The notes beneath the pieces were generated by a model. The model was given only the letters and a program-made list of their open reading frames with translations, was not told the origin of the DNA and searched no databases. From contig NZ_JARGES010000027.1 in NCBI RefSeq assembly GCF_029210365.1, positions 310,001-374,000 on the forward strand: 64,000 bases of DNA. The letters are read 5' to 3'. Position numbers and translations under genes: made by a program. Positions 1-64,000 of the stretch are shown in pieces (position 1 is the first letter of the stretch; each line of letters starts with the position of its first letter). This stretch comes from Mesorhizobium sp. YIM 152430 (GTDB lineage: Bacteria > Pseudomonadota > Alphaproteobacteria > Rhizobiales > Rhizobiaceae).

Positions 1-2
1 CC

Positions 3-463
3 AGCCGCATCAAGATCGTCGAGGACTACGATCCGTCGCTGCCGCCCGTCTTTGCCAATCGTGACCAGTTGATCCAGGTCTTCCTAAATCTGGTGAAAAA
101 CGCCGCCGAAGCCATTGGAAACGAACCGTCAGGTGAAATCACGCTCTCGACCGCATTTCGCCCGGGTATGAGGATCGCCGTTCCCGGAACGCGGGAACGT
201 ATCTCCCTGCCGCTCGAATTTTGCGTTCACGACAATGGCCCCGGTGTCTCGGAAGACATCCGCCCGATCCTCTTCGATCCTTTCATCTCCACCAAGCAGA
301 ACGGATCGGGCCTTGGCCTTGCACTCGTCGCCAAGATCGTCGGCGAGCATGGCGGCGTCATCGAATGCGATTCGACAGGCCGCGGCACGACCTTCCGCAT
401 CTTGATGCCGACCTGGAGGGAGCCACGGGGCGGCGCAACGCGCGATTATCAGGAGCAGACAGC

Positions 464-467
<4 letters not shown>
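3..467 (+). CDS. ntrB: Nitrogen regulation sensor kinase NtrB, C-terminal part (5' end outside the window)
   Basis: Only the C-terminal ATPase half of a histidine kinase is present; the reading frame is open from base 3 and the phospho-accepting histidine lies before the window. Visible motifs are the N box ([13 protein letters not shown]), the G1 box (DNGPGV) and the G2 box (GSGLGLALV) of a HATPase_c fold. Its stop codon overlaps the start of ntrC by four bases (ATGA), so the pair is translationally coupled. NtrB phosphorylates NtrC when nitrogen is limiting and is held in check by PII protein (known for the family). Identity rests on the fold plus immediate coupling to an unmistakable ntrC. 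The codon at base 69 is an internal TTG leucine, not a start. Confidence 0.93.
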
Positions 468-1930
<1,463 letters not shown>

Positions 1931-2011
1931 CCTTCTGTCATTGCCAAAAATGTTGCACAATGGCCACAATGCGATGCATAGACTCGTCGCTTGCCGGGCA
2001 CATTGAGCACG

Positions 2012-4279
2012 ATGACGATAGAAACCACCGCACCCGAGGGCGCATTGCTGGGAACCGAAGGCCGCGCCGTCGAAGGGCGCAGGCTTGGCCTCATGCCGGG
2101 AATCGTCGCGGTCGTCTGCGCGCTTGTTGCGGCGGGGGTTTCCTTTGCCATTCTGCTCGGCCTGACGCCGGTCGCGCCCAACGCGTCGAACACGCTGATC
2201 CTGATAAGCGTCAATACCGGCTTCATTCTTCTGCTGCTCGGGCTGATCGGCTACGAGATCACGCGCATCTATCAGGCCCGCCGGCGCGGCAAGGCGGCGT
2301 CCCGGCTCCACGTCCGCATCGTCGCGATGTTCTCGCTGGTCGCCGCGATCCCTGCGATCCTCGTTGCCATCGTCGCCTCGGTGACGCTCGATCTCGGGCT
2401 GGACCGATGGTTCGAACTGCGCACCCGCGCGATCGTGTCGTCCTCGCTTTCGATCGCCGAAGCCTATGTGCAGGAGAATTCGCGCAGCCTTCAGGGCACG
2501 ACGCTGTCGATGGCCTTCGATCTCGACCAGGCGCGTTCGCTCTACAGCCTCGACCGGACCGGCTTTCGCCAGTTGATGAGCAATCATGTCCGCGGCCGCG
2601 CGCTCGCCCATGCCGCGTTGGTCCGCTCGGACGGCTCGCTGATCATCGAGGCCGAGACACCGGCCGGCATTCCGATGCCCGATGCGCCGCCCGAAGCGTT
2701 GCGCGCGGCTGCCGATGGCCAGCCGGTGCTGATCGAGCCGCGCTTCCGCAATGTCGTCGGTGCAATCATCCGCCTGCAACAGATCGACGACGCCTATCTG
2801 TTCACGGTGCGCGAACTCGACCCGGAAGTGATCCGCGCGCGCCAGATCGTTCGCGCCAACACCGACGAATATCGCGGCCTCGAACAGAACCGGATGACGA
2901 CGCAACTCGCCTTCGCCATCCTCTATCTCGGCGTGACGCTGATCGTGGTTCTGGCCGCGATCTGGACGGGCATCGCGGTGGCCGACCGGATCGTGCGGCC
3001 GATCCGGCAACTGATCGGCGCGGCGGACGAAGTGGCGAGCGGCAATCTCGACGTCTCGGTGCCTGTCAAGCAGACGGATGGCGATGTCGGCGCGCTTGGC
3101 CTGACGTTCAACGAGATGATCCGCCAGTTGAAGACACAGCGCAATCAGCTCGTTCGCGCCAAGGATGTGATGGACGAGCGTCGGCGTTTTTCCGAAGCTG
3201 TGCTGTCAGGCGTTTCGGCCGGCGTCATCGGCGTCGGGCCAAAAGGCGAGATCGCGATCGTCAATCGCTCCGTCGAAAAGATGCTGTCGGTGACGTCGAA
3301 ATCGCTCGTCGGCCAGCGTCTCCTCGACGTCCTGCCGCAGATTGGCGCAGTCCTCGAAAAGGGACGCGAGCTCGACCGGCCCGTCTATCGCGAACAGGTC
3401 GCTTTCTTCCGCAACGGGGCGGAGCGAACCTTCAACGTTCAGGTCACGACCGAGCGCAGTTCGGCGCGCGGTGGCGGGCGGTCCTACGTCGTCACGGTCG
3501 ACGACATCACCGATCTCGTCCAGGCCCAGCGATCGTCGGCCTGGGCGGACGTCGCCCGCCGCATCGCCCACGAAATCAAGAATCCGCTGACGCCGATCCA
3601 GCTTTCCGCCGAGCGCATCCGCCGCCGCTACGGCAAGGTCATCACCGAGGACCGCGAGGTCTTCGATCAATGCACCGAGACGATCATCCGCCAGGTTGGA
3701 GATATCGGCCGCATGGTGGACGAGTTCTCGTCCTTCGCGCGGATGCCCAAACCCGATATGCAGGACGTCGATCTGCGCGAGCCGCTTCGCGAGGCGTCCT
3801 TCCTCATCGAGGTCAGCCGGGCGGATATCGAGTTCAAGCGCGATTTCGGACCCGACGCGCTGATGGGCCGTTTCGACAGCCGCCTGCTGGCGCAGGCATT
3901 CGGCAACATCGTCAAGAACGCTTCCGAGGCGATCGAGCAGGTGTCGGATCGGCCCGGCGCGATCTTGGTGCGCGCCCGCCGCGCGGGTGCGAGTGCCGTC
4001 GTCGAGGTGCTCGACAATGGCAAGGGTCTGCCGAAGGAGAATCGCCAAAGGCTGCTCGAGCCCTACATGACCACGCGGGAGAAGGGCACGGGCCTTGGCC
4101 TTGCGATCGTCAAGAAGATCGTCGAGGACCACGGTGGCACGCTGCAACTCCTCGACGCGCCCGCCAGTTTCCATGGCGGCGTCGGCGCCCTCGTGCGGAT
4201 GGTATTTCCCCTCGGGGAGAAACAAGAGGCGGCGGCATCGACCGCCCCCGAGACTGAAGAGGTGACAGATGGCGTCTGA
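2012..4279 (+). CDS. ntrY: Membrane sensor histidine kinase NtrY
   Basis: 755-residue kinase. There are about four hydrophobic segments: two near the N-terminus, one around GYEI...IVAMFSLVAAIPAILVA, and one just before the HAMP region (LAFAILYLGVTLIVVLAA). A large extracytoplasmic loop lies between the last two. HAMP, PAS and HisKA follow, with the phospho-accepting His520 in RRIAHEIKNPLTPIQLSAER, then an ATPase domain (NIVKNASEAI, DNGKGL, GTGLGLAIVKKI). The ATG at 2012 is chosen; a TTG seven codons upstream is possible. NtrY partners NtrX and in alphaproteobacteria senses redox, oxygen or nitrogen status (family knowledge). The end overlaps ntrX by 11 bases. Confidence 0.95.
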   Translation: MTIETTAPEGALLGTEGRAVEGRRLGLMPGIVAVVCALVAAGVSFAILLGLTPVAPNASNTLILISVNTGFILLLLGLIGYEITRIYQARRRGKAASRLHVRIVAMFSLVAAIPAILVAIVASVTLDLGLDRWFELRTRAIVSSSLSIAEAYVQENSRSLQGTTLSMAFDLDQARSLYSLDRTGFRQLMSNHVRGRALAHAALVRSDGSLIIEAETPAGIPMPDAPPEALRAAADGQPVLIEPRFRNVVGAIIRLQQIDDAYLFTVRELDPEVIRARQIVRANTDEYRGLEQNRMTTQLAFAILYLGVTLIVVLAAIWTGIAVADRIVRPIRQLIGAADEVASGNLDVSVPVKQTDGDVGALGLTFNEMIRQLKTQRNQLVRAKDVMDERRRFSEAVLSGVSAGVIGVGPKGEIAIVNRSVEKMLSVTSKSLVGQRLLDVLPQIGAVLEKGRELDRPVYREQVAFFRNGAERTFNVQVTTERSSARGGGRSYVVTVDDITDLVQAQRSSAWADVARRIAHEIKNPLTPIQLSAERIRRRYGKVITEDREVFDQCTETIIRQVGDIGRMVDEFSSFARMPKPDMQDVDLREPLREASFLIEVSRADIEFKRDFGPDALMGRFDSRLLAQAFGNIVKNASEAIEQVSDRPGAILVRARRAGASAVVEVLDNGKGLPKENRQRLLEPYMTTREKGTGLGLAIVKKIVEDHGGTLQLLDAPASFHGGVGALVRMVFPLGEKQEAAASTAPETEEVTDGV

Positions 4280-5630
4280 TATTCTGATTGTCGACGACGA
4301 GGAGGATATCCGCGAACTCGTGTCCGGCATCCTGTCCGACGAAGGTCACGAAACGCGGACCGCATTCGACAGCGACAGCGCGCTCGCCTCGATCGCCGAC
4401 CGCGCGCCGCGCCTGGTCTTCCTCGACATCTGGCTGCAAGGTTCCAAGATGGACGGGCTGGAACTGCTCGACGCCATCAAGACCATGCACCCCGAATTGC
4501 CGGTGGTGATGATTTCCGGCCACGGCACGATCGAGACCGCCGTCTCGGCGATCCGAAAGGGCGCCTATGACTTCATCGAAAAGCCGTTCAAGGCCGACCG
4601 GCTGGTGCTGATCGCCGAACGGGCGCTCGAAACCTCCAAGCTGCGCCGCGAGGTCTCGGACCTGAAGAAGCGTTCGGGCGACAGCTTCGATCTCATCGGC
4701 ACGTCCAGCGCGATGGCGCAGCTTCGCCAGACCATCGACCGCGTCTCGCCCACCAACAGCCGCATCATGATCATCGGCCCGTCCGGCTCCGGCAAGGAAC
4801 TGGTCGCGCGCGCGATTCACGCGGCCTCGGCGCGCAAGAGCGCGCCCTTCGTCGCCGTCAACTCCGCGGCGATCACGCCCGAGCGCATGGAGATCGAACT
4901 TTTCGGCACCGAGGCCAACGGCGCCGAGCGCAAGGTCGGCGCGCTGGAACAGGCGCATGGCGGCATCCTCTATCTCGACGAGGTCGCCGACATGCCGCGC
5001 GAGACGCAGGCAAAGATCCTGCGCGTGCTCGTCGACCAGCAGTTCGAGCGCGTCGGCGGCACCAAGCGCGTCAAGGTCGACGTGCGCATCATCTCGTCGA
5101 CGGCCTACAATCTGGAGGATCTGATCGCGCAGGGCCGGTTCCGCCAGGACCTCTACCACCGTCTCGCCGTCGTTCCGGTCATGGTTCCGCCATTGGCCGA
5201 GCGGCGCGACGACATCCCGTTTCTCGTCGATCATTTCATGCGCCAGACGGCGCAGCAGGCCGGTATCCGAATGCGGCGCATCGGCAATGATGCCATGGCC
5301 GTTCTCCAGGCGCATAACTGGCCCGGCAACCTGCGTCAGTTGAAGAACAATATCGAGCGGCTGATGATCCTCTCGCGCGACGGCGAGGACGACAAGCCGA
5401 TCACGGCCGATCTTCTGCCGTCCGAGATCGGCGACGTGATGCCGCGCACGCCGACCCAGTCCGACCAGCACATCATGGCCCTTCCATTGCGCGAGGCTCG
5501 CGAACTGTTTGAAAAGGAATATCTGCTGGCGCAGATCAATCGTTTCGGCGGAAACATTTCGCGCACGGCCGAATTCATCGGCATGGAGCGTTCGGCGCTT
5601 CATCGAAAATTGAAGTCTCTCGGCGTTTGA
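4269..5630 (+). CDS. ntrX: Response regulator NtrX
   Basis: 453-residue regulator. The receiver has phospho-acceptor Asp53 (VFLDIWL), the AAA+ domain has Walker [16 protein letters not shown], and the C-terminal Fis-type helix-turn-helix reads NISRTAEFIGMERSALHRKL. Where NtrC has GAFTGA, this protein reads LFGTEANGAERKVGALEQ, so the sigma-54 contact loop is missing. That is usual for alphaproteobacterial NtrX and argues that it does not act as a classical sigma-54 activator. It overlaps the end of ntrY by 11 bases, so the two are translationally coupled. Known roles of the family include respiration, nitrogen metabolism and cell-envelope control. Confidence 0.95.
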   Translation: MASDILIVDDEEDIRELVSGILSDEGHETRTAFDSDSALASIADRAPRLVFLDIWLQGSKMDGLELLDAIKTMHPELPVVMISGHGTIETAVSAIRKGAYDFIEKPFKADRLVLIAERALETSKLRREVSDLKKRSGDSFDLIGTSSAMAQLRQTIDRVSPTNSRIMIIGPSGSGKELVARAIHAASARKSAPFVAVNSAAITPERMEIELFGTEANGAERKVGALEQAHGGILYLDEVADMPRETQAKILRVLVDQQFERVGGTKRVKVDVRIISSTAYNLEDLIAQGRFRQDLYHRLAVVPVMVPPLAERRDDIPFLVDHFMRQTAQQAGIRMRRIGNDAMAVLQAHNWPGNLRQLKNNIERLMILSRDGEDDKPITADLLPSEIGDVMPRTPTQSDQHIMALPLREARELFEKEYLLAQINRFGGNISRTAEFIGMERSALHRKLKSLGV

Positions 5631-5687
5631 TGCGGGTCTGAGCCTGGGCTAGAAGGGGCGGATCTAAATGACGGGACCGGACTTCAT

Positions 5688-7064
5688 ATGCGCGTAATCA
5701 TCTGCGGGGCGGGGCAGGTCGGCTACGGCATCGCCGAACGCCTGTCGGCCGAGCACAACGACGTGTCGGTCATCGACACCTCGGCGGAACTGATCCAGTC
5801 CGTGCGCGACAATCTCGATGCGCGCGGGTTCGTCGGGCACGGCTCACACCCCGACATGCTGGCGGCGGCCGGTGCCGAGGAAGCCGACATGATCATCGCC
5901 GTGACCTTGTATGACGAGGTCAACATGACCGCGTGCCAGGTCGCCCATTCGCTTTTCAACGTGCCGACCAAGATCGCCCGCATCCGGGCCCAGTCCTATC
6001 TCCAGCCGCACTATATGGACCTGTTCTCGCGCGAGCATCTGCCCATCGACGTGATCATTTCCCCCGAGCTGGAAGTCGGGGAAATGGTGTTGCGCCGCAT
6101 CGCGCTGCCGGGGGCGACCGACGTCGTGCGTTTTGCGGACAACAAGATCGCCATGGTCGCGATCGAGTGCATGGAAGACTGCCCGGTCATCAACACGCCG
6201 CTGTCGCAACTGACCGATCTCTTTCCAGATCTGCCGTCGACCGTGGTCGGCGTTTCGCGCGAAGGGCGGCTCTTCATTCCGCATTCGGCCGATCAACTGG
6301 TCGCCGGCGACCTTGCCTATGTCGTCACGACCAAGGACCAGGTTCGGCGCACGCTCAGTCTGTTCGGTCACGATGAGCAGGAGGCGACCCGCATCGTCAT
6401 CGCCGGCGGCGGCAATATCGGTCTCTACGTCGCCCGCACCATCGAGCTTCGCCAGAGCCGCACCAAGGTCAAGATCATCGAGGCTTCCCGCCGCCGCGCC
6501 GTCGCGATCGCAGATGAATTGCGCCGCACGGTCGTTCTCAACGGCAGCGCTCTCGACCAGAAGCTCTTGCAGGAGGCCGATATTGCCGAAGCCGACCTGA
6601 TGGTCGCGGTCACCAATGACGATCAGGTCAACATCCTGTCCTCGGTGCTGGCCAAGCAACTCGGCTGTAAGTCAAATCTCGTCCTCATCAACAACCCGAC
6701 CTATCACGACTTCACCGACATGCTCGGCATCGACGCGCATGTGAACCCGCGCACGGTCACGATCTCGCGCGTCTTGCAGCATGTGCGGCGCGGCCGCATC
6801 CGCGCGGTTCACTCGGTCCAGCGCGGCGCTGCCGAGATCATCGAGGCCGAGGCGCTGGAAACCTCGCCCTTGGTGGGGCCGGAGCTGCGCGAACTGGAAC
6901 TGCCGGACGGAATGCGCCTTGGCGCCATCTACCGCAATGGCGAAGTGCTGAAGCCTTCTGGCACAATGCGTATCAAGCCGAAGGACCGTATCGTCATGTT
7001 CGCCATGGCCAAGGCCGTGAAACAGGTCGAACAGCTCTTCCGGGTCAGTCTCGAATTCTTCTAG
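5688..7064 (+). CDS. trkA: Trk potassium uptake regulatory subunit TrkA
   Basis: 458-residue cytoplasmic protein with two RCK modules. The first NAD-binding motif is GAGQVGYGIAERL at the N-terminus. The second is GGGNIGLYVARTIE near residue 235. Each is followed by a TrkA-C like domain. It binds NAD(H)/ATP and gates the TrkH/TrkG potassium channel at the inner membrane (family knowledge); no trkH is present in the window. The position directly after ntrX is the conserved rhizobial order. It starts 57 bases after ntrX and ends 9 bases before the transaminase gene, so all are probably in one transcript. Confidence 0.95.
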   Translation: MRVIICGAGQVGYGIAERLSAEHNDVSVIDTSAELIQSVRDNLDARGFVGHGSHPDMLAAAGAEEADMIIAVTLYDEVNMTACQVAHSLFNVPTKIARIRAQSYLQPHYMDLFSREHLPIDVIISPELEVGEMVLRRIALPGATDVVRFADNKIAMVAIECMEDCPVINTPLSQLTDLFPDLPSTVVGVSREGRLFIPHSADQLVAGDLAYVVTTKDQVRRTLSLFGHDEQEATRIVIAGGGNIGLYVARTIELRQSRTKVKIIEASRRRAVAIADELRRTVVLNGSALDQKLLQEADIAEADLMVAVTNDDQVNILSSVLAKQLGCKSNLVLINNPTYHDFTDMLGIDAHVNPRTVTISRVLQHVRRGRIRAVHSVQRGAAEIIEAEALETSPLVGPELRELELPDGMRLGAIYRNGEVLKPSGTMRIKPKDRIVMFAMAKAVKQVEQLFRVSLEFF

Positions 7065-7073
7065 GAAAAGTCG

Positions 7074-7937
7074 ATGCCGAAAATCGCCTATGTCAACGGT
7101 CGCTACCTGCCGCATCGCGACGCCGCCGTCCATGTCGAGGATCGCGGCTACCAGTTCGCCGACGGCGTCTACGAGGTCTGCGAGGTCGCGCGCGGCTACA
7201 TCATCGACATGACGCCGCATCTCGACCGGCTCGACCGCTCGCTGCGTGAGTTGAAGATCGGTTGGCCGATGTCGCGCTCGGCGCTTCAGACGATCATGCG
7301 CGAGGTCGTTTCGCGCAACGGCGTCGTCAACGGCCTCGTCTATCTTCAGGTGACGCGCGGCGTAGCACCCCGCGACCATGTCTTTCCCGCCGCGCACACG
7401 CGCCCGTCTCTCGTCGTCACCGCCAAGAAGGCGAGTCCGCAGGCCGCCGCCAGGCGAGCCGAGACCGGCATCAAGGTCATCACCGTTCCGGAAAACCGGT
7501 GGGAGCGCGTCGACATCAAGTCCGTCGGCCTCCTTCCCAACGTGCTTGCGCGCCAGAAGGCGAAGGAAGCGGGCGCCCAGGAAGCCTGGTTCGTCGATCC
7601 CGACGGCACGGTCAAGGAAGGCGCCGCCACCAATGTCTGGATCGTGACGAAGGACGGCAAGCTGAAGACGAGGCCGGCCGAATCCGGCATTCTCAAGGGG
7701 ATCACGCGATCCACGGTGATGCGCGTGGCCGAGACGCTCGGGCTCGAAGTCGAAGAGCGAGGATTCACCGTCGATGAGGCGAAAGGCGCCCGCGAAGCCT
7801 TCATCACGGCGGCGACCACTCTCGTCATGCCGGTGGTCGAAATCGACGGCCAACCGGTCGCCAACGGGCATCCGGGCTCCATCACACTTTCGCTGCGCAG
7901 GGCCTTTTTTGACGTTGCGGAGAAAAGTGCGGCCTGA
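7074..7937 (+). CDS. dat: D-amino-acid aminotransferase (PLP fold type IV)
   Basis: 287 residues, the usual length for fold-type IV transaminases. The pyridoxal-phosphate lysine is Lys149 in RVDIKSVGLLPNVLARQKA, a context characteristic of D-alanine transaminases. The cofactor-binding glutamate lies in the KEGAATNVWIV segment. It interconverts D-amino acids and 2-oxo acids, for example D-Ala + 2-oxoglutarate to pyruvate + D-Glu, supplying D-Glu/D-Ala for peptidoglycan (family inference). Branched-chain aminotransferase (IlvE) is the main alternative, but the DIKS...LLPN context favours Dat. It sits 9 bases after trkA. Confidence 0.85.
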   Translation: MPKIAYVNGRYLPHRDAAVHVEDRGYQFADGVYEVCEVARGYIIDMTPHLDRLDRSLRELKIGWPMSRSALQTIMREVVSRNGVVNGLVYLQVTRGVAPRDHVFPAAHTRPSLVVTAKKASPQAAARRAETGIKVITVPENRWERVDIKSVGLLPNVLARQKAKEAGAQEAWFVDPDGTVKEGAATNVWIVTKDGKLKTRPAESGILKGITRSTVMRVAETLGLEVEERGFTVDEAKGAREAFITAATTLVMPVVEIDGQPVANGHPGSITLSLRRAFFDVAEKSAA

Positions 7938-8119
7938 TAACCACTTGACGGGGCCGGGATCTTCAAGTCGACGGGCTTTTCAGGCCGGTTGTGCGTTCGA
8001 AAAGAGCCGATTATCTTGGCACTTGAGCACTTTCGCATTCAGGTGTGCAGAGCCTGGATGCGTGGTTGTTCAGCCATCAATAACGATATGCTTCAGCGCA
8101 TCGGCGAAAGAAAAAAACA

Positions 8120-8368
8120 ATGGCGGAACGTACGCAAAACCTCCAGGACCTGTTCCTCAACTCCGTACGCAAGAGCAAGAATCCCCTCACGATCTTCCTG
8201 ATCAACGGCGTCAAGCTGACGGGTGTCGTGACCTCCTTCGACAATTTCTGCGTGCTGCTGCGCCGCGACGGGCATTCGCAGCTCGTCTACAAGCACGCCA
8301 TCTCGACCATCATGCCGAGCCAGCCCGTGCAGATGTTCGAGGGCGAAGAAAACGGCCGGGACGGCTGA
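8120..8368 (+). CDS. hfq: RNA chaperone Hfq
   Basis: 82-residue Sm-like protein. Sm1 ([31 protein letters not shown]) and Sm2 ([13 protein letters not shown]) are intact, including the QDLFLN distal/proximal face residues and the YKHAIST motif. It forms a hexameric ring that pairs small RNAs with mRNAs; in rhizobia it affects nitrogen metabolism and symbiosis (family knowledge). The short C-terminal tail is typical of alphaproteobacteria. The start ATG follows an A-rich leader (GAAAGAAAAAAACA). A 182-base intergenic region upstream probably carries its own promoter. hflX follows with no gap. Confidence 0.97.
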
Positions 8369-9754
8369 TTGAACGCACCTGACACCGAGGGGCGCAAGCC
8401 GCGCCGCGCACACGGTCCCGTCGATGACGGAACGATGGCGCCGCCGACGCGCGCCGTCGTCATCGTGCCCGTTCTCACCAGGGCGCCGCGCGGGCAGGAA
8501 GACGAGCGCGTCTCCGCCGCTCTGATGCAGCGCAGTCCCGAGGCGCGGCTCGAAGAGGCCGTGGGCCTCGCGCTGGCCATCGAACTCGAAATCGCCGACC
8601 GCCAGATCGTGACGATCGCCGACCCGAAACCCGCCACCCTGATCGGGAGCGGCAAGGTCGATGAGATCGGCGAGGCGGTCAAGACGCATGAGGCCGACCT
8701 CGTCGTCGTCGATCATCCGCTGACGCCGGTGCAGCAGCGCAATCTCGAAAAGGCGTGGAACGCCAAGGTGCTCGACCGCACCGGCATCATCCTTGAGATC
8801 TTCGGTCGCCGCGCACGCACCAAGGAAGGCGTGTTGCAGGTCGATCTGGCGCATCTCAACTACCAGCGCGGCCGGCTCGTTCGCTCCTGGACCCACCTCG
8901 AGCGCCAGCGCGGCGGCGCCGGTTTCCTCGGCGGCCCCGGCGAAACGCAGATCGAGGCCGATCGGCGGATGCTTCAGGAGAAGATCACCAGGCTGAAGCG
9001 CGAACTCGAAACCGTTCGGCGCACGCGCGACCTGCACCGCGCAAAACGCCGCAAGGTGCCGTATCCGATCGTTGCCATCGTCGGATACACGAATGCCGGC
9101 AAGTCGACGCTTTTCAACCGCCTGACGGGCTCCGAAGTGCTGGCCGAGGACATGCTTTTCGCCACGCTCGATCCGACATTGCGCCGCGTGCGCCTGCCGC
9201 ATGGCAGCGTCGTCATCCTCTCCGATACGGTCGGCTTCATTTCGGATCTGCCGACGCATCTCGTCGCCGCCTTCCGCGCGACGCTGGAAGAGGTGGTCGA
9301 GGCCGATCTCGTCCTTCACGTGCGCGACATTTCGGACCTCGACACCGCCGCGCAGGCCGCCGATGTCGCGCGCATCCTCTCCGATCTGGGCGTCGAGGCC
9401 GGCGACAGCCGCCATGTGCTCGAAGTCTGGAACAAGATCGACCTGCTCGACGATCAGGCGCGCCAGAACCTGCCGCGCGAACAGGTCGACGAAGGCCCGA
9501 TCCTGATTTCGGCGATCACGGGCGAAGGGGTCGACCATCTGCTCGATGTGGTGGAGGCGCGGATTTCCGGCTCCCTCGACGAGGCGCAGTTCACCTTCGG
9601 CCCGCAGGATGGACCGGCCATCGACTGGGTCTACCGCAATGGAGCGGTGATTGCCCGCGAGGATCGCGAGGACGGCTCGGTCGCGCTCAAGGTCCGCGCG
9701 CCATCGGCCGTCATCAGCGAGATCGCCAAGCGCCGGAAATCAGCGGAAAAGTAG
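8369..9754 (+). CDS. hflX: Ribosome-associated GTPase HflX
   Basis: 461 residues. An N-terminal HflX-specific domain contains the glycine-rich segment GGAGFLGGPGETQIEADRR, followed by a coiled linker. The C-terminal G domain has G1 GYTNAGKSTLFNRL, G3 DTVGFI and G4 NKID. It is a GTPase that splits stalled or hibernating ribosomes under stress (family knowledge). The start is a TTG immediately after the hfq stop codon, implying coupled translation, with the hfq 3' end supplying the initiation region. It ends two bases before the convergent mazG stop. Confidence 0.95.
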   Translation: MNAPDTEGRKPRRAHGPVDDGTMAPPTRAVVIVPVLTRAPRGQEDERVSAALMQRSPEARLEEAVGLALAIELEIADRQIVTIADPKPATLIGSGKVDEIGEAVKTHEADLVVVDHPLTPVQQRNLEKAWNAKVLDRTGIILEIFGRRARTKEGVLQVDLAHLNYQRGRLVRSWTHLERQRGGAGFLGGPGETQIEADRRMLQEKITRLKRELETVRRTRDLHRAKRRKVPYPIVAIVGYTNAGKSTLFNRLTGSEVLAEDMLFATLDPTLRRVRLPHGSVVILSDTVGFISDLPTHLVAAFRATLEEVVEADLVLHVRDISDLDTAAQAADVARILSDLGVEAGDSRHVLEVWNKIDLLDDQARQNLPREQVDEGPILISAITGEGVDHLLDVVEARISGSLDEAQFTFGPQDGPAIDWVYRNGAVIAREDREDGSVALKVRAPSAVISEIAKRRKSAEK

Positions 9755-9756
9755 AA

Positions 9757-10572
9757 TCAGGCGCGCTTTGCCGCCTGCCAGTGACCTTCCATCTCGTCGA
9801 GACTCGCCTCATTGAGACTGCTTCCATTGGCGCTCAGCGCGCGCTCGACATGGTGGAAGCGCTTGCAGAACTTGTCGTTGGTCCCGCGCAGCGCTTCCTC
9901 TGCATCGATGCCGAGATGCCGGCCGAGATTGACCAGCGCGAACAGCACGTCGCCGAATTCGTCCTTGATCGCCGCCGTCTCGCCCGCATCGAGCGCGCCT
10001 CGCAACTCGTCGACCTCCTCGGAAATCTTGTCTAGTATCGGCCCCGGCTCCTTCCAGTCGAAGCCGACCTTCGCCGCGCGCTGCTGCAATTTCAGCGCCC
10101 GCGTCAGCGCGGCGTGGCCGACAGGCACGTCGTCGAGATAGCCGTGTTCGGCGACCGTGATGCCGCGCGCTTCGCGTTCCGCCTTCTTCTCCGCACGTTC
10201 CTCCGCCTTGATTTTCTCCCACATGCCCTTGGCCAGCTTCGCGCCACGAACGGCGTCCGGACCGAAGACATGCGGATGGCGGCGTATCATCTTCTTCGTG
10301 ATTGCCTCGACGACATCGCCGAACGCGAACGCGCCCTGTTCCTCGGCCATCCGCGAATGGAACACGACCTGAAGCAACAGGTCGCCCAGTTCATCACGCA
10401 GGTCGGCCAGGTCGCCGCGTTCGATCGCGTCGGACACCTCATAGGCTTCCTCGATCGTATAGGGCGCGATCGACGCGAAATCCTGTTCGATGTCCCACGG
10501 ACAGCCCGTCTGCGGGTCGCGCAGCGCGGTCATGATTTCGATCAGGCGGGAAATGTCGCGGGAGGGCTGCAT
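9757..10572 (-). CDS. mazG: Nucleoside triphosphate pyrophosphohydrolase MazG
   Basis: 271 residues with two MazG repeats. The first, catalytic-type repeat has EEAYEVSDAIERGD...LRDELGDLLLQVVFHSRMAEE, giving the EExxE and EExxD metal-binding signatures. The second has EEVDELRGAL...KDEFGDVLFALVNLGRHL. It hydrolyses NTPs and dNTPs to monophosphates and PPi, a house-cleaning role that also affects ppGpp levels (family knowledge). The chosen ATG begins MQPSRDISRL, matching usual MazG N-termini, with GGAG about 12 bases upstream. An in-frame ATG at 10620 would add 16 unsupported residues. It is convergent with hflX. Confidence 0.93.
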   Translation of the reverse strand: MQPSRDISRLIEIMTALRDPQTGCPWDIEQDFASIAPYTIEEAYEVSDAIERGDLADLRDELGDLLLQVVFHSRMAEEQGAFAFGDVVEAITKKMIRRHPHVFGPDAVRGAKLAKGMWEKIKAEERAEKKAEREARGITVAEHGYLDDVPVGHAALTRALKLQQRAAKVGFDWKEPGPILDKISEEVDELRGALDAGETAAIKDEFGDVLFALVNLGRHLGIDAEEALRGTNDKFCKRFHHVERALSANGSSLNEASLDEMEGHWQAAKRA

Positions 10573-10621
10573 ATCGGGTATGTCTCCAGAAGACGCCTTG
10601 ATAGCGCAGTCGCGGCACATG

Positions 10622-10657
10622 AAAAAGGCCGCAGTCGCGCTCGGCGGCTGCGGCCTT
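10622..10657 (-). terminator. Rho-independent terminator of the GPR-like gene
   Basis: On the minus strand AAGGCCGCAG pairs with CTGCGGCCTT around a 13-base loop and runs directly into TTTTT. It lies 19 bases beyond the stop of the giant coiled-coil gene and before mazG, so it should separate the two transcripts. Confidence 0.85.
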
Positions 10658-10675
10658 GCTTCCGTTTGCGGTGCC

Positions 10676-13600
10676 CTATTTCAGGCGGCCGCTCGCATGG
10701 GCAAGCATGGTGTAGACCTTGCCGGTATCCGATGTCAGATAGGTCTGCGACATCATGTTGTCGCGGTCGTTCTTGGCCACATCCGAAAGCAGCTTCTCGA
10801 AGTCCTGGCAGTATCGATCGACCGCACCGCGGAACTCGCCATCGTTCTGATACTTGCGGCGGATGTCGTCGAAGGTCTGCTGGCCCTTCAGCGTGTAGAG
10901 GCGGCGCGTGAAGACGTTGCGCTCGCCCTTGCGGTAGCGGTCCCAAAGTTCGACCGATGCCTCATGGTCGATCGCCCGCGCGATGTCGACGGACAGCGAG
11001 TTGAGCGATTCGACCATCTGCAACGGCGAGCGCTGCGGCTGGACCGGCTTCGGTGCGGGCGCTTCGTCCTTGGATGCACCGCGCAAGAGCGCTCCGACCC
11101 AGCTTCCACCGGCCTGTTCCTGCACCGGCTCCGCCAGCGAGCCGCGCAACTGGGTCGCGGCTTGCGGGGCCGGAACGGGCGCAGCAGGCCGCGCGGCCGG
11201 CGGTGCCTGCCGCTCGATTCGTGCCGGCGACACGTCGAAGGAGCGGCCCGATTTCGAGACGATGTCGGACAGTTCCTTCAGCGCCTTGATCTGCTCGGAT
11301 ACCGCCTTGCGCATGGCGCTCGTCGATTCCTTCGTCTCCTCGGGCAACTGCATCACGCCCTTTTTCAGTTCCGCGCGCGTCTGGTCGAGTTCGGTGCGGA
11401 TCGTGCCGGCGGTCTTGCGGATTTCGTCGGTCGCGTCGGCAAAGCGCTTGGTGGCGCTTTCGACGACTTCCGAGATCGCATTTCGCATCTGTTCCGTCGA
11501 AACCTTGGTGCGGCCTTCCGCGCCTTCCAGCGCCTTGCCGACGACGCCTTCGAACGAGCGCATGACGCGTTCGATCTCTTCCGACTTCTTGACGAGGCCG
11601 GAGGCCAGCGTTTCGAGGGCGGTCTGCCGGTCGTCGAGCGTGGTCGCAAGGGTCGACTGGGCCGAGTTCAGCAACTCGCGCGCATTGGTCAGCATCTTGC
11701 CGTGATCCTCGAAGCGCGCGGCGATGCCGGCAACGTCGCGCAGAGTCGTGGAGGACAGTTCCGACAGCTTGCCCGCCTGCGCCTCGATGATCCGCGCAGA
11801 CGAAGCGAAGGACCGCGCGGCCTTTTCGGTCGTCTCGGCAAACTGCTCCGTCGTGCCGGCGAGCTTTTCGTCGACGCCGCCAAGATTGGCCGATGCCGTT
11901 TCGACGAGTTCGCCGAGCCGCGCATTGGAGGCCGAAAGCCGACCGAGAAGGCCGTCTACGCCGCGCGTCAGATCGCCCTGCGCCCGTTCGACGGCCGAAA
12001 GCGTCTCGCTCGTCTTGGCGTCGAGCGCCGATACGAGGGCGCTGTTGCCGGACTGGAGCCGTTCGGCTGCGGCCTGCGTGATCTCTTCGAGATTGCGCTG
12101 GAGGTCGGTGCTGCTTTCGGTGAAGCGGTCGACCAGCGGCCGCGCCGTCTCGTCGAGGATCCGGGCGATCTCGGAGGAGCGCGCCGAAAGCATCGCGTTG
12201 AGCTGGCGGGTCTTCTCGTCCAGCTTGCCGGAAGCGCCTTCGGTGCTCTCGTCGATGTGGCGGTTCATCGCGGCGAAGGTCTCGGCGATCGTATTGGCGC
12301 GTTCGACGAGTTCGGATTCGACGCGCGCAACCTGTTCAGCCAGGCGATCGCCGACATTGGCCGCGCCATGTGTCAGGCGTTCCTCGGCAGAGGCGACCTG
12401 GTTTTCGATGCGCGACGTCAGGAGACTGGTGCGATCGGCAAGCGCCTGATCGGCTGCGGCAAGTGCTTCGGCGATCGCCGCGGCACGGGCGTCGAGTTCT
12501 GCCGAAGTCTGGTGCGTGCGCGCCATGATTCGCTGTTCGGCCATATCGAAGGTGCGGGCAAGTTCATTCGCGCGCTCTTGCAGGCGCTCGTCCGAACCGT
12601 CGAGCACACTCGCGATCTCGCCGGCGCGCGCCGACAATGCGGCCTGTGTCTCGTCAAGGCGAACCACGATCCGGCGATCAGCGTCGGCAAAGACGTTCGA
12701 CAGGTCACTGGCGCGCGATGCGAGCGTATTCGCCGCCGCATCGGTGCGCGAGAGGAGGGCGCTGCCGGCCTCGTCGAAGCGGCCGACCACGTCGTCCGCG
12801 CGTCCTTCGAGGGCGCGGGCGGCATCTTCGGTCCGATTGGCCAGAGATTGCCCGACTTCGTCGAAGCGGGACACGACCTCGTCGGCACGCGAGAGCAGGC
12901 TGACGCGGATTTCATCGGCCTTGCCGGCAAGATCGCGGTCGGCGTCCTCGACGATCCGGGCGAAGTCGCCGGCGCGTTGCGAAAGCGAATGAGCCGCGTC
13001 CTCGACGCGCGCGGAAAGGCTGCGTTCGGCCGTCTCGAAGGCGGCAACCACTTCGAAGGACTTGGCGCCGAGAGCCTCGGCGCGTTGTTCGGCGCGGGCG
13101 GCCAGCGTTTCATCGGCCTCGGCGAAACGGTCGACCATCTCGGCTGCGCGCGCGAAGAGCGTCTGCGTGCGTTCGTCGAAGCGACCCGCAAGCACGCGAT
13201 CCGCATCCTCGAGGCGGACAGCAATCTCGTCGGCCTTGGCACCGAGCGCCTCTGCCGTTTTCTGGACGCGATCGGCGATCTTCTGATCGACGTCGATGAA
13301 GGCCTGGCCGGCCTGTTCGCCCATGGCCGCGGTCGCTTCGAGAACCTTGTCGCGCAGCGAACCGGCAACGACCACGGCGCTGCTTTCGAGAGCGCTGCGG
13401 ACATTGTCGACGCCGATCTTCAAGGCGCGTTCCATCGTGTGGGTGCGTTCCTCGATCACACCGGTCTGGCGACCGAACGCATCCTCGATCCGGCCGATGT
13501 CACTGGTAACCGAATCGGTGATCAGCGCGCGTCGTTCTCCCAGCGCTTCGATGTGGCGGGCAAATGTGTCCTCGACCTTGTTCATGTCGCTATTGATCGC

Positions 13601-16267
13601 CGCCGCAAGTTCGTTCTGCTTTTCGGCGAACAGGGCGATCTGGCGGAGGAACGTCTCGTCGATCCGTCCCATGTCGGCGTTGATTGCGCCCGTCAGTTCC
13701 TCCTGACGCGTGGCAAGCGTCGCGATATGGCGCGCGAACGCTTCCTCGACCTGCCGTGCATCGCCTGCAATGGCGTTCGACAGTTCCGACTGGCGGTCGC
13801 CGAGCTGTCGGGCGAGCTGACCGAACAATTCGCCGAAACGCTCGGCGCCGCGATGCACCGCGTTCTCCATCTCCGATTGACGCTGGGAAATCGCCTCGAC
13901 CTGCCGCGCGAAAGCCTCGTCGATCCGAGCGACGTCGCCCTCGACACGGGTGCCGAACTCGCTCTGGCGGGCGGTGAGAGTGTCGAACTGGCGGTCGAAT
14001 GCGGAAGAAAAGCGTTCCATATCGGCGTCGATCGCGGCGGAAAGGCCCGACTGGCGCTCGGCCAGACGTGTGATCTGCCGGTCGAACGCCTCGTCGATCC
14101 GCGAGACGTCGTTGCTTATTGCGGCTTGCAATTCGCCCTGGCGTGCACCGAGCGTCTCGATGCCCCGCAGGATCAGATCGTCCATGCGTTCCGCATCGGC
14201 CGCAATCGCCGCCGACAGATCGGCCTGGCGTTCCGCCATGCGGTCGATCTGGTTGGCGAAAGCGTCCTCGACGCGGGCCGTGCCGGAAGCGAGTGCGGTC
14301 GTCAGATCGGATTCGCGCTCCGCGATCGTGCGGACATGCTGCGAGACGGCATCGTCGAGCCCGCGACGCGTCGCGTCGAGAAGATCCATATCGTCCTTCA
14401 GCGCGACGGCAAGGCGCTCACGGCCTTCCGTGAGGCTCGAAATCTGCCGATCGATAGCCTCATCCATGCTGCGCTGGGTGTCGGCGAGGCGCACGATGTC
14501 GTCATTGAGCGCATTCGCCAGCAGCGACCGGCCTTCGGCCATGCGCTCGACATGGCTGGTGATGGCATCGTCCATTGCCTGGCGCGTCTCCGCAAGGCGC
14601 TCGAGATCGTCGTCGAGCGCAGCGCTGATCAGGTTGCGGCTTTCGCCGAGCTTGACCGAGAAGTCGGCTGTCCGCGCCTCGAGCATGGAGGAGGTCGAGG
14701 TGACGAGGTCGGAAAGGTCGGCCTCGATGCGCGCCTTGGTCTCGTCGAGCAGAACATTGACCTCCTGCTTGCCGTTGGTGAAGGTCTGCGCGATCTCCTT
14801 GGTGCGCTCGATCAGTGTGTCGTTGATCTGCTTGGCGCGCGCTTCGAGCGCGGCGTTGAGCTTTTCCGTACCGGTGTCGAGCGCCTGGGCGCGCGTTTCG
14901 AATTGGGAGAGCAGCGACTGGCCGCGTTCCTCGAGCGTCCGCTCGATGTCGCGCAGCCGCGTATCGAACTCGTCCGAGAGCGAGCGGGTCGAACTGCCCA
15001 GAAGCGAAATCATTCCGGTCGTGCGATCATCCAGCATCTGCGACAGCGAGCGGGTCGCGTGGTCGGTCGCATCCGTCAGCGAAGCGATTCGCGTATCCAG
15101 CAGGTTCGCCATCGCGTCGCCCGACGTCGATATGCGATCCGAGATCGCGCCGATGCGCAGATCGAGCGCATCGTTGAACGCCGTTCCGCTGTGATTCATG
15201 CGCTCGATCAGCGATGCGCCGCTGTCGGCGATCGTGCCGGAAAGCTGGCCGGAAACATCGACGATGTTCTTGCGAATGACATCGCTTGCCGCCGACAATT
15301 CGTCCTTGAGCGTTTCATGCGCGCCGGCGATCGAGGCGCGGACGCGCTCGGCATGGCTGACGACCGCTTCACGCTCGCTGCCGAGACCGTCGACCAGCGC
15401 CCGGATACGGGTCTCGTTCTCCGAATACGCCCGTTCAAGCTCGTTGACTTCGATGTGGACGAGGGTTTCCAGTTCGACCGCACGGGCAAGCGTGCGCTCG
15501 ATTCCTTCACCCATGGCCTGCACCTCGCGGCGCACGGCTTGGCCGACCATCATGACCCGATCCGTGGCGATATGCTCGGGTTCGGCAAGGCGGAAGGCGA
15601 CTTCCGTCATGGATTGCGCGGCATGGCGCATTTCCTGCGCGCGGCGGATCATCACCGCGAAACCCCAGAACAGGATGACCGGCACGATGATTCCGAGTGC
15701 AAGGCCAATCGCATAGGGCGCGGCGATCAGATCTGCGAGCGAACCGATCTGCCAGATCTGCGGCGAAAAGAGGAGGTGGCCGACGACAAGGCCGGATGCG
15801 GCCCAGACGACCGAGAGCAGCGCGACGACCCAGTAGACGGTCCTCGGCACTGGCTTTGAAATGTTCTGGACGAAGCTCTTATAGTCTTTCTGGCGATCGT
15901 CATTGGCGGCGGCGAAGGCGGAGGGCCGGGCCGACGCCTGCGCTTCGACGGGCTGAAGGTCGGCGATCCGTGTCGGCCCGTCATTGGCGGCTTTTGCGAG
16001 GACGGGTGCTGCGGCCGCGGCAGTCGCTTCGGCAGGTGCGGAGCCATCGCCATCCGTTTCGGCCTCGCGATTCTCCATTGCGAGTTCTTCGGCCGCCCGG
16101 GAAATCTGCGCCTCGAAATCCTCCATCGACGCGGCGATATCGAGGTTCTCTTCCTGTGGCGCCTCGGCCTCGTCGTCGTCCATGACGAGCTCGATATCGA
16201 GAGCGTCTTCGAGCTCCTTTTCGATATCGGTGTCGAGTTCTTTGTTCGTCGCCGGTTTCGTCGCCAT
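10676..16267 (-). CDS. Growth pole ring (GPR)-like giant coiled-coil membrane protein
   Basis: 1863 residues, the largest gene in the window. Residues 1-140 are acidic, then Ala-rich, and cytoplasmic. Two transmembrane segments follow (about 144-167 and 183-207). A very long Ala/Glu/Arg/Asp-rich helical rod runs from about 210 to 1670, with 36- and then 29-residue repeats. A Pro/Ala linker covers 1680-1755, and a conserved-looking globular tail (SLSVDIARAIDHEASVELWDRYRKG) ends the protein. Related rhizobial proteins were once called kinesin-like or apolipoprotein A1/A4/E-like. The Agrobacterium GPR protein, about 2100 residues, forms a ring at the growing pole and is needed for polar growth. 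I assign homology from architecture and repeat type, not from a search. The gene is probably monocistronic, with its own terminator. Confidence 0.85.
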   Translation of the reverse strand: MATKPATNKELDTDIEKELEDALDIELVMDDDEAEAPQEENLDIAASMEDFEAQISRAAEELAMENREAETDGDGSAPAEATAAAAAPVLAKAANDGPTRIADLQPVEAQASARPSAFAAANDDRQKDYKSFVQNISKPVPRTVYWVVALLSVVWAASGLVVGHLLFSPQIWQIGSLADLIAAPYAIGLALGIIVPVILFWGFAVMIRRAQEMRHAAQSMTEVAFRLAEPEHIATDRVMMVGQAVRREVQAMGEGIERTLARAVELETLVHIEVNELERAYSENETRIRALVDGLGSEREAVVSHAERVRASIAGAHETLKDELSAASDVIRKNIVDVSGQLSGTIADSGASLIERMNHSGTAFNDALDLRIGAISDRISTSGDAMANLLDTRIASLTDATDHATRSLSQMLDDRTTGMISLLGSSTRSLSDEFDTRLRDIERTLEERGQSLLSQFETRAQALDTGTEKLNAALEARAKQINDTLIERTKEIAQTFTNGKQEVNVLLDETKARIEADLSDLVTSTSSMLEARTADFSVKLGESRNLISAALDDDLERLAETRQAMDDAITSHVERMAEGRSLLANALNDDIVRLADTQRSMDEAIDRQISSLTEGRERLAVALKDDMDLLDATRRGLDDAVSQHVRTIAERESDLTTALASGTARVEDAFANQIDRMAERQADLSAAIAADAERMDDLILRGIETLGARQGELQAAISNDVSRIDEAFDRQITRLAERQSGLSAAIDADMERFSSAFDRQFDTLTARQSEFGTRVEGDVARIDEAFARQVEAISQRQSEMENAVHRGAERFGELFGQLARQLGDRQSELSNAIAGDARQVEEAFARHIATLATRQEELTGAINADMGRIDETFLRQIALFAEKQNELAAAINSDMNKVEDTFARHIEALGERRALITDSVTSDIGRIEDAFGRQTGVIEERTHTMERALKIGVDNVRSALESSAVVVAGSLRDKVLEATAAMGEQAGQAFIDVDQKIADRVQKTAEALGAKADEIAVRLEDADRVLAGRFDERTQTLFARAAEMVDRFAEADETLAARAEQRAEALGAKSFEVVAAFETAERSLSARVEDAAHSLSQRAGDFARIVEDADRDLAGKADEIRVSLLSRADEVVSRFDEVGQSLANRTEDAARALEGRADDVVGRFDEAGSALLSRTDAAANTLASRASDLSNVFADADRRIVVRLDETQAALSARAGEIASVLDGSDERLQERANELARTFDMAEQRIMARTHQTSAELDARAAAIAEALAAADQALADRTSLLTSRIENQVASAEERLTHGAANVGDRLAEQVARVESELVERANTIAETFAAMNRHIDESTEGASGKLDEKTRQLNAMLSARSSEIARILDETARPLVDRFTESSTDLQRNLEEITQAAAERLQSGNSALVSALDAKTSETLSAVERAQGDLTRGVDGLLGRLSASNARLGELVETASANLGGVDEKLAGTTEQFAETTEKAARSFASSARIIEAQAGKLSELSSTTLRDVAGIAARFEDHGKMLTNARELLNSAQSTLATTLDDRQTALETLASGLVKKSEEIERVMRSFEGVVGKALEGAEGRTKVSTEQMRNAISEVVESATKRFADATDEIRKTAGTIRTELDQTRAELKKGVMQLPEETKESTSAMRKAVSEQIKALKELSDIVSKSGRSFDVSPARIERQAPPAARPAAPVPAPQAATQLRGSLAEPVQEQAGGSWVGALLRGASKDEAPAPKPVQPQRSPLQMVESLNSLSVDIARAIDHEASVELWDRYRKGERNVFTRRLYTLKGQQTFDDIRRKYQNDGEFRGAVDRYCQDFEKLLSDVAKNDRDNMMSQTYLTSDTGKVYTMLAHASGRLK
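12434..13303 (-). repeat. GPR repeat block B: ten 29-residue repeats
   Basis: Residues 989-1278 of the GPR-like protein fall into ten consecutive units of exactly 29 residues, starting at 989, 1018, 1047, 1076, 1105, 1134, 1163, 1192, 1221 and 1250. Units share a pattern of the form RFDEAxxxLxxRxxxAAxxLxxRAxExxx. Examples begin RFDEVGQSLANRTEDAA and RFDEAGSALLSRTDAAA. DNA copies are diverged, so this is old protein-level repetition. Similar periodicity continues more weakly beyond 1278. Confidence 0.85.
13448..14317 (-). repeat. GPR repeat block A: ten 29-residue repeats
   Basis: Residues 651-940 of the GPR-like protein are ten back-to-back 29-residue units with no insertions, starting at 651, 680, 709, 738, 767, 796, 825, 854, 883 and 912. 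Consensus is RQxELxxAIxxDxxRIDEAFxRQIxxLAE. Examples begin RQGELQAAISNDVSRIDEAF and RQEELTGAINADMGRIDETF. The phase marker is Arg-Gln at the first two positions. Confidence 0.9.
14318..14641 (-). repeat. GPR repeat block: three 36-residue repeats
   Basis: Residues 543-650 of the GPR-like protein form three 36-residue units (543, 579, 615), for example beginning GRSLLANALNDDIVRLADTQ and GRERLAVALKDDMDLLDATR. They look like the 29-residue unit with one extra heptad, and run directly into block A. Confidence 0.8.
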
Positions 16268-16521
16268 GCCGCTCTACCCTGTACGATCGCAGCGGGTCAC
16301 CGTATTCGGCTTGAAACCACCCGCCAGTTGAGGCCCAATTTGCCCGTTTCGTATCGTATCGGGACAGGCGCGGTATGGGAACTCGCAATTCCGGCCATGT
16401 GTAAAACTTTAAACATAAGGTTAATGGCGCTCAACGCAGATGAAAGATTCCTTGGCAGTTTGCTGCCAATGCGCCCGCCCGCGTTAACCGACCATCCATA
16501 TGGCGCATACACGATCCCGGA

Positions 16522-16860
16522 ATGACACAGATGAACGATTCGCGGACAGACCTGATCGACGGGCGGCATCTTGACCGTCAGACCATGGGCGATCCACGTC
16601 TTGCCGCCGAACTTCTGGGGATGTTCGTCGTGCAGCTCGATGCGGCCTTGCGCGAACTCGCCGATGCCGGGCCGCAAAGGCGGATCGCGATCGCCCATGC
16701 CCTCAAGGGGACGGCGCGCTCGCTCGGCATCCCGGCGGTGGCCGATTGTGCCGTTGCGCTCGAATCGCCTCTGGCAGACCGGACGATCGTGGACCGCCTC
16801 TCACGCATCACTGCCTTGCTGAGGGAAGAGGTCGGGCGGCGGGAGTCGCATCCGGGTTGA
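16522..16860 (+). CDS. Histidine phosphotransfer (Hpt) domain protein
   Basis: 112 residues, essentially a single Hpt four-helix bundle. The phospho-accepting histidine is His59 in IAIAHALKGTARSLGI, matching the HxLKGxxxxLG signature. It would relay phosphate between a hybrid kinase and a response regulator; CckA (about 10 kb away) and other hybrid kinases are possible donors (inference). It lacks the sequence hallmarks I would need to call it ChpT, which is larger. It is divergent from the GPR-like gene across a 254-base intergenic region. MTQMNDSR is used as the start; a second Met at residue 4 is equally possible. Confidence 0.8.
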   Translation: MTQMNDSRTDLIDGRHLDRQTMGDPRLAAELLGMFVVQLDAALRELADAGPQRRIAIAHALKGTARSLGIPAVADCAVALESPLADRTIVDRLSRITALLREEVGRRESHPG

Positions 16861-16948
16861 CACCCGGTTTCCAGCCATTATGTCATCGCCGCAACGTGCG
16901 CCGGCCCCGCGCCGACAATGAACGCGCCACTTTTCGACAGGTTTTTCA

Positions 16949-17269
16949 ATGACCAGGCTTACCTTTGTCGCCTTTGACGGCACGCGCTTCGACGTTGAGG
17001 CCGAAAACGGCTCGACCGTGATGGAAAATGCGATCAAGGCGGGCGTGCCGGGCATCGAGGCCGAATGCGGCGGCGCGTGCGCCTGCGCGACGTGTCATGT
17101 CTATGTCGACGAGGAATGGTCCCCGGCTGTTGGTGAGCCGCAGGCGATGGAAGAGGACATGCTCGACTTTGCCTATGACGTGCGTCCGACCTCGCGCCTG
17201 TCGTGCCAGATCCGGGTCGCCGACGCGCTGGACGGGCTCACCGTTCACGTTCCCGAACGTCAGGGCTGA
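16949..17269 (+). CDS. 2Fe-2S ferredoxin, adrenodoxin/FdxB type
   Basis: 106 residues. Cluster ligands are Cys40, Cys46, Cys49 and Cys86 in the pattern C-x5-C-x2-C-x36-C ([12 protein letters not shown] and LSCQI), as in adrenodoxin-type ferredoxins that serve Fe-S assembly or P450 electron transfer. [14 protein letters not shown] is the conserved acidic partner-binding helix. Rhodobacter FdVI and Caulobacter FdxB are the closest types I know; no isc/suf or P450 gene is nearby. The end overlaps the convergent DUF922 gene by 10 bases. Confidence 0.92.
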
Positions 17270-17871
17270 CGCCCGTCCTCGATCTTTTCGAGGCGGTATT
17301 CCAGAAGCCGCAGCATCCGGCTTTCGAAATTGATGCTTTCGACATTGTCGTAACGCGCCTGTTCGGCGTCGTGTTCGGCGAGCAGGCGCTTGCTGATCCC
17401 TTCCGCCGCTGCCGCAGCCTCCTGGCACGATGACGCGTGGCGCACTCCGAGCAGCGCTTCTTCCATGCGCTGCGCATAGGTTCGGGCAATCACGATATGT
17501 CCTTCCTCGTGGCGCCTGATGTCGGCCGAAAGCGTGTCCCACATCAAGGCGGTATCGATCTGCGCGCCGCGTCGGTTGCGCCATCGCGGCAGGTGGACTT
17601 CGGCCGAAATACGCACATCGGCCTCGCTCACGCTGCATCGACGGCCGTCTTCCTGGTAGCCGATGCGCGTCTTGAACTCCATGCGCGTGGCGCCGGGATG
17701 CCGATTGCCGGTCGATCCGAGAAGGGGTCCACGCCGCTGCAACTCGGTCTCGATCTCGCTCAGCGTCTGACCGCCTATGGAAAAATAGCTGTAGGAGCGC
17801 GACACCGAAGCTGCGTCGGCGACGAGGGTCGTCGCAAGAATGGCGATTCCGCCCGCCAGCATGTGCTTCAT
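17260..17871 (-). CDS. Secreted DUF922 family putative Zn-dependent protease
   Basis: 203 residues with a cleavable signal peptide ([20 protein letters not shown]). The sequence has the DUF922 layout: an N-terminal beta region beginning [23 protein letters not shown], and a core helix [16 protein letters not shown] with the HExxH zinc-binding motif at residues 121-125. Two cysteines (Cys79 and one in SSCQEA) could form a disulfide in the periplasm. The proteolytic function is predicted for the family, not proven. Convergent with, and overlapping, the ferredoxin gene by 10 bases; upstream it is divergent from folP. Confidence 0.82.
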
Positions 17872-18026
17872 GATCGTCTCCTTGGCCCATTCATGCGGCC
17901 CGCGCCTGCATGAGGCAACGTTCGACGCGCAAAATTCGCATCACGATTGCACGCAAAGCTGAAGAATTGCTGCGCAAGGCGCGAAAACCGTTGATCTTGA
18001 GCGGTGCGTCGTTCCATAGCGACGCC

Positions 18027-18875
18027 ATGTCGATCGATCCCTTCGCCAAACACGTCTGGCCGCTGGCTCATGGCCGCACGCTCGCACTCGGTCCGCGCGC
18101 GGTTCTCATGGGCATCCTCAACGTGACGCCGGACAGTTTTTCAGATGGCGGAAAGTTTGCCGCGCTCGACAGCGCCTTGCGCCAAGCCGAGGAGATGGCG
18201 GCCGCCGGCGCCGTCATCATCGATGTCGGCGGCGAATCCACGCGACCGGGCGCCGACCCCGTCTCGTCGGCCGAAGAGCAGGCGCGCGTGCTACCCGTGA
18301 TCGAGGCGCTGGCCCGGCGCAGCGACATGATCCTGTCGGTCGATACGTATCGGGCAGATACCGCGCGTCTGGCGATTCAGGCCGGAGCTCATATCGTCAA
18401 CGATGTCTGGGGGCTCCAAAAGGAGCGCGGCCTGGCCGGAATCGCGGCCGAGACCGGCGCCGGTCTCGTCATCATGCATACGGGACGCGAGCGTGAAAAG
18501 CTTCCCGATCCGGTCGAAGACCAGTTCCATTTTCTCAACCGCTCGCTTGAAATCGCGGCCGAGGCCGGTGTCCGGCCCGATCAGATTGTCCTCGATCCCG
18601 GTTTCGGGTTTGCCAAGGACACCAGTGAAAACATCACCTTGATCGCGCGGTTTGTCGAATTGCGCGAACTTCGCCACCCATGGCTCGTCGGCACGTCGCG
18701 CAAGCGCTTTCTCGGCAAGATCACCGGCCGGGAGGCGGCGGAGCGCGGCGTCGGTACGGCGGCAACGAGCGTCGCATTGCGACTTGCGGGCGCCGCCATT
18801 TTTCGTGTTCATGATGTCGCGATCAACGCCGACGCGTTAAAGGTCGCCGATGCCATTCTGGCGCGGCGCGCCTGA
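18027..18875 (+). CDS. folP: Dihydropteroate synthase FolP
   Basis: 282 residues when started at MSIDPFAKHVWPLAHG; the frame extends 39 codons upstream, but that part is basic and lacks family character. Signatures are MGILNVTPDSFSDGG (pterin-binding loop 1), DVGGESTRPGA (loop 2), the segment DPGFGFAKD, and VGTSRKRFLG near the end. It condenses p-aminobenzoate with dihydropterin pyrophosphate in folate synthesis and is the sulfonamide target (family knowledge). folB begins 20 bases after its stop, and folK follows, so this is a compact folate operon. Confidence 0.96.
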   Translation: MSIDPFAKHVWPLAHGRTLALGPRAVLMGILNVTPDSFSDGGKFAALDSALRQAEEMAAAGAVIIDVGGESTRPGADPVSSAEEQARVLPVIEALARRSDMILSVDTYRADTARLAIQAGAHIVNDVWGLQKERGLAGIAAETGAGLVIMHTGREREKLPDPVEDQFHFLNRSLEIAAEAGVRPDQIVLDPGFGFAKDTSENITLIARFVELRELRHPWLVGTSRKRFLGKITGREAAERGVGTAATSVALRLAGAAIFRVHDVAINADALKVADAILARRA

Positions 18876-18894
18876 CGGGAGATTACCTTCGACC

Positions 18895-19254
18895 ATGTAT
18901 ACGATCCGATTGAAGAACTGCGCGTTCTTCGCCCGCCATGGCGTCTTCGTCGAAGAAGAAACGCTCGGCCAGCGCTTCTACATCGATGCCGAACTGACAA
19001 TCGTGCCGGAGGGATCGCTCGACAGCGATTCCATCGAGGGAACGGTCGACTACGGCGCGGCCTTCGTCGAGATCGAGAAAGTCGTCACCGGCGCCCGCCG
19101 TTTCCTGATCGAGAAACTTGCGGTCGATGTGGCCAAGGCGCTGTGCGCGCGCTTCCCGCAGGTGACCAAAGCCTCGATCACGGTGCGCAAGCCGAGCGCA
19201 CCTGTTCCCGGCGTCCTTGATTTCGTCGAGGTCAATATTGTCTGGCCGCAATAG
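18895..19254 (+). CDS. folB: Dihydroneopterin aldolase FolB
   Basis: 119 residues from MYTIRLKNCAFFARHGVF; upstream in-frame starts would run into folP. Family signatures are the N-terminal FARHGVFVEEETLGQRF with its conserved Glu/Gly substrate contacts, TVDYGAAF, and the C-terminal ITVRKPSAPVPGVLDFVEV. It converts 7,8-dihydroneopterin to 6-hydroxymethyl-dihydropterin and glycolaldehyde. GGGAG lies about 14 bases upstream. The 3' end overlaps the likely TTG start of folK. Confidence 0.95.
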   Translation: MYTIRLKNCAFFARHGVFVEEETLGQRFYIDAELTIVPEGSLDSDSIEGTVDYGAAFVEIEKVVTGARRFLIEKLAVDVAKALCARFPQVTKASITVRKPSAPVPGVLDFVEVNIVWPQ

Positions 19255-19759
19255 GGTGCGGGCCTATCTGGGCCTTGGAGGCAATCTGGGCGATCCGCAA
19301 GCGGCCATGGCTGCGGCCCTCGCCATGCTCGATGCCGAGCACGAAATAGCCGTCATGCGCGTGTCCTCGCTCTACCGCACGCCGCCTTGGGGGCTGGTCG
19401 ACCAGCCGGACTTCCTGAACGCGGTTGCTGAAATCGAGACGACGCTTGTGCCGCGCCTGTTGCTCGACGCCTGCCTTGCGGCGGAGCGGGCGCTGAAGCG
19501 CGTGCGCAACGAGCGCTGGGGGCCGCGGGCCATCGATATCGACGTCCTGATCTACGGCGATCTCTCCATTCACGAGGACGGGCTGACCGTTCCACATCCG
19601 CGCATTGCCGAGCGCGCCTTCGTGCTCGTGCCGCTGCTGGAAATCGCGCCCCACCTCATGATCGCGGACCGCCCGCTCGACGCGGCGCTACAAACCCTGG
19701 ATGTGAGCGGAATCGAACGCCTCGATCTGGCCCCTGACTGGTGGCGAGCTGGACGCTAG
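19238..19759 (+). CDS. folK: HPPK, 6-hydroxymethyl-7,8-dihydropterin pyrophosphokinase FolK
   Basis: About 173 residues. Signatures are AYLGLGGNLGDP at the N-terminus, LYRTPPWG, DQPDFLNAV, and the metal/ATP-binding segment RWGPRAIDIDVLIYGD, followed by PHPRIAERAFVLVPL. It transfers pyrophosphate from ATP to the pterin, the step before FolP. The start is uncertain. A TTG at 19238 has GAGG six bases upstream and overlaps folB by 17 bases; a GTG at 19256, just after the folB stop, is the alternative. The 3' end overlaps the convergent antiporter gene by four bases. Confidence 0.94.
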   Translation: MSGRNRVRAYLGLGGNLGDPQAAMAAALAMLDAEHEIAVMRVSSLYRTPPWGLVDQPDFLNAVAEIETTLVPRLLLDACLAAERALKRVRNERWGPRAIDIDVLIYGDLSIHEDGLTVPHPRIAERAFVLVPLLEIAPHLMIADRPLDAALQTLDVSGIERLDLAPDWWRAGR

Positions 19760-21597
19760 CGGGAACCTGTTTTTTCCCTTTCCTGCGCGATGATTGCGGC
19801 AGTCTCCTCACTCAACGCCTGACCGCTTTGGCGGGGCGTTGCCAGCGGCGTTGGCGTCGGCGCGTTGCCGCGCAGAAGAGCGTTTCCGGCATAGATGCCG
19901 CCGGCGACCTGCAAATCGAGCCGCGCAGCGTCGCGCACCCGCACTTCCTGCATGATTTCGTCGATCTCGTCGTCGTTGATCCCGATTGTGCGCAGCGATT
20001 GCGCGCCGAACTGGAAAGCCGATTCCAGCGTCTCGCGCATCTGGTATTCGACCCCCGTGTCGATCAGCGCGATCGCAGAGCCCCGGTCGTAAGCGCGCGC
20101 CAGGACCGGCAACAGCGGATATTCGCCCTTGATGAGTTCGGCGATCCGAACAGCCGCCTCCGGTTTGTCGACGCAGATCATCACCGCCTCGACCTTTCCG
20201 ATGCCCGCGGCGTGCAGGATGTCGAGCCGGGTTCCATCGCCGAAATAGACCTTGAATCCGAAACTGCTCGCCGCCTGGATCATCTCGACGTCATTGTCGA
20301 TGATCGAGACGTCGATGCCGCGCAGCAGCAGAGGCTGGCTCGCGATCTGCCCGAACCGCCCGAAGCCGATCACGAGAACGCTGCCCTCCAGCCCATCCGC
20401 AATGTCGACGCCATCGGTGGAAAGTGTCCGTTCCGGCATCAGCCGCCGCAATGCCATGATGACGAAGGGCGTCAGGATCATCGACAGGATGACATTGGCG
20501 GTGAAGATCGCGTTCAGGGACTGGTCGATGACGCCGACCGAAGCCGCCGTCGCGAAGAGCACGAAGGCGAATTCGCCGCCCTGCGCCATCAGACCGGCGC
20601 GTTCGAGCGCTTCGCCGTGCGGCGTGCGCAGCAGCCGTGCGATCGCATAGATGCCGAAGCCCTTGAGAACCATGTAGACCACGACGAGCCCGGCCACGAG
20701 AGCGGCATTCTGCACGATGACGGAAAGATCGAGCGCCATGCCGACGCCGAGGAAGAAAAGGCCGAGCAGGATGCCCCGAAACGGCTCGATATCGGCTTCG
20801 AGCTGATGGCGGAACGTGCTTTCGGAAAGGAGAACCCCGGCAAGGAATGCGCCCATTGCCATGGAAAGCCCGCTCATCTGCATCAAGAGCGCGGAGCCGA
20901 GCACGACGAGCAGCGCCGCCGCCGTCATCACCTCGCGCGCTTCGGCCTGTGCCAGAACCCGGAAGAGGGGGTTGAGCAGATAGCGTCCGACGAGCACAAG
21001 CGCGGCGATTGCGGCAAGCGCGATTGCGATGGCGATGCCACGCGATCCGGCATCGCCGTCTTCGCCCCCCGGCGCCAGAAAGGCGACCAGAGCCAGAAGC
21101 GGAACGATCGCGATGTCCTCCAGAAGCAGGATCGAGACGATCCGTTGGCCCTTGGGCGTCGACAATTCACCCTGATCATTGAGGATCTGGAACACGATGG
21201 CCGTCGATGTGAGCACGAAGCCCGTGCCCGCGACGAAGGCGACCAGCGGGGAAAAGCCGAACGCGATGCCGGCGCCGGTCAGGAGCGCACCGCAAATGGC
21301 GACCTGCAACACACCGAGACCAAGGATTTCGCGTCTTAGCCCCCAAAGCCGCGACGGCTGCATTTCCAGCCCGATGACGAACAGGAACATGACCACGCCG
21401 AGTTCGGCTACGTGGATGATTGCTTGCGGGTCGGAAAAAAGGCCGATGCCGAACGGGCCGATGACGATACCTGCGGCCAGGTAGCCGAGCACGGAATCGA
21501 GCCCGAACCGCTTGAAAAGCGGCACGGCGATCACACCGGCACCGAGTAGCGCGACGATCGGAACGAGATCGACGCCGTGGGCAGTCTCGACGGCCAT
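19756..21597 (-). CDS. CPA2 family monovalent cation:proton antiporter, KefB/KefC-like
   Basis: 613 residues. About 12 hydrophobic helices fill residues 10-390, with family segments LGYLAAGIVIGPFGIG and MFLFVIGLEMQPSRLW. A cytoplasmic RCK/TrkA-N domain follows, with NAD motif VLVIGFGRFGQIASQPLLLRG, and a short charged tail. It should exchange K+ (or Na+) for H+ at the inner membrane. KefB/C are glutathione-gated in enterics, but no KefG/KefF partner gene is nearby, so gating is unknown. It is last in a minus-strand run (sixA-ycjX-ycjF-exported protein-kef), separated from the gene upstream by a terminator. Confidence 0.88.
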   Translation of the reverse strand: MAVETAHGVDLVPIVALLGAGVIAVPLFKRFGLDSVLGYLAAGIVIGPFGIGLFSDPQAIIHVAELGVVMFLFVIGLEMQPSRLWGLRREILGLGVLQVAICGALLTGAGIAFGFSPLVAFVAGTGFVLTSTAIVFQILNDQGELSTPKGQRIVSILLLEDIAIVPLLALVAFLAPGGEDGDAGSRGIAIAIALAAIAALVLVGRYLLNPLFRVLAQAEAREVMTAAALLVVLGSALLMQMSGLSMAMGAFLAGVLLSESTFRHQLEADIEPFRGILLGLFFLGVGMALDLSVIVQNAALVAGLVVVYMVLKGFGIYAIARLLRTPHGEALERAGLMAQGGEFAFVLFATAASVGVIDQSLNAIFTANVILSMILTPFVIMALRRLMPERTLSTDGVDIADGLEGSVLVIGFGRFGQIASQPLLLRGIDVSIIDNDVEMIQAASSFGFKVYFGDGTRLDILHAAGIGKVEAVMICVDKPEAAVRIAELIKGEYPLLPVLARAYDRGSAIALIDTGVEYQMRETLESAFQFGAQSLRTIGINDDEIDEIMQEVRVRDAARLDLQVAGGIYAGNALLRGNAPTPTPLATPRQSGQALSEETAAIIAQEREKTGSR

Positions 21598-21610
21598 GAC
21601 GGCCTCCTGA

Positions 21611-21643
21611 AAAGCGAAAGGACCGGGCGATGAGGCCCGGTCC
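21611..21643 (-). terminator. Rho-independent terminator upstream of the antiporter gene
   Basis: On the minus strand GGACCGGGC pairs with GCCCGGTCC (9 bp, 6-base loop) followed by TTTCGCTTTT. It ends the transcript of the exported-protein gene (stop at 21678) just before the antiporter start at 21597, so the antiporter would need its own promoter or read-through. Confidence 0.75.
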
Positions 21644-21677
21644 GTTTCGATCTTGTCAAGCCGTCAAAGCGCTATCG

Positions 21678-22226
21678 TCAGTGATTGGCGACGGAGCCGA
21701 CCGCACCCCTGTCGACGCGCTTCAGGTTCATTCCGATCACCGGCACCATCTGTTCGTCGACGAGGACGGAAACGGTTACGGTCATCGTGTTGTCGTCGGG
21801 CAGGCGGGCGAGCATCGCGCCGTTGAGCTGGTTGCGATTGAGCGTCAGCGTGACCTTTCGGCCATCTACCCGTCCGCCGACCACGTCGAGGCCGGTGCCG
21901 TCGGACCCGTCCATGAACGAGCCGCGATAGCCGGCGCGGCCCTGATGCTCGACGCTGGCCTGCATCTTTTGCGTGAAAAGGCCGACGCGGCAGCCGCCGT
22001 CGAGCGACATGCCGATCTTGTCTCCCGGCGTCGCGCCGGTGAAATTACAGACGAACTTGGTGCCCTTGTATTTGCCGGCGACGATCTCGCCGGGGCCGGA
22101 CCACGAGCCTTCCACGGAGGAAAAGAACTTCCGGTCTTTTTCCGACGCCGTCGCGGGCGCGGCAAGACCGATCACGGTTGCGGCCGTGGCCGCCAGGACG
22201 GAAGGGGCGAGGCGTAGGACGGTCAT
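21678..22226 (-). CDS. Exported protein of unknown function
   Basis: 182 residues. The N-terminus (MTVLRLAPSVLAATAATVIGLAAPATA) is a clear Sec signal peptide with an AxA-type cleavage site. The mature part begins SEKDRKFFSSVEGSWSGPGEIVAGKYKGTKFVC and contains repeated Gly/Asp/Lys-rich beta-strand-like segments (GSDGTGLDVVGGRVDGRKVTLTL). Two cysteines (KFVCNF, GGCRVG) may form a disulfide. The predicted all-beta, lipocalin-like character is inference. I do not recognise a named family. The frame extends upstream of the chosen ATG without coding character. It lies between ycjF and the antiporter. Confidence 0.72.
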   Translation of the reverse strand: MTVLRLAPSVLAATAATVIGLAAPATASEKDRKFFSSVEGSWSGPGEIVAGKYKGTKFVCNFTGATPGDKIGMSLDGGCRVGLFTQKMQASVEHQGRAGYRGSFMDGSDGTGLDVVGGRVDGRKVTLTLNRNQLNGAMLARLPDDNTMTVTVSVLVDEQMVPVIGMNLKRVDRGAVGSVANH

Positions 22227-22344
22227 CGAACGGGCACCTGTGAACGTGGCGTGGCTGGGCAAGCTTGGCCGCGAATGGTTAATGATTTGCACGACGAAGC
22301 AGCAATGCGCCCGACAATGAGTCAGCTTCGCGGCGGGCGCAAGC

Positions 22345-23409
22345 CTATTGTTGAGGCGCCTGCGCTTCGCGTCCGCGCCGTGTCGCAAAAGACGCAAGGC
22401 TTGTGATGAAGTCGGCGACGCTCGGCCGCTTGACCGCATGGAAGGGCAGGGGCCGCACGACTTCCATCGCGGCCAGGCCGACACGCACGGTCATCACGCC
22501 GTTGACGACGCCTTCGCCGAGCTTGGCCGACAGCCGCGCGGCAAGCCCCTGGCCGACGACCTGGTGGACGAATTCGTCACCTACCGCCATCACCCCCGTG
22601 ACCGCCAGATGCGCGAGCACGTTCCGCACCAGACGGAAGTAGCCCAGCGTGCCGGGGCGGGCGCCGTAGAGTTCGGCGAGGCGGCGGATCAGGCGTCCCG
22701 ATTCGAACAGGATGTAAGCGACGTCCACCAGTGCGCGGGGGCTGACCGCCGTCACCACGCTGACGCGTTTGGCCGCGTCGAGAATCAAGCGCTTCGCCTC
22801 GGCATCGAGCGGCGCGACGAGTTCGGTTTCGGCGAGGCGAACGAGATCGGGTCCGTCCATCACATCGTCGCGCAAGGCGTCGAGATGCGCGCGACCGGCC
22901 GCCGTCTCGGGTCGCGCCGCCAGATGGGCCTTGAGCCTGTCGGCAAAGGCGCGAGCCTCGGACAATCGCCCGTCCCGAAGAACGCGTTCGCAGTCGCCGC
23001 GCAGGCGCGTCACCGATTGCAGGCGCGCCAGCGCCACTGCCTCGCGGATGAGGATTGCAAACAGGGCCAGCGCTGCAATTGCGGCAAGTCCGATTCCGAC
23101 GAAGCCGAGCGCATCCGAGCGTGCGAAAAGGTCCGCGATCACGCGCTCGGCCCACAGCCCGGCGGCCAGGCTGACGAGAAGCCCGAACGCACCGGCGAAG
23201 ACGCGGCCGAGCCGCAATCCGCGTCGGCGCCGCGGCAAGGCGGGCGGCGGCGCTTCGGTGTCGACTTCGTCGAAGACGTCGATCTCGGCTTCTTCGATCC
23301 GCTCGAGATCGCGTCCGGAAATGGCACGCGGCTCGCGCGGCAGGGCGACGGTCGGGGTGGGCCTTGCACCCGGCACGGCAAAGGATTGAGGTTCACGCTC
23401 GCGGCTCAT
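22345..23409 (-). CDS. ycjF: YcjF/TIGR01620 family membrane protein
   Basis: 354 residues. An N-terminal cytoplasmic tail is Pro/Arg-rich. Two transmembrane helices lie at about residues 70-93 (FAGAFGLLVSLAAGLWA) and 102-124 (GFVGIGLAAIAALALFAILI). A DUF697-like C-terminal domain follows (VSVVTAVSPRALVDVAYILFESGRLIRRLAELYG). Its ATG overlaps the ycjX stop by four bases, and the pair is conserved across proteobacteria, where both are linked to envelope stress (Psp-type) responses. Function is unproven. Confidence 0.88.
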   Translation of the reverse strand: MSREREPQSFAVPGARPTPTVALPREPRAISGRDLERIEEAEIDVFDEVDTEAPPPALPRRRRGLRLGRVFAGAFGLLVSLAAGLWAERVIADLFARSDALGFVGIGLAAIAALALFAILIREAVALARLQSVTRLRGDCERVLRDGRLSEARAFADRLKAHLAARPETAAGRAHLDALRDDVMDGPDLVRLAETELVAPLDAEAKRLILDAAKRVSVVTAVSPRALVDVAYILFESGRLIRRLAELYGARPGTLGYFRLVRNVLAHLAVTGVMAVGDEFVHQVVGQGLAARLSAKLGEGVVNGVMTVRVGLAAMEVVRPLPFHAVKRPSVADFITSLASFATRRGREAQAPQQ

Positions 23410-24860
23410 GCCAGACGATCTCCAAGCAGGAATTGGAACGCGCGGTCGAGCCGGATATGTGGGAGTGAAAGCGTCAAGCCTTCGCTCGTGCGCTCCAGTT
23501 TCGGCGGCCGGAATCGCACGAAACGGATCGGCGCACGACTGCCGCTTTCCTCCAGCGCCACTTTCGGATCATGCGGCAAGTCACCGGGAAATATCGCCGT
23601 TTCGGTTTCACCGTCAAACGTGTCGCGGCCGATCGTTTCGCCTTCGAGCGGCGTTCCGATGATGACCGGCAACGCATCGCCATTCTCGCGCACCGTGCCC
23701 TCGCGCGTCGCCCGCACCGCCGCCATCGCCAGCACCTCGATTTCGGCCCCGCTGGCGCTCGCCCGCGAGATCGCCCGGTCGGCAAGCCGCCGCACGATCG
23801 CTTCCAGCCGGTCATGGCTTTCGTGATGCAGATGGTCGGCCTTGGTCGCCGCGATCAGGATGCGGTCGATCCGGCGCAGGAAGAGGTCCGTCAGGATGCT
23901 GCGCGCGCCGGGACGAAAGCACGAGAGGATTTCCGTCAAAGCGCGTTCCAGGTCGGCGACGGCGGCAGGCCCGGCATTCAGCGCCTGAAGCGCGTCGATC
24001 AGAACGATCTGCCTGTCGAGTTTGGCCACATGGTCGCGAAAGAACGGCCGCACCACATGCGATTTGTACGCCTCGTAGCGCCGGGCCATCATGGCGTGCA
24101 GCGAACCGGGGGGCGGGCGCTCGTCTCCAAGGCCCGGCAGAGGCGAAAAGGTGAGCGCGGGAGAGCCTTCGAGGTCCCCGGGCATCAGGAACCGTCCGGG
24201 CGGCAGGGTCGACAGCGCGCTGCGGTCGTCCTTGCCGGCCTTGAGATAACGCGTAAACGCCTCCGCGAGCCGCCGTGCGGCCATCTCGTCCGCATCGCTC
24301 GCAGGATCGATGGTCGCGGCCAATTCGCGCCATTCGCCCGACAGTCCCGCGCGCACCGGCAACCGGGCGAGGGACACCGCGTCGCGTGAGAATTCTTCAT
24401 AGGTTTTGGCAAGAAGCGGCAGGTCGAGCAGCCATTCGCCGGGATAATCGACGATGTCGAGCGACAGTTTCCCGGGCGAGAACAGCCGGCCCCAGCCGGA
24501 GGCGGATTCATAGTCGATGGTCAGCCGCAATTCGGAGATCGCGCGCGTGGAATCCGGCCAGACGCGCTCGCCGACAAGCGCGGCGACATGATCCTCATAC
24601 TGGAAGCGCGGCACCGCATCGTCCGGCTGGTGTTCGAGGTAGCTCTTCGCGATCCGGCCGGATTTCATCGCGTCGAACATCGGCAGCCGCCCGCCATGCA
24701 GCATGTTGTGGACGAGCGAGGAGATGAAGACCGTCTTGCCGGCGCGCGAAAGGCCGGTCACGCCAAGCCGCAGCGAAGGCGACAGGAGGCCGGCGGTGCG
24801 CCCGGCGAAGGTTTCGAGTGCGAGACGGGCTTCATCGCCCAGGGTGGTCTGCGATGCCAA
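23406..24860 (-). CDS. ycjX: YcjX-like P-loop NTPase
   Basis: 484 residues. Walker A is GLSRAGKTVFISSLVHN at residues 36-52. The switch-like segment LDIVDYPGEWLLDLPLL and the specificity-like motif ATKADHL are characteristic of the YcjX family (DUF463). It is predicted to bind ATP or GTP and to work with the membrane protein YcjF encoded next to it with a four-base overlap. It lies downstream of the sixA-like gene with a 70-base gap. Confidence 0.9.
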   Translation of the reverse strand: MASQTTLGDEARLALETFAGRTAGLLSPSLRLGVTGLSRAGKTVFISSLVHNMLHGGRLPMFDAMKSGRIAKSYLEHQPDDAVPRFQYEDHVAALVGERVWPDSTRAISELRLTIDYESASGWGRLFSPGKLSLDIVDYPGEWLLDLPLLAKTYEEFSRDAVSLARLPVRAGLSGEWRELAATIDPASDADEMAARRLAEAFTRYLKAGKDDRSALSTLPPGRFLMPGDLEGSPALTFSPLPGLGDERPPPGSLHAMMARRYEAYKSHVVRPFFRDHVAKLDRQIVLIDALQALNAGPAAVADLERALTEILSCFRPGARSILTDLFLRRIDRILIAATKADHLHHESHDRLEAIVRRLADRAISRASASGAEIEVLAMAAVRATREGTVRENGDALPVIIGTPLEGETIGRDTFDGETETAIFPGDLPHDPKVALEESGSRAPIRFVRFRPPKLERTSEGLTLSLPHIRLDRAFQFLLGDRLA

Positions 24861-24930
24861 ATGCGAATTCCCAGGCTGCCTGTCAGATCAGGAGATAGGT
24901 GCGATGGCGCGTCCGCAACAGGGGCGAGCC

Positions 24931-25425
24931 CTATTTCACGCCCGCAGGCGTCCAGAAGAGTTCGAGAATTCCGGCATCCGGCTCGATGGAGGAATGCGCG
25001 GCATCGAAGGCGATGACCGCCAGGCCGCAGGTTGGAAATCCGGCCTGCAAGGCATCGGCGTCTTCACCGACAAGCGCGGCCGCCAAATCCTCCATCACCG
25101 GATTGTGGCCGACGATCATCAGATCGCCGCCGTCCGATTCGGCACGCACGATTTCCAGAGCCTGGACGGCGGTGGCTTCGTAAAGCGTGTCGAGATAGGC
25201 GATCCGATCGTCCGGAACGATCCCGTCGAGCGCGGCCACCGTTTCCCGCGTGCGCCGCGACGAGGAGGCCGCGATACGCGCCGGCTTCAACCCGTGTTCT
25301 TTCAGAAAAGCGCCGAGCCGTTGGGCGTCGGCAATCCCGGAGACATCCAGCGAACGGTCGAAATCGCGCTGTCTAGGCTCGGCCCAGCGCGCCTTGGCAT
25401 GGCGCAGGAGATAAAGTCGCAGCAT
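24931..25425 (-). CDS. SixA-like histidine phosphatase family protein
   Basis: 164 residues of the histidine phosphatase (phosphoglycerate-mutase-like) superfamily. The catalytic RHA motif is at Arg8-His9 (LYLLRHAKARWAEP), with DFDRSLDVSGIADAQRLG following. The second catalytic histidine is in LMIVGHNPVMEDLAAAL. The SixA type is favoured by short length and the GHNP context. It may remove phosphate from Hpt-type histidines (E. coli SixA acts on ArcB and NPr), but the substrate here is unknown. First gene of the minus-strand ycjX-ycjF run. Confidence 0.88.
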   Translation of the reverse strand: MLRLYLLRHAKARWAEPRQRDFDRSLDVSGIADAQRLGAFLKEHGLKPARIAASSSRRTRETVAALDGIVPDDRIAYLDTLYEATAVQALEIVRAESDGGDLMIVGHNPVMEDLAAALVGEDADALQAGFPTCGLAVIAFDAAHSSIEPDAGILELFWTPAGVK

Positions 25426-25618
25426 CCGTTTCCCCTGTCGCTTCCTGCCGAAGACCCTACGAACTAGCGTCCCGGCCCGACAGGCACAAGCCTTGGTGCC
25501 GGCTCAATCTCGCCTTTCGGGCAAGCTGACAAATGCGTGAAAGCTCAATTCTTAGTGCTTGTGCGGTGCTGGCCCCCCGAATATATAGGCGCCGGATTGC
25601 TTCTGTGGGGTGAGTCTG

Positions 25619-26035
25619 ATGAGCAAGGCTATCGAGTCTGACTATATGCCATCCGAAGATGAGCCGTTCATGAATGAACGGCAGAAATCATACTTCCGAA
25701 CCAAGCTCGTTTCTTGGAAGAACGACATTCTTCGCGAGGCGCGCGAAACGCTGGACATCCTTCAGCGCGAAAACGCCAATCACCCCGATCTTGCCGACCG
25801 TGCCTCGTCCGAAACCGATCGCGCGATCGAACTTCGCGCCCGCGATCGGCAGCGCAAGCTCATCTCGAAGATCGACGCCGCATTGCAGCGTATCGACGAA
25901 GGCACCTATGGCTATTGCGAGGAGACCGGCGAGCCGATCTCCCTGAAGCGCCTCGACGCGCGCCCGATTGCCACGCTTTCCATCGAAGCGCAGGAACGCC
26001 ACGAGCGCCGCGAAAAGGTCTATCGCGACGAGTGA
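25619..26035 (+). CDS. dksA: RNA polymerase-binding transcription factor DksA
   Basis: 138 residues. A coiled-coil hairpin (YFRTKLVSWKNDILREARETL...) has the DxxDxA-like tip LADRASSETDRA, which inserts into the RNA polymerase secondary channel. The C-terminal fold is GYCEETGEPISLKRLDARPIATLSIEAQERHER. Of the four zinc-finger cysteines of E. coli DksA only one remains, as in many alphaproteobacterial DksA and in Pseudomonas DksA2. It works with ppGpp in the stringent response. The ATG at 25619 is preferred (GGTGAG just upstream); a GTG three codons earlier is possible. Confidence 0.94.
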   Translation: MSKAIESDYMPSEDEPFMNERQKSYFRTKLVSWKNDILREARETLDILQRENANHPDLADRASSETDRAIELRARDRQRKLISKIDAALQRIDEGTYGYCEETGEPISLKRLDARPIATLSIEAQERHERREKVYRDE

Positions 26036-26038
26036 GCG

Positions 26039-26737
26039 TCAGCGCCGCTCGCGCGGCGCTTCGTTGAGAAGGCGATCCATCTCGTCCTCGATCGTGGGCT
26101 CCCGACGCTGCGAAGCCTGCGTCGACTGGAAATCCCGCTCGAATTCCGAAACCATCGCTTCATCGACGGTCGGCTCGCTGGCCGCGACGCGTTCTGCGAT
26201 GGCCGGTTCCGAGCGCGGCTCGGCGCGCGGCGCTCCAGTCGCGCTCGCCACCGGAGCGAGCGGCTGGCGTCGCTCGATGCGCGGTTCCTCGGCGACATGG
26301 CGGGCAGGCGCCGGGCTCGGCTCCCGATGGATGGGCGGCGAATCGGCAACAGGCGGCTCGGTCCGGGTGGGTTCGGTCTGGCGCTCGGTCCGAGGCACCC
26401 TGGCAACCGGCGCTTCGGCAACCGGCAGCGCTGCGCTGCGCCCAGGCCCGGTTATGTTCTGCTCGATCACGATGTCGGTCGGCCCGCCGATCATGATCAG
26501 ATGTTCGACTTCGTCGCGACGCACCAGCACGAGCCGGCGCTGCGTGTCGACTTCGGCGGCATCCATCACCGCTAGGCGGGACCGATAGCTTCCCGCGGAC
26601 GCGAACGAACCGCCCGAAACCCTCCGCACGATCTTGATGATCAGCATGATGACGCCGAGCGCCACGAGTGCGACCAGCGTCCACATGACGGCCCCCGCAT
26701 ATCCGGGGCCCGCAATATCCTCAAACCATGTCGGCAT
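26039..26737 (-). CDS. FliO-like membrane protein next to cckA
   Basis: 232 residues. The topology is a short periplasmic N-terminus (MPTWFEDIAGPGYAG), one transmembrane helix (about 15-38, VMWTLVALVALGVIMLIIKI), and a small FliO-like domain (SYRSRLAVMDAAEVDTQRRL followed by VLVRRDEVEHLIMIGGPTDIVIEQNI, residues about 50-97). A long Pro/Arg/Glu-rich disordered tail completes it. FliO assists FliP assembly in the flagellar export gate, but no flagellar gene is nearby, so the role here may differ. It is divergent from cckA across 179 bases. The stop is 3 bases from the convergent dksA stop. Confidence 0.78.
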   Translation of the reverse strand: MPTWFEDIAGPGYAGAVMWTLVALVALGVIMLIIKIVRRVSGGSFASAGSYRSRLAVMDAAEVDTQRRLVLVRRDEVEHLIMIGGPTDIVIEQNITGPGRSAALPVAEAPVARVPRTERQTEPTRTEPPVADSPPIHREPSPAPARHVAEEPRIERRQPLAPVASATGAPRAEPRSEPAIAERVAASEPTVDEAMVSEFERDFQSTQASQRREPTIEDEMDRLLNEAPRERR

Positions 26738-26916
26738 GTCTGTCTCCGCTCGTAAATAAGTAGACGCTAAACTCCGCAACGCGTCAGTCGTCAACCGGTT
26801 GCGTCGAGACTGGAACGAAGCTTTCCCCAACGCCGTGCCATCCTTGCAGCCGCGCATTGCGATGATGTATGCCGGTTGTCATCTCGAATGATCCGATCGG
26901 TTGGGGGACCGCCTTG

Positions 26917-29502
<2,586 letters not shown>

Positions 29503-29505
29503 GCA

Positions 29506-29826
29506 CTATTCCGGCATCTTGACGGTTACCTCGATCGATTCGTACCACGCCGCGACATTCGCGATCTGCTCGGCGGTCAAATCCTTGACGACGACCGACA
29601 TCATCGCATTCTCGCGTTTGCCGTCCTGGAACGCCTTCAACTGCGTGGCCAGATAGATCGCGCTTTCGCCTGCAATGTTCGGCGCGATGGGAAGCCGAGC
29701 GATGCCGTCGATGCCGTGACAGGCCTGGCAACGCGCCGCAACCTTGCGCCCTTCGGCCGGGTCGGCGGCCAACGCGCCTGACGTCGCGAGGCCCAGCGCG
29801 CCTGCGACAAGAACTGAATATTTCAT
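29506..29826 (-). CDS. Periplasmic monohaem cytochrome c
   Basis: 106 residues with a Sec signal peptide (MKYSVLVAGALGLATSGALAA). The haem-binding motif is C33-Q-A-C36-H37. RLPIAPNIAGESAIYLATQLKAFQDGKRENAMM is the usual class I cytochrome segment with the distal Met ligand. The closest types are cytochrome c4/c5-like single domains. It follows the sorbosone-dehydrogenase-like gene in the same orientation and is the likely electron acceptor for it, and possibly for the GMC dehydrogenase across the locus (inference). A 67-base spacer with a hairpin separates the two genes. Confidence 0.9.
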   Translation of the reverse strand: MKYSVLVAGALGLATSGALAADPAEGRKVAARCQACHGIDGIARLPIAPNIAGESAIYLATQLKAFQDGKRENAMMSVVVKDLTAEQIANVAAWYESIEVTVKMPE

Positions 29827-29850
29827 GGATGCTCCCGTGATGCCGCCCCC

Positions 29851-29882
29851 CGACCTCCCGAGCGCAATCGCTCGGAAGGTCG
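29851..29882 (-). promoter_or_regulatory. Intercistronic hairpin between dehydrogenase and cytochrome c genes
   Basis: A 14-bp stem with a single mismatch and a CAAT loop (CGACCTCCCGAGCG / CGCTCGGAAGGTCG) sits 12 bases beyond the dehydrogenase stop. On the minus strand it is followed by a G-run, not T, so it is more likely a stability or processing element than a terminator. Confidence 0.6.
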
Positions 29883-29893
29883 TTCGGCGTCGT

Positions 29894-31144
29894 TTAGTTG
29901 CCGTAGGAAATGCGGTAGAGCGCGCCGACGAGATCGTCGGAGACGAGGATCGATCCGTCGCGCAGTTGCGCCACGTCGACGGGCCGGCCGAGATATTCGC
30001 CGTTCTCGTCGAGCCAGCCATCGGCGAAGACTTCCGTCTCGCCGGCGCTGCCGTCCTCGTTCACTGCGGTAAACATCACCCGTGCGCCGACGGGCGTCGT
30101 CCGGTTCCAGGAGCCGTGCTGGGCCGAGAAGATGCCGCCACGGTACTTTGCCGGAAACTGCGTGCCCGAATAAAAGCTCATGCCCAGATCGGCGGCGTGG
30201 GCATCCATCTCCACGGCCGGCATCACGGTATCGGCCGGCGGCTCCTCGCTCTTGTACTCATTGGTCCGGGTCGACCCGCCTCCATACCAGGGGAAGCCGA
30301 AATGCTGACCCGCTGCCGTCTGACGGTTGAGTTCGCCGGGCGGAATGTCGTCCCCCATTCCGTCGACCTGGTTGTCGGTGAACCAGAGTTCGCCATTGGC
30401 CGGGTTGAAGTCGTGGCCGACCGAATTGCGCACGCCATACGTATAGACCTCGCGGCCCTTGCCATCCTGGCCGACCCGGATGATGCCGCCGATGCCTTCG
30501 CGCTCGTAGAGATCCTTCTTCTCGGGCGGCGGCACGTTGAAGGGCTGGCCGAGCGAGATGTAGAGCTTGCCGTCAGGCCCGACGCGGCAGACGCGCGCGG
30601 TGTGGTTGTAGGAAACCTCCGCTTCCGGCACCAGCGTCTCCATCACCTTGAAGGCCGCGACGTCGGGGCTTTCATAGAAGAACTCTGCGGCGGGGTAGGA
30701 GAGAACCCGGTTCTGCTCGGCGATGTAGAGAACACCCTCCGGCGAGAAGCACGGCCCGTTCGGTATGGCCATGGCCAGCGAAGGCGCGAAGTCCTTGACC
30801 TCGTCGGCCACCCGGTCCTTGTCGCGGTCGGTTACGGCCCAGACCTTGGTCTTGCGCGTGCCGACGAATGTGACGATCCCCTGCGGCCCGACAGCCATGT
30901 GGCGCGCATCGGGGACGATCGCATAGAGATCGATCTTGAAGCCGCTTGGCACGCGCACCTTTTCGAGGATCCTGCGGATCGCCGCGGCCTTCTCGCCGCC
31001 CTGCTCGATCACCTGGAATTCGCTGGTTCCCGTCGTCTGGAAATTGCTCAGCCGCTCGAGATTGGAATCTTGCGTCTGTGCGAAGGCGAGCGTCGATGCA
31101 CCCGCCAATAGAAGTGCTGCCGCGAGCAGACTTGTCGTTTTCAT
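29894..31144 (-). CDS. Sorbosone dehydrogenase-like (PQQ-type beta-propeller) periplasmic protein
   Basis: 416 residues with a signal peptide (MKTTSLLAAALLLAGASTLAFA). The mature protein reads as a six-bladed beta-propeller of the soluble glucose/sorbosone dehydrogenase family. Blade-type segments include RHMAVGPQGIVTFVGTR, NGPCFSPEGVLYIAEQNR and VCRVGPDGKLYISLGQPFN. The signature YTYGVRNSVGHDFNPANGELWFTDN is the catalytic/PQQ-site region, with the conserved Arg-Asn and His. It probably oxidises a sugar or alcohol in the periplasm with PQQ; no pqq synthesis genes are in the window. It is transcribed before the cytochrome c gene, and a twin dyad lies 57 bases upstream of its start. Confidence 0.87.
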   Translation of the reverse strand: MKTTSLLAAALLLAGASTLAFAQTQDSNLERLSNFQTTGTSEFQVIEQGGEKAAAIRRILEKVRVPSGFKIDLYAIVPDARHMAVGPQGIVTFVGTRKTKVWAVTDRDKDRVADEVKDFAPSLAMAIPNGPCFSPEGVLYIAEQNRVLSYPAAEFFYESPDVAAFKVMETLVPEAEVSYNHTARVCRVGPDGKLYISLGQPFNVPPPEKKDLYEREGIGGIIRVGQDGKGREVYTYGVRNSVGHDFNPANGELWFTDNQVDGMGDDIPPGELNRQTAAGQHFGFPWYGGGSTRTNEYKSEEPPADTVMPAVEMDAHAADLGMSFYSGTQFPAKYRGGIFSAQHGSWNRTTPVGARVMFTAVNEDGSAGETEVFADGWLDENGEYLGRPVDVAQLRDGSILVSDDLVGALYRISYGN

Positions 31145-31201
31145 GGCTTCCTCCCAGAATTACCTTACGGAAGGAAGATCAGACCCGGCGGTTGAACAGT
31201 G

Positions 31202-31219
31202 GTGGTAGCCCGCTGCTAC
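31202..31219. promoter_or_regulatory. 18-bp dyad operator, copy 1 (upstream of the sorbosone dehydrogenase-like gene)
   Basis: GTGGTAGCCCGCTGCTAC, an imperfect palindrome (GTRGYAGC-CC/GG-GCTGCYAC type) lying 57 bases upstream of the dehydrogenase ATG at 31144. It matches the dyad at 31680-31697 in 16 of 18 positions. Confidence 0.65.
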
Positions 31220-31226
31220 ACGAAAA

Positions 31227-31532
31227 TTATGCCGCCTCGTGCCGCAGCGCTTCCAGTTCCGCGTCCTGCGGTCGGTGACCGCGCAGATAGAGTGCGCAGG
31301 TCGTGCGCAGCATTGACGCGAAGTTCGGGATCTCGCCATTGATCTCGATCGCCTCGTCATAGAGCTTCGACAGGAATTTCGGCGTCGACAGCCCTTGGCT
31401 TTGCGCAATTTCATCCAGCAGCAGCCAGAACGTGGCCTCGAGTTGGATGCTGGTCGAATGACCGCCGATCCGCACCGAGCGGTTGACCGGCCGGTAACCT
31501 TCCGGATCTTGTCCGGCAAACACTCTGCACAT
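31227..31532 (-). CDS. Ribbon-helix-helix domain protein (RHH_4-like)
   Basis: 101 residues. After a short lead (MCRVFAGQDPEGYRPVNRSV), the segment RIGGHSTSIQLEATFWLLLDEIAQSQG fits an RHH DNA-binding fold: a polar beta-strand followed by two helices. STPKFLSKLYDEAIEINGEIPNFASMLRTTCALYLRG completes the family pattern. Such proteins are predicted DNA-binding regulators. A strong ribosome-binding site (GGAGG, 8 bases upstream) supports the ATG at 31532. It lies between the two operator-like dyads, and is a candidate for binding them, though a regulator encoded elsewhere is equally possible. Confidence 0.82.
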   Translation of the reverse strand: MCRVFAGQDPEGYRPVNRSVRIGGHSTSIQLEATFWLLLDEIAQSQGLSTPKFLSKLYDEAIEINGEIPNFASMLRTTCALYLRGHRPQDAELEALRHEAA

Positions 31533-31679
31533 GGCATTTTCCTCCGCAGATATTGTTTTTCTTGGCCCATTGATCGGCGCCGCTTCATGCCTGCCTGCCG
31601 GCTCCGCTCGAAGTGTCCGGGAAGGCAGGCTTAAGGGCAAGTCGTACTTTAGCACGGCAATTTGCGCTCCGCTTCATCC

Positions 31680-31697
31680 GTAGTAGCCCGCTGCCAC
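31680..31697. promoter_or_regulatory. 18-bp dyad operator, copy 2 (upstream of the VOC-GMC operon)
   Basis: GTAGTAGCCCGCTGCCAC, identical to copy 1 at 16 of 18 positions, with the two differences in symmetric positions (3 and 16). It ends 56 bases before the TTG start of the VOC gene, almost the same distance as copy 1 from its gene. Confidence 0.65.
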
Positions 31698-31753
31698 CAC
31701 AGGCCGTCACGACGGACCATAATCCTATCCACAATCATCACTCGGAGGCCGAT

Positions 31754-32149
31754 TTGGCGAAAGCAATCCATTCGATGATCAGGGTTCTGGAGGAGGCGAG
31801 GTCGGTCGACTTCTACCGGACGGCATTCGCGCTCGACATTGCCGAGCGGTTCGATTTCGAAACGTTCACGCTTGTCTATCTGCGCAACGCCGAGGCCGAT
31901 TTCGAGGTCGAGTTGACGATCAACAAGGGCCGCACCGATCTCTATGAACTCGGTGACGGCTACGGCCACATCGCCTTTTGCGTCGACGATCTCGATGCCG
32001 AACACGCCCGTTTCAAGGCGAGCGGTCTCGCCCCGCGCGACATCGTCGAGTTCAAGAACGAGGGCAGGCTCATCGCCCGCTTCTTCTTCGTCGCCGATCC
32101 GGACGGATACAAGATCGAGGTGCTGCAAAGACACGGAAGATACGTTTGA
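31754..32149 (+). CDS. VOC family protein, lactoylglutathione lyase (glyoxalase I)-like
   Basis: 131 residues. Two beta-alpha-beta-beta-beta modules run from MIRVLEEARSVDFYRTAFALDIAERFDF to GYGHIAFCVDDLDAEHARFKASG and FFFVADPDGYKIEVLQRHGRY. The His in GHIAF and the Glu in YKIEVLQ are the usual metal ligands of glyoxalase I. The start is a TTG at 31754 with GGAGG five bases upstream; there is no ATG in a sensible place. It heads an operon with a Tat-exported small subunit and a GMC oxidoreductase, so it might detoxify an aldehyde or 2-oxoaldehyde product (inference). Confidence 0.85.
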   Translation: MAKAIHSMIRVLEEARSVDFYRTAFALDIAERFDFETFTLVYLRNAEADFEVELTINKGRTDLYELGDGYGHIAFCVDDLDAEHARFKASGLAPRDIVEFKNEGRLIARFFFVADPDGYKIEVLQRHGRYV

Positions 32150-32229
32150 GATCGCGGCCGCGTTGGGAGGCGCGGCCGTAGCCAGTCAATCGCGCCGATG
32201 GGCGCGACCAGCAAGCCAGGGAGGAAACC

Positions 32230-32772
32230 ATGGTTACAGTCTATCGAAGAGATCCCGGCAGGGAGCCCGTTCTTTCGCGACGGGCACTTTTGAAGGGAAG
32301 CGGCGCCGCGCTTGTTCTTGTGGTCACGGGGAGCGCCGTCGTCAGCCCGCAGCAGGCCTGGGGCATGGAGCCCGCAGCCTTGAAACCCGAAACGATGGCG
32401 ACGCTCATCCAGATGGCGCGCGACATCTATCCGCACGACCATGTGGCCGAGCGCTTCTATGTGATCGCGATGAAGGATCACGACACCAAGTCGGGCAGCG
32501 ACGCAGCCCACAAGGAACTGATCGAGACCGGCATCGCCGATCTCGACCGGCGGGCAGGCGAGGGCGGCTATCGTGGCATCGGCTGGGAGGAAGATCGCGT
32601 CAAGCTGCTTCATGAGATTGAGGCGACGCCCTTCTTCCAGACGGTTCGCGGCGGAATGGTCGTCGGGTTCTACAACCAGAAGGAACTGTGGCCTCTGTTC
32701 GGATACGAAGGCGAGTCCTTCTCCCAGGGCGGCTACATGACCCGCGGCTTCGACGACATCGAGTGGCTCTGA
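32230..32772 (+). CDS. Tat-exported gluconate 2-dehydrogenase subunit 3-like protein
   Basis: 180 residues. The N-terminus has a twin-arginine signal (LSRRALLKGSGAALVLVVTG, residues 15-34). The mature part, LIQMARDIYPHDHVAERFYVIAMKDHD...GYRGIGWEEDRVKLLHEIEATPFF...YNQKELWPLFGYEG, is the gluconate 2-dehydrogenase subunit 3 family pattern. In membrane FAD sugar dehydrogenases the small subunit carries the Tat signal and co-exports the signal-less GMC flavoprotein. The next gene encodes exactly such a partner, 50 bases downstream. It sits 80 bases after the VOC gene. Confidence 0.88.
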   Translation: MVTVYRRDPGREPVLSRRALLKGSGAALVLVVTGSAVVSPQQAWGMEPAALKPETMATLIQMARDIYPHDHVAERFYVIAMKDHDTKSGSDAAHKELIETGIADLDRRAGEGGYRGIGWEEDRVKLLHEIEATPFFQTVRGGMVVGFYNQKELWPLFGYEGESFSQGGYMTRGFDDIEWL

Positions 32773-32822
32773 CCCCGCTCGACCCGATCATTCAGCCATA
32801 GACAGGTTTCCGGGAGGATATC

Positions 32823-34394
32823 ATGCCTGCTCCTTATGCACTTTCCGACGACACTGTCGTCGTCATCATCGGTTCGGGCGCCGGCGGCGGCACGCTGGCC
32901 AACGAACTCGCCCAGAAGGGTGTCGATGTGGTCGTGCTCGAAGCCGGGCCGCGCATCGAATATGAGGACTTCATCAACGACGAATGGGATTCATTCGGCC
33001 AGTTGGCTTGGCTTGACAACCGTACCACCTCCGGCAGTTGGCGCGTGGCGAAGGACTTTCCCAATCTGCCGGCATGGATCGTCAAGGCAGTCGGCGGCAC
33101 GACGACCCACTGGGCCGGCGCCTCGCTGCGCTTCCAGGAGCACGAATTCAAGACGCTGACCAATTACGGGCCCGTCGAAGGCGCCAGTCTTCTCGACTGG
33201 CCGATCACTCTTGCCGATCTCGAACCCTACTACGAGAAGGCAGAGGACAAGATGGGCGTGACCCGGACCCACGGCATCGAGGGTCTGCCCGGCAACAACA
33301 ACTTCAAGATATTGAAGGCCGGGGCCGACAAGCTCGGCTACACCGATTGCCACACCGGCAACATGGCGATCAATTCCGGCTTCCGCGATGATCGCATGGG
33401 ATGCCAGCAGACGGGTTTCTGCTTCCAGGGCTGCAAATGGGGCGCGAAATGGTCGACGCTCTATACCGAGATTCCCAAGGGCGAGGCGACCGGCAAGCTG
33501 GAAGTGCGGCCTGAAAGCCATGTCATCAAGATCGAGCATGATGACAGCGGCAAGGTGACAGGCGTCGTCTATGCCGACAAGGACGGCAATTTGCAGGAAC
33601 AGAAGGCCCGCATCGTCGCCGTGGCCGGCAATTCGATCGAAAGCCCGCGCCTGCTCTTGAACTCGGCTTCGTCGAAATATCCTGACGGGCTCGCCAATTC
33701 GTCCGGCCAGGTCGGCAAGAACTACATGCGTCACACGACCGGTTCTGTCTACGCCATCTTCGATCAACCGGTCCATTTCTACCGCGGCACGACCATGGCC
33801 GGCATCATCCGCGACGAGGCGAAGCACGATCCGTCGCGCGGCTTCGTCGGCGGCTACGAATTGGAGACGCTGGCGCTCGGCCTGCCCTTCATGGCCGCCT
33901 TCCTCAATCCGGGCGGCTGGGGCCGGTCCTTCGCATCCGCGCTCGACCAGTACGACCACATGGCCGGGCTGTGGATCGTCGGCGAGGACATGCCGCAGGA
34001 GAACAACCGCATTTCCCTTCACACGGAACTCAAGGACAAATACGGGATGCCCGTTCCGGACGTCGCCTTCACCGACCATCCGAACGATACCGCGATGCGC
34101 GACCACGCCTACAGCCGAGGCATCGCGCTCTATGACGCCGTCGGTGCGACCCGCACCTTCCCGACGCCGCCCTATCCCTCGACCCACAATCTCGGCACCA
34201 ACCGGATGAGCAAGAAGCCCGAGGACGGCGTCGTCAACCAATGGGGCCAGACCCACGACATCGCGAACCTGTTCGTCTCCGACGGCAGCCAGTTCACGAC
34301 CGGCGCGGCCGAGAACCCGACCCTGACCATCGTCGCGCTCGCGATCCGTCAGGCGGACCACATCGCCAGGGAGATGTCGTCCGGCACGATTTGA
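32823..34394 (+). CDS. GMC family FAD-dependent oxidoreductase
   Basis: 523 residues. The N-terminal FAD motif is VVIIGSGAGGGTLANELAQKG with the ribose-binding Glu in VVVLEAGPR. GTTTHWAGASLRF is the flavin-contact loop. FQGCKWGAKWSTL is a Cys-containing family segment. STHNLGTNRMSKKPEDGVVNQWGQ holds a likely catalytic His, and FTTGAAENPTLTIVALAIRQADHI the second active-site position (Asn). There is no signal peptide of its own, fitting co-export with the Tat small subunit upstream. It probably oxidises a sugar, sugar acid or alcohol, passing electrons to a cytochrome c (inference). GGGAGG just upstream is the ribosome-binding site. Confidence 0.9.
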   Translation: MPAPYALSDDTVVVIIGSGAGGGTLANELAQKGVDVVVLEAGPRIEYEDFINDEWDSFGQLAWLDNRTTSGSWRVAKDFPNLPAWIVKAVGGTTTHWAGASLRFQEHEFKTLTNYGPVEGASLLDWPITLADLEPYYEKAEDKMGVTRTHGIEGLPGNNNFKILKAGADKLGYTDCHTGNMAINSGFRDDRMGCQQTGFCFQGCKWGAKWSTLYTEIPKGEATGKLEVRPESHVIKIEHDDSGKVTGVVYADKDGNLQEQKARIVAVAGNSIESPRLLLNSASSKYPDGLANSSGQVGKNYMRHTTGSVYAIFDQPVHFYRGTTMAGIIRDEAKHDPSRGFVGGYELETLALGLPFMAAFLNPGGWGRSFASALDQYDHMAGLWIVGEDMPQENNRISLHTELKDKYGMPVPDVAFTDHPNDTAMRDHAYSRGIALYDAVGATRTFPTPPYPSTHNLGTNRMSKKPEDGVVNQWGQTHDIANLFVSDGSQFTTGAAENPTLTIVALAIRQADHIAREMSSGTI

Positions 34395-34415
34395 TTCCGA
34401 TCCCCCGCAAACTTG

Positions 34416-34447
34416 GGCGGTACCGCTTGTCGGTATCGCCATTTTTT
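34416..34447 (+). terminator. Rho-independent terminator after the GMC gene
   Basis: GGCGGTACCG pairs with CGGTATCGCC (10 bp with one G-T pair, 5-base loop) followed by ATTTTTT, 22 bases after the GMC stop codon. Confidence 0.88.
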
Positions 34448-34684
34448 GCGTGGTTATGACAAACTGCACTGCGTGAGCCCGGACGACCCCGATCTACGCC
34501 GCTTCCAGCGGCCGGATTGCCTTCCCCCTGCAACCTTCACACGTCACCTTGCGTTTTTGCCGGGCGAGGGCTTGCGGCCTTGCCGCCTTCGTCATACGCA
34601 AACGAGCCGACCGCGACCTGACCAGAAGGTCGATCCCTTCACCCGACACTCTCAAGCTCCATTCGAACACCCATGGAGGCGCCG

Positions 34685-36091
34685 ATGACTGCCAACGACA
34701 TAGAGACCGGCGGCGGCGAAGAGGCTCGGCCCGAAATCTACAATGAGGACGGCGCGATCCGGCAGGACTTCCTTGCCCGGATCACCGATGCCATCGACGG
34801 ATTGGACGCCGATACGCTGAAAAGCGAAGTCGCGGTGCTCCACCAGTCGGAAATCGGCGATCTGCTCGAAGCATTGCCACCCGAAGCGCGTCGCAGCCTC
34901 GTCGTTCTCATGGGCGATGAGTTCGACTTTACAGCCCTGACCGAAGTCGACGAAGCGATCCGTCTCGACATCGTCGAGCATCTGCCCAATGCGCAGATCG
35001 CGCAGGCCGTCCAGGAACTCGATTCGGACGACGCGGTCTACATTCTGGAGGATCTCGACCGCGAGGATCAGGACGAGATTCTCGAGCAGCTTCCCTTCAC
35101 CGAGCGGATCAGGCTGCGCCGCTCGCTCGACTACCCGGAGGAAACGGCCGGTCGCCGTATGCAGACCGAGTTCGTCGCCGTGCCCCCTTTCTGGACGGTC
35201 GGCCAGACGATCGACTACATGCGCGAGGACAGGAACCTCCCGGATTCCTTTCACCAGATCTTCGTCGTCGATCCGACCTTCCGACTGATGGGGGCGGTCG
35301 ATCTCGACCGCATCCTGCGCTCGCAGCGCACGGTCAGGATCGAGGACGTGATGCACGAGACGCGTCACGCCATTCCGGCCACGATGGATCAGGAAGAGGC
35401 GGCGCAGGAGTTCGAGCAGTACGATCTTCTCTCCGCCGCCGTCGTGGACGAGAACGAACGCCTCGTCGGCGTGCTCACCATCGATGACGTCGTCGACGTC
35501 ATCCAGGAAGAGGCTGAGGAAGATCTTCTGCGCATGGGCGGCGTCGGCGACGAGGAATTGTCGGATTCGGTTCGCACCACCTCGCGCTCCCGCGTGCCGT
35601 GGCTTTTGATCAACCTCGTCATGGCCTTTCTGGCCGCTTCGGTCATCGGGCTTTTCGACGCGACCATCCAGGAGATCGTCGCGCTCGCGATCCTGATGCC
35701 GATCGTCGCCGGCATGGGCGGCAATGCGGGCTCGCAGACCATGACGGTCACCGTGCGCGCGCTCGCCACCCGCGACCTCGACATCTACAATGCCGGCCGC
35801 ATCATCCGCCGCGAAATGGGCGTCGGGCTGATCAACGGCCTTTTGTTCGCGGTCCTCGTCGGCGGTATCGCATCGTTCTGGTTTTCGACCGATATCGGCC
35901 TTGTCATCGCCGCCGCGATGTTGATCAACCTGTTCACCGCAGCCCTCGCGGGCATTCTCGTGCCCCTGCTGCTCGACAAGGTCGGCGCCGACCCGGCCGT
36001 CGCCTCGGCCGTCTTCGTCACCACCATCACCGATGTCGTCGGCTTCTTCGCCTTTCTCGGTCTCGCGACATGGTGGTTCGGCCTGCTTTAG
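34685..36091 (+). CDS. mgtE: Magnesium transporter MgtE
   Basis: 468 residues. The cytoplasmic N domain (IGDLLEALPPEARRSLVVLMGDEFD, superhelical) is followed by two CBS domains (SFHQIFVVDPTFRLMGAVDLDRI; DLLSAAVVDENERLVGVLTIDDVVDV). A connecting helix leads to five transmembrane helices with the pore segment MGGNAGSQTMTVTVRALATRDL and ALAGILVPLLLDKVGADPA. It is a Mg2+ channel gated by Mg2+ binding to the N and CBS domains. The ATG at 34685 has GGAGG five bases upstream; the ATG four codons earlier overlaps that site. The roughly 290-base upstream gap holds the GMC terminator and a leader in which I see no recognisable riboswitch. Confidence 0.94.
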   Translation: MTANDIETGGGEEARPEIYNEDGAIRQDFLARITDAIDGLDADTLKSEVAVLHQSEIGDLLEALPPEARRSLVVLMGDEFDFTALTEVDEAIRLDIVEHLPNAQIAQAVQELDSDDAVYILEDLDREDQDEILEQLPFTERIRLRRSLDYPEETAGRRMQTEFVAVPPFWTVGQTIDYMREDRNLPDSFHQIFVVDPTFRLMGAVDLDRILRSQRTVRIEDVMHETRHAIPATMDQEEAAQEFEQYDLLSAAVVDENERLVGVLTIDDVVDVIQEEAEEDLLRMGGVGDEELSDSVRTTSRSRVPWLLINLVMAFLAASVIGLFDATIQEIVALAILMPIVAGMGGNAGSQTMTVTVRALATRDLDIYNAGRIIRREMGVGLINGLLFAVLVGGIASFWFSTDIGLVIAAAMLINLFTAALAGILVPLLLDKVGADPAVASAVFVTTITDVVGFFAFLGLATWWFGLL

Positions 36092-36093
36092 CC

Positions 36094-36135
36094 ATCGGAC
36101 CGAAAAGTGGAATCCGGTTTTCGGGTCGTTCCGAT
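36094..36135. repeat. Short palindromic intergenic repeat, rhizobial RIME-like
   Basis: The segment starts three bases after mgtE and contains CCGAAAAGTGGAATCCGGTT followed by TTCGG, with CCGAAAA/TTTTCGG as a stem and an outer ATCGGA/TCCGAT-like extension. Sequences of this kind recur between genes in Rhizobium, Agrobacterium, Mesorhizobium and Brucella genomes. It may also act as the mgtE terminator. Only one clear copy is seen in this window. Confidence 0.6.
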
Positions 36136-36157
36136 ACCCGACATTGAGCCGGCGCAA

Positions 36158-36186
36158 TTGACTTTTACGTAAATGCCGTGGCAATC
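36158..36186 (+). promoter_or_regulatory. Probable promoter/operator of the MerR-family gene
   Basis: A -35-like TTGACT (36158-36163) runs straight into the perfect palindrome TTTACGTAAA (36164-36173), about 50 bases before the regulator gene. MerR-family proteins bind palindromes within the promoter spacer, so autoregulation is likely. The -10 element is not clear (GGCAAT is weak). Confidence 0.5.
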
Positions 36187-36221
36187 TCGCGCAGGTTTCA
36201 AGTGCTTGATCGGATAGGTGA

Positions 36222-36608
36222 ATGCGGGAATTCTACACGATCACCGAGCTCACGCGGGAGTTCGGCGTATCGACCCGCACCTTGCGGTTCTATGAAGACG
36301 AAGGACTGGTTCTTCCGGTGCGGCGCGGCCGCACGCGCCTGTTCCGTCCTGCGGATCGCCATCTGATCAAGCAGATCATGCGCGGCAAGCGTCTCGGCTT
36401 TTCCATCAACGAGATTCGCGAAATCATCCAGATGTATCGCGAGCCGCCGGGCGAGGTGGGTCAGCTCAAGTTGATGATCAAGCGCATCGAGGAAAAACGC
36501 GAGGATTTGCGCCAGAAGCGGCGTGACCTCGAAGAAACCCTGTCCGAACTCGACGGCGCGGAGGAAGCCTGCGTCGAGCGCCTTGCCGAACTGGGCGTCA
36601 CGACATAG
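36222..36608 (+). CDS. MerR family transcriptional regulator, LiuR-like
   Basis: 128 residues. A winged helix-turn-helix occupies the N-terminus (YTITELTREFGVSTRTLRFYEDEGLVLPVRRGRTRLFRPADRHLI), followed by the family segment RGKRLGFSINEIREIIQMYREPPG and a C-terminal dimerisation coiled coil. There is no metal-binding cysteine pattern; the single Cys near the end is not in a MerR/CueR loop. The sequence resembles LiuR-type regulators of branched-chain amino acid or fatty acid breakdown, but no such genes adjoin it. A palindrome upstream suggests self-control. It is convergent with the methyltransferase gene with no gap. Confidence 0.85.
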   Translation: MREFYTITELTREFGVSTRTLRFYEDEGLVLPVRRGRTRLFRPADRHLIKQIMRGKRLGFSINEIREIIQMYREPPGEVGQLKLMIKRIEEKREDLRQKRRDLEETLSELDGAEEACVERLAELGVTT

Positions 36609-37085
36609 CTAAAACCAGCGCCGTACCCGTTTCGAGTAGTCGCGATAGGCCTTGCCGAAGCGCCGGTCGAGATGGCGTTCTTCCGGGCGTATGGCTATGA
36701 AGCTGATGGCAAGTCCGGCGGCAAAACCTGCAAGGATGAACCAGGGATTGCGCGTGACCGGGGCGAGCCCGATCAGGATCGTGACGCCGCCGAGATAGAT
36801 CGGGTTGCGGCTGATCGCGAACGGTCCGTCCGTAACGAGGCGCTGGGCGGCGGATGTCGGCGCAACCGGCGTTCCGGTTTTCCGGAACCGCGTGACGGCC
36901 AGCACCGCGAGCGTCGCGCCGCCCACGATGAACAGCGCACCGATCCCGGCAAGAAACTCGGCGAAAGGGCCGCGCAGCCAGGGCAGCGGCGCCATCGTGC
37001 CGAGAAGGATCGCCAGCGCCACGGCTGACAGGAGAATGACGGGCGGCCAGGAAAAACGCATCGGCGGCTGATCGGCGGTTCTCAT
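36609..37085 (-). CDS. Isoprenylcysteine carboxyl methyltransferase (ICMT)-family membrane methyltransferase
   Basis: 158 residues with about four transmembrane helices. The C-terminal signature VTDGPFAISRNPIYLGGVTILIG and EERHLDRRFGKAYRDYSKRVRRW is the SAM-binding region shared by ICMT and phospholipid methyltransferases (PEMT). Bacteria lack prenylated CaaX proteins, so the substrate is probably a lipid or small molecule (inference). Its start overlaps the stop of the upstream acyltransferase-like gene by four bases, so the two are co-translated. Confidence 0.85.
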   Translation of the reverse strand: MRTADQPPMRFSWPPVILLSAVALAILLGTMAPLPWLRGPFAEFLAGIGALFIVGGATLAVLAVTRFRKTGTPVAPTSAAQRLVTDGPFAISRNPIYLGGVTILIGLAPVTRNPWFILAGFAAGLAISFIAIRPEERHLDRRFGKAYRDYSKRVRRWF

Positions 37086-38071
37086 TCATACTCTCCCGGA
37101 GCGTCCAGATCGGTCGAAATCGAGCACTGAGCGGCAATCTCGCTGAGCCACGCCGTCGCAGTCTCGCTCGGCGCACCAGTATAAATCTCTCCGGCGCGCG
37201 CGTCGCCGTCGATCTCGGCAACCACGCATCCGCAATACGCCTCGCAGAACGCTGCATCGCGCATCTGGACGCATTGGGCCTCGCAGGCCCGAAGGAAGCC
37301 GGTACGTGGCTCTTCCGCTTGTGGCGGCACGACCAGCGAGGCGAGAAAGATCAGGCCGATCAGGATCGGCTGATGCAGCAGATAGACCGCAAGGCTGTGC
37401 CGGCCGGCAAATTGCAGTGGCCCCGTCCAGCCGGGAAGCGGCGTGCCCGCCTTGCGTTCCGTCCACCCCGATCCGAGCGCGACCTTCGCCGCCGCCATGC
37501 CGAGCATAACCGCGCCGAACCATGGAAAAAGAGGCACGAAATCGTTGGACCGCGGATTGACCGACGCAAGCCCCGTCCAGGCGAGCGCCATGCCGTTGAA
37601 GACATCGCTCCGCCACACCGCAGGCAGGACGATCACGCCGGCCGCAAGGGCTGCGACGGCCACGGCCGGCAGGCGCAGGAAGAATAGCCCCACGAGGCTC
37701 GCCACTGCGATGTGATGCAGGATGCCGAAAAAGATGAAGGCGTCCGGCGTCGCGAAATAGGTGACGAGCGTGATCGCCACGGCGGCCCCGCCCACCTGAA
37801 GCAAACGCCACCAGAAGGGTTGCCACCGCACCCCCCGCACATGCGCGAGAAAGAGGCTGAAGCCGACGAGAAACAGGAAGGACGAGGCTATGGACCGTGC
37901 GAAAAGCCGCCACCCGCCGACTGCCGTCATGCCGGGCGTCGCATAGCCGAAGAATTCGAGATCCCAGGCGAAATGATAGATCGCCATCGCGACCAGGGCG
38001 AACCCGCGCGCGGCGTCGATCAGTTCGATCCGGGATTTGTTTTTGGGCGCGCTGTGCATTAGGTCGGTCAT
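37082..38071 (-). CDS. DUF1624/HGSNAT-like membrane acyltransferase with a Cys-rich tail
   Basis: 329 residues. The N-terminal signature RIELIDAARGFALVAMAIYHFAWDLEFFG (with IYHF) and later ILHHIAVASLVGLFFLRL and GRHSLAVYLLHQPILIGL define the DUF1624/heparan-alpha-glucosaminide N-acetyltransferase-like membrane family, about eight helices. After the last helix comes an unusual soluble tail with Cys263, 267, 276, 280, 282 and 316, i.e. C-x3-C-x8-C-x3-C plus two more. Substrate unknown. It overlaps the methyltransferase gene by four bases and is divergent from the aldo-keto reductase gene. Confidence 0.82.
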   Translation of the reverse strand: MTDLMHSAPKNKSRIELIDAARGFALVAMAIYHFAWDLEFFGYATPGMTAVGGWRLFARSIASSFLFLVGFSLFLAHVRGVRWQPFWWRLLQVGGAAVAITLVTYFATPDAFIFFGILHHIAVASLVGLFFLRLPAVAVAALAAGVIVLPAVWRSDVFNGMALAWTGLASVNPRSNDFVPLFPWFGAVMLGMAAAKVALGSGWTERKAGTPLPGWTGPLQFAGRHSLAVYLLHQPILIGLIFLASLVVPPQAEEPRTGFLRACEAQCVQMRDAAFCEAYCGCVVAEIDGDARAGEIYTGAPSETATAWLSEIAAQCSISTDLDAPGEYE

Positions 38072-38144
38072 TCAAGAATCTCGATGTCACCCGTCGGTAG
38101 CATGAAATCGCCCGACGCGGCCAAGCATAAGGATAGACCGGACC

Positions 38145-38975
38145 ATGCACAGAATTGACGCGAACGGCGCCAGCATCCCGGCCATCGGTCTCGGCACCTG
38201 GACGCTTAAGGGCGAGGATTGTGCCGATCTCGTCGCCCATGCTCTCGAAATCGGCTACCGCCATCTCGACACGGCGGCCATGTATGGCAATGAGGCCGAT
38301 GTCGGCGAAGGACTGCGCCGGGCCGGGATCGCGCGAAACGAGGTCTTCCTCACCACCAAGGTCTGGTGGACCGACCTGGCCGCCGCCGATTTCCGACGCT
38401 CGGTCGAGCAGAGCCTAGAGCGTCTGAAGCTCGACGAGGTCGATCTTCTGCTGATCCACTGGCCGAACCCGGACATCCCGCTGGGCGAGACGATCGAGGC
38501 GCTCAATCAGGCCAGAAGCGACGGGCGGACGCGCCATATCGGCGTCTCGAACTTCCCGACCGGCCTCCTCTCCGAAGCGCTGGCGTTGTCTGATGCGCCG
38601 CTCGTCGCCAATCAGGTCGAGCATCATCCCTATCTGGACCAGTCGAAAGTCCATGCCGCCTGCGCCAAGGCCGGCATGGCGATGACGTCCTACTGCCCGC
38701 TGGCGCGCGGCGGCGACCTTTTCGCCGAGCCTGCCGTTGCGAATGCTGCGGCGGCGCACGGCAGGACGCCGGGTCAGGTCGTGCTGCGCTGGCACGTCCA
38801 GCAGGACGGCGTCGTCGCCATCCCGCGCACGACGCGCAAGCAACGGCTCGCCGAAAATCTCGACATCTTCGACTTTGCCCTGACCGGCGCCGAAATGGCC
38901 GCGATCTCGGGGCTTGCTGCGCGAAACGCCCGAATCTGCGACTTCGATTTCTCCCCGCAATGGGATGCCGCCTGA
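38145..38975 (+). CDS. Aldo/keto reductase (2,5-diketo-D-gluconate reductase type)
   Basis: 276 residues of the AKR (beta/alpha)8 family. The catalytic tetrad is visible: Asp42 and Tyr47 (RHLDTAAMYGNE), Lys72 (LTTKVWW) and His105 (LLIHWPNPD). SNFPTGLLSEAL, NQVEHHPYLDQ and a C-terminal AIPRTTRKQRLAENLDIFDF supply the substrate and NADPH phosphate contacts. Closest to DkgB/AKR5-type reductases, which reduce 2,5-diketogluconate, methylglyoxal and other aldehydes. Upstream is divergent; the MFS gene follows about 110 bases later. Confidence 0.9.
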   Translation: MHRIDANGASIPAIGLGTWTLKGEDCADLVAHALEIGYRHLDTAAMYGNEADVGEGLRRAGIARNEVFLTTKVWWTDLAAADFRRSVEQSLERLKLDEVDLLLIHWPNPDIPLGETIEALNQARSDGRTRHIGVSNFPTGLLSEALALSDAPLVANQVEHHPYLDQSKVHAACAKAGMAMTSYCPLARGGDLFAEPAVANAAAAHGRTPGQVVLRWHVQQDGVVAIPRTTRKQRLAENLDIFDFALTGAEMAAISGLAARNARICDFDFSPQWDAA

Positions 38976-39088
38976 GGAGTGGCAAACCGCTCATTGGTCC
39001 AGATGAAATTGCGTCACCCGATGACGATTTCCTTCTAACCCGATCACCGCCGCCGCCGCATAGCTCCTTCTGGATCAGGGAGGTAGCA

Positions 39089-40288
39089 GTGGTTGCGCAG
39101 GTCCGTCATCCGATCTGGCTTCCGGCCGCGCCCGCCGCCGGCGCACGCACCTTTGCGGTCCTCTTCACGCTGGAATCCTTCGCCCGCGCGTCGGTCGCAA
39201 GCGTCATACCGATCCAGGCCTATGAGCTTTTGCGCAGCGAGCAGGCCGTCTCGCTGACCTATACGCTCGTCGCTCTGCTTGGCCTGTCCGCTACCCTTTT
39301 CATGCCGCTCGCGATCGATCGTTTCGCACGCAGGCGCGTCTACACGGTGGGCGTCCTTCTCTTGGGGCTGGGCTCGCTTTGCCTGGTCACCGGCACGCTG
39401 GCCGGCCAGCTCGGCGGTATGCTTGCGCGCGTCATCGGCGCGTCGGCGCTGTCGATCACGCTCAACCTCTACATCATGGACCACATCCGCAAGACGCAGT
39501 TCATCCAGTCGGAATCGCTGCGCATGGCCTGGTCCACCATCGCCTGGACGTGCGGTCCGACGCTCGGCGTCACGCTCTATGCCCACTTCGGCTTGTGGGC
39601 GGCACACGGCGCCGTGGCGATGTTCGCGGCGGTCCTCCTGTGCTTTTTCTGGTATTTTCGCCTGTCGGACAATGCCGCCATTCGCCCCGGCAAGACCAGG
39701 CCCGCCAATCCGCTGGTCAATATCGGCCGCTTCGTCGCACAGCCGCGTCTCAGGCTCGCCTGGTTCATCGCCTTCGGCCGCTCCTGCTTCTGGACGAGCT
39801 TTTTCGTTTATGCGCCGCTCTTGATGGTGGTGACTGGACAGGGCAGCCTTGCCGGCGGGCTCATCGTCTCGGCCGGCAATGCGCTGCTTTTCACGGCACT
39901 CTTCTGGGGACGACTTGGCGCACGCTTCGGCGCGCGCCGCACGATGGCCGTGGCGTTTGGCGGCATGGCGATCGGGCTCACGGTCGCGGCGATCGCGGGC
40001 GAAACGTCTCCGTGGGTCGCCGGCGCGTTCCTGCTTGTCACGGCCTTCTTCGGCGTCGCGCTCGACGCGCTCGGCTCGGTCGTCTTCATGCGCGCCGTGC
40101 GTACCCATGAACGCGCGCAGATGACGGCGGTCTACCGCACCTATCTCGACCTGTCCGAATTGATGCCGCCGCTGGTCTATTCCATCATTCTGATCTTCTT
40201 CGGCCTCGGCGGCGTTTTCGCCTCGCTCGCGGTCCTGATGGCGGTCTGTGCGGTGGTGACGTGGCATTATCTGCCACGCCGCATCTGA
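39089..40288 (+). CDS. MFS transporter
   Basis: 399 residues with 12 predicted helices. Family segments include the loop 2-3 motif LFMPLAIDRFARRRVYTVGVLLLGLGSL and, in the second half, ALFWGRLGARFGARRTMAVAFGGMAIGL. Substrate unknown; no drug-specific motif recognised. The start is set at GTG 39089 because GGGAGG lies just upstream (39078-39083). The upstream in-frame extension into the aldo-keto reductase end is polar and not membrane-like. Convergent with the ABC permease gene with no gap at its 3' end. Confidence 0.85.
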   Translation: MVAQVRHPIWLPAAPAAGARTFAVLFTLESFARASVASVIPIQAYELLRSEQAVSLTYTLVALLGLSATLFMPLAIDRFARRRVYTVGVLLLGLGSLCLVTGTLAGQLGGMLARVIGASALSITLNLYIMDHIRKTQFIQSESLRMAWSTIAWTCGPTLGVTLYAHFGLWAAHGAVAMFAAVLLCFFWYFRLSDNAAIRPGKTRPANPLVNIGRFVAQPRLRLAWFIAFGRSCFWTSFFVYAPLLMVVTGQGSLAGGLIVSAGNALLFTALFWGRLGARFGARRTMAVAFGGMAIGLTVAAIAGETSPWVAGAFLLVTAFFGVALDALGSVVFMRAVRTHERAQMTAVYRTYLDLSELMPPLVYSIILIFFGLGGVFASLAVLMAVCAVVTWHYLPRRI

Positions 40289-41245
40289 CTACCGCCCGCG
40301 AATGCGCGGATCGAGCGCGTCGCGAATGCCGTCGCCGATATAGTTCACCGAAAGCACGGTGAGCGAGATCGCCAGTCCCGGCCAGATCACGCGCGACGGA
40401 TTGATCTGCATGAAGTTTACGCCGTCGAAGAGCAACCGGCCCCAGGTCGGGTAGTCCGACGGGAAACCGAGGCCGAGGAAACTCAGCGCCGATTCCGTGA
40501 TGATGGCGGTCGCTATGCCGAGTGTCGCCGACACCATGATCGGCGACAGGACGTTGGGCAGGATATGCCGGCTGATGATCCGCCTTTCGCGCGTGCCGAT
40601 GCTCTTGGCGGCGAGCACGAATTCCTGCTCCTTCACCGACAGCACCGCGCCGCGCACGATGCGCGCCGTCTGCATCCAGCTCGTGATGCCGATGACGAAG
40701 ACGATCAGCAGGAATATGCCCGTCTCCGGTCCGAAGGAACGCCGCAGCGTATCGCGGAAGAGCATGATGATGACGAGCAGAAGCGGCAGCAGAGGCAAGG
40801 CGAGGAACAGGTCCGTCAACCGCATCAGCGGACCTTCGAGCTTCCTGAAATAACCTGCCAGGACGCCGATTGCCGTGCCGAGCAACAGCGACAGAAGCAT
40901 CGCGGTTACCCCGACGGCAAGCGAGGTGCGCCCGCCGGCAAGGATTTGCGCGAAGGTATCCCGGCCCAGATTGTCGGTTCCCATCGGGTGTGCCCACGAC
41001 ACGCCGGCATTGCGTTCGCGCACATTGAGCGCCGAAGGATCGACGCCGTGGATCGAGGGGCCGAAGACGACCAGGAAGATGATCGTCAGGAAGACGATTG
41101 CGCCGATAACGCCGCCCTTGTGCTGGCGGAACTGGCGCCAGACATCGGCCGTCAGCGTGCGCTGCTTGCGCGGTTCGGCGGCGACGGGCGAGCCGGGCGC
41201 GGGCGGAATGACCTTTTCGGGTGCCATCGAGACCTGATCAGTCAT
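40289..41245 (-). CDS. Peptide-type ABC importer permease, DppC/OppC-like
   Basis: 318 residues. An N-terminal cytoplasmic stretch is followed by six transmembrane helices typical of the second permease. HPMGTDNLGRDTFAQILAGGRTSLAVG is the DppC/OppC N-terminal signature. EFVLAAKSIGTRERRIISRHILPN is the EAA loop that contacts the ATPases, and the end reads DPRIRGR. It forms the membrane channel with the DppB-like protein encoded upstream, overlapping it by eight bases. Last gene of the importer operon (ATPase-ATPase-binding protein-permease-permease). Confidence 0.92.
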   Translation of the reverse strand: MTDQVSMAPEKVIPPAPGSPVAAEPRKQRTLTADVWRQFRQHKGGVIGAIVFLTIIFLVVFGPSIHGVDPSALNVRERNAGVSWAHPMGTDNLGRDTFAQILAGGRTSLAVGVTAMLLSLLLGTAIGVLAGYFRKLEGPLMRLTDLFLALPLLPLLLVIIMLFRDTLRRSFGPETGIFLLIVFVIGITSWMQTARIVRGAVLSVKEQEFVLAAKSIGTRERRIISRHILPNVLSPIMVSATLGIATAIITESALSFLGLGFPSDYPTWGRLLFDGVNFMQINPSRVIWPGLAISLTVLSVNYIGDGIRDALDPRIRGR

Positions 41246-42251
41246 AGCGAATCCTCGGATCGAGAATGCCGTAAAGGATGTCGGCGATCAGGTTGCACAG
41301 GATGATGAGCACGGCGAAGATGAAGGTCAGCGTCTGAACGAGCGGAATGTCCGCGCCCTGGATCGCGATGATCAGTAGCTGGCCAAGCCCGTTCACCCGG
41401 AAGATCTGCTCGGTGATGATCGCGCCTGAAAAGATCGTCGGGATGCCGAGCGCGATGACGGTCACGACCGGGATCAGACTGTTGCGCAGCACGTGGACCA
41501 GCAGGACGACCTTCTCCTTCATGCCCTTGGCGCGGGCCGTGCGCACATAGTCCTGGTTGAGATTGTCGAGCATCGACGCGCGGACGAACCTGCTCAACTG
41601 GGCCGCGTTGTAGAGCGCCAGCACCATCACCGGCAGCACCATCTGGCGCACCTGTATCCAGAAACTGTTCCAGTCCGTCACACGATGCGTGGTGTCGTAG
41701 ATCGACGGGAACCAGCCGAGATAGACCGAGAAGACGACGATCAGCACCACGCCGGTGAAGAAGGTCGGGACCGAAAAGCCGACCATCGATACGAAGGTGC
41801 CGATCTGGTCGAACCAGGAATATTGCCGGTAGGCCGAGATGATGCCGACGGGCAGGGCGATCAGGATGCCGACGACATAGGACATGCCGACGACCCAGAG
41901 CGTCTGCGGCAGGCGCTCGACGATCAGGTCGACGACCGGGCTGCGCGTCGCCCAGGAGCGGATGCGCACGCGCTCGGCCGAATTGCCGATCTCGATGCCG
42001 AAAGCCTGCTGGATGAAATTGAGCGGTTCGGCCACGAAGAACTGCTGCAACCACTTGAGATAGCGGATGTGAAACGGCTCGCCCAGACCGAGGGACATGC
42101 GGATCTGCTCGCGCACCTCAGGCGGGATCGTCAGCGGCAGGTTGCCGGTCGGATCGTTCGGCGCAAGGTCGAGCAGCGCGAAAATGATGAAGCTGATGAC
42201 GAACAATGTCGGCACCGCGAACATCAGGCGCCTCAGCGTATAGTGAAACAT
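41238..42251 (-). CDS. Peptide-type ABC importer permease, DppB/OppB-like
   Basis: 337 residues. The N-terminal signature MFHYTLRRLMFAVPTLFVISFIIFALLDLAPNDP is typical. Further helices and the EAA loop DYVRTARAKGMKEKVVLLVHVLRNSLIPVVTVI follow, ending DILYGILDPRIRYD. An unusually long segment between helices 1 and 2 (about residues 45-120) is found in the subgroup of DppB permeases near peptide/nickel or opine-type importers. Partner of the DppC-like permease with an eight-base overlap. A strong hairpin lies between it and the binding-protein gene upstream. Confidence 0.92.
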   Translation of the reverse strand: MFHYTLRRLMFAVPTLFVISFIIFALLDLAPNDPTGNLPLTIPPEVREQIRMSLGLGEPFHIRYLKWLQQFFVAEPLNFIQQAFGIEIGNSAERVRIRSWATRSPVVDLIVERLPQTLWVVGMSYVVGILIALPVGIISAYRQYSWFDQIGTFVSMVGFSVPTFFTGVVLIVVFSVYLGWFPSIYDTTHRVTDWNSFWIQVRQMVLPVMVLALYNAAQLSRFVRASMLDNLNQDYVRTARAKGMKEKVVLLVHVLRNSLIPVVTVIALGIPTIFSGAIITEQIFRVNGLGQLLIIAIQGADIPLVQTLTFIFAVLIILCNLIADILYGILDPRIRYD

Positions 42252-42305
42252 GTGACCGAACTCCGGCCGACGCGTTCAGACGCGCGGCTTTGCTTCATGC
42301 CCGTC

Positions 42306-42338
42306 AAAAGGCATCCGCATGGGTCACATGCGGATGCC
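42306..42338 (-). terminator. Intercistronic hairpin/attenuator after the ABC binding-protein gene
   Basis: A perfect 12-bp stem GGCATCCGCATG/CATGCGGATGCC with a 5-base loop is followed on the minus strand by TTTTG. It lies 10 bases past the binding-protein stop and 59 bases before the dppB-like start. It probably causes partial termination or protects the upstream mRNA, raising binding protein over permease. Confidence 0.8.
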
Positions 42339-42348
42339 GGTTTCGGGT

Positions 42349-44055
42349 CTATTCAGCGCGGGTCCAGTCGGCCGCGTTCCACAGCTCGGAGTCCCATGAA
42401 TTCATCAGGACGCCGTTGAGTGTCATCGCCCTTGCGGAAACGTCACCACGGTGGACGAGTGGGATATGCGCGCCTTCATTGGTCAGGATATCGTTCATCT
42501 GGATGGCGAGCGCCTGGCGCTCCTCGAGCGGAGCCGTCTCACCCATCTTCTTGACCAGCGCGTCATATTCCTCCGAGCAGAACCGGGGAATGTTGGCGCC
42601 CAGCCAGCCATTCTGCGGCTTCGGAGCGTCTGCGCAGATCCATTCGGCCATGTATTTCTCGGGATCGGTTCCGTCGAAATTGTTGGTGTACATCTCGACA
42701 TCGGCAAAAAACTTCTGGAACGTGTCAGGGCTTGCCGGATCGCCGCCGAAGAAGACCGCCGCATCGATATTGCGCAATTCGGTCTCGACGCCGATCTGCT
42801 GCCACATGTCCTTGACGAGCGCCTGCGTCGCCTGACGCACCGAGTTTGTCGAGGTTTGGTAGAGGATCGACAGGCGAACGCCGTCCTTCTCGCGGATACC
42901 GTCGCCACCCGGCATCCAGCCGGCCTCGTCGAGCAGGCGGTTGGCTTCCTCGATGTCCTGCGTCAGGCACCAGTCGACATTGGTCGATGCGTAGGCTTCC
43001 GGCGCCGGCAGGATGTTGCAGGTCGGACGTCCCGTCTCGCCATAGCCCGCTTCCACGATGAGTTCGCGGTCGAGCGAGATGGACAGCGCGCGGCGAACGG
43101 CCGGATCGGACAGGAACGGATGCGGCCCTGCCTCGACGGTCGAGCGATCGGCGCCCTTGTCCGGGCTCGGATCGGTCATGTTGAGGTTGATGCGTTCGAC
43201 GGACGTGCCGAAGGACGAAATCAGTTCGCCGCGTCCGGCAGCTTCCATCTGCGCCAGGATTTCCGGCTCGACCTGAAGGTTCCAGGCATAATCGAATTCG
43301 CCGGTTTCGAGCACCGCGCGCGCCGCCGAGGCTGCATCGCCACCGCCCTTGAGCGTCACCGTCGCGAATGCTGGTTTGGCCGCATCGCGATAATTCGGAT
43401 TGGCTTCCAGCTCGATCACGTCATTGGCGGCAAAGCGCGTGACGACGAACGGACCGGTGCCGATCGGGCCGAAATTGGCCTCCGTGCATTCGGGTGCGCG
43501 CGCACCAACGCAGTTTTCGAATTGCGCCTTCTGGATGATCGGTGATTGAGCGCCGACGAACGGGCCATAGGGATAAGGCTTGGCGACCGAGAAATTGACC
43601 TTGACCGTGCGTTCGTCGACGGCCTCGACGCTCTCGACGTCGGTGAAGTTCGCGACCTGCTGGCAGCCGCCATCTTCGGCCATGCAGTATTCGGCGGTGA
43701 ACTTGACGTCTTCCGCCGTCACCGGCGTACCGTCGGACCACATCAGTCCTTCGGAGATGACCCAGGTGATCGACCTCAGGTCTTCGGCGACACCGCCATT
43801 TTCCACCGTCGGGATTTCGTCAACGAGGGCAGGGACCATCTCGCCCTTCTCGTTGAACTTGGCCAGCGGCTCGATGATCAGCGAGGAGCCTTCGACATCC
43901 TTCGTGCCGCCCGAAAGGAACGGATTGAGGATCGAGACAGCCTGCCAGTAGAGAATGTTGAGATGGCCGTCGCTGCCGCGCTCGGCCTGGGCGGCGCCGG
44001 CCGTCATGGCGATGGCTGCTGCCGTTCCCGTCAGGAAAATCGTCAGTTTCTTCAT
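42349..44055 (-). CDS. Peptide-type ABC importer substrate-binding protein (SBP_bac_5)
   Basis: 568 residues with a Sec signal peptide (MKKLTIFLTGTAAAIAMTAGAAQA). The mature protein fits SBP family 5: LNILYWQAVSILNPFLSGGTKDVEG at the N-terminus, WSDGTPVTAEDVKFTAEYCMAED, VRRALSISLDRELIV and the C-terminal IPLVHRGDVSARAMTLNGVLMNSWDSE. Ligand unknown: peptides, opines, nickel chelates or sugars are all possible. AAGGGGAA six bases upstream supports this ATG over one 20 codons earlier. It lies between the two ATPase genes and the two permease genes. Confidence 0.9.
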   Translation of the reverse strand: MKKLTIFLTGTAAAIAMTAGAAQAERGSDGHLNILYWQAVSILNPFLSGGTKDVEGSSLIIEPLAKFNEKGEMVPALVDEIPTVENGGVAEDLRSITWVISEGLMWSDGTPVTAEDVKFTAEYCMAEDGGCQQVANFTDVESVEAVDERTVKVNFSVAKPYPYGPFVGAQSPIIQKAQFENCVGARAPECTEANFGPIGTGPFVVTRFAANDVIELEANPNYRDAAKPAFATVTLKGGGDAASAARAVLETGEFDYAWNLQVEPEILAQMEAAGRGELISSFGTSVERINLNMTDPSPDKGADRSTVEAGPHPFLSDPAVRRALSISLDRELIVEAGYGETGRPTCNILPAPEAYASTNVDWCLTQDIEEANRLLDEAGWMPGGDGIREKDGVRLSILYQTSTNSVRQATQALVKDMWQQIGVETELRNIDAAVFFGGDPASPDTFQKFFADVEMYTNNFDGTDPEKYMAEWICADAPKPQNGWLGANIPRFCSEEYDALVKKMGETAPLEERQALAIQMNDILTNEGAHIPLVHRGDVSARAMTLNGVLMNSWDSELWNAADWTRAE

Positions 44056-44142
44056 TGCATTTCCCCTTACGATATTATTGATTTTGCTGGTCTTTCGCAT
44101 CGCTTTGGCTCCCATCCTCCACGGTGCGACATGCGGAAATTC

Positions 44143-45183
44143 CTACGTCGTGCTCGACGCCTCTCCTCCTTCGATACGATGACATGCGGCAAAATGGCCT
44201 GGCTGCACCTCGCGCCAGGCCGGTTCCTCGACCCGGCAGCGGTCGAAGACCTCCGGGCAGCGTGTGCAGAAGCGGCATCCTGCCGGCGGGTTGGCCGGAT
44301 CGGGAATGTCGCCCGTCAGGATGATGCGGCGCCGGTTCGCCTCGATCTTCGGATCGGGGACAGGCACGGCGGACAAAAGCGCCTTGGTGTAGGGATGCTT
44401 CGGCGACGCGAACAGGGTCTCGACATCGGCCAGTTCGACCATCTTGCCGAGATACATCACCGCGACGCGGTCGGCGATGTGCTTGACCATGGAAAGGTCG
44501 TGGCTGATGAAAAGATAGGTCAGACCGAGCTTGGCCTGCAAATCCTCCAGCAGGTTCACCACCTGCGCCTGGATGGAAACGTCGAGTGCCGCGATCGGCT
44601 CGTCGCAGACGATGAATTCGGGATCGAGCGCGAGCGCCCGTGCGATGCCGATTCGCTGGCGCTGCCCGCCGGAAAATTCGTGCGGATAACGGTTGACGTA
44701 GTCGGGGTTCATCCCGACCGCATCGAGCAGTTCGCGCACCCGCGCCTTGCGGCCCTTGGCGTCCATCACGCCATGTTCGACGAGCGGTTCGGCGATGATC
44801 GCGCCGACGGTCATGCGCGGGTTGAGCGAAGCCTGCGGATCCTGGAAGATCATCTGCATCCGGGGACGCTGACGCCGCAGGGCATCGCCTTCGAGCGACG
44901 CGATGTCGGTGCCGTCGAAGACGATCCTGCCGTCGCTGGCGCGGTAGAGCCGCAGCAGAGCGCGGCCCGTGGTCGACTTGCCGCAGCCCGATTCCCCGAC
45001 GAGACCCAGCGTTTCGCCCTTCTTGATGTCGAAGGAGAGCCCGTCGACGGCCCGTACCGCCCCGGCCTTGCGGCGCAGGATGCCCTTGTGGATCGGAAAA
45101 TGGACTTTGAGATTGTCGATCGCGACCAGCGTCCGGTCGGTCGGGGCATGATGCGCGGCGCGTTCAATCGTCTCAGCCGACAT
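44143..45183 (-). CDS. Peptide-type ABC importer ATPase, DppF/OppF-like
   Basis: 346 residues. Walker A is [15 protein letters not shown], the ABC signature [15 protein letters not shown], Walker [14 protein letters not shown], and the switch His is in [15 protein letters not shown]. The C-terminal oligopeptide-transporter extension [16 protein letters not shown] may carry a cysteine cluster (a 4Fe-4S site has been shown in some homologues). It partners the DppD-like ATPase encoded directly upstream with an 11-base overlap. Confidence 0.93.
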
Positions 45184-46165
45184 CGCGCGCGCCTCCGGTT
45201 TCCGGGTCCCACCAGCAGGCCGAGCGATGATCCCCCTTGACGGCGATCAGCGGCGGATTCTGTCTCAGGCATTTGTCGAAGACATGACTGCAGCGCGCGG
45301 AAAACGGACAGAAATCCGGCTGGTTCAAAAGCAGGGGCGGCTGACCGGCGATCGAGCGCAGCTTTTCGTGCGCCTGGTGGCTGCCGGGCAAGGAATCGAG
45401 CAGCGCGCGCGTATAGGGATGCTGCGGATCGTCGAAAAGATCCCCGACCGCCGCATGTTCGACGATCTGGCCGCCATACATGACGACGATCCGGTCGGCG
45501 ATGCCGGCCGCCACGCCCAGATCATGCGTGATCCAGATGATCGCCATGCCGAGCTTGTGACGCAGTTCCTTGATCAGCTCGAGAATCTGCGCCTGAACCG
45601 TCACGTCGAGCGCGGTCGTCGGTTCGTCGGCGATCAGCACTTTCGGATCGCAGGCAAGCGCGATGGCGATGACGACGCGCTGGCGCATTCCGCCGGAAAA
45701 CTGGTGCGGATAGTCGTCGATGCGCTGGCCGGCCGCCGGTATGCCGACGAGTTCGAGAAGCTCGATGGCCCGCTTGCGGGCCTGCTTCCTCGACAGGCCC
45801 ATATGCTCGCGCAGCGGCTCCATGATCTGGTAGCCGACGGTGAACACGGGGTTGAGCGAGGTCATCGGGTCCTGGAAGACGAAGCCGATGCGCGAGCCGC
45901 GCACCTGGCGGATCTGCGAAGCCTTCAGCTTGATGAGATCCTGGCCCTGGAAAGTCACCTTGCCCGACGCGATTTCGGCGGGCGGCATCGGCAGGAGCTG
46001 CATCAGCGACATCATCGCCACGCTCTTGCCCGATCCGCTTTCGCCGACCACGGCGAGGAGTTCGCCTTCGTCCAGATGGAAGCTGATGCCGTTGACGGCG
46101 TGAACCACACCGTCCTGGGTGTGGAAGTGAGTACGCAAATCGCGAACTTCGAGGACCTGGCTTAT
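45173..46165 (-). CDS. Peptide-type ABC importer ATPase, DppD/OppD-like, with an anomalous start
   Basis: Walker A is [15 protein letters not shown], the signature [15 protein letters not shown], Walker [14 protein letters not shown], and the C-terminal extension is [16 protein letters not shown]. The first acceptable start codon in frame is a TTG (46136-46138), giving [15 protein letters not shown]. The nine codons before it encode [10 protein letters not shown], exactly the first beta-strand expected of DppD proteins (usually MS-LLEVRDL). The codon at the expected start is ATA, and the frame is closed by TGA three codons further upstream. I give the longer version; the conservative one ends at 46138 (321 residues). 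First gene of the importer operon. Confidence 0.85.
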
Positions 46166-46319
46166 CGTATCTACTCACGAAACGGGCTGCGGTGAGCAGC
46201 GGCTGCGGGCAATCGAAAAGTCGTCTTGCCCGCATGTGAGCATCGCCGCTCGCGCATTTCAAGCCGGGAATCGAGCAATTTCGCCGGTTGCGGAATTTTT
46301 GATCAGCTATGCTGATTTA

Positions 46320-47624
46320 TCAGACGGTTACGGGCTGTCGGACACGTTCCTTTCCGCCGAAGACACGCAGATAGCGCTCGATTTCGCCCGCGTCGCCCGT
46401 CGCCTTTTCCGGATTGTCGGAAAGCTTCACCGCCGGCCGGCCATTGACCGATGTCACCTTGCAGACGAGCGAGATCGCCTTCAGCGCTTCGTTGCGTTCC
46501 GGCGCGCAGTCGTGGAAATCGTTGGTCAGGTTCGTTCCCCAGCCGAACGCCATGCGCACGCGGCCATTGAAATGCAGATAGGCCCGTTCGATCGTGTCCA
46601 CGTCGAGCCCGTCGGAAAAGATGATCAGCTTTTCCTGCGGATCGACACCGCGCTCCTTCCACCAGCGGATGATGCGCTCCCCGCCCTCGATGGCCGGTGC
46701 GCTGTCGGGCCGGAAACCCGTCCACTGGCCGACCCAGTCCGGCGCGCCGCGCAGGAAGGATTCGGTGCCGAATGCGTCGGGCAGGACGATCAGGAGGTTG
46801 CCGCCATAATAGCTTTGCCAGTCCTGCAGCACGCGATAGGGCGCGCTCATGAGTTCGGCATCCGAATTCGCCATCGCCGCCAGCACCATCGGCAGTTCGT
46901 GCGCGTTGGTGCCGAGCGCCTCGAGGTCGGTGTCCATGGCCAGAAGAACGTTCGACGTGCCGGTCAGGGAAGGGCCGATCCCTTCCTTCAGGGCTTCAAC
47001 GCACCAGCGCTGCCATAGATGCGAATGCCTTCGTCTGGTGCCGAAATCGGAAATGCGCAAATCGGGATAGGCGCGCAGCCGCTCGACCTTTTCCCAGACG
47101 CGTGCCTTCGCCCGCGCATAGGTGACGTCCAGCGCGAAGCGACCCATCGATTTCAGCGCCGCGCGCGAGCGCAACTCGTTGATGATCGCGAGTGCCGGGA
47201 TTTCCCACATCGTCGTGTCGTGCCAGCGGCCGTGGAACGTCAGCTCGAACTGCCCGTCTTTGCGGGTCAGCTCGTATTCCGGCAGCCGGAAATCGGCCAG
47301 CCAGCGCAGGAAGTCGTGCCGGAAGATCTGGCTCTTGCCGTAGAAGGTGTTGCCGCCGAGCCAGATCATCTCCTTCTTGGAGAACCGCAGTGAGCGGGCA
47401 TGGTCGAGTTGCGCGCGCAGTTCCCCCTCGTCGATCTCGTCGGCGAGGCGCACGGATTTCGTCCGGTTGATCAGCGTGAAGGTCGCATCCACATTCGGAT
47501 AGACGCCCCGGATCATCTGCAGCATCAGCAGCTTGTAGAAATCCGTATCCAGCAGGCTGCGGATGATGGGGTCGAGCTTCCAGGTGTGGTTGTAGACCCG
47601 GCGCGCGATGTCGGTCTTGATCAT
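46320..47624 (-). CDS. pncB: Nicotinate phosphoribosyltransferase PncB
   Basis: 434 residues, the normal length for bacterial PncB. The N-terminal segment [16 protein letters not shown], the phospho-histidine region [24 protein letters not shown] and the phosphate-binding part [36 protein letters not shown] are characteristic. It makes nicotinate mononucleotide from nicotinate and PRPP in NAD salvage, with ATP hydrolysis. The next minus-strand gene downstream is the ABC importer, after about 155 bases; no functional link is evident. Confidence 0.95.
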
Positions 47625-47696
47625 GATGCGTGTCTTTTCCCTCAGCGCCTTGGGCGCTCCTTGGGAAGGCCAGCACGAAAGCTGGCCAAACTCAAG

Positions 47697-48557
47697 CTAC
47701 GCCTTTTGGCCCAGATGGCGGTGCGCGGCATAAAGCGCGATCGCCGCCGCATTCGACACGTTGAGCGAGCGTATCGCGCCGGGCATGTCGAGCCGGGCGA
47801 GGGCGGAAACGGTTTCGCGCGTCTTCTGGCGCAGCCCCTTGCCCTCCGCGCCCAGTACGAGTGCGATACGCTCGCCGGCGAAGCTGTCTTCAAGCACGGC
47901 CGGCCCGTCGGAATCGAGCCCGACCGTCTGGAAGCCGAGTTGGGAGAGTTCGCCGAGCGCGTCGGCGAGGTTGCGCACCTCGATATGGTCGACATGCTCC
48001 AGCGCGCCGGAGGCCGATTTCGCCAGCACGCCCGATTCCTGGGGGCTGTGCCGGCCCGTCGTGATCAGCGCGCCGGCCGAGAATGCGACGGCCGAACGCA
48101 TGATGGCGCCGACATTGTGCGGATCGGTCACCTGGTCGAGCACGAGAAGAAGGCGCGTGTCCTTCAAGTCCGCCAGTCGCTTGGGTTTGAGCGGCAGCGT
48201 CTCGACAAGCGCGCCCTGATGAACGGCGTCGGAGCCGACGAGCTTGTCGATATCGCGCGGCTCCACGATCTCGGCCGGGTAGGGCAGATCGAGCGGCTCG
48301 CTCAGTTCGAGACGCGCCAGCGCATTGCGCGTCACGAGCAGGCGGTTGATCTTGCGGCGCGGATTGTCCAGCGCCGCGCGAACGGTGTGGATGCCGTAAA
48401 GCCTGATCGAGCCGTCTTCGGGCTGCGGACCCGCTTCTATGGGCGCCCTCGGCCTGAAGACCGGACCGCCGGCCTTCTCGTCGCGAAACTTGCGGCGCAG
48501 CTTTGCGTAATGGGTGTCTCGGGCCGTGCCGGCCGGGGGCGTTTTCTTCTCGCTCAT
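47697..48557 (-). CDS. rlmB: 23S rRNA (guanosine-2251-2'-O)-methyltransferase RlmB / TrmH family
   Basis: 286 residues. The N-terminal substrate-binding domain is IRLYGIHTVRAALDNPRRKINRLLVTRN. The SPOUT knot has motif 1 TDPHNVGAIMRSAVAF, motif 2 IALVLGAEGKGLRQ and motif 3 IRSLNVSNAAAIALYA. It methylates 23S rRNA at the ribose of G2251 (E. coli numbering) or a related RNA target. A basic N-terminal tail of about 50 residues precedes the fold. It is divergent from the tRNA-Tyr/tRNA-Gly pair, a neighbourhood seen in other rhizobia. Confidence 0.92.
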   Translation of the reverse strand: MSEKKTPPAGTARDTHYAKLRRKFRDEKAGGPVFRPRAPIEAGPQPEDGSIRLYGIHTVRAALDNPRRKINRLLVTRNALARLELSEPLDLPYPAEIVEPRDIDKLVGSDAVHQGALVETLPLKPKRLADLKDTRLLLVLDQVTDPHNVGAIMRSAVAFSAGALITTGRHSPQESGVLAKSASGALEHVDHIEVRNLADALGELSQLGFQTVGLDSDGPAVLEDSFAGERIALVLGAEGKGLRQKTRETVSALARLDMPGAIRSLNVSNAAAIALYAAHRHLGQKA

Positions 48558-48642
48558 GGCCCTCTATAGCGAGCGCGACGACCCTTGGACATGGGGCGAC
48601 GCTGGGTCATGGCGAATTTCCGGACAATCGGCGCGGGCGCGG

Positions 48643-48671
48643 TTGACAGCTTTTCGCCATGCCGCCATAAG
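48643..48671 (+). promoter_or_regulatory. Sigma-70-type promoter of the tRNA operon
   Basis: TTGACA (48643-48648), a 17-base spacer and CATAAG (48666-48671), 84 bases upstream of tRNA-Tyr. The -35 is a perfect consensus and the spacing is ideal. Confidence 0.75.
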
Positions 48672-48754
48672 GCGCATCGCAGATTTCGCTTGAACTTCGG
48701 TTCCGGTGCGGTCTGCAAGCCAAGCCTCGTTGCACGGCTCCGATGCGGTCTTAC

Positions 48755-48839
48755 GGAGGGGTGTCCGAGTGGTTAAAGGAGACGGACTGTAAATCCGTTC
48801 GCTATGCGTACGCTGGTTCGAATCCAGCCCCCTCCACCA
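48755..48839 (+). tRNA. tRNA-Tyr (anticodon GTA)
   Basis: 85 bases including the encoded CCA end. The acceptor stem GGAGGGG pairs with CCCCTCC. The anticodon loop CTGTAAA sits on an ACGGA/TCCGT stem and holds GTA. There is a class II long variable arm, and a T-arm GCTGGTTCGAATCCAGC. Discriminator base A precedes the genome-encoded CCA. It is followed 33 bases later by tRNA-Gly. Confidence 0.97.
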
Positions 48840-48872
48840 CCGGTCCGCATCGTCAGTTGTACCTCGCAAGAG

Positions 48873-48946
48873 GCGGGTATAGCTCAATGGTAGAGCAGCA
48901 GCCTTCCAAGCTGAATACGCGGGTTCGATTCCCGCTACCCGCTCCA
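48873..48946 (+). tRNA. tRNA-Gly (anticodon TCC)
   Basis: 74 bases including CCA. The acceptor stem GCGGGTA pairs with TACCCGC. The D-arm is AGCTCAATGGTAGAGC, the anticodon loop CTTCCAA (TCC) sits on a GCAGC stem, and the T-arm is GCGGGTTCGATTCCCGC. Discriminator T precedes the genome-encoded CCA. Same operon as tRNA-Tyr. Confidence 0.97.
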
Positions 48947-48965
48947 GCCTGTTTCGCGAGGATGG

Positions 48966-49397
48966 CTATTGGCGCCGCGACCCGGTGCGTTGCTCCAGCT
49001 TCTCCATGCGATCGTCCACGGCATCGAGCGCGCGCAAGAGCCGTAGCCGCAGCGTTTGCAATTGCTGGAGCGCGTCCTCGGAAGGCTCGTTGATCAGAAG
49101 CGCGATGGCATTTTCCACGAGCAGGTCCAGCGGACGGCCAGTCAGGCGATTTTCGCGAAACTGCGTGTCCAGCACGCCTTCCTCGAGGCCATCCGGGCAA
49201 GGGTAGACGACCCCGTCGGGATGGCAAAGCGTCGAAATGGTCAGTTCGGAAAAGACGACATTTTGCAGCGTTGCGCGGCACACGCGGTAGCTTTTGCTGT
49301 TTCCGACCTTGTTGTGGAGGGCGAGTTGCGAAAGCGGTTGTCCCGGCACGGGATGAAGGTCGGTGACCCAGACGGTCGGCGCGGACGCTTGCTTCAT
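48966..49397 (-). CDS. Hypothetical protein
   Basis: 143 residues. I do not recognise a family. The N-terminal half, WVTDLHPVPGQPLSQLALHNKVGNSKSYRVCRATLQNVVF, looks like an ordered beta-rich domain with two cysteines further on (STLCHPDG, YPCPDG). The C-terminal 60 residues are strongly helical and charged (LLVENAIALLINEPSEDALQQLQTLRLRLLRALDAVDDRMEKLEQ), a likely coiled coil. No signal peptide or membrane segment. It lies convergent with the tRNA pair, 19 bases away, where related genomes often carry tuf. The opposite strand is also open over part of it, so coding is likely rather than certain. Confidence 0.6.
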   Translation of the reverse strand: MKQASAPTVWVTDLHPVPGQPLSQLALHNKVGNSKSYRVCRATLQNVVFSELTISTLCHPDGVVYPCPDGLEEGVLDTQFRENRLTGRPLDLLVENAIALLINEPSEDALQQLQTLRLRLLRALDAVDDRMEKLEQRTGSRRQ

Positions 49398-49484
49398 CGA
49401 AGATGCCCTGAACGTGAACTAAACTTCAACCAACTATCAAATGACGACTGCGGAACGCAAGTGGCCAGTTGTAAGCCATTCGGG

Positions 49485-49787
49485 TTAGTGCTCGTTCGGA
49501 ACTGGTCGAAGGTGACCTTGCGGGTTCGCGTGCGCCCGCAGCGTCGAGCCAAGCTGCGAACTTACCACGCAGCCATCCTGAATCTTGATCCAGGCCGAAT
49601 TGTTCAACACCATGCCGCAGCGCGCCAGTTGCGGGGCGCACGGAATATCAAGGCAGGCGACCTCTCCCTGACCGAAAACGAGGCCGTTCGCATGGCAGGT
49701 CGGGCCCGTGGCGACGGGAGCCTCCGTTGCCGAGCCGAGCATCATCGCTGCGATGAACAGAATATCGAACATGCCGCAACATAGCAC
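49485..49787 (-). CDS. Small secreted Cys-containing hypothetical protein
   Basis: 100 residues, or 95 from the second Met (MFDILFIAAMMLGS). The N-terminus is a short hydrophobic signal-like segment. The mature part has five cysteines (PTCHANG, VACLDIPC, ARCGMVL, DGCVVSS) suited to disulfides in the periplasm. The tail is polar. No family recognised. Its stop lies 87 bases upstream of the previous hypothetical gene in the same orientation. No convincing ribosome-binding site at either start, which lowers confidence. Confidence 0.5.
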   Translation of the reverse strand: MLCCGMFDILFIAAMMLGSATEAPVATGPTCHANGLVFGQGEVACLDIPCAPQLARCGMVLNNSAWIKIQDGCVVSSQLGSTLRAHANPQGHLRPVPNEH

Positions 49788-49808
49788 AGTCGATGACCGT
49801 GCGTCATC

Positions 49809-50609
49809 TCAGGCAGCTTGCGCGAAATCCATATCGAGATCGATGACGACCGGGACGTGGTCGGACGGTTTTTCCCAGGCTCGGACGTGTTTTTCGATGT
49901 CCGACGATCGAAGCCGTGCGGCCGCTTCCGGCGACAGCATCAGGAAATCGATGCGGATGCCATTGTTCTTCTGCCAGGCACCCGCCTGATAGTCCCAGAA
50001 GGAGTAGGCGTCGCGCGCATCGGACACCGATCTGAACGCATCGATGAAGCCGAGATTTCCAAGCCGTCGAAAGGCCTGACGGGTTTCAGGCTGGAAAAGC
50101 GCGTCGCCGATCCAGTTCTCGGGGTGGCGCGCGTCCTGGGGTTCGGGAATGACATTGTAGTCGCCCGCAAGCACCAGGGGCTCTTCAAGAGAAAGCCGCG
50201 CCTGTGCCCAGCGTTCCAGCCGTTCCATCCAGCCGAGCTTGTAGGGAAATTTGTCGGTATCCACCGGGTTGCCGTTCGGCAGATAGAGCGAGACCACGCG
50301 CAGCACGCCCCGGTCCGTCGAAAACACGCCTTCGATGAAGCGGGCCTGCACATCCTTCTCGTCCCCGGCCAGCCCGCGATTGACCTCGTCGAAGCGCAGC
50401 TTGGACAGGATCGCAACCCCGTTGAAACCCTTCTGTCCGTGCGTCTCGACGTGATAGCCGAGGGCTTCGATTTCCATCCGGGGGAAATTCTCGTCGACCG
50501 ACTTGATCTCTTGCAGGCAGGCGATGTCGGGCTGGCTCTCGGAAAGCCAGTGCAGGAGGTTATCGATGCGCGCCTTGACGCCGTTGATGTTCCAGGTCGC
50601 GATCTTCAT
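49809..50609 (-). CDS. xthA: Exodeoxyribonuclease III XthA
   Basis: 266 residues of the exonuclease III/AP-endonuclease fold. It starts MKIATWNINGVKARIDNLL. It has catalytic Glu in CLQEIK, GDYNV(IP) with active-site Asp/Asn, DAFRS, and the C-terminal IDFLMLSPE and KPSDHVPVVIDL with the catalytic Asp-His pair. It repairs abasic sites and trims 3' ends in DNA base excision repair. The start directly abuts the erpA stop, so the two form an operon transcribed away from dgt. Confidence 0.95.
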   Translation of the reverse strand: MKIATWNINGVKARIDNLLHWLSESQPDIACLQEIKSVDENFPRMEIEALGYHVETHGQKGFNGVAILSKLRFDEVNRGLAGDEKDVQARFIEGVFSTDRGVLRVVSLYLPNGNPVDTDKFPYKLGWMERLERWAQARLSLEEPLVLAGDYNVIPEPQDARHPENWIGDALFQPETRQAFRRLGNLGFIDAFRSVSDARDAYSFWDYQAGAWQKNNGIRIDFLMLSPEAAARLRSSDIEKHVRAWEKPSDHVPVVIDLDMDFAQAA

Positions 50610-50960
50610 TCAGATGGCAAAGCTCGTGCCGCAGCCGCAGGACGCGACCGCGTTCGGATTGCGGATCTGGAAGGACTGGCCCATCAGATCATCCACGAAA
50701 TCGATCACCGATCCGCCCATATAGACCAGCGAGATCTCGTCGATCAGCACCTTGGCGCCATCGCGCTCGATGACGAGATCGTCGTCGTTCTGGCTCTCCA
50801 CCAGATCGAAAGTGTAGGAGAATCCCGAGCACCCGCCGCCCTCGACGGCAACGCGCAGTGCGGTCTTTCCCGGCTCGTCGCGCAGGATGGTGGCCACGCG
50901 GCGGATCGCGGCGTCGCTCACTTCCACGGATTTCATGTCGGTCTTGGCGTCCATGCCCAT
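50610..50960 (-). CDS. erpA: Iron-sulfur cluster insertion protein ErpA
   Basis: 116 residues of the A-type carrier family. The three cluster ligands are visible: Cys44 (EGGGCSGFSYTF), and Cys108 and Cys110 (ASCGCGTSF). It delivers 2Fe-2S or 4Fe-4S clusters to target proteins. The ATG at 50960 follows AAGGTGA; an ATG two codons later would also serve. xthA follows without a gap, and dgt is divergent 83 bases away, matching the conserved rhizobial order xthA-erpA-dgt-argS. Confidence 0.94.
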   Translation of the reverse strand: MGMDAKTDMKSVEVSDAAIRRVATILRDEPGKTALRVAVEGGGCSGFSYTFDLVESQNDDDLVIERDGAKVLIDEISLVYMGGSVIDFVDDLMGQSFQIRNPNAVASCGCGTSFAI

Positions 50961-51043
50961 GGCGTCACCTTGCGTTCGCATTCGCACCATAGGTATGAAG
51001 CCGGCGGGGACAAGTCAACGAAGCGGCAGCAGGTGACGGCAAG

Positions 51044-52228
51044 GTGAACACGACCGAGATCGGTTTCGGCTACCGGCCGCGAGCGGACTATGCGAGCGAC
51101 CCGGCGCAAACCCGCGGCCGCCTCGTGCCGGAGCCGGAAAGCGCAACGCGCACGCCCTTCCAGCGCGACCGCGACCGGATCATCCACTCGACAGCCTTTC
51201 GGCGGCTGAAGCACAAGACGCAGGTCTTCATCGCCCATGAGGGCGACCATTTCCGCACGCGGCTGACCCATTCCATCGAGGTTGCCCAGATCGCGCGGGC
51301 ATTGGCGCGCGCGCTGCGCCTCGACGAAGACTTGGCCGAAGCCGTGGCGCTCGTCCACGATTTCGGCCACACGCCCTTTGGCCATACGGGTGAGGACGCA
51401 CTCGACGAGAAGATGCGGCCCTGGGGCGGCTTCGACCACAATGCGCAGTCGATGCGCATCGTCACTGAACTCGAGCGCCGCTACGCCGATTTCGACGGCC
51501 TCAACCTGTCGTGGGAAACACTGGAAGGCCTCGTCAAGCACAACGGCCCGCTGACCGGCGACATCCCGCCTGCTATAGTCGAATACAACCTGCGCCACGA
51601 CCTCGAACTCGACCGACACGCCGGCCTCGAAGCGCAGGCGGCCGCCATCGCCGACGACATCGCCTACGACACGCACGACATCGACGACGGCCTGCGCGCC
51701 GGGCTGATCTCGCTCGACATGCTGGAGGAGGTGCCGCTCTGCGCCGGAATCCTCGCCGGCGTGCGCAGGCAGTACCCCGCTCTCGACCCTGTCCGCACCG
51801 CCCACGAACTGATGCGGCGCCAGATCACATTGATGGTCGAGGACGTCATCGCAACCGCAAGCGACAGGATCGAACGCCTCGCGCCCCGATCCGCCTCCGA
51901 CGTGCATACCGCGGGCACAACGCTCGTGACCTTCTCCGAACCGATGCGACGCGCCGAAGCGGAATTGAAATCCTTCCTTTACGGCCACTTGTATCGCCAT
52001 CCTCAAGTGATGCGCGTACGCGCCTCCGCGGACCTCATCGTCCGCGAGCTGTTTGATCGCTACATGGCCGACGACACCGCCTTGCCGGACGACTGGCGCG
52101 ACCCGCGCGCGCTGCTCGACGAAGGTGCACGCGCCCGCCTCGTCGGCGATTTCCTCGCCGGCATGACCGACACCTACGCGCTGCGCGAACACCGCCGCCT
52201 GTTTGACCATACCCCCGATTTGGGCTAG
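51044..52228 (+). CDS. dgt: dGTP triphosphohydrolase-like protein (dGTPase family)
   Basis: 394 residues. It has an HD-domain with [29 protein letters not shown] (first His) and [17 protein letters not shown] (HD pair), the metal centre of dNTP triphosphohydrolases. [18 protein letters not shown] is the last metal Asp segment. It cleaves dNTPs to nucleosides and triphosphate. The start is GTG. It is followed after 57 bases by argS, as in other rhizobia. Confidence 0.93.
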
Positions 52229-52285
52229 GGCCGCGCCATCGCGCGGGCCTCGCGCGCGCATTTCATCTGACGAGATTGGCCTTCG

Positions 52286-54040
52286 ATGAACATCTTCGCC
52301 GAATTCAACGCACGGATCGCACGGATCGTGCAGAGCTTCGACCTGCACACGGAGTCGGGCACGGTCGATCTTTCGCGCGTGACGGTGGAGCCACCGCGCG
52401 ATCCGAGCCACGGCGATCTCGCGACCAACGCCGCGATGGTGCTGGCGAAGCCTGCCAGAACCAACCCCCGCGCGCTGGCCGAACGCCTCGCCGAAGCGCT
52501 GAAGGCGGACCCGGATGTCGCCGCGGTCGATGTCGCCGGCCCCGGCTTCGTCAATCTGCGCCTGAACGACGCCTTCTGGCAGGCCCGCCTCGGCGAAATC
52601 CTGGATGGCGGCAAGGATTACGGGCGGTCCAGCCTCGGCGCCGGGCGCAAGGTCAATGTCGAATATGTCTCCGCCAATCCGACCGGCCCCATGCATGTCG
52701 GCCATTGTCGCGGCGCGGTCGTCGGCGATGCGCTCGCCAATCTCCTCGCCTTCGCCGGCCATGACGTGACCAAGGAATATTACATCAACGACGCCGGCGC
52801 GCAGATCGACGTGCTGGCGCAGTCGGTGATGGTGCGCTATCGCGAGGCGCTCGGCGAACGCATCGGCGAAATCCCGGCCGGCCTCTATCCGGGCGATTAC
52901 CTCGTCCCGGTCGGCCAGGCGCTGGCGGCCGAATTCGGTTCGAAGCTCCTCGAAATGCCGTCGGAGGAAGCGCTCGCCATCGTCAAGGACCGCACGATCG
53001 ACGCCATGATGGCGATGATCCGTGAGGATCTCGCCGCGCTCAACGTCCATCACGACGTCTTTTTCTCCGAGCGCAGCCTGCACGGCGCGAATGGCGGCGC
53101 GATCCTGTCGGCGATCAATGATCTGACGCTCAAGGGTCATGTCTACAAGGGCAAGCTGCCGCCGCCGAAGGGCCAGTTGCCCGACGATTGGGAGGACCGC
53201 GAGCAGACGCTGTTCAAGTCGACCGGCGTCGGCGACGACATCGACCGGCCGCTGATGAAGTCGGACGGCCAGTTCACCTATTTCGCCGCCGACGTCGCCT
53301 ACATGAAAGACAAATATCAGCGCGGATTCGAGCAGCTCGTTTTCATCCTCGGCGCCGATCATGGCGGCTACGTCAAGCGGCTGGAGGCGCTCGCCAAGGC
53401 TCTGGCCGGCGACAAGCTTGAGGTCAAGGTCCTGCTGTGCCAGCTCGTCAAGCTCTTCCGGGGTGGCGAGCCGGTGCGCATGTCCAAGCGGGCAGGGGAG
53501 TTCGTCACCCTTCGCGACGTCGTCGACGAGGTCGGCCGCGACGCGATCCGCTTCATGATGCTCTACCGCAAGAATTCCGAGCCGCTCGATTTCGATTTCG
53601 CGAAGGTCACCGAGCAGTCGAAGGACAATCCCGTCTTCTACGTCCAGTATGCTTCCGCGCGCTGCCATTCGGTGTTCCGCCAGGCCAAGGAGCAGCTCGG
53701 CACGGACTGGATCGACGAAGCGGCGATGAAGGAGGCCGCCCATCGCCTCACCGACGAGGGCGAACTGGCGCTGATCCGCAAACTCGTCGAATTTCCACGG
53801 CTGATCGAATCGGCAGCCCTTGCCCAGGAGCCGCACCGACTGGCATTCTATCTCTACGACCTTGCCAGCGCGCTTCACGGCCACTGGAACCGCGGGACGG
53901 ACAACAACGACTTACGCTTTATTAAGGTTAACGACCCAGAATTGACGCGTGCCAGGCTCGGAATGGTGCAGGCGGTGTCCAACGTTCTTTCGTCGGGGCT
54001 CGCGCTGGTCGGGGCGGATGCTCCGTCCGAAATGCGCTGA
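52286..54040 (+). CDS. argS: Arginyl-tRNA synthetase ArgS
   Basis: 584 residues, complete class I enzyme. The N-terminal tRNA-binding domain is followed by the HIGH-type motif [15 protein letters not shown]. The Rossmann fold, the KMSKS counterpart [20 protein letters not shown] and a DALR anticodon-binding domain ([17 protein letters not shown] onward) follow. It charges tRNA-Arg. The SPOR gene starts 105 bases downstream. Confidence 0.97.
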
Positions 54041-54145
54041 TTGCCTTAGAGGAAAGTGTCACCTTTTGCCCACATTGCCTTGGTAGCGGCCAAGACCCCT
54101 TGAGACGTCGCCGGCGTCCGACCGAGTGCGAGTGCGGGAAAAAGC

Positions 54146-57100
54146 ATGGCAGACAATCCTTTCAAGCGCCCCGACGAGTCCGGCTTCCTGGACAATGATC
54201 CCTTTGCCGAATTGATGCGCATGGCCGATGCGCCGCGCCCGGCGACGCAGGAAGCTTCCTTTTCGGCCAATGAAAGCTTCGACATCGACCTGGAGCGCGA
54301 ACTGCTCGGCGATTTCGACGAGCCGGACCAGGCTTCGTCGGCTGGAACCGTTGCGGATCATTGGTCGCGCGAGCCTGAAGCCGAAGCGACGGGCACCGAA
54401 GCCGAACCGCATCTCGAAGGCGATGAGCCTGTCGATGAAGCGATGCTCGACGATCTCGACATGGCGTTCGAAATCGACATGACCGATGAAGGGCCGCATT
54501 TGCCACTGTCCACGGCGGACGGCATCGACGAGCCCTCAGATATCGTCGATGAGGAAGACGATACGGTGCTTCCCGAGGATTTCGACGCGCGCTCCCATGC
54601 GCTTTTCGCGGCTGTTCCCGAACTGGCGGACGAGCCGGACGCCCGGAGCCCGGCCGCCATCGACGAGCCTGCCGGCGACGAATTCGACCAGGTCTTCGCC
54701 GATTTCGACATTGCCGGCGATCTGGAGCCTGAAATCGCCGCTGAGCCGCAGCTTGTCGCCGACCCGATTTCGTTTGATGACCTGAACGAGGAACGCGATC
54801 CGGTTCTGGAGTCGGCGCCGCTGAATCTCAGGCCCGCCGAAACCGATGGCGGGACAGTTTCCGACGACGACATCGATTTCGCATTCGACGCGGAACTGGA
54901 AATCGCCGAAGAGGATGAAGATCGGGCAGGCGCGCCGATCGCCGGTGACGCCGTTGAATGGCGCACCGAAGAAGGCGCGCTCGATCCGGCGTCACTTGCC
55001 GAGCGAGGCTGGTCGCAGGGCGACGCCGAACCGTCCGGCAATGTCGAAGCGGCAGACGCGGCTCCGTCATTCGGCCATGACGACGTTCTGCAAGCCGGTC
55101 CCGCCGCAGACCATGAACGGCAGTCCGAATATGCATTGGCACCGGAAACTGCACACGATGCGCGGCCGGATCTCGCATGGAAGCCTCTCGACCTTCAGCC
55201 GGAAGGCCCGGTCGAGCCGGTATCGTCTCATGTCGAACCTGAACGTTCGTCGCCATTCGAGCCGCAATTGCGACGCGATATCGCCGATGACGACGACATT
55301 TTGAACGACATCGAAAACTGGCTGGGGACAGATGCCAAGCCGGAAACGCCGCGGGCGGTCGAGCCTGCTCCGGCTTCCGTGCCGCCGGTAGAGCAGCCGG
55401 TTGCGGGCGCCGCACGGGCGCCTGTCGCGCCCGATCCGCAGCCGCTGAGCCTTGAAGACGAGTTGAGCGCGCTTCTGGGAGATGAAGCAGCGCCGGTTCA
55501 TGCCGTCGCCGACGAGCCCGCAAAATGGGAACAGCCCTCCGCTTTCGACGCAGCGGAAATCGACCTGGCGCTCGATCTCGAATTTGACGAACCGGAATTG
55601 CAGGACGTGGAGCCTGACACTTTCGATCTGAGCGATTTGGACGCTGACGACTGGCAGGATGAAGCCGATTCCGCTTCCTTCGAACCCGATGAGACGGCGG
55701 ACGCCTTCGAGGAAGTGCCCGTCACAACTCATGCGGGGAGGCCGACCGAAGAGCCGGTCGTCGCCAGGAAAACCGGTCCACTGGCGATGCTGGCCGCTCT
55801 CGCGCCGGCGGCAATGGCGCGGTTCGGTGGCGGCGAGCGGTCGAGCATCCCGCGCCAGGCGGACGCTCCGCAGCCGGCGACGCCGCTCTTCGGCATGGCA
55901 CGCGCCAACCGTCCCGTCGCGCCGGAGATCGAAACCGTCGATGTCGAGGAGCAGCCGGTCGCGCTCGTCGACGATCTTGAAATTCCCGAACTGTCCGAAC
56001 CTGAGGAAGTCGCGCCGCTCTTTTCGCCCGACGATCTCGAAGCGGAGCTCGATGTGGCCTTCGGCAGCCTTGCGACGGAAGACGACACAGCTACCCAGCC
56101 TGCTGCCTCGGTCTCCTCCGCGACGCCGGAGCAGATGCCGCTCCAGGGTTATTTTGTCGACGGGGAATATGCTTACGCGCCAGAGCAGAATGCGGTCCCC
56201 GGCACAGGCGAGTTCGGCGATGTCGATTTCGACGACGACCCGGATGCCGAATTCGAGGTTCAGCAGCCTGCGCCGAAGGACGGGCTGCGCCGTAAATACT
56301 TCATCCTCGGTGGCGTAGTCGCCGTCGCGATCGTCGGCGGCCTCGGATACTTCATGGCCGGTGGGCCGGCGGGCAGTGGTCTGCCTGTCGTTGTCCGGGC
56401 CGATTCCGAGCCGGTTCGCGTACGGCCCGAAAATCGCGGTGGCGCCACTGTTCCCAACCAGAACAGCCAGGCATACCAGCGTGCGACCGGCGCAACGGGT
56501 GTGCCTGGCGGCGGCCAGGAACAACTCATCACCTCGGCCGAGGAGCCGATGGATGTCCGCGCGGCCGTCACACCGTCCGAACCGATGAACGATTTTCCGC
56601 TTGTCGGCATGGAAGAAATTCCGATGCTCGACGAGGCCGAGGCGACGAACATGCTCGCTTCGGTCAAGAGCAACGAGCGTCTCGGCAGCGTCGAGGACAT
56701 TATCGAGGAGGATGGCATCGCGGTCGCGCCGCGCCGCGTCCGCACCATGGTCGTGCGCCCGGACGGCACGCTTGTTCCCCGCGATGAGGTGCCTGCCGCC
56801 GCCACCCGTGAAGAACTCGAGGCGACGGCGATTGCCGCAACCGCCGGGCAGGGAACGGCCGTTCCGTTGGTCCAGGATGCGCAGCCGATCGGCACGGTCA
56901 TGCCGCGGGGCGAAGTCCTCGCCGACGACCCCGTCATGCCGGATACGGTCGGCGTCGTCCCTTCGCGACCGCAGGCATCGGCAGCGCCAGCCGCCCAGCC
57001 GGCGCCCGTTCAGGTCGCCGCTGCCGCGCCTGCAACTCAGACGCCCGTGGCGCAGAGCGCGTCCGCAGCGCCGGCCGTCGGCGAATGGTCGATGCAGATC

Positions 57101-57322
57101 GCCTCCCAGCCGACCGCCGAAGGCGCGCAGAGCGCCTATCAGGATCTCGCTCGCCGCTATGGCTCGGTGCTCGAAGGCAAGGGCGTCAACATCGTGCGCG
57201 CCGACATCGACGGCATGGGCACGTTCTATCGGGTCCGAATTCCCGCCGCGACGCGCGACGAGGCCATCCGCCTTTGCGAAAGCTTCAAGAGCGCCGGCGG
57301 CAACTGCTTCGTCTCGCGGTAG
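54146..57322 (+). CDS. Very large SPOR-domain cell-division protein
   Basis: 1058 residues. Residues 1-715 form a highly acidic, low-complexity cytoplasmic region (many Asp/Glu/Pro/Ala), with short hydrophobic motifs such as DDDILNDIENWLG that may be protein-binding. One transmembrane helix lies at about 717-738 (YFILGGVVAVAIVGGLGYFMAGG). A periplasmic Pro/Ala linker follows, then a SPOR domain at about 979-1058 (GEWSMQIASQPTAEGAQSAY ... YRVRIPAATRDEAIRLCESF). The N-in, one-TM, periplasmic SPOR topology is FtsN-like, but FtsN is only 300-400 residues; SPOR binds denuded septal glycan. It sits between argS and nagZ in the conserved cluster. Confidence 0.88.
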   Translation: MADNPFKRPDESGFLDNDPFAELMRMADAPRPATQEASFSANESFDIDLERELLGDFDEPDQASSAGTVADHWSREPEAEATGTEAEPHLEGDEPVDEAMLDDLDMAFEIDMTDEGPHLPLSTADGIDEPSDIVDEEDDTVLPEDFDARSHALFAAVPELADEPDARSPAAIDEPAGDEFDQVFADFDIAGDLEPEIAAEPQLVADPISFDDLNEERDPVLESAPLNLRPAETDGGTVSDDDIDFAFDAELEIAEEDEDRAGAPIAGDAVEWRTEEGALDPASLAERGWSQGDAEPSGNVEAADAAPSFGHDDVLQAGPAADHERQSEYALAPETAHDARPDLAWKPLDLQPEGPVEPVSSHVEPERSSPFEPQLRRDIADDDDILNDIENWLGTDAKPETPRAVEPAPASVPPVEQPVAGAARAPVAPDPQPLSLEDELSALLGDEAAPVHAVADEPAKWEQPSAFDAAEIDLALDLEFDEPELQDVEPDTFDLSDLDADDWQDEADSASFEPDETADAFEEVPVTTHAGRPTEEPVVARKTGPLAMLAALAPAAMARFGGGERSSIPRQADAPQPATPLFGMARANRPVAPEIETVDVEEQPVALVDDLEIPELSEPEEVAPLFSPDDLEAELDVAFGSLATEDDTATQPAASVSSATPEQMPLQGYFVDGEYAYAPEQNAVPGTGEFGDVDFDDDPDAEFEVQQPAPKDGLRRKYFILGGVVAVAIVGGLGYFMAGGPAGSGLPVVVRADSEPVRVRPENRGGATVPNQNSQAYQRATGATGVPGGGQEQLITSAEEPMDVRAAVTPSEPMNDFPLVGMEEIPMLDEAEATNMLASVKSNERLGSVEDIIEEDGIAVAPRRVRTMVVRPDGTLVPRDEVPAAATREELEATAIAATAGQGTAVPLVQDAQPIGTVMPRGEVLADDPVMPDTVGVVPSRPQASAAPAAQPAPVQVAAAAPATQTPVAQSASAAPAVGEWSMQIASQPTAEGAQSAYQDLARRYGSVLEGKGVNIVRADIDGMGTFYRVRIPAATRDEAIRLCESFKSAGGNCFVSR

Positions 57323-57328
57323 ACACCC

Positions 57329-57355
57329 AAGGCCGGGCCGATCGCCCGGCCTTTT
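57329..57355 (+). terminator. Rho-independent terminator after the SPOR gene
   Basis: AAGGCCGGGC pairs with GCCCGGCCTT (10 bp, 5-base loop) and runs into TTTTGCTT, six bases after the stop codon. Confidence 0.88.
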
Positions 57356-57403
57356 GCTTCAAGGGCCGATTGACGGCCGAAAACGCCATGCCATGGTTGG
57401 GAC

Positions 57404-58423
57404 ATGACCGATTCGAAAGCTCTCATTGTGGGTGCCTCGGGCACTGTTCTGTCGCCGCATGAGCGTGACTTCTTCAGGGGCGAGGCGCCCTGGGCCTTCA
57501 TTCTCTTCGCGCGCAACCTTTCCGAACCGGAGCAGATCCGCGATCTCGTCGCCGAAATGCGCGATTGCGTCGGCCGCCCGGACGCGGCGGTCTTCATCGA
57601 TCAGGAAGGCGGCCGGGTCCAGCGCCTGCGCCCGCCGCTCGCCGGCCACTATCCACCGGCGAACATTCTCGGCCGCATCCATGAGTCCGACCCGCAAGCC
57701 GGCATCCGCGCGTCATGGTTGATGTCGCGCCTCCACGCGCTCGATCTGATGCAGTACGGCATCAACGCTGACTGCCTTCCCGTCCTCGACGTACCGATCG
57801 ATGGCGCACATGATGTCATCGGCGACCGCGCCTATGCCCGCGACCCGCAAGCCGTCGCGGTCCTCGGCAAGGCGGCGGCGGACGGGCTTCTGGCCGGCGG
57901 CGTGATGCCCGTCATCAAGCACATTCCCGGCCACGGCCGCGCCTTCTCCGACAGCCACCACGCGCTGCCGGTCGTAGACGCAACGCTGGACGAGTTGCGC
58001 AGGCACGACTTCTTGCCCTTCAAGGCGCTGAAGGATGCGCCGGCCGCCATGACGGCCCATGTCGTCTACACCGCCATCGACGCAGAAAACCCGGCAACGA
58101 CGTCGCCCCGCGCGATTCGCGATTTCATTCGCGGCGAGATCGGCTTCGATGGTCTCTTGATGAGCGACGACCTGTCGATGAAGGCGCTTTCTGGGGATTT
58201 CGCCAGCCGCACGCGCTCTTCGCTTGCCGCAGGCTGCGACGTGGTCCTTCACTGCAATGGCGTGATGGAGGAGATGGCTGCGGTCGCCTCGGCGGCGCCC
58301 CTCCTGTCGGGATCGGCCAGGGAACGGGCCGCGCGCGCCATGGCTGCCATCGCCAATGGGGGCGACGAGGACGGGATTGCACTGCGCCGCGAATTCGAGG
58401 ATCTGCTCGCGCCGGCGGCTTAG
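57404..58423 (+). CDS. nagZ: Beta-N-acetylhexosaminidase NagZ
   Basis: 339 residues, glycoside hydrolase family 3. Signatures are FIDQEGGRVQRLRPP, the loop KHIPGHGRAFSDSHHALP with the catalytic His, and FDGLLMSDDLSMKAL with the catalytic Asp. It removes N-acetylglucosamine from anhydromuropeptides in cytoplasmic cell-wall recycling; in some bacteria its products induce AmpC. It begins 49 bases past the SPOR gene terminator and is followed 11 bases later by scpA. Confidence 0.95.
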   Translation: MTDSKALIVGASGTVLSPHERDFFRGEAPWAFILFARNLSEPEQIRDLVAEMRDCVGRPDAAVFIDQEGGRVQRLRPPLAGHYPPANILGRIHESDPQAGIRASWLMSRLHALDLMQYGINADCLPVLDVPIDGAHDVIGDRAYARDPQAVAVLGKAAADGLLAGGVMPVIKHIPGHGRAFSDSHHALPVVDATLDELRRHDFLPFKALKDAPAAMTAHVVYTAIDAENPATTSPRAIRDFIRGEIGFDGLLMSDDLSMKALSGDFASRTRSSLAAGCDVVLHCNGVMEEMAAVASAAPLLSGSARERAARAMAAIANGGDEDGIALRREFEDLLAPAA

Positions 58424-58434
58424 AAGGACGAGGA

Positions 58435-59241
58435 TTGGCCAAGGAGACGCCGAAAGCTGCGACGACGCTCCCCCTGGAGGAATTCTGGGACGAGAGCGGT
58501 CGCGCCGCATCCGATCCGGCGCTCGTCGTCGACGTCGACGGCTTCGAAGGCCCGCTCGACCTGCTGCTGCACCTCGCCCGTGGCCAGAAGGTCGATCTCG
58601 CCCGTATATCGGTCCTCGCCCTTGCCGAACAGTATCTGACCTTCATCGAGCGCGCGCGACATCTGCGCATCGAACTCGCCGCCGACTATCTCGTCATGGC
58701 CGCCTGGCTCGCTTTCCTGAAATCCAAACTCCTGATTCCGCACAAGAAGACGGACGAGGGCCAGAGCGGCGACGAACTGGCGGCCGTGCTGCAATTTCGT
58801 CTGCGCCGGCTCGAAGCCATGCGCGAGGCGGGAAGCCGGTTGATGAACCGCGACCATCTCGGCCGCGAAATCTTCGCGCGCGGGATGCCTGAGCCGATCG
58901 CAATCCACCGCGAAAGCACCTATACCGCCTCGCTTTACGATCTTCTGACGGCCTACGCCTCCCAGCGCCAGCGCGCGGCGGTGACCCGCGTGCGGATCGC
59001 CAAGCGCGGTGTCTGGTCGCTGAAGGACGCGCGCGAATTGCTGACGCGCCTGATGGGAAGCTTCACTGAGTGGACCGCCCTCGACCGCTTCCTGATCGAC
59101 TACGCCGTTCCGGCCGAAGAACGTGCGAGCGCGATCGCGAGCTCGTTCGCCGCGACGCTCGAACTCGTCCGCGAAGGACAGTTCCAGGTCCGTCAGGACG
59201 GTGCCTTCGCACCCCTCTATCTGAAGTCGAAGAGCGCCTGA
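58435..59241 (+). CDS. scpA: Segregation and condensation protein ScpA
   Basis: 268 residues. VDGFEGPLDLLLHLARGQKVDLARISVLALAEQYLTFIERA is the kleisin N-terminal SMC-binding signature. DYLVMAAWLAFLKSKLLIP follows. A C-terminal winged-helix region ends the protein. It bridges the SMC dimer and recruits ScpB in chromosome condensation. It starts at a TTG (ttggccaaggag) 11 bases after nagZ. scpB starts one base after its stop. Confidence 0.93.
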   Translation: MAKETPKAATTLPLEEFWDESGRAASDPALVVDVDGFEGPLDLLLHLARGQKVDLARISVLALAEQYLTFIERARHLRIELAADYLVMAAWLAFLKSKLLIPHKKTDEGQSGDELAAVLQFRLRRLEAMREAGSRLMNRDHLGREIFARGMPEPIAIHRESTYTASLYDLLTAYASQRQRAAVTRVRIAKRGVWSLKDARELLTRLMGSFTEWTALDRFLIDYAVPAEERASAIASSFAATLELVREGQFQVRQDGAFAPLYLKSKSA

Positions 59242-59242
59242 G

Positions 59243-59959
59243 ATGGACCAGAACACCGGAAAAATCATCTCATTCTCGGGACAAACGAGCTCGAAATCGC
59301 CCGATTCGGAGCTTTTTGAAGCCATTCGGATGGCCGAAGCGCTCATTTTCGCCTCGTCAGAGCCGGTTTCAGCCCGTCATTTGAGGGACAAGCTCCCAAA
59401 TGACATCGACATCGCGACCGTCCTGACGGAACTCCAGAAGCTCTATTCGGCGCGCGGCGTGAATCTGATCCGGGTGGGGGAAGGCTGGGCCTTCCGCACC
59501 GCAGCGGACCTGTCCTTCCTTCTGACGCGCGACGAGGTGCAGCAGAAAAAGCTCTCCCGCGCCGCCCTCGAAGTCCTGGCCATCATCGCCTATCACCAGC
59601 CGGTCACCCGCGCGGAGATGGAGGACATCCGCGGGGTCGAGACCGCCAAGGGAACGCTCGACACGCTGCTGGAAACCGGTTGGGTCCGGATGCGCGGTCG
59701 CCGCAAGACGCCCGGTCGCCCGGTCACCTACGGCACGAGCGAAGCCTTCCTCGACCATTTCGGCCTCGGTGAAATCCGCGATCTTCCCGGCATGGACGAA
59801 TTGCGCGGGGCAGGGCTGCTTTCGGCGCGGCTGCCGGCAAATCTGCAAATTCCGCAGCCACCTGCCGATCCGAGCCTCTATGGCGAGGACGAGGAACCGC
59901 TGACCGACATCGACCTGGAGGAACTCGGCCTGTTGACACCCAGCATCGAGGATGATTGA
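59243..59959 (+). CDS. scpB: Segregation and condensation protein ScpB
   Basis: 238 residues. Two winged-helix domains are visible: AIRMAEALIFASSEPVSARHLRDKL and LSRAALEVLAIIAYHQPVTRAEMEDIRGVE, followed by PGRPVTYGTSEAFLDHFGL, the standard ScpB signature. An acidic C-terminal tail of about 50 residues extends beyond the core. It dimerises and binds ScpA in the SMC complex. Directly coupled to scpA; an ABC ATPase gene intervenes before tatA. Confidence 0.94.
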   Translation: MDQNTGKIISFSGQTSSKSPDSELFEAIRMAEALIFASSEPVSARHLRDKLPNDIDIATVLTELQKLYSARGVNLIRVGEGWAFRTAADLSFLLTRDEVQQKKLSRAALEVLAIIAYHQPVTRAEMEDIRGVETAKGTLDTLLETGWVRMRGRRKTPGRPVTYGTSEAFLDHFGLGEIRDLPGMDELRGAGLLSARLPANLQIPQPPADPSLYGEDEEPLTDIDLEELGLLTPSIEDD

Positions 59960-59994
59960 CCCGAAACACCGCGACAAGCGGTGTCGGAGGTCCG

Positions 59995-61104
59995 GTGGCT
60001 GAAACGCTCGAACGCAGGCAGGATGGACGCGTTACGGCGGGCGTGGCGTTTGCCTCGCGACTCGCCTTCGAGAACGTATCCCACGCCTTCAATTCTCATG
60101 CCGAGACCCTGCGGGATGTCTCGCTGGCGGCAGAACCCGGCGAAGTGCTTTGCCTGCTCGGCCCTTCGGGTTCCGGCAAGACCACGCTCCTGCGGATTGC
60201 GGCGGGGATCGAGACGCAGACGAGCGGTCGGGTCCTGTTGAACGATCGCGAGATCTCCGGCCCGAATGTCTTCGTCCCGCCCGAAAAACGGTCGGTCGGG
60301 CTCGTTTTTCAGGATTTCGCGCTCTTTCCGCACCTGACGATCCTCGAAAACGTCAAATTCGGCCTGACCGCCCTGTCGCGTGAAGAGGCGCGGCGAGAGG
60401 CGCTGATCTCGCTCGAGCGCGTCGGCCTCGAAGCCTATGCCGACACCTATCCGCACGTTCTTTCCGGCGGCGAACAGCAGCGCGTGGCACTCGCCCGCGC
60501 GATCGCCCCGCGTCCGGGCGTCCTTTTGATGGATGAACCCTTTTCGGGCCTCGATTCGCGCCTGAAGGACCAGGTTCGGGCCGAAACCCTCGCAATCCTT
60601 CAGCAGAGCCGTTCGACGGCCGTCGTGGTGACCCATGACGCGGAGGAAGCGATGCGGATGGGCGACCGGATCGCGCTCTTGAAGGATGGCAAACTCGTCC
60701 AGACCGGCACCGCGGAGGAACTCTTCGATGCGCCCGTCAATCTTTTCGCTGCAGGTTTCTTCTCGGAACTGAATATTTTCGAAAGCCGTGCGTTGTCCGG
60801 TCGGGTGGAGACGCCGATCGGTATTTTCGACGCAAACGGGTTTCAGGATGGCGTTGCCGTCGCCGTGGCGACGCGCCTTTCGGCATTCGATGTGTCGGAA
60901 AGCGTTGGCGAAATCCCGGCGCGGGTGGTATCACGCCGTTTCCTCGGGGTGGTGGAATTGTTGGAACTGGCGGTTCAAGGGGCAGAGCGTCATGTGCGGG
61001 CACGCATCCGCTGCGGCGCATTGGCCCGATCGAGCCGGGATGTCTGGCTAAACGTCAGAAAGTCTGATGTTCTCGTGTTTGAAAGCCGTTCCGAAAACGC
61101 TTAA
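59995..61104 (+). CDS. Orphan ABC transporter ATPase, FbpC/PotA-like
   Basis: 369 residues from GTG 59995, which has GGAGG four bases upstream; a TTG overlapping the scpB stop is a weaker alternative. Walker A is LGPSGSGKTTLLRIAAG, the Q-loop VGLVFQDFALFPHLTI, the signature LSGGEQQRVALARAIAPRP, Walker B VLLMDEPFSGLD, and the switch His TVVVTHDAEEA-like (VVVTHDAEEAMRMGD). About 130 C-terminal residues form a TOBE-like regulatory domain. It resembles iron(III)/polyamine importer ATPases, but no permease or binding protein lies nearby. It sits between scpB and tatA, which are normally adjacent in rhizobia. Confidence 0.88.
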   Translation: MAETLERRQDGRVTAGVAFASRLAFENVSHAFNSHAETLRDVSLAAEPGEVLCLLGPSGSGKTTLLRIAAGIETQTSGRVLLNDREISGPNVFVPPEKRSVGLVFQDFALFPHLTILENVKFGLTALSREEARREALISLERVGLEAYADTYPHVLSGGEQQRVALARAIAPRPGVLLMDEPFSGLDSRLKDQVRAETLAILQQSRSTAVVVTHDAEEAMRMGDRIALLKDGKLVQTGTAEELFDAPVNLFAAGFFSELNIFESRALSGRVETPIGIFDANGFQDGVAVAVATRLSAFDVSESVGEIPARVVSRRFLGVVELLELAVQGAERHVRARIRCGALARSSRDVWLNVRKSDVLVFESRSENA

Positions 61105-61140
61105 GTCAAGAACGAACGAATTGTTCGAAAGAGAGTGATC

Positions 61141-61368
61141 ATGGGTAGCTTTTCGATCTGGCACTGGCTCATCGTGCTCGTCGTCGTCCTTCTCCTCTTC
61201 GGTCGGGGCAAGATTCCCGAGCTGATGGGCGACATGGCCAAGGGCATCAAGAGCTTCAAGAAGGGCATGGCCGACGATGAGGATGTCGGCACCAAGACGC
61301 TCGATCATCGCGCCGACGAGCCGATGGCGCCGACCGGCAAGGACAAGGTCGGAAAGACGTCGTCCTGA
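61141..61368 (+). CDS. tatA: Twin-arginine translocase subunit TatA
   Basis: 75 residues. One N-terminal transmembrane helix ([18 protein letters not shown]) is followed by the amphipathic helix [22 protein letters not shown] with the FGxGK/LP hinge, then a short charged tail. It oligomerises into the Tat pore. The window contains a Tat substrate (the gluconate dehydrogenase subunit 3-like protein). Start at ATG 61141; an in-frame start two codons earlier is possible. First gene of tatABC. Confidence 0.95.
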
Positions 61369-61403
61369 TCGCGAGAAGGCCGCAACGCCTGACGCGGACA
61401 TGA

Positions 61404-62000
61404 ATGATGATCGATCTTAGCTGGTCCGAAATCCTCGTCGTCGCGATCGTGTTGATCGTGGTCGTGGGCCCCAAGGATTTGCCGCGCCTGTTGCGCTCCT
61501 TCGGCAAGACCATGTCGACGGTGCGCTCCATGGCGGGCGATTTCCGCAAGCAGTTCGACGAGGCGATCAAGGAAGCCGATCTCCAGGACCTGAAGTCGCT
61601 CGCCGATGACGCGCGCAAGCTCAATCCGGCTTCGGAGATCAAGAAGGCGCTGAACCCGATGGAGCAGGCGGCGAAGGACGTGCGCTCCGGCCTCGACAAG
61701 GCAATGAAGCCGGCGACGCCGATCTCCGCCGAAAAGCCGGCCTCCACGCCGCAGCCCGCCGCCCCGCAAAAGGCAGGCGCGACGGCGATGCCCGATGCAA
61801 TGACCAAGGCGCCGGCAGCACCAGCCGCTGAGGCCACGAAAGCCCCGATCAAGACGGCACGGGTTGTGGGGCCGAAATCGGTTTCGAAGGGCAATGGGGC
61901 GGCCACGCCCGCGAAGGAAGCGGTGACCAAGCCTGTCGCCGCAAAGACCAGGCCGGCGACGACCAAGACCAGAACGCCCAAGGCGAAGGCAGACAAGTGA
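61404..62000 (+). CDS. tatB: Twin-arginine translocase subunit TatB
   Basis: 198 residues. The N-terminal segment IDLSWSEILVVAIVLIVVVGPKDLPRLLRSFGKTM carries the membrane helix with the characteristic GP hinge. A long amphipathic helix follows, then a disordered Ala/Pro/Lys-rich tail of about 90 residues. It receives signal peptides with TatC. Its stop overlaps the GTG start of tatC by four bases. Confidence 0.95.
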   Translation: MMIDLSWSEILVVAIVLIVVVGPKDLPRLLRSFGKTMSTVRSMAGDFRKQFDEAIKEADLQDLKSLADDARKLNPASEIKKALNPMEQAAKDVRSGLDKAMKPATPISAEKPASTPQPAAPQKAGATAMPDAMTKAPAAPAAEATKAPIKTARVVGPKSVSKGNGAATPAKEAVTKPVAAKTRPATTKTRTPKAKADK

Positions 62001-62824
62001 CCACCAATGACGACGACCTCGAGTCGAGCTCTGCGCCGCTGCTCGACCATCTGATCGAACTGCGTTCGCGGCTTATCCGTGCGCTGATCGGCTTCTTCGT
62101 CGCCTTCCTGGTCTGCTTCTTCTTCGCCCGCGAACTCTTCAATCTGCTCGTCATTCCCTTCCAGTGGGCGACCGAATGGGCCGGTCTCGACCCGAAAAGC
62201 GTCGACCTCATCTACACCGCGCCGCAGGAATTCTTCTTCACCCAGATCAAGCTCGGCATGTTCGGCGGCATGGTTCTGGCCTTTCCGCTGATCGCCAACC
62301 AGGTCTACAAGTTCGTCGCGCCGGGGCTCTACAAGAACGAACGCGCCGCCTTCCTGCCGTTCCTGATCGCATCGCCGATCCTGTTCCTGATGGGCGCGGC
62401 GATGGTCTATTTCTTCTTCACGCCGATGGTGATGTGGTTCTTCCTATCGATGCAGCAGGTCGGCCCCGATCAGGAAATCCAGATCTCGCTTCTGCCGCGC
62501 GTTTCGGAATATCTCAGCCTGATCATGACGCTGATTTTCGCGTTCGGGCTGGTCTTCCAGTTACCCGTGGTGACGACGCTGATGACGCGCGTCGGCATGG
62601 TCACGGCGGCCGGTCTGGCGGACAAGCGCAAATACATGATCGTCGCCGCCTTCGTCGTCGCGGCCGTCATCACGCCGCCCGATCCGATCAGTCAGATCGG
62701 TCTTGCGCTGCCTACGATCCTTCTCTACGAGGTCTCCATCTGGATTGCCCGCAGGATCGAACGCAATCGCGAACGGGAACGCATCGCCCGCGAAAAGGCG
62801 GAAGAGGCGTCCTCCAAGGTCTAG
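61997..62824 (+). CDS. tatC: Twin-arginine translocase subunit TatC
   Basis: 275 residues with six transmembrane helices. The cytoplasmic N-terminal motif LLDHLIELRSRLIRALIG and the conserved TAPQEFFFTQIKLGMFGG contain the twin-arginine recognition glutamates. FQLPVV and AVITPPDPISQIGLALP follow. It starts at GTG overlapping the tatB stop, so translation is coupled. serS follows 66 bases later. Confidence 0.97.
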   Translation: MTTNDDDLESSSAPLLDHLIELRSRLIRALIGFFVAFLVCFFFARELFNLLVIPFQWATEWAGLDPKSVDLIYTAPQEFFFTQIKLGMFGGMVLAFPLIANQVYKFVAPGLYKNERAAFLPFLIASPILFLMGAAMVYFFFTPMVMWFFLSMQQVGPDQEIQISLLPRVSEYLSLIMTLIFAFGLVFQLPVVTTLMTRVGMVTAAGLADKRKYMIVAAFVVAAVITPPDPISQIGLALPTILLYEVSIWIARRIERNRERERIAREKAEEASSKV

Positions 62825-62890
62825 GCGCTCGCCGGACCCCTCGTCGTTCGGTTGCGGCCATTCCCTGAAATGCACCGGGACGCTCTGCCA

Positions 62891-64000
62891 ATGCTCGACA
62901 TCAAATGGATTCGCGAAAAGCCCGAAGCGCTTTCCGCAGCACTCGTGAAGCGCGGCTGGTCGCAGGAAGAGGCCGCGGCCAAGGTCGGGGAAATCATCGG
63001 CCATGACGAGGCCCGCCGCGCCCATCTCGTCGCGCTTCAGGAAAAGCAGGAACGCCGCAATGCCGCGTCGAAGGAAATCGGCAACGCCATGCGCTCCGGC
63101 GACATGGAGCTTGCCGAGCGCCTGAAGGCCGAGGTGGCCGACATCAAGATCTTCGTCCAGAACGGCGAGGCGACCGAGCGCGAGTTCGACCGGCAGATGA
63201 GCGATGCGCTTGCCGTCCTGCCCAACATCCCGCTCGACGACGTGCCCCTCGGAAAGGATGAGCACGACAATGTCGAGGTCCGGCGGATCGGCGATCCGAG
63301 GCCGAAGGCCAACTGGACGCGCGAGCATTTCGAAATCGGCGAAGCGCTCGGCGAGATGGATTTCGAGCGCGCGGCGAAGCTTTCGGGCTCGCGCTTTACG
63401 GTGCTCTCCGGGCAGATCGCGAGGCTGGAGCGCGCGCTCGGCCAGTTCATGCTCGACCTGCACACGGGCGAACACGGATATACGGAAATGCAGGTGCCGT
63501 TGCTCGTGAAGGACGATGCGCTGTTCGGGACCAACCAGCTTCCCAAATTCGAGGAAGACCTTTTCTTCGCCAGACATGGCGAGAGCAGGCTCGGCCTCAT
63601 CCCCACCGCCGAAGTCTCGCTCACCAACATGGTCCGCGAGGAGATCGTCGCGAACGACCGTCTCCCGCTGCGCCTGACGGCGCTGACGCCGTGCTTCCGC
63701 TCGGAAGCGGGTTCGGCCGGACGCGACACGCGCGGCATGTTGCGCCAGCATCAGTTCTACAAGGTCGAACTCGTCTCGATCACCGCGCCGGAGGACTCGA
63801 TCGCCGAGCACGAACGGATGACGGGCTGCGCCGAGGAAGTGCTCAAGCGCCTCGACCTGCCGTTCCGCACCGTGACGCTTTGCACCGGCGACATGGGCTT
63901 CGGCGCGCGCAAGACCTACGACATCGAGGTCTGGCTGCCGGGCCAGAACGCCTATCGCGAGATTTCGTCCTGCTCGGTTTGCGGCGATTTCCAGGCGCGG
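62891..64000 (+). CDS. serS: Seryl-tRNA synthetase SerS, N-terminal 370 residues (3' end outside the window)
   Basis: The frame runs open from ATG 62891 ([20 protein letters not shown]) to the window end, giving 370 of about 425 expected residues. The N-terminal tRNA-binding coiled coil spans about residues 30-100 ([20 protein letters not shown]). The class II core follows, with [25 protein letters not shown] and motif 2 region [30 protein letters not shown]. It charges tRNA-Ser and the selenocysteine tRNA where present. Conserved neighbour of the tat operon in rhizobia, usually followed by surE and pcm. Confidence 0.97.

Follow-up and report, generated by a model that had tools for sequence, protein, structure and literature searches.

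Do two dehydrogenases of different kinds, encoded back to back in Mesorhizobium sp. YIM 152430, belong to one system, and what would such a system oxidize? The window (the whole stretch of DNA that was analyzed, 64 kb in length) contains a cytochrome c and a PQQ-type propeller in one arm and a glyoxalase I, a Tat small subunit and a GMC flavoprotein in the other. Gene content and coordinates agree with the preliminary description of the locus, from the stop codon of the cytochrome gene at 29506 to that of the GMC gene at 34394. Between the two arms lies a further gene, absent from the original gene list, which encodes a ribbon-helix-helix (RHH) regulator. The features of the unit are as follows.

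29506-29826, minus strand: CYT, a small single-heme c-type cytochrome with a CQACH motif and, as read from the sequence, a Sec-like leader (PF00034 above cut-off)
29894-31144, minus strand: PROP, a six-bladed beta-propeller of the PQQ glucose/sorbosone dehydrogenase type (PF07995), likewise with an apparent Sec-like leader
31200-31221, minus strand: operator 1, between the RHH stop and the PROP start, about 75 bp 5' of the PROP start codon
31227-31532, minus strand: RHH, an RHH_4 ribbon-helix-helix protein (PF13467, 83.5 bits), likely regulator of both arms
31680-31699, plus strand: operator 2, about 74 bp 5' of the VOC start codon
31754-32149, plus strand: VOC, a GloA-like glyoxalase I with a TTG start and no leader seen (PF00903 above cut-off)
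32230-32772, plus strand: SMALL, a Tat-signal, hitch-hiker-like small subunit with no Cys (TIGR01409 above cut-off)
32823-34394, plus strand: GMC, a catalytic subunit of the FAD/3Fe-4S type, counterpart of Msil_1641 (GMC_oxred_N and GMC_oxred_C above cut-off)

The RHH gene was searched as 31227-31544, and its start was taken as the ATG at 31532 (101 aa). The TTG at 31754 was chosen as the VOC start from relatives and the preceding GGAGG.

The two arms are marked by the same DNA element. An 18-bp inverted repeat (GTAGTA-N6-TACTAC-like) is located about 75 bp 5' of both the PROP and VOC genes, which would place it at the expected -35 region of both divergent operons. Operator-like sites common to both arms had already been described, and a matrix scan of the window and the whole-genome pattern show that they exceed chance. 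Across the whole 64-kb window, a score of at least 12 is found only at the two operator sites. The exact pattern GTRGTANNNNNNTRCYAC occurs at these two sites only in the whole genome; read backwards as a control, it has 7 genome matches. Operator 1 has a matrix score of 20.0, reached by 0 of 200 shuffles, and is present in all four genus members that carry the module (RHH, glyoxalase, small subunit and GMC). A kinase gene at 26869-29502, which we take to encode a CckA-like hybrid kinase, adjoins the cluster and is also found near the module in Mesorhizobium. It was left out of the cluster, as operators scoring 12 in the window occur only at the two cluster sites.

The comparison across genomes used an operator matrix trained on glyoxalase-side sites only and a cut-off score of 15 that was chosen after the scores were known. 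By this measure, the operator stands 5' of unlinked PROP genes in 6 of 17 genomes with the GMC module elsewhere, against 0 of 24 without the module; the other 11 unlinked PROP genes in module-bearing genomes have no operator at score 15. Ambiguous scores of 8.1 and 8.4 were obtained for PROP genes of one genome with the module (G101) and one without (G306), and the top score among 158 background stretches was 10.2. The operator was found at 98 of 99 RHH-bearing module loci (training sites included; L214 is the exception) and at 0 of 2 RHH-less loci, so that the covariation depends on just these two RHH-less loci. Two further loci (L111 and L213) were excluded from the count because their upstream sequence was too short. 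RHH is thus the likely binder of both repeats and the predicted regulator of both arms; by binding them it would switch the two divergent operons together.

The distribution of the arms also supports the view that they belong together. The preliminary description had named a lack of co-occurrence in other genomes as the result that would speak against it; instead, both arms were found in 22 of 47 genomes against 10.4 expected, an excess that is also seen at genus level (19 of 29 against 9.9). Of 297 genomes in the order, 66 have the small subunit, and 44 of these 66 have no PROP orthologue. Parsimony gives 6 arm-joining changes on each tree, and at least 4 changes are forced by supported branches of the GMC tree, which indicates that the arms were joined repeatedly. 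Both arms are absent together from one genus-mate (G004). At 48 of 55 propeller loci, the PROP gene is immediately followed by a relative of CYT, and the module is complete at every one of the 80 named loci, which come from rhizobia, roseobacters and relatives. The glyoxalase-like protein, earlier assigned to the unit, is indeed part of it.

What would the unit oxidize? In Methylocella silvestris, Msil_1641 and its neighbors (Msil_1641-1643) show the same order of GMC, SMALL, VOC and RHH and the same inverted-repeat operator, with identities of 74% for GMC (521 aa), 66% for VOC and 47% each for SMALL and RHH. Deletion of Msil_1641 was reported to cause acetol accumulation on propane and loss of growth on 2-propanol or acetone; its authors interpreted the enzyme as NAD-linked and placed the propane monooxygenase at Msil_1649-1651 (PMC7364539). 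Judged by sequence, the Mesorhizobium cluster is the syntenic counterpart of this genetically tested acetol gene. Because loss of the counterpart leads to acetol accumulation, the most likely role of GMC is that of an acetol dehydrogenase with methylglyoxal as its product. A verrucomicrobial gmcAB cluster with glyoxalase I has been described as induced on 2-propanol and acetone (PMC8630023; PMC12235487). The gmcAB-gloA C3 cluster of Methylacidiphilum resembles the present one, by description rather than by sequence, in its GMC protein, glyoxalase I and small subunit, the three being induced together on C3 substrates (PMC8630023; PMC12235487); a Tat signal is described for the small subunit (PMC8630023), and the available portions of both accounts do not mention RHH, PROP or CYT.

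On balance, we favor the reading that the six genes make up a single regulon, which serves to oxidize acetol (hydroxyacetone), or a close 1-hydroxy-2-ketone, in the periplasm. SMALL would carry the folded GMC through the Tat system, and GMC, via FAD and a 3Fe-4S cluster, would oxidize acetol to methylglyoxal. PROP, a PQQ-type enzyme of the sorbosone dehydrogenase kind, would then convert methylglyoxal, a 2-oxo-aldehyde, to pyruvate, a 2-oxo-acid. Electrons from both enzymes would presumably exit via one or more c-type cytochromes, CYT among them, and methylglyoxal that reaches the cytoplasm would be taken by VOC. The leaders of both enzymes agree with their earlier designation as exported oxidoreductases. 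The sequential oxidation first suggested, from alcohol to aldehyde to acid, fits in form, but the substrate is most likely the hydroxyketone acetol and not a sugar alcohol, since the counterpart in M. silvestris belongs to the acetol pathway.

The second step is the more tentative one. PROP scores 49 bits against the GSDH profile PF07995 (cut-off 25), and its AlphaFold model (pLDDT 81.7) has a six-bladed fold whose 16 best fold matches are PQQ-type glucose or sugar dehydrogenases (Z 29.6-36.7; next match 25.6). It shares fold, catalytic His region and RN motif with CcPDH (6jt5), AA12 (6i1q), Asd (2g8s) and sGDH (1c9u), and the HGSWNR..P.G motif with CcPDH, but is only 17-24% identical to the solved PQQ-type six-bladed sugar dehydrogenases. 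Across 22 relatives of 66-92% identity, in an alignment that also held a 43% paralogue, R239 and H343/G344/W346/N347/R348 are invariant and H181 and N240 nearly so. H181, the catalytic His, and the pair R239-N240 have aligned equivalents in 3a9g and 7cdy; the Arg-Asn pair is presumably part of the PQQ site. A conserved catalytic His has been described (PMC4133262).

By chemical analogy with sorbosone, PROP may oxidize methylglyoxal to pyruvate; we know of no activity or tested substrate for its subfamily. It could instead serve the same regulon at another step, upstream or parallel, acting on a diol, lactaldehyde or a sugar aldehyde. The closest solved relatives, being sugar dehydrogenases, speak for this, but the exact operator pattern marks only these two operons and the predicted GMC product is itself a 2-oxo-aldehyde, and we consider it rather unlikely. 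An indirect sign that PROP may bind PQQ comes from two genomes in which the PROP and CYT genes follow pqqBCDE. In the present genome no pqqC above cut-off was found (102 of 297 genomes searched were positive), and none of five genus genomes had a pqqE above cut-off (4 of 12 searched were positive), which would leave the host dependent on scavenged PQQ. We put forward only as a tentative possibility the complete periplasmic route from acetol via methylglyoxal to pyruvate, with an undescribed PQQ-dependent methylglyoxal (2-oxo-aldehyde) dehydrogenase, a dedicated RHH regulator and PQQ obtained from neighbors.

Could GMC act on a sugar? Its closest solved relatives are the large subunits of fructose dehydrogenase (FDH, 7w2j) and FAD-glucose dehydrogenase (BcGDH, 6a2u). 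C194, C200 and C204, invariant in 18 of 18 proteins, align with the FDH 3Fe-4S ligands and correspond by motif to BcGDH Cys212/218/222; the FAD-linking H96 and the C-terminal active-site H455 are aligned and invariant, and Asn498 is also kept. The adjacent gene encodes SMALL, whose twin Arg is invariant in 17 of 17, and a Tat-borne small subunit is likewise found in FDH and FAD-glucose dehydrogenase. Profile searches of Pfam and NCBIfam assigned SMALL to no known small-subunit family, and PDB sequence and fold searches gave no firm match; the fold likeness is weak (Z 4.3, to the FDH small subunit, and 4.0) and stands among unrelated entries, the top one of which, an F1Fo ATPase (Z 5.1), we attribute to a mere resemblance of helices. 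BcGDH has an inter-subunit disulfide (PMC6719666), which is absent here, as GMC has Gln at that position and SMALL has no Cys. FDH and FAD-glucose dehydrogenase complexes have a multi-heme cytochrome subunit. The present cluster has only the separate, single-heme CYT, in the divergent operon, and for this reason we do not class it as such a three-subunit complex.

A different GMC substrate, such as fructose, sorbose, dihydroxyacetone or another ketose or sugar, with the acetol link holding for methanotrophs only, would suit the kinship with fructose dehydrogenase, and to our knowledge rhizobia are not propane users. This reading is unlikely in view of the full-length identity to Msil_1641 with the same VOC, SMALL and RHH neighbors, the mean column identity of 86% across 18 GMC proteins, and the retention of glyoxalase I. 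VOC itself is below the NCBIfam cut-offs (NF050074, 115 bits against 165; TIGR00068, 65 against 120) and was filed under PF00903 as GloA-like on its sequence; its H, E, H and E align with solved lactoylglutathione lyase (glyoxalase I), at positions that we take to be the metal ligands.

Which cytochrome would serve an acetol-oxidizing GMC? That a single cytochrome serves both enzymes, as first suggested, is no more than a possibility. The same operator is followed, in M. silvestris and in some other genomes, by a GMC operon that includes a c-type cytochrome of its own, in M. silvestris between RHH and VOC, and GMC is therefore not by nature dependent on the propeller's cytochrome. The M. silvestris propeller homologue (59%) is unlinked and without operator, and no neighboring CYT was found; the acetol regulon of that species thus excludes the propeller. 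The PROP-CYT pair might have been recruited mainly for CYT as the acceptor of GMC, replacing the M. silvestris-type operon cytochrome and leaving PROP an idle enzyme or an apo-enzyme. At four loci (L189, L094, L096 and L169), a cytochrome gene separates RHH (or the operator) from the other genes of the GMC operon; the GMC operon of the window indeed has none there, and the failure to find pqqC or pqqE in the genus points the same way. This is nevertheless quite improbable given the conservation of PROP and its invariant residues. Several modules (L071, L081, L085 and L088) have neither cytochrome nearby, and two genomes (G094 and G313) with their own GMC-operon cytochrome still have the operator 5' of PROP, which rules out replacement as a rule. 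That the arms are mere chance neighbors is hardly credible: they were not seen adjacent in 17 of the 22 genomes with both, some of these assemblies consisting of many contigs, but the operator shared by both arms and found nowhere else in the genome, its presence at unlinked PROP genes only where the GMC module exists, and the repeated joining on the trees led us to reject it.

Among the article listings that we searched, no report of this gene combination was found. The two arms, under one DNA switch, probably form an acetol-oxidizing pathway outside the inner membrane that runs via toxic methylglyoxal. This points to a function for a gene set that many related bacteria possess. For the RHH-glyoxalase-small subunit-GMC module, tied here to acetol oxidation, the analysis supplies an operator and names a probable regulator. 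We predict that the module works in the periplasm and is coupled to cytochrome and not, as was assumed for M. silvestris, to NAD. The added propeller enzyme may remove methylglyoxal outside the cytoplasm. If the two-step route and the scavenging of PQQ hold true, full use of acetol would be conditional on the surrounding community.

The gene set and positions reported for the cluster were confirmed by gene positions and family profiles. The gene types in the preliminary description were correct, and its list omitted a ribbon-helix-helix gene located between the two arms. The genes are as follows:

29506-29826, leftward, CYT, a single-heme cytochrome c (cytochrome c profile; Sec-like leader read from sequence)
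29894-31144, leftward, PROP, a PQQ-type propeller (glucose/sorbosone dehydrogenase, GSDH, profile; Sec-like leader read from sequence)
31227-31532, leftward, RHH, a likely regulator (RHH_4 profile)
31754-32149, rightward, VOC, glyoxalase I-like (glyoxalase profile)
32230-32772, rightward, SMALL, the small subunit (Tat signal as sole profile match)
32823-34394, rightward, GMC, the flavoprotein catalytic subunit (GMC profile)

No leader was seen in the VOC sequence, and VOC is therefore taken as cytoplasmic. RHH has one clear relative with a solved structure, the uncharacterized protein BP1543 (3kk4; E 2.4e-17). A CckA-like hybrid histidine kinase is encoded beside CYT (26869-29502); many Mesorhizobium loci also have a 72-75% identical copy close to the GMC module.

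The linkage between PROP-CYT and the RHH-VOC-SMALL-GMC module is strongly supported by excess co-occurrence, repeated joining and a shared operator. The two modules are usually apart. When 297 genomes drawn from the order were searched with PROP (orthologue cut-off E < 1e-120) and with SMALL, PROP was found in 47 and SMALL in 66. Both were present in 22 genomes versus 10.4 expected (Fisher p 4e-5). At the genus level, the only count by which kinship was handled, SMALL occurred in 19 of 29 PROP genera versus 9.9 expected (p 9e-5). The arms were seen adjacent in five of the 22 genomes holding both (the window's own genome, G153, G170, G197 and G219). Among the matches listed in a GMC-alignment scan, all 80 named loci carried RHH, VOC, SMALL and GMC. 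For five of them (Stappia, Roseibium aggregatum PHM038, Actibacterium, a Rhodobacteraceae record and a MAG), the retrieved flanking sequence additionally contained PROP. Within the window genus, both arms were present in G001-G003, and neither was found in G004 (98% complete). In the same family, no PROP match was found in G007, which carries the GMC module, and PROP occurs without SMALL in G024.

A CYT relative lies directly 3' of PROP in 48 of 55 PROP loci. The seven loci without an adjoining CYT are L078, L172 (PROP close to the contig end), L207, L209, L210, L211 and L212; the PROP locus of Methylocella silvestris, added later, also has no CYT relative behind PROP. Two tandem CYT-like matches follow PROP in L073, L074, L075, L079, L099, L102, L104 and L191, as well as in L166, L177, L178 and L182; they may be two separate genes or a single di-heme protein.

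The arms came together repeatedly. In the window genus (four genomes) they diverge around RHH, and the one-strand order RHH-VOC-SMALL-GMC-PROP-CYT is found in G153, G170, G197, G219, Stappia, Roseibium, Actibacterium and the Rhodobacteraceae record. In the GMC tree (81 rows; 22 of 103 dropped beforehand), the joined label requires six changes, at least four of them forced by strongly supported branches. Six changes are likewise required in the PROP tree (56 rows), where the window genus, G153 and the Stappia/Rhodobacter group are placed separately; the details of this tree are uncertain, as several of its branches are long and many forks are unresolved. Two genomes named Roseibium aggregatum (L177 and L179) have GMC proteins that are not sisters in the GMC tree, and only one has PROP-CYT joined to the module within the flanks.

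The proposed shared operator-like sites are present before both PROP and VOC. Inspection of intergenic sequence showed the inverted repeat ahead of PROP in the window genus and ahead of VOC in all eight divergent loci inspected. A position matrix made from VOC-side sites only (57 unique, of which a few are noise contributed by loci lacking a VOC-side site) corresponds to GTRGTA-N6-TRCYAC-C. The operator precedes PROP in all four genus members that carry the module (score 20-27; 74-78 bp from the start), a spacing similar to that on the VOC side (73-74 bp). The exact pattern matched only at the two cluster places in the own genome and only at the two corresponding places in each of G001-G003; the reversed control gave 7, 1, 6 and 4 matches, respectively. 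The highest score among 158 background stretches was 10.2.

Where PROP is unlinked and SMALL is elsewhere in the genome, the operator was found before 6 of 17 PROP genes (G172, G313, G094, G130, G137 and G062; scores 15.4-20.9), versus 0 of 24 in PROP genomes without a SMALL match (top score 8.4; a 25th, with no upstream sequence, was uncounted; p 0.003). M. silvestris (module present) and G024, both added later, have no operator before PROP, giving 6 of 18 and 0 of 25. Nine collinear joined loci also have none, as expected since PROP lies inside the operon. Among 101 module loci, training sites included, the operator was found in 98 of 99 with RHH (exception L214) and in neither of the two without it (L092, L193), a covariation with RHH that is suggestive given two RHH-less loci. 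As read from sequence, the repeat's right half occupies the predicted -35 position ahead of a TAATC/TGATC-like -10, which suits a repressor; an activator is also compatible.

The closest solved relatives of GMC are the large subunits of fructose dehydrogenase and FAD-glucose dehydrogenase. Three cysteines aligned with 3Fe-4S ligands, the FAD-linking histidine and the active-site His/Asn are invariant in 18 sequences. The cysteine that forms a disulfide with the small subunit in FAD-glucose dehydrogenase (BcGDH) is replaced by glutamine in the window GMC; SMALL contains no cysteine and shows weak fold likeness to the fructose dehydrogenase small subunit.

According to one study, the M. silvestris GMC enzyme Msil_1641 is induced by propane, and Msil_1643, two loci on, is a putative lactoylglutathione lyase (PMC7364539). 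The Msil_1641 deletion mutant grew more slowly on propane, accumulated acetol and no longer grew on 2-propanol or acetone; NAD was assumed to be the electron acceptor in that study (PMC7364539). One published deletion primer matched none of 397 genomes in the order sample and 1 of 397 in a second family, where all four primers were found together. Conservation of the GMC set between M. silvestris and the window is evident from the same order (RHH, VOC, SMALL, GMC), the identities (GMC 74% over 521 residues, VOC 66%, SMALL 47%, RHH 47%) and the operator. M. silvestris differs in having a c-type cytochrome gene between RHH and VOC (L189 11388-11918), directly preceded by an operator with perfect arms (score 23.7). 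Acetol is the best-supported candidate substrate of GMC, a predicted assignment that is well supported because its syntenic counterpart Msil_1641 has been tested genetically. A putative periplasmic, cytochrome-linked GMC is favoured by the Tat subunit, the cluster cysteines and the cytochrome gene, and the operator-marked cytochrome in the M. silvestris acetol operon argues against the NAD-linked reaction assumed in the published metabolic model. The Methylacidiphilum enzyme was likewise placed in the periplasm by Awala et al. (PMC8630023).

The first 16 rows retrieved with the predicted PROP model (pLDDT 81.7) are PQQ-type glucose/sugar dehydrogenases (Z 29.6-36.7; next row 25.6). PROP-CYT directly follows pqqBCDE in G081 and G286 (L190 2122-7135, L191 354-5392), which argues that the PROP subfamily uses PQQ and ties it to PQQ synthesis in some lineages. 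pqqC was found in 28 of 47 PROP genomes versus 16.1 expected; it was not found in 19, including the own genome, and no pqqE above cut-off was found in the five genus genomes, G170, G197 or G219. The simplest reading is that the host scavenges PQQ, as E. coli does. The own genome encodes a second full-length GSDH protein (G000:C1:77794-78918; 194 bits) despite no pqqC or pqqE being found.

Sorbosone is a known substrate of relatives in PROP's family. By chemical comparison, sorbosone and methylglyoxal are both 2-oxo-aldehydes, and sorbose and acetol share a hydroxyketone group. The GMC-PROP pair would thus, by analogy, parallel the route from sorbose through sorbosone to 2-keto-gulonate. PROP may act on methylglyoxal, and one cytochrome may be common to both enzymes, as the preliminary description had proposed.
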